This document shows, piece after piece, positions 1-33,848 of a stretch of DNA of 33,848 nucleotides. A model generated the notes under the pieces. The model saw only the letters and a program-made list of their open reading frames with translations. It was not told the origin of the DNA and did no database searches. The stretch covers positions 1-33,848 of the forward strand of contig JAFXCQ010000026.1 in NCBI GenBank assembly GCA_017521425.1, read 5' to 3'. This DNA is from Clostridia bacterium (GTDB lineage: Bacteria > Bacillota > Clostridia > Oscillospirales > Acutalibacteraceae). The position numbers were made by a program, and so were the translations under genes. Every line of letters starts with the position of its first letter. Positions within the stretch are counted from its first letter, which is position 1.

Positions 1-37
1 TCCTATTTCCTATTTCCTATTTCCTAATTGCTAATCC
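1..37 (-). repeat. Heptanucleotide repeat at the 3' end of the isomerase-like gene
   Basis: On the minus strand three GGAAATA units follow one GCAATTA unit and a partial GGATTA, all in a seven-base register. The array overlaps the last codons and the TAG stop of the gene ending at 17. It reaches the window edge, so its full length is unknown. The same G/A-rich heptad style recurs at 14720-14778 and 15518-15544. Confidence 0.8.
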
Positions 38-811
38 ATCAAGCACTTCAATAGCAACTGGTAAGTCAGCAAAGAAATCGTCTGTTCTTGCTTCAATTGT
101 ACAGGTTTCACAACCTGATTTTTTTAATGCAAGTAAAAATCTTTTATAAATCTCATTTACAGACTCATCTGCATTTTTATTTGGGAAAATGCGTGTTTCC
201 GGCTCTGCAATATGAGCGTGTTTTATTTTACCTGTAAACTCGCCTATTCCGTCAATATCATCTTTATTATTGCAAACATGGAACAAGTCTGCGAGTCCGT
301 AAACATGGTTAAAATCTGCTTTTTCAGCAAAATCAACACCATCTTTTACTGTATGTATCATTGAAGTTTCGTGAAAGCTTAACGGTTCAATAACAACATT
401 AACATCATACCTTGATGCAATTGGTGAAACAATTTCTTTTAAGAATTTCACCATATCTTCGTTTGCTTCTTCCACTGTGTAATCATCATCAAAGCTTCTT
501 GCTCTACCACTACCGAAAACTACGCTTTGTATTCCTAATTTACTTGCTCTTATAAAACCTTTTTCTAAAAATTCTGTTAATGCTTTATTATCAACATCTC
601 TGCCTACTACATTTAATTCGCCAGGTAAAAAATGGTTAGCAGCAAGCACGGGAAACTGAAGTTTTTTTATATTTTCACAAAACTCATTAAATTCTTCATC
701 ACTCGCAAGAGCAATATCTGTAAAATCTGTTTCACCAAAGTCTAAACCACATTTTTTTGCGAATTCATATTTACTAAAATCGCCCCAACCTAAACAAGCT
801 CCTAATTTCAT
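17..811 (-). CDS. Sugar phosphate isomerase/epimerase-like TIM-barrel protein
   Basis: A 264-residue protein of the xylose-isomerase-like TIM-barrel (AP endonuclease 2) superfamily, whose members isomerise or epimerise sugars or cleave abasic DNA using a divalent metal. A metal-binding set is visible: Glu142 (VVIEPLSF), Asp175/His178 (ADLFH), His200 (KHAHIAEP) and Glu240 (CTIEAR). The ATG at 811 is chosen over an upstream TTG because AAGGA lies nine bases before it. It is the last gene of the nusB-recN operon, 21 bases after recN. The final residues LAIRK and the stop are encoded by a heptanucleotide repeat, so the C-terminus is probably not ancestral. The substrate cannot be told from sequence. 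Confidence 0.8.
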   Translation of the reverse strand: MKLGACLGWGDFSKYEFAKKCGLDFGETDFTDIALASDEEFNEFCENIKKLQFPVLAANHFLPGELNVVGRDVDNKALTEFLEKGFIRASKLGIQSVVFGSGRARSFDDDYTVEEANEDMVKFLKEIVSPIASRYDVNVVIEPLSFHETSMIHTVKDGVDFAEKADFNHVYGLADLFHVCNNKDDIDGIGEFTGKIKHAHIAEPETRIFPNKNADESVNEIYKRFLLALKKSGCETCTIEARTDDFFADLPVAIEVLDGLAIRK

Positions 812-832
812 AAAAACCAATCCTTACAAACT

Positions 833-2494
833 TTATTTTAAAGTGAGCATTTCTTCAGCATTTTTTAGTTGCGTTTCGGTGATTTCGCCACCGCCTGTAA
901 TTCGTGCAATTTCGTACTTTCTGCCTTCAAAATCAAGCGGTGAAACATTTGTATAGGTTTTACCGTTTATTGCAGATTTCTCAATTAAATAGTGATTATC
1001 AGCGAGTACTGCTAATTGTGCTAAATGTGTAACACAAATTACTTGTCTGCCAGTTGACACTTGTTTTAATTTCTGTGCTACTTTTGTAGCGGCACGACCG
1101 CTTACGCCGGTGTCAACCTCATCAAATATCATTGTACCAATCTTATCTTTGTCTGAAAGCACATTTTTAAGTGCTAACATAATTCTTGAAAGTTCGCCAC
1201 CACTTGCTATTTTTGCAATAGGTTTAGGTGGTTCACCGACATTGGCACTTATTAAAAATTCAACAGAATCTATACCATTCTCACAAAGTTCAACTTCTGT
1301 AAACTGCACATTAAACTCTACACTCGGCATATCTAAGAATCGTAATTCTTCCATTACATCTGTCTGGAAATTTTTAGCAGTTTCTTTTCTGCATTTCGAA
1401 AGTTTCTTTGCTAAAGTTGTTGTTTTTTCTAAAATTTCTTTTCGTTGTTCTTTTAAAACCTCTAAATTTTCCTCAGATGAAGTAAGTGAATTCAATTCAT
1501 CTTCTGCTTTACTTAAAAACTCAAGCATTTCTTCTTCAGTTGAGCCATATTTTTTGCTTAATCTGTAAAGTAAATCTAATCTTTCCTCAATTACTTCAAG
1601 GTCATTTCTTGAATATTCACTTTCGCCATCGCTAAAACGCAAAGTATCAGCAATATCATTCAATTCGTAGTAAATATCATTCAATTTTGTTGATAGGTTT
1701 TCTGCATCTTTTGAAAAATTTGATACCTGAGAAAGTGCTTTTTCGGCACCTAAAACAAGCTCAACTGCACCAGTAAAGCCATCGCCACCGGAAAGAGCAT
1801 CATTAGCATTTCTAAAGCCTTCACTTATTTTTTCAATATTTTGTATTTCGGTACGTTTCGTCTTGAGTTCTTCCCACTCACCTATTGTAATTCCTGCTTT
1901 TTTCAGTTCATCAATCTGGAAGGATAAGATATCTATTTGCCTTGCTTTTTCTGCTTCATCTGTCATTAGTGACTTTATCTGTGAAGAAATTTTGCAAAGC
2001 TCTGAATAAGCAGAACTATATTCACTTAAAAGCAAAGTATTCTCTGCTACTGCATCTAAATAACCTATATGAGTTTCACTGTCTAAAAGCTCACGATTAT
2101 CTTGTTGACCGTGAATACTTATAAGTGTGTTACCGATTTCTCTCAATGCAGAAACAGAAGTTAATGAATTATTTACTCTGCATACATTTTTGTCAGCAGT
2201 TATTGTTCTTGTAACTAAAAGAGAATTGTCATCATTTTGTGGTAAGCCCAATTCTTTTAATCTTTCATTTGTCTTTTCACCAACAAATGAAAACAGCGCC
2301 GTAACCTCTGCTTCTGTTTCACCCGTTCTTATAAGTTCGCGGGATGTACGAAAGCCAAGTACAGCGTTAATTGAATCGAGTATAATTGATTTACCTGCAC
2401 CAGTTTCACCTGTAAGTACATTAAATCCTTTATTAAACTCGATTTCTGCGTTTTCAATTATAGCAATGTTTCTGATTTTTAAAACAGAAAGCAT
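833..2494 (-). CDS. recN: DNA repair ATPase RecN
   Basis: RecN is an SMC-like cytoplasmic ATPase that acts early at double-strand breaks and supports recombinational repair. The 553-residue length fits the family. A Walker A motif GETGAGKS lies at residues 29-36 right after the typical start LKIRNIAIIENAEIEF. A long charged coiled-coil region follows. The C-terminal ATPase half has the ABC signature IASGGELSRIMLALK, the Walker B MIFDEVDTGVSG and the His-switch region CVTHLAQLAVLADNHY. It starts 12 bases after argR, and the argR-recN pairing is common in Firmicutes. No defect is seen. The annotation is secure. Confidence 0.97.
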   Translation of the reverse strand: MLSVLKIRNIAIIENAEIEFNKGFNVLTGETGAGKSIILDSINAVLGFRTSRELIRTGETEAEVTALFSFVGEKTNERLKELGLPQNDDNSLLVTRTITADKNVCRVNNSLTSVSALREIGNTLISIHGQQDNRELLDSETHIGYLDAVAENTLLLSEYSSAYSELCKISSQIKSLMTDEAEKARQIDILSFQIDELKKAGITIGEWEELKTKRTEIQNIEKISEGFRNANDALSGGDGFTGAVELVLGAEKALSQVSNFSKDAENLSTKLNDIYYELNDIADTLRFSDGESEYSRNDLEVIEERLDLLYRLSKKYGSTEEEMLEFLSKAEDELNSLTSSEENLEVLKEQRKEILEKTTTLAKKLSKCRKETAKNFQTDVMEELRFLDMPSVEFNVQFTEVELCENGIDSVEFLISANVGEPPKPIAKIASGGELSRIMLALKNVLSDKDKIGTMIFDEVDTGVSGRAATKVAQKLKQVSTGRQVICVTHLAQLAVLADNHYLIEKSAINGKTYTNVSPLDFEGRKYEIARITGGGEITETQLKNAEEMLTLK

Positions 2495-2506
2495 AATGTT
2501 ACCGCC

Positions 2507-2968
2507 TTAATTTTTAATCATTCTCTTAAGTGCAGCTGCAACACCCTGTGCTTCGTCAGTTGTTCTGCAAAGCATAAAAATAGTGTCGTCACCAGCAATA
2601 GTACCTACAACCTCTGTAACATTCATCGAATCAATTGCAGCACAAGCGGCTTGTGCAAGACCAGGAATGCACTTAATAACACAAATATTACCTGCATAAT
2701 CAACTTTTAAAAGTGAACCTGAAAAAAGTGCGTTAAACATATCGGTATAATTTGTTGTGTTATTTGATTCCACAGAATAACGATACACTCCATTTGGACT
2801 CAAAGTTTTTAAAAGCCTTAATTCTTTAACATCTCTTGAAACGGTTGCCTGAGTTACGCTGTAACCTCTTTCGAGTAATAATTCAAGTAACTCATCCTGC
2901 GTTGCAACATCCTGTTGTTCAATTAAATCGAGAATTAACTTATGTCTTGTTTTTTTCACACTTAACAT
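2507..2968 (-). CDS. argR: Arginine repressor ArgR/AhrC
   Basis: A 153-residue arginine-responsive repressor. The N-terminal winged helix (about residues 1-70) contains the typical TQDELLELL and VTQATVSRDVKELRLLK segments that contact ARG boxes. The C-terminal domain (about 80-153) binds L-arginine and makes the hexamer; the conserved VVGTIAGDDTIFMLCR segment with its Asp pair lies here. The length matches B. subtilis AhrC. It sits between nadK (17-base gap) and recN. Placement in a housekeeping operon rather than next to arg genes is normal in Clostridia. No arginine biosynthesis gene is present in this window. Confidence 0.95.
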   Translation of the reverse strand: MLSVKKTRHKLILDLIEQQDVATQDELLELLLERGYSVTQATVSRDVKELRLLKTLSPNGVYRYSVESNNTTNYTDMFNALFSGSLLKVDYAGNICVIKCIPGLAQAACAAIDSMNVTEVVGTIAGDDTIFMLCRTTDEAQGVAAALKRMIKN

Positions 2969-2985
2969 CCTTTCAAAACAACGAA

Positions 2986-3837
2986 TTATTTAGACATTTT
3001 TTTATTTAATATATCAATAAAAGTATCATTCTTTACTTTTATAAACTCCGCCTTTTTGTCTGAAGTTTCAATTTTCACAATTGCACCATCAGGAATTATA
3101 ACTGCTTCTTCACCATCACAGGAAAGAACCGCTTCGCCCGAATTGTCATGAGTAATTTTTAAAACTGAATCAGGTCTTAAAACAACTGAACGCGAGAAAA
3201 AACTATGACAACAAACCGGTGTAATTAACATACTTTCAATCTGAGGTTCAATAACCGGACCACCCGCAGAAAGCGAATACGCAGTAGAACCGGTCGGGGT
3301 TGAAACAATAACACCATCAGCAGAATAATCCATTAGAGGTGCATCGTTACAATTTATTGATAGGTTCATAATTCTTATATTGCCACTACGAGATACAACC
3401 GCATCGTTAAGGCAATTTGAATGATATAATATTTCACCATTTTTGTCAATAATTGTAGCTGTAAGCATCATTCTTTTTTCGGTAGTAAATTCGCCTCTAA
3501 CAATATCTGCCAAAAGTGAAAGTTCGCTACTTTCAAGACCTGCTAAATAAGCGAGTTTACCCGCATTTATACATAAAAGTGGTTTGTTTTGGGGCGCTGA
3601 AAGCTTTGCCGATTTTATAAATGTACCATCGCCACCTACAGTAATAACAATTTCACAATTCTCAATATTATTTTCAATGTTACAATAATTTATAAAGTCA
3701 TATACATTAAAACAAGATTTAAAACTTTCATCTAAAAAAACTGTAACACCAAGTTTTTCTAATTCTTTTAAAACGTTTTTTGTGACATCAGGGGTATTTT
3801 GTCGGGTCATATTAGGGATTAACGCAATTTTCATCAT
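2986..3837 (-). CDS. nadK: NAD kinase
   Basis: NAD kinase phosphorylates NAD+ at the 2' hydroxyl of its adenosine ribose and is the source of NADP. Diagnostic motifs are present: GGDGT at residues 68-72 with the catalytic Asp, the LNDAVV segment that binds the nicotinamide side, and the Gly-rich DGVIVSTPTGSTAYSLSAGG active-site stretch. The 283-residue length is normal. The gene starts one base after the tlyA-like gene ends, so translation is probably coupled. ATG codons at 3837 and 3834 are both possible; the first is kept. Confidence 0.96.
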   Translation of the reverse strand: MMKIALIPNMTRQNTPDVTKNVLKELEKLGVTVFLDESFKSCFNVYDFINYCNIENNIENCEIVITVGGDGTFIKSAKLSAPQNKPLLCINAGKLAYLAGLESSELSLLADIVRGEFTTEKRMMLTATIIDKNGEILYHSNCLNDAVVSRSGNIRIMNLSINCNDAPLMDYSADGVIVSTPTGSTAYSLSAGGPVIEPQIESMLITPVCCHSFFSRSVVLRPDSVLKITHDNSGEAVLSCDGEEAVIIPDGAIVKIETSDKKAEFIKVKNDTFIDILNKKMSK

Positions 3838-3838
3838 A

Positions 3839-4666
3839 TCACTCTCCCTTATTATCTAACGCATTGTGAGAAATTTTTGCAAGTTCTTTTGCATATTCAA
3901 TATATTCCTCACAAGGTGAGATTTCATTTGATTTCTTTAAGTAAATCAAATATTCAATATTTCCTTCAGGACCTTTAACCGGAGAAAATGAAAGTCCTAA
4001 AACTTTAAATTTTTGTGTTGACGCAAATGATACAATATTTTCAATCACTTCTGTATGTACATTTACATCACGCACAACACCTTTTTTACCAACTTTTTCT
4101 CTACCCGCTTCAAACTGTGGCTTTATAAGGCAGACCGCCTCGCCATCATCTTTTAAAAGTTCATACATAACAGGCAAAATTATTTTAAGAGAAATAAATG
4201 AAACATCAACAGATGCGAAATCAATATTTTCAGGTATTTGTTCGTGAGTCACATAGCGAAAATTAGTTCTTTCTAAATTAACAACTCTTTCGTCACTTCT
4301 GAGCTTCCAAGCTAACTGACCATAACCCACATCAATTGAATAGACTTTTTTTGCACCGTTCTGGAGCATACAATCTGTAAATCCACCCGTTGAAGCACCA
4401 ATATCCATACAAACACAGTCTTTTAATTCAATCGGAAATTCCTGTATTGCCTTTTCAAGTTTCAAGCCACCGCGACTTACATATTTTAATGTACTTCCGC
4501 GCACTTCTACAACATCATCACTTTTTATATCTCTACCAGGTTTTAATTCTTTCTGGTCGTTTACATAAACAATGCCCGACATAATAAGCGCTTTTGCTTT
4601 TTCTCTGCTTTCGGTAAAGCCATTTTCAAACAGATATAAATCAAGTCTTACTTTTTTATCTCTCAT
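3839..4666 (-). CDS. tlyA: TlyA family rRNA 2'-O-methyltransferase
   Basis: Protein of about 275 residues with an N-terminal S4 RNA-binding domain (VRLDLYLFENGFTESREKAKALIMSG) followed by an FtsJ-like Rossmann methyltransferase domain. The SAM-binding segment CMDIGASTGGFTDCMLQNGAKKVYSIDVG and the K-D-K-type residues in the ASVDVSFIS and CLIKPQFEAG segments are visible. In actinobacteria TlyA methylates riboses in 16S and 23S rRNA; the clostridial target is assumed to be rRNA. It overlaps the end of dxs. The second ATG (4666) is preferred because GGAAAGG lies nine bases upstream, while the ATG at 4672 is too close to it. The gene symbol is by family only. Confidence 0.88.
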   Translation of the reverse strand: MRDKKVRLDLYLFENGFTESREKAKALIMSGIVYVNDQKELKPGRDIKSDDVVEVRGSTLKYVSRGGLKLEKAIQEFPIELKDCVCMDIGASTGGFTDCMLQNGAKKVYSIDVGYGQLAWKLRSDERVVNLERTNFRYVTHEQIPENIDFASVDVSFISLKIILPVMYELLKDDGEAVCLIKPQFEAGREKVGKKGVVRDVNVHTEVIENIVSFASTQKFKVLGLSFSPVKGPEGNIEYLIYLKKSNEISPCEEYIEYAKELAKISHNALDNKGE

Positions 4667-6539
4667 TATCATTGACCTTTCCGAAATCTTTTAAAATTAC
4701 ACTACACATACCATCACAATCCAACTGATACTCGTGTAAAATTTCATCTACCTTGCCCTGCTTTACGAAGCAGTCAGGGAATGCCATAAGCTTAAATCGT
4801 GGTGCTAAACCATTTTCAAGTATATAGCTACCAAAGGTTTCACCAATACCACCGTTTTTAACACCTTCTTCAAAGAAATAGACTTTTTTCACATTTTCTA
4901 ATTCTTCGTAAACGGTTGTGGAAATTGGTATAATTTCATTAAGCTTAATAATTTTTATACTTACACCTTTTAATTTTAATTCATTATATGCTTTTGCCGC
5001 TTCGCCGAAAATCCTGCCATAAGTTACAAGTGCATATTCTGCCGTTTTGTCACCATAAATATCGTAAGCATTACCTGTAACAATAAAATCTTCAGGACAA
5101 TAAGGCTCACTACCTCTTGGATATCTCACGACAACAGGAGTTGTAGAGTGGTAAAGCGCAGAAACAAAGTCTTTATTTAACTCGCTATAATACGCAGGTG
5201 AATAAACTAAAATATTAGGCACACCGTTGAACATAGCAGCATCATAAATACCGTTATGAGTTTCACCATCATCGCCGACAATGCCCGCTCTGTCAACTGC
5301 AATAATCATTCTACCTTGTTGCAAAGCGAAATCGTGCATAATCTGGTCATAACACCTTTGTAAAAACGTTGAATACACAACAAAAACAGGCACCATTCCA
5401 TTTTTAGAAAGTCCTAATGCATAAGGCACAGCATGTTCTTCTGCAATACCAACATCGAAAAATCTATTCTGATATTCCTCTGAAAATTTCTGAAGTCCTG
5501 TACCTAATGACATAGCGGCAGTTATTGCACAGATTCGCTTGTCTTTTGCTGCCTGTTTATAAAGGAAATCACCGAATTTTTCAGAAAAATTATCGTTTGA
5601 GGATTTATCCAAGCCTTTTTCAACAACAAAAGGTGCAACTCCGTGATAATCTGTTGGGTTTTCTTCTGCCAAACTATAACCTTTACCTTTAACTGTGTTG
5701 ATATGTAACAACACAGGATGTCCGAAATTTTTAGCCCCTTCAAGAGCCTCGCAAAGATGTTCAATATTATGACCATCAATAGGTCCCATATAACGAACAC
5801 CCAAATCTTCGAAGAGATTACTACCGTACATCATATTTTTAATATCGGTTTTTGTTTTAACAATCTTGTCAGCTAATTTAACACCAATAAATGGAATTTT
5901 AGATATTATTCGCTCTGCTAAAGATTTAAATTTAAAATACTCTTTTGTAGAACGCATTACTGCAAGCTTCTTTGCAAGATTGCCTACATTTTTAGAAATA
6001 GACATACCATTATCATTAAGAATAATGATAAGCTTGGTATCTTTTAAGCTTCTTGTATTATTAAGTGCTTCATAAACGAGACCACCAGTTAAAGCGCCAT
6101 CACCCAAAACTGCAATAGCACAATCTTTCTTGCCATTTACTTTATTTGCGGCAGCAATACCCATAGCGGTAGAAACAGAAACACTACTGTGACCACTATA
6201 CACAATATCGTGCTCGCTTTCGTTTGGCCTTGAAAAACCTGAAAGACCGTCTTTCTGACGAAGAGTTTTAAATTCTTCATATCTACCAGTTAAAAGCTTA
6301 TGAGTATAAACCTGATGACCTACATCCCATATAATTTTGTCATCGGGTGAATTGAAAACTCGATGAAGTGCAATTGTCAATTCAACTGCACCAAGGTTTG
6401 ATGCTAAATGACCGCCATTTTGTGAAACTGTTGAGACAATAACATCCCTAACCTCCTCAGCAAGCTGAGGAAGTTTGCATTCATCAAGATTTTTTACATC
6501 TTGAGGAGATTTAATTTTCTCCAACAATTCGTGTTTCAT
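4656..6539 (-). CDS. dxs: 1-deoxy-D-xylulose-5-phosphate synthase
   Basis: DXS condenses pyruvate and glyceraldehyde 3-phosphate using thiamine diphosphate, the first step of the MEP isoprenoid pathway. The 627-residue length is typical. The conserved GGHLASNLG stretch with its His is near residue 44. The ThDP/magnesium motif GDGALTGG (146-153) ends in NDN (175-177). The transketolase-like pyrimidine-binding domain includes DVGIAEEHAVPYALGLSKNG and VDRAGIVGDDGETHNGIYD. It follows ispA by six bases with only a weak Shine-Dalgarno, so it may be translationally coupled. The neighbouring ispA uses its downstream products. Confidence 0.97.
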   Translation of the reverse strand: MKHELLEKIKSPQDVKNLDECKLPQLAEEVRDVIVSTVSQNGGHLASNLGAVELTIALHRVFNSPDDKIIWDVGHQVYTHKLLTGRYEEFKTLRQKDGLSGFSRPNESEHDIVYSGHSSVSVSTAMGIAAANKVNGKKDCAIAVLGDGALTGGLVYEALNNTRSLKDTKLIIILNDNGMSISKNVGNLAKKLAVMRSTKEYFKFKSLAERIISKIPFIGVKLADKIVKTKTDIKNMMYGSNLFEDLGVRYMGPIDGHNIEHLCEALEGAKNFGHPVLLHINTVKGKGYSLAEENPTDYHGVAPFVVEKGLDKSSNDNFSEKFGDFLYKQAAKDKRICAITAAMSLGTGLQKFSEEYQNRFFDVGIAEEHAVPYALGLSKNGMVPVFVVYSTFLQRCYDQIMHDFALQQGRMIIAVDRAGIVGDDGETHNGIYDAAMFNGVPNILVYSPAYYSELNKDFVSALYHSTTPVVVRYPRGSEPYCPEDFIVTGNAYDIYGDKTAEYALVTYGRIFGEAAKAYNELKLKGVSIKIIKLNEIIPISTTVYEELENVKKVYFFEEGVKNGGIGETFGSYILENGLAPRFKLMAFPDCFVKQGKVDEILHEYQLDCDGMCSVILKDFGKVNDNER

Positions 6540-6545
6540 AAAATA

Positions 6546-7439
6546 TCAATACTCTCTGTTTGCGAGATAACCCGCATATTCCTTTATTAACTCATTATTC
6601 GGGAAAGCACTTAATGATTCTAATGCTTCATTTGTAAGTTGTTTTACAAGTTCTTCGCATTTTTCAATGCCTAAAAGTGTAACATAAGTAGATTTATTAT
6701 TATCTTTATCGCTACCTGTCATTTTACCTAATTTTTCGAGTGAGCTGGTAACATCTAAAATATCATCCTTAATCTGGAAAGCAAGACCTAATTTTTCACC
6801 AAATGTTTTTGCAGCATCTATTAAATCATCAGAAGCACCTGCAACAATGCAGCCTAATGCACAAGCAACTGAAATAAGGCAACCTGTTTTTAAATTATCC
6901 ATAAGCTGCAAGGTTTCATAATCGGCATCAGGATTATTTTCATTGGCAATATCAATAATCTGACCACCAATCATACCACGTGAACCTGCATAAACTGATA
7001 ATTCATTTATAGCTTTTATTGCAGTTTCGGCATCATAAAGACCTGCTAATGACCAACTTGAAATTCTTTCAAATGCGGCTGTTAAAAGTCCATCGCCTGC
7101 TAAAAGTGCTATCGCTTCGCCATAAACTTTATGATTAGATGGCTTACCACGACGGTAATCATCGTTATCCATACAAGGCAAATCATCGTGAATCAATGAG
7201 TATGTATGAATAAATTCAACCGCTTCTGCCATTGGCATTGCTTTTAAAACGTCACCTTTGCCATAAGCATTATAGAATAAAAGTGTTAAAAGTGGTCTTA
7301 CTCGCTTTCCACCATTTTTCACACTATATTCCATTGACTCAAAAAGAGTTTCATACTGTGGTAAAGCGACTTTAAAATATCTATAAAGATTTTCTTCAAT
7401 AAGTGAAGAATACTCTTGAATTTTAGCATTCATTTTCAT
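6546..7439 (-). CDS. ispA: Polyprenyl (farnesyl/geranyl) diphosphate synthase
   Basis: A trans-prenyltransferase of 297 residues that condenses isopentenyl diphosphate with allylic diphosphates. Both Asp-rich metal-binding motifs are present: HDDLPCMDNDD around residues 84-94 and QIKDDILD around 222-229. The KNGGKRVRP segment that binds diphosphate lies near residue 41. This first-motif context with Asp-Asp-Leu-Pro-x-Met-Asp is typical of bacterial short-chain (C15) synthases, but chain length cannot be fixed from this alone. Its start overlaps the xseB stop by four bases (ATGA), and it precedes dxs, giving a small isoprenoid pair. Confidence 0.94.
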   Translation of the reverse strand: MKMNAKIQEYSSLIEENLYRYFKVALPQYETLFESMEYSVKNGGKRVRPLLTLLFYNAYGKGDVLKAMPMAEAVEFIHTYSLIHDDLPCMDNDDYRRGKPSNHKVYGEAIALLAGDGLLTAAFERISSWSLAGLYDAETAIKAINELSVYAGSRGMIGGQIIDIANENNPDADYETLQLMDNLKTGCLISVACALGCIVAGASDDLIDAAKTFGEKLGLAFQIKDDILDVTSSLEKLGKMTGSDKDNNKSTYVTLLGIEKCEELVKQLTNEALESLSAFPNNELIKEYAGYLANREY

Positions 7440-7621
7440 TCACCTTTAATAAGACTTGTTATTTTCTGTTCTGCAGAATCAAGATATTTTGTACATTTAC
7501 TTAAAATTTCAGTCGCTTCTGAAAAAAGCTTCAAGCTTTCATCAATTGAAATTTTACCATCTTCAAGTAACACAGTAATTTCTTCTAATCTATTTATTGA
7601 TTTTTCGTAATTCTGTTCCAT
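7436..7621 (-). CDS. xseB: Exodeoxyribonuclease VII small subunit
   Basis: XseB is the small helical subunit that binds several-fold around XseA to form exonuclease VII, which degrades single-stranded DNA. The 61 residues carry the family signature NRLEEITVLLEDGKISIDES followed by the LFSEATEILSKCTKYL helix. The protein is at the short end of the family range. It lies two bases after xseA and overlaps ispA by four bases, the usual order in Firmicutes. Confidence 0.94.
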   Translation of the reverse strand: MEQNYEKSINRLEEITVLLEDGKISIDESLKLFSEATEILSKCTKYLDSAEQKITSLIKGE

Positions 7622-7623
7622 TT

Positions 7624-8835
7624 TTAATTACCTTTCACTTCAGTAACAGAGGCAAAAATCTCGCCATCGGTTACCATAACTTTAATATTATTGCCATTTT
7701 CAACATTTTTTACACTTGTAATCGGTATGTCATTGTTATAAGAAATAGAGTACCCACGCGCGAGCACATCTAAAGGACTCAAAGCATTAAGCTTACCTGA
7801 AAGAACTGATATTTTACTTTTTTCATTATTCAGTTTCAATTCAATTGAATTAACTATTTTTTCATAAAGATTAGAAAGCTCCTGACGAGAATTAAGAATT
7901 TTATTTGTCGGACTTAAAATAGAAAGTCTTTTTTCAGTATTCTCTAAATACTCTCGCTCGTAATTCAATTTATTTTTGATTAAAACAGTTAAATGTTGTT
8001 TTAAGCCAAGTAGTTCTGATTTTAATTCAATAATATCAGGAACTGATAATTCTGCTGCTGCAGATGGGGTTGGCGCTCTTAAATCTGCAACAAAATCCGC
8101 AATAGTAAAATCTGTTTCGTGACCTACTGCAGAAATAATCGGGATTTGTGACTCAAAAATTGCACGGGCTACAACTTCTTCATTAAATGCCCACAAATCT
8201 TCTAACGAGCCACCGCCCCTGCCTATAATCAAGACATCACACGCACTTTTCTCGTTAAAAATCTTTATTGCTTTTGCAATTTCGGGTGCAGCAGAAGCAC
8301 CTTGTACTGCAACAGGACAAAAAACAATTTCTGCAAGAGGAAATCGTCTTTTAAGAATTGAAAAAATGTCACGCACCGCGGCACCATCCGGGGCGGTAGC
8401 AACACCTATTTTTTGCGGAAACGCTGGTATTGTTTTTTTGTTTTCCTGATTAAAAAGACCTTCTTTTGAAAGTTTTTCTTTTAATTGCTCATAGGCTAAA
8501 TTTAGTGCACCAATACCATCAGGTTGCATATCTGTTATATAAAGTTGATAAGAACCATCTTTACTATAAAGCGAAACGCTACCAAAAATAATAACCTTCA
8601 TTCCGTTTTCCGGAACGAATTTAAGTCGCGAAGCATAAGATGAAAACATTACCGCTTTAATTGCTCCACCCTCATCTTTTATAGTCATATACATATGACC
8701 ACTATAATGATTTTTAAAATTTGAAATTTCGCCCGTAACAAATACACTCTTTAAGCTTTCGTTGTTATCTAAAAGAGATTTCACAAAATTGTTAAGCTCA
8801 GTTACACTATAAACAGTTGGTGAAACAGAATACAT
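7624..8835 (-). CDS. xseA: Exodeoxyribonuclease VII large subunit
   Basis: The 403-residue catalytic subunit of exonuclease VII. An N-terminal OB fold (about residues 1-105) shows VTGEISNFKNHYSGHMYMTIKDE. The catalytic domain has GVATAPDGAAVRDI, RGGGSLEDLWAFNEE and the conserved PTPSAAAELSVPD segment. A long coiled coil (about 270-350), where XseB subunits dock, precedes the final β-rich segment with ARGYSI. The length is slightly below the E. coli protein, as is usual in Clostridia. A Shine-Dalgarno AGGTGA lies just before the ATG at 8835, 13 bases after the TsaD-like gene. Confidence 0.96.
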   Translation of the reverse strand: MYSVSPTVYSVTELNNFVKSLLDNNESLKSVFVTGEISNFKNHYSGHMYMTIKDEGGAIKAVMFSSYASRLKFVPENGMKVIIFGSVSLYSKDGSYQLYITDMQPDGIGALNLAYEQLKEKLSKEGLFNQENKKTIPAFPQKIGVATAPDGAAVRDIFSILKRRFPLAEIVFCPVAVQGASAAPEIAKAIKIFNEKSACDVLIIGRGGGSLEDLWAFNEEVVARAIFESQIPIISAVGHETDFTIADFVADLRAPTPSAAAELSVPDIIELKSELLGLKQHLTVLIKNKLNYEREYLENTEKRLSILSPTNKILNSRQELSNLYEKIVNSIELKLNNEKSKISVLSGKLNALSPLDVLARGYSISYNNDIPITSVKNVENGNNIKVMVTDGEIFASVTEVKGN

Positions 8836-8848
8836 TCACTCACCTACT

Positions 8849-9781
8849 TTATTTTTCATAATTTATTTTTGTAAGTAATGCAATACCTGCCGCATTATCA
8901 GAGGAAAATTCTGGCTCTGCAAAAAAGGCAGAATATCTTGCCTTTATAATATCTTTAATAATGGTGTTAGACATAACACCGCCGGCAAAAACAAGTGGTA
9001 ATTCGCCATATTTTTTAAAAATATCACTTACCATTGATGATAATGTTTCTGCGATGTAACAAAACAGAAATTTTGCAACATTTTCTTGCGATTCGCCATC
9101 CTGAAGCATTTTAAGGCATTTATTCTCAAGACCTGAAAGAGAACAATCACCATCATATAATTTGATTTTCATTTTATAAGTCTTATCACTTTTTAGAGCT
9201 AACTGCTCTAATTCTCTACCACAAGGGAATTTAAGCCCTATTTTAACACCTATCCTGTCGACTGCCTGGCCTGCTTTTAAATCGTTTGAAGAACTGATTG
9301 GTGTTACCTTCAAATTACCATTATCATTTTCACAAAGAACTGCATCTGTTGTGCCACCTGACACGTGAAATGCTATAAATTTTTCATTTAATAAAGCTAA
9401 TTTATTTGCGGAATATAGTGCCGCAACAATATGACCTTGTTGATGTGAAAATTTAAAGTTTGGTACATTTAAAACAGTTGATAAAGACGAAGCAAAGCTT
9501 TCACCAACCAAAAAACACGGCATATACGAACCCTTTTCAGTTGTTGGCGCAAAAGAAACGCCAACCGCTTCTATCTTATCATTATTTATGTTTTCAAATA
9601 ATTCGTTTAAAAGCTCGGGGTATGCTTTTGTATGATGAAAAACTGCATCACTCTGTCTTAACCCTCTTTCACCTGACTTTACAGGTAAAAGGCGTTTTTT
9701 CTGTAAAACCTTACAATTCTCATCACACAAAGCAACTGAAGTTGTGTAGTTACTTGTATCTATACCTAAAAACAAACTCAT
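8849..9781 (-). CDS. TsaD/Kae1-like ASKHA-fold protein (TsaD paralogue)
   Basis: A 310-residue relative of TsaD, the enzyme that transfers threonylcarbamoyl to tRNA A37. Features shared with TsaD are the start LFLGIDTSNYTTSVAL, the HQQGH motif supplying two metal-ligand histidines, AGQAVDRIGVKIGLKFPCG, AGGVMSN, and the late Asp in SSDNAAGIAL. Differences are SGGTTDAVL where TsaD usually has SGGHTQL, and a shorter length than the ~340 residues of TsaD. These point to a paralogue rather than the essential TsaD. It overlaps the nusB stop by one base (TAATG), so translation is coupled. Older annotations call such proteins O-sialoglycoprotein endopeptidase; that activity is not supported. Exact function unknown. 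Confidence 0.8.
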   Translation of the reverse strand: MSLFLGIDTSNYTTSVALCDENCKVLQKKRLLPVKSGERGLRQSDAVFHHTKAYPELLNELFENINNDKIEAVGVSFAPTTEKGSYMPCFLVGESFASSLSTVLNVPNFKFSHQQGHIVAALYSANKLALLNEKFIAFHVSGGTTDAVLCENDNGNLKVTPISSSNDLKAGQAVDRIGVKIGLKFPCGRELEQLALKSDKTYKMKIKLYDGDCSLSGLENKCLKMLQDGESQENVAKFLFCYIAETLSSMVSDIFKKYGELPLVFAGGVMSNTIIKDIIKARYSAFFAEPEFSSDNAAGIALLTKINYEK

Positions 9782-10179
9782 TATTTTATCTTTTTAACAA
9801 TTGTTGATAAAACGCCGTTTATGTATGACGCATCTTCTTCACTACCGAAAGTTTTAGCAATTTCAACCGCCTCATTAACACTTACACTCGCAGGTACATC
9901 TTCATTAAAGAGAATTTCTGCAACTGCAAGACGCAAAACTGCAAGTGAAACTTTTGGAAGTCTTTGCAAACTCCAGTTAACAAGACTTTCCTCGATTGTT
10001 TCATCAATCTTCTCAAGATTTTCCTCAATAATATTTAAAAGTGAACCTGCAAAACCATTGATTTTTACTAATTCACATTCTTGTGCACCATCAATTATCT
10101 CTTGAAAACTTGCACCTTCATTGAAGCTTTTTTCAAAAACAACCGCAAATGCCTGTTCTCTCGCTTCGTGTCTTGTCAT
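9781..10179 (-). CDS. nusB: Transcription antitermination protein NusB
   Basis: NusB pairs with NusE (S10) and binds boxA RNA to promote antitermination of rRNA operons. The 132-residue all-helical protein starts TRHEAREQAFAVVFEKSFN and ends with the family's SVNEAVEIAKTFGSEEDASYINGVLS region. The ATG at 10179 is preferred over the GTG at 10185 because GAGG stands seven bases upstream. It is the first gene of the eleven-gene minus-strand operon, directly behind a strong promoter. Confidence 0.95.
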   Translation of the reverse strand: MTRHEAREQAFAVVFEKSFNEGASFQEIIDGAQECELVKINGFAGSLLNIIEENLEKIDETIEESLVNWSLQRLPKVSLAVLRLAVAEILFNEDVPASVSVNEAVEIAKTFGSEEDASYINGVLSTIVKKIK

Positions 10180-10211
10180 AACCACACCTCATTTATTTTT
10201 TCTAATGTTGT

Positions 10212-10240
10212 ATTATACCATATTAAAATACTTTTATCAA
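10212..10240 (-). promoter_or_regulatory. Sigma-A promoter for the nusB-recN operon
   Basis: On the minus strand TTGATA (10235-10240), a 17-base spacer and TATAAT (10212-10217) with a TG one base before it. This is a near-consensus extended -10 promoter about 30 bases before the nusB start. All downstream genes to position 17 are same-strand with gaps of at most 21 bases. Confidence 0.85.
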
Positions 10241-10272
10241 TATTTTGTGATTGATTTTTGCATAAAAATACA

Positions 10273-10302
10273 TAAAAAATGAGCAAGGCTTTCACCTTGC
10301 TC
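10273..10302 (-). terminator. Rho-independent terminator of the Thr-rich membrane protein gene
   Basis: An eight-base-pair stem (GAGCAAGG / CCTTGCTC, 10281-10288 and 10295-10302) with a six-base loop is followed on the minus strand by ATTTTTT. It lies just past the stop at 10313 and separates that gene from the nusB promoter. Confidence 0.85.
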
Positions 10303-10312
10303 AAGTTAAATC

Positions 10313-11539
10313 TTAATAAACGAAATCTGTATAAACCGCAGTATCTGTTACAGTACCTGTTGCAGTCTGACCTGGCATTATAGCAAAACCTAAAACTGCT
10401 AAATCGTAAGTAACAACACAATCATATTGAACTGTTTGTGTAACTGAAACCACCTTGCCTGTTTTTGGCATATAAGTAATTTCCAAAGTACAATCGTGAT
10501 ATAAAAGATTTACATCAGTAATAGATGTAAGCATACCCTGACGAGCAACAAGTTTTTCTTTAATATCTTCTTTATCAACAACCGGGAACATAGAACTTGT
10601 ATAGCTTTCCGGGTTCTTCTGGTCCGCCGGAGTAACTGCAGGGTTTTCTTCATTACGAAGAACTATTGTAATTTTTGTTGAACCATCAGATTGCGCTGTT
10701 TTTTCAACCTTTCTGATTGCTTCTGAAGCATATTTATCAGAAAGAAGACAAGCATAATCGCCATTTTCAATTAAGAAGAGTGACATATCGGAAAATTTTG
10801 CAGAAACAATAGGAGCTGCTTCAGCATCACCCTGACTGATAAAGTAACCCGGATAATTCTTTTCAACACTACCTAAAACAAGTTTTGCTTTGTCATCTTT
10901 ATCCATTGTTCTGTACTGAACTTTTGTGAAACCAGGTTTAATTGCATTTGCTGTATTAACAACCTTTTTGTATGTATTAAGAACCGCCTTTTTCTCTTTA
11001 ATCATCGCAGGAGAATCTGTTAAAGGTTCTGTTGTTGTAGGTTTTGTAGTTGTAGTAGTACTTGTTTCATCTGAAGAAGCAGAAGAAGTTGTTGTTTCAG
11101 GTACTTTTTCAGTAGTTGTAATATTTTGCGTCTGAGTAGTCGGTGCTTGAGTTGTCGGCGCCTGAGTTGTCCCCTGAATATCAATACTTGCAGATGTTGT
11201 ATCTGGTTGAATAATCTGTTGAATAACATCCTGAATATTATTGTTACCATTGTTGCTATTATTGTTCTGAGAATTAAGGTTTGCAGAAATCGCTGCAGCT
11301 CTTGACCTTAACGCACCAGGAATAGCAGTAAGTCTTAAAATACTCGAAGAAAACATTGTGAACACCAAGCTGCATACAAATAAAACAACAAGTGCTTTAA
11401 ATAAACCTGATGATGTGAAACCTTTTACAGCAGCCTCAAATGCCGCCTTTTCTTCCGGTGACTGAACTTTCTTTTCCTTCACCTTTTTCTCTTTTTTCAC
11501 TTTAGGTGCTTTTTCTTTTTTGATTTTATCTTTTTTCAT
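10313..11539 (-). CDS. Lys-rich, single-pass membrane protein with Thr-rich stalk
   Basis: A 408-residue protein I do not recognise. The N-terminal ~30 residues are very Lys-rich and probably cytoplasmic. One hydrophobic segment at about 47-65 (LFKALVVLFVCSLVFTMF) would be the membrane anchor. An Asn/Gln-rich and then Thr/Ser/Pro-rich linker (about 85-170, TTQAPTTQ-type repeats) follows, typical of wall-spanning stalks. The rest (about 175-408) is a putative extracellular domain of unknown fold ending in DFVY. The ATG at 11539 is preferred to the GTG at 11560, since AAAGGGG lies before it. The gene is monocistronic, with a terminator at its end and an inverted repeat in its leader. Confidence 0.8.
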   Translation of the reverse strand: MKKDKIKKEKAPKVKKEKKVKEKKVQSPEEKAAFEAAVKGFTSSGLFKALVVLFVCSLVFTMFSSSILRLTAIPGALRSRAAAISANLNSQNNNSNNGNNNIQDVIQQIIQPDTTSASIDIQGTTQAPTTQAPTTQTQNITTTEKVPETTTSSASSDETSTTTTTKPTTTEPLTDSPAMIKEKKAVLNTYKKVVNTANAIKPGFTKVQYRTMDKDDKAKLVLGSVEKNYPGYFISQGDAEAAPIVSAKFSDMSLFLIENGDYACLLSDKYASEAIRKVEKTAQSDGSTKITIVLRNEENPAVTPADQKNPESYTSSMFPVVDKEDIKEKLVARQGMLTSITDVNLLYHDCTLEITYMPKTGKVVSVTQTVQYDCVVTYDLAVLGFAIMPGQTATGTVTDTAVYTDFVY

Positions 11540-11560
11540 AAAAAGTTTAACCCCTTTCAC

Positions 11561-11588
11561 TCAGGTAGAATGTGACAAAACTACCTGA
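11561..11588 (-). promoter_or_regulatory. Inverted repeat in the leader of the Thr-rich protein gene
   Basis: TCAGGTAG (11561-11568) and CTACCTGA (11581-11588) form a perfect eight-base inverted repeat with a 12-base spacer, 22 bases before the ATG at 11539. It could be an operator or an RNA hairpin near the ribosome binding site. There is no T-run, so a terminator is unlikely. Confidence 0.5.
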
Positions 11589-11723
11589 AGGCTACACAAT
11601 ATAATTCATCTTATTTTACACAATTTTTCACAAAATGTCAACACAAACTTTGCATTATTATATATATTATTGTTTTTGTATAAAATACCCAAAGAATTTC
11701 TCATAATTTAGCAATAATAAACA

Positions 11724-11752
11724 TTGAAAGAAAGTGTAAAAATTTGTATAAT
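11724..11752 (+). promoter_or_regulatory. Sigma-A promoter for the ceramidase-like gene
   Basis: TTGAAA (11724-11729), a 17-base spacer and TATAAT (11747-11752). Transcription would begin near 11759, leaving a leader of about 60 bases before the ATG at 11820, with AGGAG nine bases upstream of it. Confidence 0.75.
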
Positions 11753-11819
11753 ATAATGGTAAGATTGTGTAACTATGTATTGTTTCACAGTCATATCTAA
11801 AACGAAGGAGATATCTCTT

Positions 11820-13694
11820 ATGAAAAAAAGCAAAATGACAAAAGTACTTGCTCTTGTTCTTGCTCTCACTCTTGTTTTTTCAAGTTTTGGTGCAGTTACC
11901 GCAAGTGCAGCTTCCATCGCAGCACCAACAACTCTTGCTGCCGGTGAAGGAAATATTTTAGTAAGCTTTCTTGACACACTTTTAAGAATTGTGTTTGACT
12001 GGTTTGCAAACCTCTTCCCTAACGGACCTGGTTTCACCCAGAAAGAAGATGGCAATACAGATGTTGAAGAATTTTATGCTGGTACTACTGGCAGATTCAA
12101 CACAACACCAGACGCTAATGCTCAATGGCATTTAGGTTATGCTAACGCAAGTCTTATTCCTGACGATGTTACAAATGGTGAGTATTACATTGGTGGCTAT
12201 ATCGCTCCTGAAAACGCATTTACAAATGTAGTTGAAGGCGTTATTGATGATATGATGGTAAGATGCATCGCTCTTAAAGACGGTGTTACAGGCGAAACAG
12301 TTTTATTTGGTACTATTGACTGTATCGGTATTACAAATGGTGATATACGCGACATTCGTGCAATGCTTAAAGATTTCGCTACACAGAACAATATAGTTGC
12401 AATCAACATTGCTTCTACACACTGTCACAGTTGTCTTGACACAGAAGGTCTCTGGACTAACAACCTTGTAAAGCTCCTTACAAACGGTATCAGCAGTGGT
12501 ACACAAAACGGTAATGAATTGCAACAAGGTACTAACCCGAAATATATGGCTTTCCTTAAAGAAAAGGTTGCTGGCGCTTTAAAGGCTGCTTACAACGATA
12601 TGAAGCCAGGTACTCTTACATTCGCTCAGAAAGATATCGGTGAAGAGTATTTCAACAATAAAAACAGACCTACATCTGATACAATAATGTCACAGCTCAA
12701 CAGATTTGTATTTACTCCTGATGACAAGAGTGCTCGTCCTACAATGATAATTAACATTGCGGCTCACCCCGACGTTGCAGGTCTCCCTACATCTTCAAAC
12801 TCTGGTAGAGAAATTTCTGGTGACTATGTTTACTACTGTGGCGAATTACTCAACAAAGCTGGTTATAACTTTATGTTCTTCAACGGCGCTATTGCCGGTA
12901 TTTATATGAGCCGTGGAATTACTGGTGACGGCGTTGATACACCTAAGAGATATCACGAATCAATGAGATATGGTCACGAAATTGCAAGACTTGCTCTTGC
13001 TTTGACATTAACAGAAGAAGAAATCAAAGCAGACCCACTCCTTAACTGTGCAGATGAAATTGCTCAATATGATATCGGTGAAGTTGGTGGCAAGAGAACT
13101 GATTATACTCTCTGGTACAAAAAATACACTTACAAAACTGCTGTTGATAATAACGGTCAACAATACGAACAAATTTCTGCAATAAACAGTTGGCAACCAG
13201 TTACTGAAACAGTTGTTGAACCTTACCTCAACTTAGCAATCAAGAGAGTTGAAGTTATTGTTTCAAATGACCTTATTCAAGCTGTTGGTAAACTCAATAT
13301 GGCTAACTATGATGTATTTGAAAGTAAAGATGTAAATGGTAAAAAGCTTTATACAACATTTACTGAAATTGGTTACATTGAATTTGGTAGCAAGTTCAGA
13401 GCGGTTATGCTCCCTGGTGAAATCTGCCAAGACCTTATTGTTGGTGGTTCATCAGTAAGAATGGGTGTTACAGGCGAGCCATTCACACACAGTCTTGTTT
13501 GCGATATTTTCGGAAACGGAACAATGTGCTTCGGTCTTATGAATGACGCTATTGGTTATGTTGTTCCTGATAACGACTACACAATGGGTGACCCTGCAAA
13601 CCACTACCACGAGCTTATTTCTCTTGGTCAGTATGTTGCTTCTGGACTTATGGATGGTCTTGAAGAACTCAAAGCTGAAATTGATGCAAGATAA
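11820..13694 (+). CDS. Secreted neutral ceramidase-like hydrolase
   Basis: A 624-residue protein with a signal peptide (KK start, hydrophobic core LALVLALTLVFSSFGAV, likely cut after TASA near residue 30). The body resembles neutral/alkaline ceramidases, zinc amidases that cut the N-acyl bond of ceramides. The supporting residues are the His-x-His pair in ASTHCHS (His201, His203), His316 in INIAAHPDV, SGDYVYY near 333-339, Glu534 in LPGE, and Tyr580/Tyr587 in IGYVVPDNDY, which match the order of zinc and catalytic residues in that family. The usual Gly-rich HTHSGPGG loop is altered to HCHSCLDTEG, so substrate may differ. The ATG at 11820 follows GAAGGAGA. A hairpin at 13714-13750 ends the gene. 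Confidence 0.68.
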   Translation: MKKSKMTKVLALVLALTLVFSSFGAVTASAASIAAPTTLAAGEGNILVSFLDTLLRIVFDWFANLFPNGPGFTQKEDGNTDVEEFYAGTTGRFNTTPDANAQWHLGYANASLIPDDVTNGEYYIGGYIAPENAFTNVVEGVIDDMMVRCIALKDGVTGETVLFGTIDCIGITNGDIRDIRAMLKDFATQNNIVAINIASTHCHSCLDTEGLWTNNLVKLLTNGISSGTQNGNELQQGTNPKYMAFLKEKVAGALKAAYNDMKPGTLTFAQKDIGEEYFNNKNRPTSDTIMSQLNRFVFTPDDKSARPTMIINIAAHPDVAGLPTSSNSGREISGDYVYYCGELLNKAGYNFMFFNGAIAGIYMSRGITGDGVDTPKRYHESMRYGHEIARLALALTLTEEEIKADPLLNCADEIAQYDIGEVGGKRTDYTLWYKKYTYKTAVDNNGQQYEQISAINSWQPVTETVVEPYLNLAIKRVEVIVSNDLIQAVGKLNMANYDVFESKDVNGKKLYTTFTEIGYIEFGSKFRAVMLPGEICQDLIVGGSSVRMGVTGEPFTHSLVCDIFGNGTMCFGLMNDAIGYVVPDNDYTMGDPANHYHELISLGQYVASGLMDGLEELKAEIDAR

Positions 13695-13713
13695 TTTATA
13701 AAAAATAAAAGCT

Positions 13714-13750
13714 AATTGGTACAATCGTATTAAATGATTGTACCAATTTT
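13714..13750 (+). terminator. Hairpin terminator after the ceramidase-like gene
   Basis: A 13-base-pair perfect stem (13714-13726 with 13736-13748), nine-base loop, followed by a short T run. It ends just before the Shine-Dalgarno of the next gene, so it could also act as an operator or attenuator for that gene. Confidence 0.6.
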
Positions 13751-13769
13751 GATGAATGGAGTTGTTTTT

Positions 13770-14714
13770 ATGTTAAAAGTCGGTGTTGTAGGTGTTGGTG
13801 GCATAAGCGGTGCCCACATTCCTGCGTGGGAAGAAATTAAAGAAGTAGAATTGGTTGCTCTTTGTGATATTCGTCAGGAGCGACTTGACCAATACCCTAA
13901 AAAACGTCATTATAATGATTTTAAAGAAATGCTTGAAAAGGAAGACCTTGATATTCTTGATATCTGTCTCCCTACCTATCTCCACGCAGATTATGCTATA
14001 ATGGCAATGGAGAAAGGTATAAATGTAATTTGTGAAAAACCTATTTCATTAAAGGAAGAAGATGTCGAAAGAGTTTACTCAACTGCTAAAAAGAACAATG
14101 TTAAATTTATGATTGCTCAGGTTTTAAGATTCTGGCCTGAATACGAATTATTAAAAGAGATTTTTGATACAGAAAAATATGGTAAGCTTCTTTCAGGTAC
14201 AATGACTCGTCTTGGTTGCTACCCAAAATGGAGTTGGGACGGTTGGATGATGGATGAAAAAAGAAGTGGTCTTACACCATTCGATTTACACATTCACGAC
14301 CTTGACTTTATGGTTTATGCTTTTGGTGCTCCTAAAAAAGTTGCACACCAATACCGTTCAAAAAGACCAGACCAGGATTTTATTAGTGTTACTTATGATT
14401 TCGGTGACTTTTCAATCAACTCAGAAGCATCATGGTATGCAACAAGCTACCCTTTCACTGCAGAATTCCGCTTCCAGTTTGAAGATGCTTTAGTTTCAAA
14501 CGAAAATGGTAAAATGCAGATTTTCTTAAGAGATGGTAAAATTGACCTTTCAGCAGAAGCTGAGGGCGATACAGGTGATATTAACTTACCAAAGAGTGAC
14601 GCGTATGCAAATGAAATTAAATACTTCCTTGACTGCGTTATGAATGACAAGGATGTTGAGAAAGTTAAGAGTGACGAACTTCTTAGTGTGCTTAAGATTT
14701 TGAATAGCCTTTGA
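13770..14714 (+). CDS. Gfo/Idh/MocA family NAD(P)-dependent oxidoreductase
   Basis: A 314-residue dehydrogenase. The N-terminal Rossmann fold begins VGVVGVGGISGAHIPAW, and the family's conserved Glu-Lys-Pro appears in NVICEKPIS near residue 93, where the Lys positions the substrate hydroxyl. The C-terminal Gfo/Idh/MocA domain carries the LTPFDLHIHDLDFMVYAFG segment with catalytic-site His and Asp. Members oxidise sugars, inositols or amino sugars; the substrate is unknown. The ATG at 13770 follows GGAG by eight bases, rejecting the upstream ATG at 13734. It is followed at once by a heptad repeat and a terminator. Confidence 0.88.
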   Translation: MLKVGVVGVGGISGAHIPAWEEIKEVELVALCDIRQERLDQYPKKRHYNDFKEMLEKEDLDILDICLPTYLHADYAIMAMEKGINVICEKPISLKEEDVERVYSTAKKNNVKFMIAQVLRFWPEYELLKEIFDTEKYGKLLSGTMTRLGCYPKWSWDGWMMDEKRSGLTPFDLHIHDLDFMVYAFGAPKKVAHQYRSKRPDQDFISVTYDFGDFSINSEASWYATSYPFTAEFRFQFEDALVSNENGKMQIFLRDGKIDLSAEAEGDTGDINLPKSDAYANEIKYFLDCVMNDKDVEKVKSDELLSVLKILNSL

Positions 14715-14719
14715 GTTTA

Positions 14720-14778
14720 GGGACTAGGAATCAAAGGGACCAGGGACCAGAAACTAGGAATCAGAAAACAGGAAACAG
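14720..14778 (+). repeat. Heptanucleotide repeat after the oxidoreductase stop
   Basis: Eight seven-base units in register apart from one extra AA at 14734-14735: GGGACTA, GGAATCA, GGGACCA twice, GAAACTA, GGAATCA, GAAAACA and GGAAACA. The array starts five bases after the stop codon. Its last two units form the 5' arm of the terminator that follows. Confidence 0.8.
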
Positions 14779-14806
14779 CGGCAATTACCTCTGTTTCCTG
14801 TTTTGG
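14765..14806 (+). terminator. Terminator built on the heptad repeat
   Basis: A perfect 14-base-pair stem (14765-14778 with 14791-14804), 12-base loop, ending in TTTT. The 5' arm is made of the last heptad units. The A-rich 5' side lets it work on both strands. Confidence 0.8.
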
Positions 14807-14897
14807 ATTTATTTAAACTTTACTTCTTACTTATTCACTATTACTTCAATCACAGAAACATCTTCTGATTGTCCGTTGATTATCTTTCTGTCTTACC

Positions 14898-15503
14898 TTA
14901 AATGTCTAACGCCCTTTTCAATTGACCTTTTACTATAAAAAGATACATTAAATTTAACATTAGTATTGCAATCATAGAAAACATAAGAAACGCTGTATCA
15001 AATGTAACAATTCGTTCTACACTTTTTGCGATAAAAATGCCACAAATTGTTGCAATTGAGCACGAAATAACCGAACTTTTTTTATTTTTCTTTATTGAAC
15101 AAATCATTATATGTCTTACAAGTAAAAACAAGATTATTTTTATAACTTGTAAAAAAAGCAGCACAATAAAGAAGTTAAATAAAGAATCAGTAAAAACAGA
15201 TGAGAAATATACCTCAAAAGCAAGAGCATAGCAAATTGATATTATTCCTATATTCCTATCTAGATTCTTTTTTAATAAATCTTTGAATAGAACCGCTAAA
15301 ACAAAAATAACAACAGAAACTACAATTAAAAACAACAAAATTGCACTTTCAATCAAATTGTTAAATTCTGCAAAGCCGGAAATAAACACCATTGAAATAA
15401 AACAAGCAAAACCAATAATAAAATAAGTAAAATAATAAGGTGTTTCTTGAGTTTTAGACAAATATTCTTGTAATTGCTCTTTGTTATATTTAACTTTATT
15501 CAT
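14898..15503 (-). CDS. Small multi-pass membrane protein of unknown function
   Basis: A 201-residue protein with about six hydrophobic segments: near residues 24-44, 50-70, 85-102, 108-130, 145-160 and 170-192. The short N-terminus is charged and predicted cytoplasmic, and the last ~10 residues are basic. No catalytic motif or known family is recognised. The ATG at 15503 has AGGTG eight bases upstream. It is 17 bases downstream of the araD stop on the same strand, so it may be co-transcribed with araAD, but nothing links it to arabinose use. Confidence 0.75.
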   Translation of the reverse strand: MNKVKYNKEQLQEYLSKTQETPYYFTYFIIGFACFISMVFISGFAEFNNLIESAILLFLIVVSVVIFVLAVLFKDLLKKNLDRNIGIISICYALAFEVYFSSVFTDSLFNFFIVLLFLQVIKIILFLLVRHIMICSIKKNKKSSVISCSIATICGIFIAKSVERIVTFDTAFLMFSMIAILMLNLMYLFIVKGQLKRALDI

Positions 15504-15517
15504 AAACTACACACCTA

Positions 15518-15544
15518 CTGTTATTCCCTGGTCTCTGATTGCCC
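15518..15544 (-). repeat. Heptad repeat forming the end of araD
   Basis: On the minus strand GCAATCA, GAGACCA and GGGAATA run in one seven-base register through the last codons and TAA stop of araD. Units are near-identical to those at 14720-14778 and 1-37. Confidence 0.75.
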
Positions 15545-16231
15545 ATAATACGCATTAGCACCGTGTTTTCTTAAATAGTGCTTATTGAGTAAATTCTGGC
15601 TTATTCTTGCGACGTCAGGGTTTATAAGAAGTGTATTGAAATTCATATTTGCTACTTCTTCTAAAACTACCGCGTTATGCACTGCGTTAAAACAGTCTGT
15701 TCCCCATGAAAAAGGTCCGTGATTTTTTACGAGTACACCGGGAATATCGTCAGGGTTTAATTCTCTGTTAGAAAATGTTTCAACAATTACATTTCCTGTT
15801 TCTGCTTCGTACTCACCTTTTATTTCTGCACCTGTCATTTCTCTTGTACAAGGAATTTCACCATAGAAATAATCTGAATGAGTTGTACCGAGTGGCATAA
15901 TGCCCTTACCTGCCTGCGCAAATGATGTTGCCATTCTTGAGTGTGTATGCACAATACCACCGATATTTTTAAAATTTCTATAAAGCACCAAATGAGTTGG
16001 TGTGTCGCTTGATGGGTTTTTATCACCCTCAACCACCTTACCTGTTTTTAAATCAACAACAACCATATCATCTGCTGTCATAGTGTCATATTCAACACCA
16101 GAGGGTTTTATAACAACAAGATTTTTTTCTCTGTCAACCCCTGAAACATTTCCCCAAGTAAAAGTAACTAAATTATATTTGGGTAAAAGCATATTTGCTT
16201 CATACACTTGTTTTTTTAATTCTTCTAACAT
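15521..16231 (-). CDS. araD: L-ribulose-5-phosphate 4-epimerase
   Basis: Class II aldolase-like zinc enzyme converting L-ribulose 5-phosphate to D-xylulose 5-phosphate, feeding arabinose carbon into the pentose phosphate pathway. Active-site residues fall at the E. coli positions: Asp76 (SSDTPTH), His95 and His97 (GGIVHTHSR), and His171 (VKNHGPF). The family normally ends at YYGQ, residue 231 here. This protein continues with SETRE, encoded by a heptad repeat. The ATG at 16231 follows AAGGTG; an upstream in-frame start at 16261 lies inside araA. It follows araA by ten bases. No ribulokinase gene is adjacent. Confidence 0.95.
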
Positions 16232-16241
16232 TTTTATCACC

Positions 16242-17699
16242 TTATTTCGATAACATATCAAGAAGCTTTAAATTCTGCTCAAATGTTATTAAATCTGTAT
16301 TCTCATCTATTACAACAAGTTCTGTATCTGTAAATTTTGCGAAAAGTCTTATATCATCAACAGTAAGGCAAGTTGAAACAACTGCATGGTGAGCACCGCC
16401 TGCATAAATCCAGGCAGCCGCACCTGTTTTAAAGTCAGGCTTAAGTTTCCACATAAGTCTTGCAACTGGAAGTTTCGGCATTTCTTCAGGTTGTTTTACA
16501 AGTTCTATTTTTGCACAGATAAGTCTGAAACGATTGCCCATATCTACTAAAGAAACTGCAATTCCTTCGCCTTTTATACCATCAAACACAAGTCTTGCAG
16601 GTGCTTCTTTACCACCAATTGAAAGCGGGTGCACCTGAATTTTAGGTTTAGTTTCTGCAAACACCGGTGAAACCTCTAACATATGAGAAGCAAGTTCTAA
16701 CTCTTCGCCATCTGTTAAATCATAGGTATAATCTTCTGTAAAGCCCGTTGCACCATTTCTGCCCTCTGCCATTTTAGAAAGTACTGCACCTAAAGCAGAA
16801 GTTTTATAGTCACCCTCAGGACCAAAGCCTGTGCCGTTTTTCATAATATTCTGTACCGCAAGACCAGGTAATTGCTTTAAGCCGTGCAAATCTTCAAATG
16901 TATCTGTAAATGCACTTATTTTATTTTTTTCAAGGAATTTTTCGAGTGCAACTTCATATTTTGCCTGTTCTTTAACTGAGTCAATATTGTCAGTATCCAT
17001 TGTGTATAATGAATAATATTCATTGATTTTATTTTCAATTTCAAATTCAGTCACTTCACTTATAATATCAACTAAATCGCCAATACCATAGTAATTTACA
17101 TTCCAGCCGAAATGAATTTCACTTTCTACCCTGTCACCATCTGTAACCGCAACATCTCGCATATTGTTACCAAACATAGCAACACGCATACCTTTTGAAA
17201 AATCAATGGTTTTCGCAACTGAAGCGAATGCTTTTATTTTTTCAATAACACTCTCGTTTTTATAATAGCCTACAACAACTTCACGATTTATATTAAGACG
17301 AGTACAAATAAAACCAAATTCTCTGTCACCGTGTGCAGACTGATTGAGATTCATAAAATCCATATCTATGGTGTCATAAGGTAATTTTTCGTTGTATTGA
17401 GTATGTAAATGAAGCATTGGTTTTTGTAAACTCTGTAATGCCCTAATCCACATTTTTGCAGGTGAAAAGGTATGCATCCACATAATAACACCAACACACT
17501 CTTTATCACTATTAACTTTCGCACAAGCGTCAACTGCTTCACCCGAATTTCTTATTATTGGTAAAGGTAAAACCTCTACCGTGTTGCTTAATTTATCGTT
17601 AAGAAATGATGCCATCTCGTAGCCATCACTCTGTGCTTGTTTTAATGTTTCATCACCATATAAATCCTGACTACCAATTAAAAAATAAAGTTTTTTCAT
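16242..17699 (-). CDS. araA: L-arabinose isomerase
   Basis: Converts L-arabinose to L-ribulose, the first step of bacterial arabinose use. The 485-residue protein starts [14 protein letters not shown] and shows [17 protein letters not shown], the substrate-proximal HTQYNEKLP, the metal-binding Glu residues in [11 protein letters not shown] and [10 protein letters not shown], the His in [11 protein letters not shown], and the late GGAHHAV histidines. The length is slightly below the ~500 typical of characterised enzymes. It heads an araA-araD transcript from the promoter at 17730-17758. araB and a transporter are not in the window. Confidence 0.96.
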
Positions 17700-17729
17700 T
17701 TTTTGTACTCCTTAATAAAATATAGTTAA

Positions 17730-17758
17730 ATTATAGCATACTGTAAAACAAAAGTCTA
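17730..17758 (-). promoter_or_regulatory. Promoter for araA-araD
   Basis: Minus strand TAGACT (17753-17758), 17-base spacer, TATAAT (17730-17735) with TG one base before it. The -35 box overlaps the stop codon of the upstream phosphatase gene. No clear AraR palindrome was recognised nearby. Confidence 0.75.
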
Positions 17759-18466
17759 TAAATAAAACTCCTCTAAATCGTCTAATCTTAATAATACAGG
17801 TGAATTACCAAAATATCCACCTATATCAACATCAATCCAGGTTTTAGTTCTTAGTATTTTCCCGTTATACTCTTTACCGAAACCACCTGTTGGAGTATGA
17901 CCGAAAACGGTTATAATATCATCGTAATATTCATCTGTAATTTCAGGCCATGCCCATATAAAATCATCAGCAGAATACTGTGAAAGCTTTTTAGTTTTCT
18001 CAAAATTATCAATCCCCGAATGACAAAGTAAAAAATCGTTACCACCTGCCGAAACCGTTTCATAAACAGGGCAGTCTTTCAAATACTCAAAAACACTTGA
18101 AAAAGTTTCATTATCAGATGCTTTTAAAATTTTAAGATTTTTTAAGGTTACATCTCCCCCATTAGACAAGTACATATTCAGAAACTCAAGCTTTTCAGCA
18201 TCTATATTTTTAATACTATCTTCAGTAATTTCATTAAATACAAATTCGTTTGCAAGAAGCATTGCTTCGTGGTTACCTAAAATAAGCTGAACATTATATT
18301 GCTCTAACAACCATACTAAAATTTCTACACCGCCATCATTCTGTCGGTCTACTACATCACCTAATATATAAAGCCAGTCATCGGCATTAAACTTCACTTT
18401 TTTAAGAAGCTCTTTAAGTTTTTTCAGTTCAAGTCCGTGTAAATCTGATGTAACATATATAGCCAT
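17756..18466 (-). CDS. Calcineurin-like metallophosphoesterase (PPP-type)
   Basis: A 236-residue phosphoesterase. The metal-binding signature is complete: SDLHG near residue 7, GDVVDRQNDGG near 36, LGNHEAM near 59, and later LLCHSGID and FGHTPTGG. This order matches PPP-type protein phosphatases and symmetrical Ap4A hydrolases. GDVVDR followed by GNHE does not decide between Ser/Thr phosphatase and dinucleotide hydrolase activity. The ATG at 18466 follows GGGGGA. The gene reads toward araA with no terminator between. Confidence 0.88.
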   Translation of the reverse strand: MAIYVTSDLHGLELKKLKELLKKVKFNADDWLYILGDVVDRQNDGGVEILVWLLEQYNVQLILGNHEAMLLANEFVFNEITEDSIKNIDAEKLEFLNMYLSNGGDVTLKNLKILKASDNETFSSVFEYLKDCPVYETVSAGGNDFLLCHSGIDNFEKTKKLSQYSADDFIWAWPEITDEYYDDIITVFGHTPTGGFGKEYNGKILRTKTWIDVDIGGYFGNSPVLLRLDDLEEFYL

Positions 18467-18532
18467 TAAAAATCCCCCGTAAAATATCTATATATTATAT
18501 ACCATATTTCTAAGGAAAAGTAAAATCAATAA

Positions 18533-18561
18533 TTGTAAATTTCTGTAGTATATGCTATAAT
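18533..18561 (+). promoter_or_regulatory. Promoter for the AIM24-glycosyltransferase operon
   Basis: TTGTAA (18533-18538), 17-base spacer, TATAAT (18556-18561) preceded by TGC, an extended -10. The five genes to 22603 follow on the same strand with small gaps. Confidence 0.8.
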
Positions 18562-18563
18562 TA

Positions 18564-18584
18564 TTCTGTATTTAAAATACAGAA
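18564..18584 (+). promoter_or_regulatory. 21-bp palindrome at the transcription start
   Basis: TTCTGTATTT (18564-18573), one A, then AAATACAGAA (18575-18584): a perfect ten-base inverted repeat beginning three bases after the -10 box. Its position fits an operator covering the start site. It lies just before the Shine-Dalgarno, so an RNA hairpin is the alternative. Confidence 0.55.
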
Positions 18585-18597
18585 ATGGGGTTTTATT

Positions 18598-19323
18598 ATG
18601 ATACGTTATAAAATTGAGGGCGACAACTTGCCAGTTGTTATTTGTTACCCTGAAGCAGGTCAGACTTTAATGACCGAATCAGGTGCTATGAGCTGGATGA
18701 GTCCTAACATTCAGATGGATACAAATTCAGGTGGCGGAATAAAGAAAGCATTAGGCAGAATGTTTGCCGGTGAATCACTCTTTATGAATGAATTCACACC
18801 GAGAAGCGGTACAGGTACTATTGCTTTTGCGTCGAGTTTCCCTGGTTCGATTATCCCTTACGAGGTTTCACCGGGGAATGGCATTATTGTACAGAAACAC
18901 AGTTTTTTAGCTATGGAAAAAGGTCTTGACCTTTCAATTTTCTTCCAGAAGAAATTAGGTAAAGGGCTTTTTGGTGGAGAAGGCTTTATTATGAATAAAA
19001 TAAGCGGTAGCGGTATTGTTTTCATCGAAATTGATGGTTACTGCAAAGAATACACATTAAGCGAAAATGAAAGCATTATTGTTGACACAGGTTACCTTGC
19101 AGCTATGAGCGAAACCTGTACAATGGATATTGAAGCAGTACAAGGTGCTAAAAACATCTTTTTAGGGGGAATGGGACTTTTCCACACTAAGGTTACTGGT
19201 CCTGGTAAGGTTTACCTTCAGACTATGCCTATTATCAAAACCGCAAAGGCTATTGAGCCATATTTAACATTCCCTACTACCGATGGAAATGGTAGCGGAA
19301 TCAATATTCGTTTAGGTGATTAA
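18598..19323 (+). CDS. AIM24 family protein
   Basis: A 241-residue all-β protein of the AIM24/TIGR00266 family, recognised by MTESGAMSWMSPNIQMDT, the Gly-rich FAGESLFMNEFTPRSGTGTIAFASSFPG, FIMNKISGSGIVFIEIDG and the final FLGGMGLFHTKVTGPGKVYLQTMP. These bacterial proteins have a TRAP-like double-stranded β-helix fold and no established biochemical role; the yeast namesake is mitochondrial. It leads an operon with two glycosyltransferases and a transporter, but the link is positional only. The ATG at 18598 follows ATGGGG. Confidence 0.88.
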   Translation: MIRYKIEGDNLPVVICYPEAGQTLMTESGAMSWMSPNIQMDTNSGGGIKKALGRMFAGESLFMNEFTPRSGTGTIAFASSFPGSIIPYEVSPGNGIIVQKHSFLAMEKGLDLSIFFQKKLGKGLFGGEGFIMNKISGSGIVFIEIDGYCKEYTLSENESIIVDTGYLAAMSETCTMDIEAVQGAKNIFLGGMGLFHTKVTGPGKVYLQTMPIIKTAKAIEPYLTFPTTDGNGSGINIRLGD

Positions 19324-19341
19324 AATTTTCAGGAGATAAAA

Positions 19342-20235
19342 ATGCAACCTTTAGTAAGTGTTATTGTAGCAACATATAAGAGAGCTGAAATACTTTTAAG
19401 AGCATTAAGCTCTCTTGCTACACAAACCTATAAAAATTTTGAAATCATTTTAGTAGATGACAACGCAAATACTGATTGGAATTCACGTGTTTCAGGAGTA
19501 GTTGAAAAATTCAAGTCAGACTACCCTGAAATCACATTGAATTACCTTGTTAACGAAACAAATCAGGGTTCAGCTAAAACAAGAAATATTGGTATAAATG
19601 CATCTTCCGGTGAATTTATTACATTTCTTGATGATGATGATATTTATTTACCTGAAAACCTTGAAAATCAGGTTAAAAATATGCTTACTACAAACGCAGA
19701 TTTTGGCATTACCGATTTAGAGATATTTTACGATGATGATACATTTTGCGAGAAAAGAACCCGCAATTTTATTAAATCAACAGAAAAAGAGGATTTAATA
19801 AAATATCATTTAATGTACCATTTAGCAGGTACAGACACTATGATTTTCAAAAAAGATTATTTATTAAAAATAGGTGGATTTGACCCTATTGATGTTGGCG
19901 ATGAATTTTACTTAATGTTCAAAGCAATTGAAAACGGCGGTAAATTTACATATTTAAAAGGTTGTTTTGTTAAAGCTTATGTACATAAAGGTGAAGGCGG
20001 TCTTTCAAGTGGTGACGGTAAAATTGACGGTGAAAACCGACTCCACGAATTCAAAAAGAGATATTTTGACCATCTTTCAAAAAGTGAAATAAAGTATATT
20101 GTAACCCGTCACTATTCTGTAATTGCATTTGCAGAGTTGCGAAGAAAACATCTCATAAGTTTTTTTGTAAATGCTTTAAAGGCATTCTTTACTTCCCCTG
20201 TTAACTGTTTAAAAATTCTCAAGGAGCATTCGTAA
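19342..20235 (+). CDS. Family 2 glycosyltransferase
   Basis: A 297-residue GT-A fold enzyme. The nucleotide-binding start SVIVATYKRAEILLRALSSLATQTYKNFEIILVDD is textbook family 2. NQGSAKTRNIGINASSGEFITFLDDDD carries the metal-binding DxD (about residues 94-98). The acceptor-side region includes GGFDPIDVGDEFYLMFKAIENG. The C-terminus has hydrophobic residues but no firm membrane segment. AGGAG precedes the start. The next glycosyltransferase begins four bases after this stop, suggesting that the two act on the same glycan. Donor and acceptor are unknown. Confidence 0.9.
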   Translation: MQPLVSVIVATYKRAEILLRALSSLATQTYKNFEIILVDDNANTDWNSRVSGVVEKFKSDYPEITLNYLVNETNQGSAKTRNIGINASSGEFITFLDDDDIYLPENLENQVKNMLTTNADFGITDLEIFYDDDTFCEKRTRNFIKSTEKEDLIKYHLMYHLAGTDTMIFKKDYLLKIGGFDPIDVGDEFYLMFKAIENGGKFTYLKGCFVKAYVHKGEGGLSSGDGKIDGENRLHEFKKRYFDHLSKSEIKYIVTRHYSVIAFAELRRKHLISFFVNALKAFFTSPVNCLKILKEHS

Positions 20236-20238
20236 TAA

Positions 20239-21039
20239 ATGAAAATTGAAGTTTTAGTTTCTACTATGCATCAAAAAAATATTGATTTAATAAATAAAAT
20301 GAATCTTAAAACTGATGCAATCGTTATAAATCAGACCGAAAATACTGATTACAATGAAATTTCATTAAACGAACACAAGGTGCGCATGTTTTCATTTAAA
20401 GAACGTGGAGTTGGTCTTAGCAGAAACTCCGCTTTAATGCGTTCAGATGCTGATATTTGCGTACTTGCCGATGATGATATGGTTTTTTGTGATAATTATG
20501 AAGAAACTGTAAGAAATGCTTTTGAAGATAATCCACGGGCAGATTTAATAATTTTTAATCTGATTGAAGACGGAAAAAGCTTTAACAGACAAAACACAAA
20601 TGTTACTAAAATAAACATTTTGAATTATATGAATTACGGTGCTGCAAGAATTGCTTTTAAACGCAAAGCAGTGTCTTATAACGGAATTACATTTAATTTG
20701 AATTTCGGTGGCGGTACAAGTCATCAATGTGGCGAAGACACTTTATTTTTAAGAGAATGCTTAAAAAAAGGTCTTAACATAATAGCAGTTCCGCAAGCAA
20801 TTGCTGAGTTAAAAGACGAACGAGACTCAACGTGGTTTAAAGGCTACAATGAAAAATACTTTTTTGATAAAGGTATTGTTTTGGCTCTCGCCCACCCCGT
20901 TTTAGCAAAACTGTTTTCACTTTATTTAACATTAAGGCATAATGAATATACCAAAAACGGAATGAGTAAAAAAGAAATTTACAAAGAGATTTGTAAGGGT
21001 ATAAAATTTGTAAAGAAAAAGGATTATAAAAAGGTTTAA
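20239..21039 (+). CDS. Family 2-like glycosyltransferase
   Basis: A 266-residue GT-A fold enzyme more distant from classical family 2 than its neighbour. The start MKIEVLVSTMHQKNIDLINKM lacks the usual TYNR motif. KERGVGLSRNSALMRSDADICVLADDDMVF gives the nucleotide-sugar and DxD region (near residue 76). GGGTSHQCGEDTLFLRECLKKG resembles the catalytic ED segment. It is four bases downstream of the first glycosyltransferase and three bases before the MFS gene. Probably a polysaccharide or glycoprotein glycosyltransferase; specificity cannot be read. Confidence 0.82.
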   Translation: MKIEVLVSTMHQKNIDLINKMNLKTDAIVINQTENTDYNEISLNEHKVRMFSFKERGVGLSRNSALMRSDADICVLADDDMVFCDNYEETVRNAFEDNPRADLIIFNLIEDGKSFNRQNTNVTKINILNYMNYGAARIAFKRKAVSYNGITFNLNFGGGTSHQCGEDTLFLRECLKKGLNIIAVPQAIAELKDERDSTWFKGYNEKYFFDKGIVLALAHPVLAKLFSLYLTLRHNEYTKNGMSKKEIYKEICKGIKFVKKKDYKKV

Positions 21040-21041
21040 TT

Positions 21042-22262
21042 ATGAAAAATTCTCTCTCAAAGCGATGGTTGTTTTTAGGTGTTGGTGTTTTTACAATGCT
21101 TTTTTCGGGTGTGCTTTACGCCTGGTCCATTTTAAAAATACCATTTAAAGAATCGTTTAATTTCAGCGACTCCACACTTGCTTTTAACTTTACGTTAACA
21201 ATGTGTTTTTTCTGCCTTGGTGCATTCTTCGGCAGTTTAATATGTAAAAAAGCCGGCCCTAAAATAACACTTATAATTTCAGGTGTTTTAGTTGCAATCG
21301 GTTTTGTTTCAACCGGATTTTTAAACAAGTCAACTCCGCACTCATTATTATATATTACTTACGCTGTTTTAGCGGGTACGGGCATTGGTATTGCTTATAA
21401 TGTTGTAGTTTCAACCGTTTGTGCGTGGTTTCCTGATAAAAAGGGACTTTGCTCAGGCTCACTTATGATGGGCTTTGGTGTAAGCACACTACTTTTAGGT
21501 AATATTATCAGTATTCTTTTTGAAAACGAAGCCTTTGGCTTCAGTAAAACATACATAACATTAGGTGCAGTGATTGGTGTTGTTATTATAATCGCTGGCA
21601 TTATTCTTAAAAGACCAGATGCTGACACAGTATTCCCTGCACCAAAACTAAAAAAATCAGCTTCAAAAGAAAATTTTGAAACACGGGATTTCACAACAAA
21701 AGAAATGCTCAAAAGCTTTACTTTCTGGAGAGCATTTGTATGTATGGCATTTATTACTGCAGTCGGCAACACGGTTATAAGCTTTGCCAGAGATTTGATG
21801 CTCTCGGTTGATGCTGTTCCTACACTTGCAACAACTTTGGTTGGTGTGCTTTCTGTATTCAATGGAATAGGCAGAATTGTTACTGGTGCATTTTATGATG
21901 CTTTAGGAAGAAAAACAACAATGATTTCTGCAAATGTGTTAACAATTGTAGCGGCTGGTGTTACACTTTTAGGTGTTGTGATTCATTCACTACCACTTTG
22001 CATTGTAGGTCTTTGTCTTACAGGACTTTCTTATGGTTCCTGCCCTACTGTCACTTCTGCATTTTCAGCATCTTTTTATGGACAAAAGCATTTCTCAACA
22101 AATTACAGTATAACAAACTTCAATTTAATAGTTGCATCATTTATAGCGACATTCAGCAACTCGTTACTGATTTCTACCGGCAGTTATATAGCACCATTTA
22201 TATTATTGCTAATATTAGCGGTTGGTGCTATGGGACTTAATTTAAGTATAAAAAGACCTTAG
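21042..22262 (+). CDS. MFS transporter, OFA (oxalate/formate antiporter) family
   Basis: A 406-residue protein with about 12 transmembrane helices. The first helix LFLGVGVFTMLFSGVLYAWSILKIPF and the GTGIGIAYNVVVSTVCAWFPDKKGLCSGSLMMGFG segment between helices 4 and 5 are typical of the OFA subfamily, which moves small carboxylates such as oxalate, formate or lactate. A cytoplasmic loop near residues 195-220 separates the two halves, and the second half repeats the GIGRIVTGAFYDALGRK signature. The substrate is not known. It starts three bases after the second glycosyltransferase. Confidence 0.88.
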   Translation: MKNSLSKRWLFLGVGVFTMLFSGVLYAWSILKIPFKESFNFSDSTLAFNFTLTMCFFCLGAFFGSLICKKAGPKITLIISGVLVAIGFVSTGFLNKSTPHSLLYITYAVLAGTGIGIAYNVVVSTVCAWFPDKKGLCSGSLMMGFGVSTLLLGNIISILFENEAFGFSKTYITLGAVIGVVIIIAGIILKRPDADTVFPAPKLKKSASKENFETRDFTTKEMLKSFTFWRAFVCMAFITAVGNTVISFARDLMLSVDAVPTLATTLVGVLSVFNGIGRIVTGAFYDALGRKTTMISANVLTIVAAGVTLLGVVIHSLPLCIVGLCLTGLSYGSCPTVTSAFSASFYGQKHFSTNYSITNFNLIVASFIATFSNSLLISTGSYIAPFILLLILAVGAMGLNLSIKRP

Positions 22263-22273
22263 GAGATAAAATT

Positions 22274-22603
22274 ATGGAAAACAATGTAATTAAAATACCA
22301 CCATACAATTGGTTTATAAATAAAAGTGATAACAAGCCTGTTACAAATATTTATTCCGGTTCTTGTGACACAGCATCTAATAAAGGCACCGCACACTTAA
22401 AAACATTCAATTATAGAGTTTATGTTGTTGATGTTGGCACTGAAAATGCACGATTTGTTGCAGAGTGCTACTCTGTTAACCCGTGGACTGACGGATATAA
22501 AAAAGATGGTATTGCAAATAAAGAAGCTGCTTGCTCTGACGAGGGTTTAATCGAGCTTAATGATTGGTTAAACGAAGAGCATAAGAAGTTTATTGAGAAT
22601 TAA
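22274..22603 (+). CDS. Small hypothetical protein
   Basis: A 109-residue soluble protein that I do not recognise. It has no signal peptide or membrane segment. The centre (KTFNYRVYVVDVGTENARFVAECYSVNPW) looks like a β-rich core, and the C-terminal third is helical and acidic (GLIELNDWLNEEHKKFIEN). Two Cys near residues 34 and 66 and one near 86 show no clear metal motif. AGGAG precedes the ATG 11 bases after the transporter stop. It is the last gene of the operon, followed by a terminator. Confidence 0.72.
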   Translation: MENNVIKIPPYNWFINKSDNKPVTNIYSGSCDTASNKGTAHLKTFNYRVYVVDVGTENARFVAECYSVNPWTDGYKKDGIANKEAACSDEGLIELNDWLNEEHKKFIEN

Positions 22604-22610
22604 AAATAAA

Positions 22611-22648
22611 AACGACTGAGCAATTTGAATTTGCTCAGTTGTTTTTTT
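22611..22648. terminator. Bidirectional rho-independent terminator
   Basis: A 13-base-pair stem with one G-U pair (22611-22623 and 22631-22643), seven-base loop, seven-T run on the plus strand and an A-rich left flank that gives a T run on the minus strand. It ends both the operon from the left and the TauE/SafE gene from the right. Confidence 0.9.
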
Positions 22649-22660
22649 AGAAGCTCATCA

Positions 22661-23440
22661 TTATTTTACTAAATATTCAAATCCTAATATTACAACACCT
22701 AACACAACCAATACTATGCCAACTGCTCTGTTAAGAGTTTCAGGTTTTGCTTTATTTGCAAACTTAGCGGCAATTCTTGCCCAGATAAATGTAAACAAAA
22801 TACAAAGTGCCATTACAAGAATGTCAGGCGAATCACCAAGAGAAAAGTGAGAAACAGCACCTGTTAATGCAGTAAAAGTCATAATAAATACGCTTGTTCC
22901 GACTGCGGTTTTCAATTCATAACCGAGTACACTGGTAAGAATAAGTAGCATCATCATTCCACCGCCTGCACCAACAAAACCACAAATAAAACCAATAAAT
23001 ACACCACTTATTATTGAACCGACAATTTTTCTCTTTTTACTGACTGCTTCCATTTCTGCTTTGGTGGTCATTACAGGTTTTAAAATGAATTTAACGCCGA
23101 GCATAAGTGTAACAAATGTACTGAAACCACCCATAGTTTGTGAAGGCACTATGCTCGATATATAGCTTCCGACAACAGTAAAGATTAATATCATTCCCAT
23201 CATCAAAAGCCCATTTTTTACATCAATATTTTTATTTTTACGGTAAGTAAAAGCTGAAACACCACTCGCCAACACATCAGAAGCAAGAGCTATACCTACA
23301 GCGGTATAAGGATTAATTCCAAGAAAAGTAATAAGCATTGGTGTTATTACAGCGGCGGCACTCATACCGGCAAAACCAGTACCAAGTCCTGCACCCATAC
23401 CAGCAAAAAATGTTACAATAAAAATAATTAAAAATTCCAA
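22661..23440 (-). CDS. TauE/SafE (TSUP) family sulfite/organosulfur exporter-like protein
   Basis: A 259-residue membrane protein with about eight hydrophobic segments. The paired family motifs are visible: GAGLGTGFAGMSAAAVITPML near the N-terminus and its echo FICGFVGAGGGMMMLLILTSVLGYELKTAVGTSVFIM after residue 150. TSUP proteins carry sulfite, sulfonates or other anions; the substrate is unknown. The start appears to be TTG (23440) with GAGGTG upstream. Its promoter (23461-23489) lies against a spoVT-derived repeat. Confidence 0.88.
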   Translation of the reverse strand: MEFLIIFIVTFFAGMGAGLGTGFAGMSAAAVITPMLITFLGINPYTAVGIALASDVLASGVSAFTYRKNKNIDVKNGLLMMGMILIFTVVGSYISSIVPSQTMGGFSTFVTLMLGVKFILKPVMTTKAEMEAVSKKRKIVGSIISGVFIGFICGFVGAGGGMMMLLILTSVLGYELKTAVGTSVFIMTFTALTGAVSHFSLGDSPDILVMALCILFTFIWARIAAKFANKAKPETLNRAVGIVLVVLGVVILGFEYLVK

Positions 23441-23460
23441 AAAATCACCTCTGTTTCAAT

Positions 23461-23489
23461 ATTGTATCACAATTGCTTCAAAAAGTAAA
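23461..23489 (-). promoter_or_regulatory. Promoter for the TauE/SafE gene
   Basis: Minus strand TTTACT (23484-23489), 17-base spacer, TACAAT (23461-23466) with TG one base before. The -35 box lies 13 bases from the AGTATA box of the adjacent repeat, the same offset as at 29449 and 30386. Confidence 0.65.
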
Positions 23490-23578
23490 TTACAACAGTA
23501 TATTTTCCGCGAGAATGCCCATCACATACAACATTGACACCTTTCGACAAATTTTGCTTTGGGGTACATAGTTTTCTA
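23490..23578 (+). repeat. spoVT-derived repeat, internally deleted copy
   Basis: The left part (ACAGTATATTTTCC, 23496-23509) matches the leader of intact spoVT at 30398-30411. It is joined directly to GCGAGAATGCCCATCACATA, which matches the 3' part of the truncated copy at 27320-27340. Nearly the whole spoVT head is missing. The tail (TTTCGACAAATTTTGC and then GTACATAG) resembles those at 27353-27384 and 28410-28440. No coding function is likely. Confidence 0.7.
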
Positions 23579-23622
23579 AAAATATAACAGCAGAGTGAAA
23601 ATTCACTCCACTGTTATATTTT
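23579..23622 (-). terminator. Terminator of the XRE gene
   Basis: A 12-base-pair outer stem (23579-23590 with 23611-23622), a two-base internal mismatch and a seven-base inner stem (GAGTGAA / TTCACTC). It overlaps the stop codon of the XRE gene. The inner stem is the same as in the hairpin at 27404-27434, which also ends a spoVT-derived copy. Confidence 0.75.
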
Positions 23623-23871
23623 ATCTTCTATATCAGAAAGTATTTCTTCAAGTGGTGTTTCCAATGCTCTTGAAAAAACCACTAAATCAATATCTGTTAC
23701 AAACCTTTCTCCGTTTTCAACGCGTCTAATAAAATAGTGGTCGACATCAAATCCTAACAACTGCATTTTTGTTGCTAATTTTCGTTGTGAAATTTTTTTA
23801 GTTTTTCTTATTTCTGCTATCTTCTTCCCTGTAATATTATTAGTACCATCAGCTGCTTTTATTTTAAACAT
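23614..23871 (-). CDS. XRE-family HTH regulator
   Basis: An 85-residue DNA-binding protein with an HTH of the Cro/CI type: GKKIAEIRKTKKISQRKLATKMQLLGFDVDHYFIRRVENGERFVTDIDLVVFSRALETPLEEIL. The segment between the two HTH helices is longer than in phage repressors (QLLGFDVDHYFIRRVENG), a version common in Clostridia. The ATG at 23871 is preferred to 23883 because GGTGG lies just before it and family members start close to this point. It has no effector domain. It is divergent from the collagen-like gene, with a palindrome between them that is a natural operator candidate. Confidence 0.82.
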   Translation of the reverse strand: MFKIKAADGTNNITGKKIAEIRKTKKISQRKLATKMQLLGFDVDHYFIRRVENGERFVTDIDLVVFSRALETPLEEILSDIEDKI

Positions 23872-23900
23872 GAAACCACCCATTTTTTTGTTGAATACTG

Positions 23901-23929
23901 TTTACTTTTCTTTTATTTTATGATATAAT
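23901..23929 (+). promoter_or_regulatory. Promoter for the collagen-like gene
   Basis: TTTACT (23901-23906), 17-base spacer, TATAAT (23924-23929) with TG one base before. The start site would be near 23936, upstream of the palindrome at 23941-23959. Confidence 0.7.
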
Positions 23930-23940
23930 CACGCTATTAT

Positions 23941-23959
23941 TGGTGAACACTATTCACCA
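23941..23959. promoter_or_regulatory. Putative XRE operator palindrome
   Basis: TGGTGAA (23941-23947), five bases, TTCACCA (23953-23959). The perfect seven-base inverted repeat lies between the divergent XRE and collagen-like genes, just after the +1 region of the latter. Size and symmetry suit a dimeric HTH protein. Confidence 0.55.
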
Positions 23960-24013
23960 CATTTATTGAAATAAAGTTAAACATTTTTAGTCGCATTCAT
24001 CTTGGAGGAAAAA

Positions 24014-26641
24014 ATGAAAAACACAAAAAGCAAAAAAGTAATTAAATCTATTGTAACCTGGGTGTTAGTTATTTTGATTTCTATAACTTCAGCAGTAATT
24101 ATTCATAAAACAAACCCTACGGCTGTTCCTACATATAAAAACGGTATGTCCGCATATGAATTAGCTGTTCAATTTGGATATGAAGGAACCATTCAGGAAT
24201 GGCTGGAATCTTTAAATGGTAAATCCGCATACGAAATCGCAAAAGAAAATGGATATACAGGTACTGAAACTGAGTGGATTAAATCAATTGAGGCAACATC
24301 CGAAAAAGAATGTGTAGGAATAAAAACCGTTTCTTTTTCTGTTAATAAAGAATTACTTGTTACACTTACAGATGGAACTGTTATAAACCTTGGTGCAACT
24401 GACGGTCTTAATGGTAAAGATGGCGTTGATGGTAAAGACGGAGTTAACGGCAAAGACGGCATTGATGGCAAAGATGGTCTTGATGGCAAAGATGGTCTTG
24501 ACGGCAAAGATGGTCTTGACGGCAAAGACGGCATTGATGGCAAAGATGGTCTTGATGGCAAAGATGGTCTTGATGGCAAAGATGGTCTTGATGGCAAAGA
24601 TGGTCTTGACGGCAAAGATGGTCTTGACGGCAAAGATGGTATTAACGGTAAAGACGGTGTAAGTATTACTATGGCTAACATCAATTCAAACGGGCAACTT
24701 ATACTCACCTTCTCCGATGGAAAAACCGTTAACCTTGACAAAGTTGTCGGCATGAATGGTACTGATGGTATAAGTATATCTTCTTCAAATATCAATTCTG
24801 ATGGTGAACTTGTTATTACATATTCAAACGGACAAACTGCGAACCTCGGTGTTGTAGTAGGCGCTCAAGGTATTCAAGGCGCTCAGGGATTACAAGGTAT
24901 TCAAGGTGAAAAGGGCGACAAAGGTGCACAAGGTGCTCAGGGTATCCAGGGAGAAAAAGGTGTCAGCGTAACAAAAACCGAAATAAATAATAATGGAGAA
25001 CTTATTATTACACTTTCTGATAACACAGTATCGAATCTCGGTGTTGTGGTTGGTGCTAAAGGCGAACAAGGTGCTCAAGGCATTCAGGGTGAAAAGGGCG
25101 ATAAAGGTGAACAAGGCGCCCAGGGTATCCAGGGTGAAAAGGGCGATAAAGGTGAACAAGGTGCTCAGGGTATTCAAGGTAAACAAGGTGTTGGCATTGA
25201 AACAATAGTTGTAGAAAACAACAATCTTAAAATCTCACTTACCAACGGCACGAACCTTGATCTTGGAAATATCAAAGGCGAGCAAGGAATCCAGGGCATT
25301 CAAGGTGAAAAGGGTGACAAAGGTGAACAAGGAATTCAAGGTATTCAGGGTGAACAAGGTGTCGGCATTTCAGACGTTGACATCACAAATGATGAACTTG
25401 TTATTACCCTTTCAAATAACACTGTTTTGAATCTTGGAAATATTAAAGGTGCCCAAGGTGAACAGGGTTTTCAAGGCATTCAGGGTGAACAAGGTGTTGG
25501 TATTCTTTCTGTAGTAATTGATGATGACGGACACCTTAAAATAACTCTTACAACTGGTACTACTACCGACCTTGGTAATGTTAAAGGTACTAATGGACAA
25601 GATGGCGTTGGTATAGATAAAATCTTTATTCAGGACGGAAACCTTTATGTAAAGAAAACAAACGACACCTCCCCTGTTAATCTCGGTTCAATAAAAGGTG
25701 AAAAGGGCGACAAAGGTGATACTGGTGAGCAAGGTCCTGCTGGTTTAAATGGTACTAATGGTGTTGATGGTAAATCTGCTTATGAGCTTTATAAACAAGC
25801 TCATCCTGAATATACGGGTACACTTGAAGAATGGTTGAATGGTTTAAAAGGTAATGATGGACGTGGAATTGTGAAAACAGAGATAATCAATGGACATCTT
25901 TGGATAACATATTCTGATGACTTGGATACCCCTGTTGATTTGGGTTCAATTTCGATCTCTAATGCTGAAGGCACAGATGGATTAGAATATTATCCGTTAC
26001 CTGATGGTACTTATGGAGTAAAAGTTGGCAATGCTTTATATTTAGAAAATATAGTTATTCCTTCAGTATATAATGGCAAAACAGTAACTACTATTATGGA
26101 AAATGGTTTTGAGGCTATGCGAAATCTCAAAACAATAACAATACCCAATAGTATCACAACCATTGAAAAATATGCATTTAGCGATTGCACTGTATTAGAA
26201 ACTGCCGATATACCTGATACTGTTACCTCAATAGGAGCATATGCATTTAACAATTGTTCGAGTTTAACAAAAATCACTATTCCTACCAAACTTACGGTTA
26301 TTGAGGAATATGCTTTCTACGGGTGTACTGGTGCTGTAAGAAATACAATAACAATACCTAAATCTATAACAAAGATTAAACCTCACGCTTTAGAAATTTC
26401 TAAAGATATTGGAATATTCTTTGAAGAAGCATCTACTTGGGGATACACAAGCGAGCTTGAATATTCCTATCGCGATGGTAGTAGTAGAAAATATAACCGT
26501 GGAACAAGAACTATTAATGTGTCTACAGAAACCAACTACAGTGATTATTTCTATGGAAAAAAGATAAGATTATATATTGACTCTGATGAATATTGGGATG
26601 TTTATCTACAATCGCAAGAATGCACATGGACAAAACAATAA
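24014..26641 (+). CDS. Large surface protein with collagen-like and leucine-rich repeats
   Basis: An 875-residue protein. One hydrophobic segment (about residues 12-31) is a signal anchor or uncleaved signal. Two SAYELA...GYxGT...EWL units (about 45-90) follow, and a third occurs later. A block of 14 GKDG-xx units (about 134-216) then leads into alternating Gly-x-y collagen stretches (GIQGEKGDKGEQGAQ type) and about nine β-modules of ~30 residues with a consensus like NGELIITLSDGTxxNLG. Near 656-795 are BspA-like leucine-rich repeats (NSITTIEKYAFSDC, VTSIGAYAFNNC). The tail after 795 is unrecognised and has no LPxTG sorting motif. Probably membrane-anchored and exposed as a trimeric stalk with an LRR head. 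GGAGG sits before the ATG at 24014. Confidence 0.85.
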   Translation: MKNTKSKKVIKSIVTWVLVILISITSAVIIHKTNPTAVPTYKNGMSAYELAVQFGYEGTIQEWLESLNGKSAYEIAKENGYTGTETEWIKSIEATSEKECVGIKTVSFSVNKELLVTLTDGTVINLGATDGLNGKDGVDGKDGVNGKDGIDGKDGLDGKDGLDGKDGLDGKDGIDGKDGLDGKDGLDGKDGLDGKDGLDGKDGLDGKDGINGKDGVSITMANINSNGQLILTFSDGKTVNLDKVVGMNGTDGISISSSNINSDGELVITYSNGQTANLGVVVGAQGIQGAQGLQGIQGEKGDKGAQGAQGIQGEKGVSVTKTEINNNGELIITLSDNTVSNLGVVVGAKGEQGAQGIQGEKGDKGEQGAQGIQGEKGDKGEQGAQGIQGKQGVGIETIVVENNNLKISLTNGTNLDLGNIKGEQGIQGIQGEKGDKGEQGIQGIQGEQGVGISDVDITNDELVITLSNNTVLNLGNIKGAQGEQGFQGIQGEQGVGILSVVIDDDGHLKITLTTGTTTDLGNVKGTNGQDGVGIDKIFIQDGNLYVKKTNDTSPVNLGSIKGEKGDKGDTGEQGPAGLNGTNGVDGKSAYELYKQAHPEYTGTLEEWLNGLKGNDGRGIVKTEIINGHLWITYSDDLDTPVDLGSISISNAEGTDGLEYYPLPDGTYGVKVGNALYLENIVIPSVYNGKTVTTIMENGFEAMRNLKTITIPNSITTIEKYAFSDCTVLETADIPDTVTSIGAYAFNNCSSLTKITIPTKLTVIEEYAFYGCTGAVRNTITIPKSITKIKPHALEISKDIGIFFEEASTWGYTSELEYSYRDGSSRKYNRGTRTINVSTETNYSDYFYGKKIRLYIDSDEYWDVYLQSQECTWTKQ
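24413..24664 (+). repeat. 18-bp tandem repeat encoding GKDGLD units
   Basis: Fourteen 18-base units (GGCAAAGATGGTCTTGAT and close variants) in phase with the reading frame. Several neighbouring units are identical at the DNA level, so copy-number change by slippage or recombination would keep the frame and alter stalk length. The long antisense reading frame here is only a shadow of the repeat. Confidence 0.9.
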
Positions 26642-26694
26642 AAGTATTAAAACTTATACATCTTAAAAATAAATGTTAAAAATGGAGATTAATT

Positions 26695-26985
26695 ATGCCA
26701 AAATCGTACTTTAATTTTGCTGGTGGCAAAGAATTGACTGGAATAGGTGCAAGTTGGTTTGTGTCTTATATGTATTATTTAAAAGTGGATAAAGCACATT
26801 TAAACTGGCAAAACATTTCCAATCCAATGACAAGAGCATCGAAGTGTGCAAATAATAGCAGATACCATAAGGTTTGGATTGATAAAATAGCTGATATGAA
26901 CCCAAATCGTCTTAAAAGGAACAATTTGGGGTTAACTGGAAATGATATAATTTCTATGGCAAATATTCTACTTCCGTTAATGTAA
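26695..26985 (+). CDS. Small hypothetical protein
   Basis: A 96-residue basic protein with no recognised family. It starts PKSYFNFAGGKELTGIGASWFVSYMYYLKVD, has a central NPMTRASKCANNSRYHKVWIDKIADMNPNRLKRNNLGLTG and ends in a short hydrophobic stretch MANILLPLM. GGAG lies seven bases before the ATG, supporting translation. It is 53 bases after the collagen-like gene, with no clear terminator between, so it may share that transcript. A hairpin terminator follows at 27077-27120. Confidence 0.55.
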   Translation: MPKSYFNFAGGKELTGIGASWFVSYMYYLKVDKAHLNWQNISNPMTRASKCANNSRYHKVWIDKIADMNPNRLKRNNLGLTGNDIISMANILLPLM

Positions 26986-27076
26986 TATAAAATTTTTTTA
27001 AATTAATTTTAGTACATCTAATAGTTTTAATATACAAAAAATCACACATACACTAAAACTAAAATTTTTCGAAAAG

Positions 27077-27120
27077 AAACACAGCAACACAGTACAATCT
27101 AAGTTGTTGTGTTTTCTTTT
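27077..27120 (+). terminator. Terminator after the 96-residue gene
   Basis: An 11-base-pair stem with one G-U pair (AACACAGCAAC with GTTGTTGTGTT), 14-base loop, followed by a T-rich run TTCTTTTTTAT. It is about 90 bases past the stop. Nothing else was recognised between 26986 and 27076. Confidence 0.65.
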
Positions 27121-27172
27121 TTATCTATTAATAATTAAACAAAACTCAAGTTTATTAAATGTAAATTATCAC

Positions 27173-27202
27173 AGTATAATTCCCCTCTTTTAACAGATAA
27201 TA
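27173..27202 (+). promoter_or_regulatory. Sigma-G-like promoter of the truncated spoVT copy
   Basis: AGTATA (27173-27178), 17-base spacer, GATAATA (27196-27202). It aligns with AGTATA-17-AATACTA before intact spoVT. The sigma-G consensus is roughly TGAATA, 17-18 bases, CATACTA. Confidence 0.45.
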
Positions 27203-27234
27203 ACACTATAAAAAGTTAAAAAGGAGTTTTATAT

Positions 27235-27417
27235 ATGAAAGCGACAGGAATTGTCAGAAGAATTGATGATTTAGGCAGAGTTGTTATACCTAAAGAAATC
27301 AGAAGAACTTTAAGAATCCGTGAGGGTGACCCATCGCATACAACATTGACACTTTTCGACAGATTTTATATGTCAATACATAGTGTTGTAAATAGATATA
27401 AAGAAACAACGGAGTGA
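27235..27417 (+). pseudogene. Truncated spoVT copy (AbrB domain only)
   Basis: The first 33 residues are identical to intact SpoVT (KATGIVRRIDDLGRVVIPK and onward to REGDP), which is the whole swapped-hairpin AbrB DNA-binding core. The sequence then changes to SHTTLTLFDRFYMSIHS and stops at residue 60, so the GAF-like sensor domain is lost. The tail is shared with the repeats at 23490 and 28400, not with spoVT. AAAGGAG and a sigma-G-like promoter are intact, so a 60-residue DNA-binding protein could still be made. It could be a live mini-regulator rather than a dead copy. Confidence 0.7.
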
Positions 27418-27434
27418 AATTCACTCCGTTGTTT
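27404..27434. terminator. Bidirectional terminator between mini-spoVT and ribokinase
   Basis: An almost perfect palindrome (27404-27418 with 27420-27434) containing GGAGTGAA / TTCACTCC, with TTTTATTTT on the plus side and TTTCTTTATA on the minus side. It abuts the ribokinase stop codon at 27435. Confidence 0.8.
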
Positions 27435-28331
27435 TTATTTTACTTCATCTGCATAAGGGATAGATTTTGAAGCACCTAAGCGACTGACTGTTATTGCAGA
27501 TGCTTTGGTAGCATAAACAATAGCATTATTGAGTGTTTCGTTTTTTGAAAGTTTTGAAACTAATGCACCTATAAATGTGTCACCTGCTGAAGTTGTATCT
27601 ACTACTTTTGTTTTTATTGCAGGTTTAAATACAACACTGTCACCCACATTATAAGCACAACCACGCTCGCCGAGTGTTATAATTACGTTTTTAACACCCA
27701 TCTCCATTAATTTTAAAATGGCTTTTCTTGTGTTTTTTTCATCATTTGGGTAAATATTAGTTAAATCGTGTGCTTCGTGTTCATTTGGAATAATATAATC
27801 TATTTTTGTAAAAACTGAAACTGGTAACTCTTTATATGGTGCGGGGTTAAGTATTATTTTTGTATCAGAATTTTTTGCAATTTCGCATACTTTTAAAACA
27901 GTTTCTACTGGAATTTCTAATTGCATAACACAGTATTCACACTCTGCTATTAAATTGCTATAATTCTCAATTACTTCTGTGGTGAGTTCGGCATTTGCAC
28001 CAGAATCGAGAATAATAAAGTTATTACCATCAACCACCGTAATCATAGCAATTCCTGTTGGTGTTTTTTCGGTTTTAAAGCCGTTAAATCTAATATTATT
28101 TTGCTTTAAAGTATCAAGTAATAATTCACCGTTAGAATCGCTACCAACGGCACCTAAAAACGAAACGTCGCCACCTAATTTTGCAATTGCAACTGCCTGA
28201 TTAAGACCTTTTCCACCAGCGTTCACTTGAAAATTACTGCCAGTGAGAGTTTCGCCTAAAACGGGCATTTTAGGTGAATGTATAACTAAATCAGCATTCA
28301 TACTGCCGATAACAACTATTTTTCCTGACAC
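27435..28331 (-). CDS. rbsK: Ribokinase
   Basis: A PfkB-family sugar kinase of 298 residues that phosphorylates D-ribose at O5. Signature 1 is VNAGGKGLNQAVAIAKLGG near residue 38, with the upstream GSMNADLVIHSPKMPVLGETL substrate-binding stretch. Signature 2 is DTTSAGDTFIGALV near residue 242, which holds the anion hole and catalytic Asp. NPAPYKELP and PNEHEA are also typical. The start is GTG (28331) with AAGGTGG upstream. It is monocistronic here, without rbs transporter genes, so ribose may come from nucleoside turnover. Other PfkB sugars cannot be excluded. Confidence 0.9.
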   Translation of the reverse strand: MSGKIVVIGSMNADLVIHSPKMPVLGETLTGSNFQVNAGGKGLNQAVAIAKLGGDVSFLGAVGSDSNGELLLDTLKQNNIRFNGFKTEKTPTGIAMITVVDGNNFIILDSGANAELTTEVIENYSNLIAECEYCVMQLEIPVETVLKVCEIAKNSDTKIILNPAPYKELPVSVFTKIDYIIPNEHEAHDLTNIYPNDEKNTRKAILKLMEMGVKNVIITLGERGCAYNVGDSVVFKPAIKTKVVDTTSAGDTFIGALVSKLSKNETLNNAIVYATKASAITVSRLGASKSIPYADEVK

Positions 28332-28399
28332 TTTAACACCACCTTTTAGTAAAAAAATATAACACGTATATCTTAATAAAATAAGTTTTGCTATATAAA

Positions 28400-28450
28400 T
28401 TCAACAGTTTTCAACAAATTTCGTTTTGCAATACATAGTTTGATAAATAA
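28400..28450 (+). repeat. Orphan tail of the spoVT-derived repeat
   Basis: TTTTCAACAAATTTCGTTTTGC followed by ATACATAGTTTGATAAATA matches the tail of the repeats at 23541-23582 and 27354-27397 but has no spoVT head. The rest of the 227-base gap (28332-28558) holds the ribokinase leader and a weak inverted repeat near 28461-28489; nothing else was recognised. Confidence 0.55.
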
Positions 28451-28558
28451 GTATAAGAATTAAGTAAGGTATATTCAACCTAACTTGTTCTTTATGACGA
28501 ATTATGTTATAAAACCATAATCGTATCTTAAAATAATTAGATTTTATATTCATATAAT

Positions 28559-29398
28559 TTATTCACTTAAATATTTTTTCAAATCAGAACATAATCTATC
28601 TCTCGAAAAAACATCTATTGCTCTTTGTCCGGATAACATTGAGCTAAAGAATATTCTATATTCTTTGTTTTCGAATTTATAATTTACATAGCTTGGATAT
28701 TTGTCTTTTTCGATTTCACTGCCTTTGTTTCGTATTTCGTCATATAAATTTCTCGACGCTGTTGCATTCGGAATTAATATCGCTTTTATTTCATGACCTT
28801 TTTCGGTTATCGCTTTTATATGCATTTCTAACATAGATGAATAATAGTTTTTGTAGTTAACATCCTCGGTCTTTACAAATTCTAAAAATTTTGCTTGATT
28901 GGTTTCGTGATAGTAAAAAAATTCACCAATACAAATAGAATATGTTTCATCTTTATATCTTGAATAATAAGATAAAATTTGATTTTTGAATTTGTGTAAT
29001 GCACTATCTTTTTCTATCATTTTGTTTATATCACATTCCGATAAATTACACCAATCCCATTTAACAGCAGCATCTGTGGCATCGGAAAGAAGTGCAAATA
29101 TAGGTTTATAATATTTGTTATACGTTCTATTTTTAATATTAGTTTCATCTAAAGAATATAAATATGTGGCATTCACTTCGGCTTGGGCATCGTTCTCATC
29201 TCCAGCTGGATTGATGCCAAATACCAAAATATATTTTTTATTTTTTCCGCTATCAGTTATCCTAAAACCGTTCGTTGATAAGCATTCATCGCTATAATTA
29301 CAAGAATCTTTTAGTACACTTTTTGTTTTTTCTATAAAATCTATATTTGTGATAGTATTTTTGCTTTGCGTTTCTCTACTTTGTTTAATTGTATTCAT
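28559..29398 (-). CDS. Uncharacterised protein with uracil-DNA-glycosylase-like motif
   Basis: A 279-residue soluble protein. KKYILVFGINPAGDENDAQAEVNATYLY resembles motif 1 (GxNPG) of the uracil-DNA glycosylase superfamily. AILIPNATASRNLYDEI and the final FFSSMLSGQRAIDVFSRDRLCSDLKKYL sit where the later β-strand and His-containing motif would be, but the expected His-Pro-Ser is not there. The fold is therefore a guess and activity is doubtful. The ATG at 29398 is chosen because GGAGGG lies eight bases before it; the longer frame to 29443 has none. The promoter at 29426-29454 adjoins a spoVT remnant. Confidence 0.6.
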   Translation of the reverse strand: MNTIKQSRETQSKNTITNIDFIEKTKSVLKDSCNYSDECLSTNGFRITDSGKNKKYILVFGINPAGDENDAQAEVNATYLYSLDETNIKNRTYNKYYKPIFALLSDATDAAVKWDWCNLSECDINKMIEKDSALHKFKNQILSYYSRYKDETYSICIGEFFYYHETNQAKFLEFVKTEDVNYKNYYSSMLEMHIKAITEKGHEIKAILIPNATASRNLYDEIRNKGSEIEKDKYPSYVNYKFENKEYRIFFSSMLSGQRAIDVFSRDRLCSDLKKYLSE

Positions 29399-29425
29399 AA
29401 TAAACGCCCTCCTATAACTGGATTT

Positions 29426-29454
29426 ATTATAACAAAAACACATTAAAAAGTAAA
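29426..29454 (-). promoter_or_regulatory. Promoter for the glycosylase-like gene
   Basis: Minus strand TTTACT (29449-29454), 17-base spacer, TATAAT (29426-29431) with TG one base before. The -35 box is 13 bases from AGTATC of the divergent spoVT remnant. Confidence 0.7.
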
Positions 29455-29513
29455 ATTAAATAGTATCCCACCTTTTCTTACAAATATAATTTGAGTTCAA
29501 GGAGAAGATATAT

Positions 29514-29705
29514 ATGAAAGTGGCAAGAATTGTCGAAAGAACTTTAAGAATTCGTGAATATGAGCCATCATTAATAATATTTATAGTTTGTAACACAACC
29601 AACTTTATCATATCAGCCTTGCTCCATTATAACTCTTTATCAGTCATTCACTTTAATTCTAGTATAAAAAAACAACCAAAAAATTTTCGATTTTTCGTAA
29701 AATAA
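29514..29705 (+). pseudogene. Degenerate spoVT copy lacking the DNA-binding core
   Basis: The reading frame starts KVARIVERTLRIREYEPS. Against SpoVT this equals residues 1-9 joined to 25-33: the 15 residues from Ile10 to Arg24, the heart of the AbrB fold, are missing exactly. In the other copy these 45 bases lie between two TCAGAAGAA direct repeats. The sequence after CCATC follows the truncated copies, then drifts into AT-rich DNA. The leader and AAGGAGAAG ribosome site remain. No functional product is expected. The 313-base gap 29444-29757 contains only this remnant and the flanking signals. Confidence 0.75.
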
Positions 29706-29719
29706 TATTTATAGATATA

Positions 29720-29757
29720 AAAAATGATGCGGTATCACCCGACAGCATTTTTATGTA
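29720..29757 (-). terminator. Possible terminator of the zinc-ribbon gene
   Basis: On the minus strand AAAAATGC and GCATCATTTTTT flank a GC-richer loop with a small GGTGATACC inner hairpin. The stem is interrupted by a bulge, so the call is weak, but the position just past the stop and the T run fit. Confidence 0.4.
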
Positions 29758-30342
29758 TTACTTTTCTCTTATTAAATTATTTATAGCTTCCTCCATAGCT
29801 GCCGCTTCTTGTATATTTCCTACTGGTATATTAAGTTTTATTGCAGGTTCTATTATTGTTACCCATAACCTTGCATCAAGTCTCTTCACATTTTTGATTG
29901 TTTCAATAGGATAAACTTCTGTTTTCTTTTTTGATTGGTATGTTAAATTTTTTCGAGTAAGTATCAAATCACCTGAATTAAACAAACCACTGAGAAAAGA
30001 AATAGAACAAATAGGTATAGTATTTTTTATTCTTTCCACAGATTCTCTGGCATCAGAATGTGTAGCGTCAACATCTAAAATTTTATTATAATATTCTAAT
30101 GCTTTTTCAATTTCATTACTATGTTCATATTCTTTTGCTCTTATCAATAAATTGTCTACATTTACGCTCATCATGTTTATAGTAGCATTCGAAATATTAA
30201 TAGTATTTGTTGTATTATAGTAATTAATTGCTTTTTCCGTTATAAATGCAACACCACAATATTCACAAACACTTGCTTCTTTAGTAGCATCAACATTAAT
30301 ATTTGCACCACATTGAGTGCATTTAGCAACTACGATTGACAT
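29758..30342 (-). CDS. Zinc-ribbon protein with TPR-like helices and a PH/GRAM-like tail
   Basis: A 194-residue protein. A zinc ribbon at the N-terminus is clear: CTQC near residue 8 and CEYC near 27. The segment 64-105 (NLLIRAKEYEHSNEIEKALEYYNKILDVDATHSDARE) reads as a TPR helix pair. The C-terminal part (about 115-190) has SGDLILTRKNLTYQSKKKTEVYPIETIKNVKRLD, the pattern of a bacterial PH/GRAM-like domain. Function unknown; it may be a membrane-proximal scaffold. AAAAGGGGG precedes the ATG at 30342. It is divergent from spoVT and shares its upstream region. Confidence 0.72.
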   Translation of the reverse strand: MSIVVAKCTQCGANINVDATKEASVCEYCGVAFITEKAINYYNTTNTINISNATINMMSVNVDNLLIRAKEYEHSNEIEKALEYYNKILDVDATHSDARESVERIKNTIPICSISFLSGLFNSGDLILTRKNLTYQSKKKTEVYPIETIKNVKRLDARLWVTIIEPAIKLNIPVGNIQEAAAMEEAINNLIREK

Positions 30343-30362
30343 ATAAAGCCCCCTTTTGTTTA

Positions 30363-30391
30363 ATTATAACATACATTAAACAAAATATAAA
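30363..30391 (-). promoter_or_regulatory. Promoter for the zinc-ribbon gene
   Basis: Minus strand TTTATA (30386-30391), 17-base spacer, TATAAT (30363-30368) with TG one base before. Its -35 box is 13 bases from the AGTATA of the divergent spoVT promoter. Confidence 0.6.
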
Positions 30392-30398
30392 TTAAAAC

Positions 30399-30428
30399 AG
30401 TATATTTTCCCTCAAATCACAAATACTA
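30399..30428 (+). promoter_or_regulatory. Sigma-G-like promoter of spoVT
   Basis: AGTATA (30399-30404), 17-base spacer, AATACTA (30422-30428). Six of seven -10 bases and four of six -35 bases match the forespore sigma-G consensus. spoVT is a sigma-G gene in B. subtilis, so the match is in the expected place. Confidence 0.6.
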
Positions 30429-30461
30429 ACAACATAACTTGATATTAAGGAGAAGATATAT

Positions 30462-31001
30462 ATGAAAGCGACAGGAATTGTCAGACGAATTGATGATTTA
30501 GGAAGAGTTGTTATTCCTAAAGAAATAAGAAGAACTTTGAGAATCCGTGAGGGTGACCCCCTTGAGATTTTTACCGCAAGCGATGGTGAGGTTATTTTCA
30601 AAAAATACTCACCTATGGGTGAAATTTCAGAATTTTCTGGTCAGTATTCTGAAGTTTTAAGCAGAACTTCAGGTATGGGTGTTATAATTACAGACCGTGA
30701 CCATGTTATTTCTGTTTCCGGTCTTTCAAAGAAAGATTTTTTAGATAAAAGAATTTCTCAGACACTTGAAGAGCTTATGGAAAATAGAATGAATTATATT
30801 AAATCCGGTACAGAAAAGCCGCTCTACCCTATTGAGCACTCAGATGTTGAAGCATCAATTGCCTTCCCTATTATCGGTGCGGGTGATATTTCTGGTGCAG
30901 TTATTTTTATAAGTGACAGCACGAACGCAAACCCTTCTGAAACTGAGGTTAAATTAGCACAGGTTGCCGCTGCATTTTTAGGCAAACAGATGGAAGAATA
31001 A
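30462..31001 (+). CDS. spoVT: Stage V sporulation regulator SpoVT
   Basis: A 179-residue forespore transcription factor that tunes sigma-G-dependent genes and spore resistance. The N-terminal AbrB swapped-hairpin domain (1-50) contains the near-invariant GIVRRIDDLGRVVIPKEIRR. The C-terminal GAF-like domain (about 56-179) includes SRTSGMGVIITDRDHVISVSG and ASIAFPIIGAGDISGAVIFISD. Length and sequence match the family closely. AAGGAGAAG precedes the ATG. This is the only full copy; three partial relatives of its 5' region or of their shared tail lie between 23490 and 29620. No convincing terminator is seen before the next promoter at 31076. Confidence 0.96.
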   Translation: MKATGIVRRIDDLGRVVIPKEIRRTLRIREGDPLEIFTASDGEVIFKKYSPMGEISEFSGQYSEVLSRTSGMGVIITDRDHVISVSGLSKKDFLDKRISQTLEELMENRMNYIKSGTEKPLYPIEHSDVEASIAFPIIGAGDISGAVIFISDSTNANPSETEVKLAQVAAAFLGKQMEE

Positions 31002-31075
31002 AGTTGTTTGTGTAAAAAAAATAAGTTTCAAACTGTGCAGAAATAACAAACTTTTTTCTAAATGACTTATATTCA

Positions 31076-31104
31076 TTGATAATTAAAACTTCTTGTGGTA
31101 AAAT
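31076..31104 (+). promoter_or_regulatory. Promoter for the methyltransferase-oxidoreductase pair
   Basis: TTGATA (31076-31081), 17-base spacer, TAAAAT (31099-31104) preceded by TGG, an extended -10. It lies 48 bases before the ATG at 31152. Confidence 0.7.
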
Positions 31105-31151
31105 TAAAGAGTATGGGTTTACCCTACTTATTTTACTGCAAGGGGTTTTTT

Positions 31152-31892
31152 ATGACTTCAAGAGAAGAACGCACCGAAAAGCTTGCAAAGAATTTAGATA
31201 TTTTCGTTAGCCACGCACATATATTTACTTCTGATGCCATTTTACTTGCAAATTTTTGCAAACCGCGTCACAAGGATAAATGCTGTGACCTTGGCACAGG
31301 TAACGGAATTATTCCTCTTTTATGGTTAAGAGATTTTAAACCAAAAGAGATTTTTGGTGTTGAGTTAAGTGAAAGTGCTATTGAGCTTTTTAAAAAGACT
31401 TTAAAACATAATAATATAGAAGATAATGTTAATTTATTTCACCTTGATTTGAAGAAAATCAAAGGTATTTTACCTAATGAATACTTTGATATAGTGAGCA
31501 TTAACCCACCTTATAAAAAGGTTGGTACAGGCATTGTAAACACCGAAGAAGATTACAAAAATGCTCGTCACGAGTTTAACTGTACTCTTTATGATGCCGC
31601 AAAAGCTGCAAATTATCTTTTAAAATTCGGTGGCAGATATTGTATGTGTCAACGACCCGAAAGACTTCCCGAAATGTTTGACGCAATGAGAAAAAATAAA
31701 ATTGAACCCAAAATTATGCGCGAAGTTATTCAGCGAAAAGGCAAAGAGCCAAGTCTTATTTTACTTGAAGGCAAAAAAGGATCTATGGAAGGATTCAGAA
31801 TTTTACCACCTCTTTACATTGAAGATGATAATGGTAATTATTCAAATGAAGCGGATGCATTATTTAACGCATACAAGACAAAAGAATTATAA
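31152..31892 (+). CDS. TrmN6/YfiC-like tRNA(Val) A37 N6-methyltransferase
   Basis: A 246-residue SAM-dependent adenine N6-methyltransferase. SAM-binding motif I is CCDLGTGNGIIPLL (residues 46-52 for DLGTGNG), the acidic end of strand 2 is FGVELSESAIELF, and the catalytic NPPY is at 118-121. The TSDAILLANFCKPR stretch before motif I is typical of the YfiC/TrmN6 group, which modifies A37 in tRNA1(Val) of E. coli; other substrates are possible. The ATG at 31152 with AAGGGG upstream is chosen over an earlier in-frame start at 31095, which overlaps the promoter. The FAD gene follows after 24 bases. Confidence 0.85.
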   Translation: MTSREERTEKLAKNLDIFVSHAHIFTSDAILLANFCKPRHKDKCCDLGTGNGIIPLLWLRDFKPKEIFGVELSESAIELFKKTLKHNNIEDNVNLFHLDLKKIKGILPNEYFDIVSINPPYKKVGTGIVNTEEDYKNARHEFNCTLYDAAKAANYLLKFGGRYCMCQRPERLPEMFDAMRKNKIEPKIMREVIQRKGKEPSLILLEGKKGSMEGFRILPPLYIEDDNGNYSNEADALFNAYKTKEL

Positions 31893-31916
31893 ATTTACAT
31901 AAAGAAGGTTTTAATT

Positions 31917-33329
31917 ATGAATTACGATGTTGTTATTGTCGGTGCAGGCCCTGCAGGTATCTTTACTGCGCTTGAACTTATTAAATTAGGTAGCAAAAAA
32001 AAGATTTTAATTATAGAAAAAGGTCAACCCGTTGAAAAACGCAGTTGTCCTAAATCAAAAACACAACAATGTGTAAATTGCAAACCATATTGCCACATTA
32101 CAACCGGATTTTCAGGTGCAGGTGCTTTCTCTGATGGTAAACTTTCATTAAGTTACGAAGTCGGTGGTGATTTACCTTCACTTATTGGCGAACTTTACGC
32201 ACAGGATTTAATAAATTATACCGATAAAATTTATCTGGAATTTGGTGCAGATAAACATATTGAGGGCATTAACGCAAGCGAAGAAGTTAAAGAAATACGA
32301 AAAAGAGCCATTCAGGCAGGTTTGAAACTTGTTGACTGCCCTATCCGTCATTTAGGTACTGAAAAAGCACAGACTCTTTACTATGAAATTGAAAAGTATC
32401 TTCAGAACAATGGTGTCGAAATGATTTTTGGTTATGAATGTACTGATATTGAAATTACAGACGGTAAATGCCGTGGTGTTTACGTTACCAACGGCAAAGA
32501 ATCAAAAGAAATAAAAGGTGAAAAAATAGTTATTGCTACCGGCAGACGTGGTGCAGACTGGCTCGAAAAACTTTGCTCTGAACACGGAATTGAGCACCAG
32601 GCAGGTACAGTTGACATAGGTGTTCGTGTTGAGGTAAGAAACGAAGTTATGGAAAAGGTAAACAAAGCGCTTTATGAATCAAAACTTATTGGTTACCCGA
32701 AGCCATTTAAAAATAAAGTTCGTACCTTCTGTCAGAATCCTGGTGGCTTTGTAAGTCAGGAAAACTATGACAATGATTTAGCAGTTGTTAATGGTCATTC
32801 TTACAAAGAAAAGAAATCTGATAATACCAACCTTGCTATTCTTTGTTCTCATAACTTTAATTATCCTTTTAACCAACCAATTGAATACGCTCAAAAGGTT
32901 GGTGAGCTTACAAATATGCTCGGTGCAGGTCACATTCTCGTACAAAGATATGGTGATATTCTCGATGGTAAAAGAACATGGCCAAAAGAACTTGCTCAAA
33001 GCAACTTAAGACCAACTCTTCCTGATGCAGTCGCAGGTGATATTACTGCCGCTATGCCTTACAGAGCAATGACAAATATTATCAATTTTATTCAGGCAGT
33101 TGACCATGTTGTTCCCGGCTTTGCTTCAACAGAAACATTGCTTTACTCCCCTGAACTAAAGTTTTACAGTAATAAAATAAAAATGAATACAGACCTTAAC
33201 ACAAGTGTTGAAGGGCTCCACTGCCTTGGTGATTCATCAGGCTGGACCCGTGGTCTTATGATGGCTTCTGTTATGGGTGTACTGATGGGAAGAAAAATAA
33301 ATGCAGAATGCATAACGCAGAATGCTTAA
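31917..33329 (+). CDS. FAD-dependent dehydrogenase-like oxidoreductase
   Basis: A 470-residue flavoprotein of the COG2509 type. The dinucleotide-binding motif GAGPAG is at residues 9-14 after VVIV. A Cys cluster C44, C52, C55, C59 precedes HITTGFSGAGAFSDGKLSLS, the hallmark of this family; whether it binds a metal or cluster is unknown. GEKIVIATGRRGADWLEKL, VDIGVRVEV and the final LGDSSGWTRGLMMASVMGVLMGRKI complete the FAD fold. The reaction is not established. The last residues (about NAECITQNA) and the stop are encoded by a heptad repeat and are probably a later addition. A strong terminator follows. Confidence 0.85.
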   Translation: MNYDVVIVGAGPAGIFTALELIKLGSKKKILIIEKGQPVEKRSCPKSKTQQCVNCKPYCHITTGFSGAGAFSDGKLSLSYEVGGDLPSLIGELYAQDLINYTDKIYLEFGADKHIEGINASEEVKEIRKRAIQAGLKLVDCPIRHLGTEKAQTLYYEIEKYLQNNGVEMIFGYECTDIEITDGKCRGVYVTNGKESKEIKGEKIVIATGRRGADWLEKLCSEHGIEHQAGTVDIGVRVEVRNEVMEKVNKALYESKLIGYPKPFKNKVRTFCQNPGGFVSQENYDNDLAVVNGHSYKEKKSDNTNLAILCSHNFNYPFNQPIEYAQKVGELTNMLGAGHILVQRYGDILDGKRTWPKELAQSNLRPTLPDAVAGDITAAMPYRAMTNIINFIQAVDHVVPGFASTETLLYSPELKFYSNKIKMNTDLNTSVEGLHCLGDSSGWTRGLMMASVMGVLMGRKINAECITQNA

Positions 33330-33330
33330 T
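33303..33330 (+). repeat. Heptad repeat forming the end of the FAD protein gene
   Basis: Four seven-base units in register: GCAGAAT, GCATAAC, GCAGAAT, GCTTAAT. They encode the last residues and TAA stop of the flavoprotein gene. The unit differs in sequence from the GGAAATA/GGGACCA types but has the same length and placement. Confidence 0.7.
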
Positions 33331-33346
33331 TAATTTAATAAATAAG

Positions 33347-33396
33347 AAAACTACATTCTATCAATTTTAGTTAAAATGATAGAATGTAGTTTTTAT
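33347..33396 (+). terminator. Terminator of the flavoprotein gene
   Basis: A perfect 17-base-pair stem (33347-33363 with 33377-33393), 13-base loop, followed by TTTTTATAATAT. AT-rich but long. Confidence 0.85.
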
Positions 33397-33413
33397 AATA
33401 TAATTTTGAATTT

Positions 33414-33452
33414 AAAACAAGCACTCTGTTTTCGCAGAGTGCTTGTTGTTTT
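33414..33452 (-). terminator. Terminator of the chemotaxis receptor gene
   Basis: A 13-base-pair stem (AACAAGCACTCTG with CAGAGTGCTTGTT, 33416-33428 and 33435-33447) and a six-base loop. It lies just past the receptor stop; TTTT follows on the minus strand and GTTTTTATC on the plus strand, so it may act both ways. Confidence 0.85.
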
Positions 33453-33454
33453 TA

Positions 33455-33848
33455 TCAATATTTATCATCGTAACTATCGAAGTTATAGTCCTTTGATGAG
33501 TCATAGTTGTTAATTTCCGGTATTTCCATTGAAGCTTGTGTTGAAACATCTTTAAGTTGGAAAGCACCAATAATTTGTTTGAGCATTTGTGCCTGACCTG
33601 AAAGCTCTTCTGATGCAGATGCACTTTCTTCTGAAGTTGCAGAGTTTGTCTGAACAACTGCAGAAATTTGCTCAATACCGCCTTTAAGTTGTGTAACTGC
33701 TGTTGCCTGTTCTTCTGATGCAGTTGCTATTTCGTCGATTTTAGCAGAAACATTGTTAACTTTTTCAACAACCTCTACGAGTGAGTTTGCTGTTTCGTCT
33801 GCAATCTTTGTACCGTTTTCAATTGCTTTAATAGCACTTTCAATAAGA
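33455..33848 (-). CDS. Methyl-accepting chemotaxis protein, C-terminal part
   Basis: The 3' end of a chemoreceptor gene whose 5' part lies beyond the window. About 130 residues are visible. They are helical coiled coil typical of an MCP signalling domain: IESAIKAIENGTKIADETAN, VEVVEKVNNVSAKIDEIATASEEQ, QLKGGIEQISAVVQTNSATSEESASASEELS and QAQMLKQIIGAFQLK, with Glu/Gln pairs fitting methylation sites. The highly conserved hairpin tip is not in view. The end is acidic and Tyr-rich (NNYDSSKDYNFDSYDDKY), without the NWETF-type CheR tether. TGA stop at 33455-33457. Confidence 0.93.
   Translation of the reverse strand, partial: LIESAIKAIENGTKIADETANSLVEVVEKVNNVSAKIDEIATASEEQATAVTQLKGGIEQISAVVQTNSATSEESASASEELSGQAQMLKQIIGAFQLKDVSTQASMEIPEINNYDSSKDYNFDSYDDKY

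Follow-up and report, generated by a model that had tools for sequence, protein, structure and literature searches.

Heptanucleotide arms of a probable clade-specific, terminator-like element at araD and other gene ends of a Clostridia bacterium

The window analysed here (the whole stretch of 33,848 nucleotides, contig JAFXCQ010000026.1 of assembly GCA_017521425.1) carries araD on the minus strand at 15521-16231; this locus is predicted to encode an L-ribulose-5-phosphate 4-epimerase of 236 amino acids counted from the ATG, with matches to TIGR00760 (410.7 bits) and PF00596. The protein ends YYGQSETRE* and, because both TIGR00760 and NF009002 matched only residues 1-231 in the profile search, the five-residue extension SETRE lies outside both models. 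It is read from a heptad arm remnant at 15522..15542 on the minus strand, which overlaps the araD stop codon and encodes SETRE* in the units GCAATCA (15542-15536), GAGACCA (15535-15529) and GGGAATA (15528-15522). The initial annotation had attributed the five residues to heptads in a strict seven-base register; the source of the residues was confirmed and the three units are in place, but the first has one mismatch to the pattern GRRAHHA and begins in native araD codons, so the array really amounts to about 2.5 repeat units. Three-unit matches with at most one mismatch numbered 8 in the window compared to 0.03 on average over 60 shuffles that approximately kept the dinucleotide composition, and about 0.001 such matches would be expected by chance at any of the 34 stops; a chance origin of the araD heptads is excluded.

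The same units were confirmed elsewhere in the window, as had been claimed, at 14720-14778 and at 1-26 (1-37 in the initial annotation). The former is a G-class heptad arm (14720..14778, plus strand) just after the stop codon of a Gfo/Idh gene (which ends at 14714), and the gene end facing araD thereby carries an inverted arm of the same heptad class. This array is not isolated: it continues into a strong hairpin at 14765-14804 in which the inner heptads are built up with their inverted copy (AAAACAGGAAACAG...CTGTTTCCTGTTTT) and which has no TATCATT core. The RNA fold of 14716-14812 was -32 kcal/mol (z -5.1 compared to shuffles), and both strands fold. Between the inverted arms sits an orphan ORF of 201 amino acids (14898..15503, minus strand), which had no Pfam or NCBIfam match, was not called by the dicodon gene caller and gave no match by tblastn of the araD loci of the four closest relatives by AraD comparison (G001, G002, G012 and G016); G002 has a different ORF, of 141 amino acids, at this position.

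Besides araD, two gene ends in the window have been rewritten likewise. At the contig end, a G-class heptad arm (1..37, minus strand) gives a gene encoding a xylose-isomerase-like TIM-barrel protein (PF01261; 17..811, minus strand) its last residues and stop (LAIRK*), while the orthologues end MQNA* in AATGCAG heptads (G001 and G012) or LSAKC* in GTGCTGA heptads (G002). The other is the feature at 33300..33325 (plus strand), where the G012 orthologue ends INAEC*; a core hairpin follows at 33347..33393 (ACTACATTCTATCA...TGATAGAATGTAGT), accompanied by a U-rich tract on either strand, and the fold of 33330-33410 was -22.9 kcal/mol (z -6.0). Position 1 of the window and G000:C27:1, a second contig start in the window's own genome (G000), both lie within heptad arrays, suggesting that the assembly breaks at heptad elements, and copy numbers may therefore be underestimates. 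A long ORF at 24002-26641 contains 18-base and 45-base tandem repeats (GGTCTTGATGGCAAAGAT), which would translate as collagen-like Gly-X-Y repeats.

AraD was compared across 60 genomes, G000 included; a match was found in 35, of which five were without a locus and hence outside the end count, leaving 30 ends that were read. The initial annotation had taken AraD to end normally at YYGQ, which proved incorrect: the end in close relatives is YYGQK*, as in G001 (95%), G002 (92%) and G016 (84%), whose araD ends have no GRRAHHA-class heptads and which all lack a SETRE-like tail. In G012 (93%) the protein ends YYGQSGTRD*, within five clean heptad units past the junction. Across the 30 ends, one residue follows YYGQ in 19 and none in 1, and tails of 2-9 residues occur in 8 relatives without the GRRAHHA-class repeat, so a long AraD tail alone proves nothing. 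Such variation in tail length would be expected if the araD tail were due to a local frameshift or stop erosion unrelated to repeats elsewhere, as would an array of only about 2.5 units which falls below the TRF threshold and has no inverted partner immediately adjacent; this explanation is nevertheless very improbable, given that G012 carries five more clean units at this codon, and given the chance expectation quoted above and the inverted arm of the same class at the facing gene end. The SETRE tail probably arises by translation into the margin of an arm that belongs to an intergenic element dispersed in the genome.

The DNA between araD and the convergent Gfo/Idh gene is differently built in each lineage. 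A plain terminator-like hairpin was seen by eye in G001 and G016; G012 has heptads, an AAAATTG array, a core hairpin and inverted arrays; G002 has other, AATGCAG-type heptads 3' of the araD stop, followed by the 141-aa ORF, a core hairpin and inverted heptads; and the window has heptads, the 201-aa ORF (unrelated to that of G002), the core-less hairpin made of heptads and inverted heptads. The sister of the window's genome is G001, supported by 651 of 1209 informative sites compared to 281 and 277 for the alternatives (19 genes; 87.8% nucleotide identity). The araD insertion is missing from this sister and present in the more distant G012; loss in G001 or parallel insertion is therefore needed.

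Heptad arrays were catalogued in a sample of 825,014 bases (35% of the genome) containing 703 genes from a purpose-written dicodon caller. Exact three-unit matches to GRRAHHA numbered 105 in the whole genome, compared to 1 for a reversed-pattern control. TRF returned 159 period-7 rows in the sample, 129 of them intergenic, while intergenic rows of periods 6, 8, 9, 10 and 11 numbered 6, 19, 11, 20 and 23 respectively. The consensus units fall into many classes, of which the commonest, AAAATTG, is not G-rich; a single heptad class was rejected, the same slots being common to several classes. There is no stop codon within AATGCAG or TTGCAAG units. Array lengths cluster at 4.6-4.7 units (32-33 bases) in 32 of the 96 period-7 rows with a TRF score of at least 36, as if arms were copied as units and did not slip freely.

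After merging, 151 arrays were obtained, of which 23 were inside genes and 27 lay over a stop codon; a margin of 25 nt took in a further 27 beside stops and 4 beside starts, so that 54 arrays were on or near stops and 4 near starts (P = 3e-12 if both were equally likely). The purine-rich strand was the coding strand in 26 of the 27 stop overlaps and in 33 of the 36 arrays within 50 nt downstream of a gene, and the non-coding strand in 6 of 7 upstream of starts. When the 127 arrays not wholly inside genes were compared with 300 random intergenic placements, none overlapped a start (random 19.4±4.0, minimum 9), while stop overlap was not significantly above random (26, by last stop base, compared to 19.8±4.0), which does not support stop codons as a preferred target. 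Among intergenic regions of at least 120 bp, arrays were present in 18/36 convergent, 38/133 tandem and 4/68 divergent regions. Stops in all three frames were found on the purine-rich strand of 53% of 94 arrays, compared to 18% for the other strand, 30% for shuffled sequence and 9% for random intergenic sequence. The strong signals are that arrays avoid start codons and obey the strand rule. The claim of the initial annotation that repeats invade 3' ends and rewrite stop codons stands in part: the location is 3' and stops can be replaced, though stops are not hit significantly more often than under random placement.

The annotation had further envisaged one repeat class invading gene ends, whereas several classes were found and the heptads are the arms of an inverted element centred on a hairpin. 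The core pattern (TATCATT, 8-38 bases, AATGATA) occurred 66 times in the genome compared to 3 for controls and, among the 60 genomes, was abundant (51-113) in G000, G001, G002, G012 and G021 only, with 14 occurrences in G016 and at most 5 in the others. Relaxed cores in the sample numbered 36, with arms on both sides in 13, on the left only in 6, on the right only in 4 and on neither side in 13, some of these armless ones being false cores. Among the 13 two-armed cores, 11 had arms that belonged to a single class and were inverted relative to each other (permuted mean 5.7, maximum 10, in 2000 permutations), and no direct-orientation arm matches were found among these 13. A motif and length filter kept 24 of the 36 relaxed cores for a T-tract test, in which at least 6 T were present in the 12 nt past the stem in 24/24 and 23/24 cases on the two strands, compared to 27% of random intergenic 12-mers. 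Covariation and tail comparisons drew on 79 loci from the scan of 84,980 genomes described below and six araD-region loci. In 74 distinct cores of relatives, stem covariation was above that of shuffles, which ignore kinship among core copies, at pairs -5 (66 compared to 35), -2 (71 compared to 54) and -4 (71 compared to 55), while pairs -1 and -3 hardly vary and were not above shuffles. The core and, by fold, the heptad hairpin at araD have a stable stem with a U-tract after it on either strand, arranged as in a bidirectional intrinsic terminator. No Rfam match at the gathering score was found in the window and six element-bearing loci.

Element loci were then compared between species using 80 of the 95 scan loci (L154 and L213-L227 were left out). 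Thirteen comparisons, at 11 loci of the window's genome, set relatives' element loci against the sample; a true core was present at the corresponding site in 8, heptads without a core in 3 (L183, L192 at araD and L205) and nothing in 2, both at C7:70100, where G012 and G002 carry elements. At L178, G001 has AAAATTG arms and a protein ending GLIEN*, and the window's genome has AATTAGG arms and a protein ending GLI*; by eye, the right flank in the latter retains a trace of the other of these two classes. Arrays were present in both species in 19 comparisons at 15 gene ends of the window's genome; the unit consensus differed by at least three bases in 14 (two of these still within the broad GRRAHHA class), by two bases in 1 and by at most one in 4. 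Because the heptad class usually differs at orthologous gene ends, the tails differ, as in LAIRK*, MQNA* and LSAKC*. The overall effect on tails is only modest, since the first unit of many arrays lies at the stop or directly downstream of it: tails differed in 18/36 genes with heptad ends compared to 32/104 without (P = 0.045, at loci chosen around elements), and the mean unaligned tail length was 2.1 compared to 2.3 residues. A case resembling araD was observed in the window's genome at C31:54216-54587 (minus strand), where a protein ends FKDQGPEIRE* from GRRAHHA heptads compared to FKD* in the G001 orthologue.

Neutral slippage, a suggestion cited for heptads in the available text of PMC4692102, would have the heptads expand in unconstrained 3' intergenic DNA, with stop proximity and tails as functionless by-products. 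It accords with a stop overlap no greater than at random and with the orthologous element L143, where the window's genome has three more units; it does not account for arms that are inverted copies of one class, the strand rule, a covarying central hairpin with U-tracts on both strands or the presence of the C7:70100 element in two relatives and not in the window's genome, nor would free slippage favour arrays of 4.6-4.7 units. Slippage alone is therefore considered unlikely.

Palindromes moved by a Y1 tyrosine transposase of the REP/RAYT type, with heptads hitch-hiking, were also considered. The tetranucleotide GTAG is known from REPs, and CTAC...GTAG stands at the stem foot in 6 of the 36 relaxed cores, that of the window included; single RAYT-sized Y1 genes are moreover present in G000 (C32) and G012 (C9; a long heptad array lies about 1.1 kb away). 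Most cores are, however, without GTAG and, where it is at the stem foot, it is paired within the stem. Y1-type genes also occur in G007 and G020, yet these have only 3 and 2 core matches, while G001 and G021, with 59 and 51 cores and a completeness of 82% and 81%, lack any Y1 match, and the Y1 hits in G002 and G016 were below the family cut-off. A Y1/RAYT mobiliser was rejected for lack of co-distribution with cores in the 60 genomes, allowing for the incompleteness of MAGs, and this origin appears improbable. No transposase was found for the heptad element, and no target-site duplication was seen by eye at araD or C7:70100, though the arms are inverted. A second interspersed palindrome, GTAGGGGCAGACCTGTGGTCGCCCGC, which is GTAG-tagged and REP-like, was observed beside heptad elements in G000 (C7:33470-33782 and C7:214848-215306).

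The element as a whole has two-fold symmetry, with inward purine-rich heptad arms, a spacer and a central hairpin flanked by U-rich tracts on both strands. A ribosome from either flanking gene would meet a purine-rich heptad arm, with three-frame stops in about half of arrays, and RNA polymerase would next meet the hairpin and then a U-tract. Since arm stops, hairpin and U-tract would be encountered from either side, the most likely reading of the sequence is a terminator that acts in both directions and brings its own translation stop, almost irrespective of frame. At araD, and wherever else such an element took the place of the sequence separating two stop codons, it would provide another stop and give the protein a few new C-terminal residues. 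The element may spread as a non-autonomous mobile element, and classes may be exchanged by recombination between copies with inner blocks in common. A bolder possibility, which we offer tentatively and with some doubt, is that of a natural self-spreading stop cassette combining an any-frame translation stop, exchangeable arms and a two-way core, in which recombination swaps arm classes and perhaps dozens of proteins per genome gain species-specific tails.

The DNA-uptake-sequence terminators of Neisseria and Haemophilus are inverted pairs of a short dispersed word that terminate at gene ends; unlike these, the words here are tandem heptads, and no uptake function is known for them. The STRRs of heterocystous cyanobacteria are short tandem heptad repeats, like the arrays described here, a likeness by description only, and small mobile repeats of cyanobacteria have reportedly been treated by Elhai et al. 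In the available text of PMC4692102, the GGGAATC and GGGGA(C/T)T heptads of Xanthomonas and Nostoc are intergenic, lie within 50 bp of stops on the coding strand (some overlapping) and are under-represented between divergent genes; two Xanthomonas genomes have 70 and 75 inverted convergent heptad pairs, and heptad tandem repeats are described as over-represented in many bacterial genomes, their role left unexplained. The arrays reported here are similarly near or over stops on the coding strand and rare between divergent genes, and the likeness to a G-rich tandem unit holds for the GRRAHHA class but not for AAAATTG. They differ from that account in that several classes occur, many not G-rich, and replace one another at a given gene end; in that a covarying hairpin with a U-tract on either side lies between inverted arms; and in a high turnover between species compared to the increased stability reported (PMC4692102).

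TAACTGA repeats of Beggiatoaceae, cyanobacteria and Bacteroidetes are, in the available text of PMC4679880, a single fixed unit with stops in three frames, mostly just upstream of starts, in 169 direct sets and one indirect, and lie over the stop of the upstream gene in 13 ORFs. The three-frame stops and occasional overlap of stop codons are shared with the present heptads, while a hairpin core, present here, is not mentioned in that text; TAACTGA is absent from the listed consensus units of the sample's period-7 arrays. QMITE2 of Coxiella burnetii and other bacterial MITEs or RPEs are small palindromes, some at 3' ends, which can extend proteins or supply stops, going by the available parts of PMC5896051 and PMC2229807, the former describing a palindromic element that extends a protein. 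These are bounded by terminal inverted repeats, in many cases with direct repeats as well, whereas here the arms are tandem heptads.

Stop-codon heptads are thus already published, in the sources as available, for Xanthomonas, Nostoc and Beggiatoaceae. The joint occurrence of multiple heptad classes, a two-sided terminator core with covariation and a change of class at orthologous gene ends was not found described in the literature searched, and no account of such elements in Oscillospiraceae was among the open-licence papers listed. The present clade ties heptads to a definite anatomy (inverted arms, a covarying two-way terminator core, a strand rule and no start overlaps) and supplies near relatives with a changed heptad class at the same gene end. 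Whether heptad arms act as translation-stop insulators, and how such repeats move, become testable questions, and the elements offer a route by which metabolic enzymes could gain short C-terminal tails.

An exact search of 84,980 genomes, which covered one strict core form and may omit the window's own genome, returned 95 stretches, 94 of them in four MAGs (SIG595, SIG596, SIG561 and RGIG2997, the last from goat rectum). The 95th comes from AT-rich sequence in a Bacilli MAG, where inspection by eye showed no neighbouring repeats, and is apparently a chance match; a wide host range was rejected for this core form. It is likely that this is a symmetric, terminator-like element, specific to the clade and armed with heptads, situated near many gene ends in a few related bacteria. 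GGRAHYA heptads, which resemble the GGGNATC heptads in the available text of PMC4692102, were found in 17 of the 391 genomes searched in the class, among them that of the window, and were most frequent in one other genus; the heptad word is therefore more widespread than the core. In that genus, at loci L230-L235, a ACGTAGGGACTAGGGAATAGGAACTAG-like unit recurs, with GTAGGGG palindromes nearby in 3 of the 6 loci (by eye); at L234 the repeat gives an ORF the tail QRRD*.
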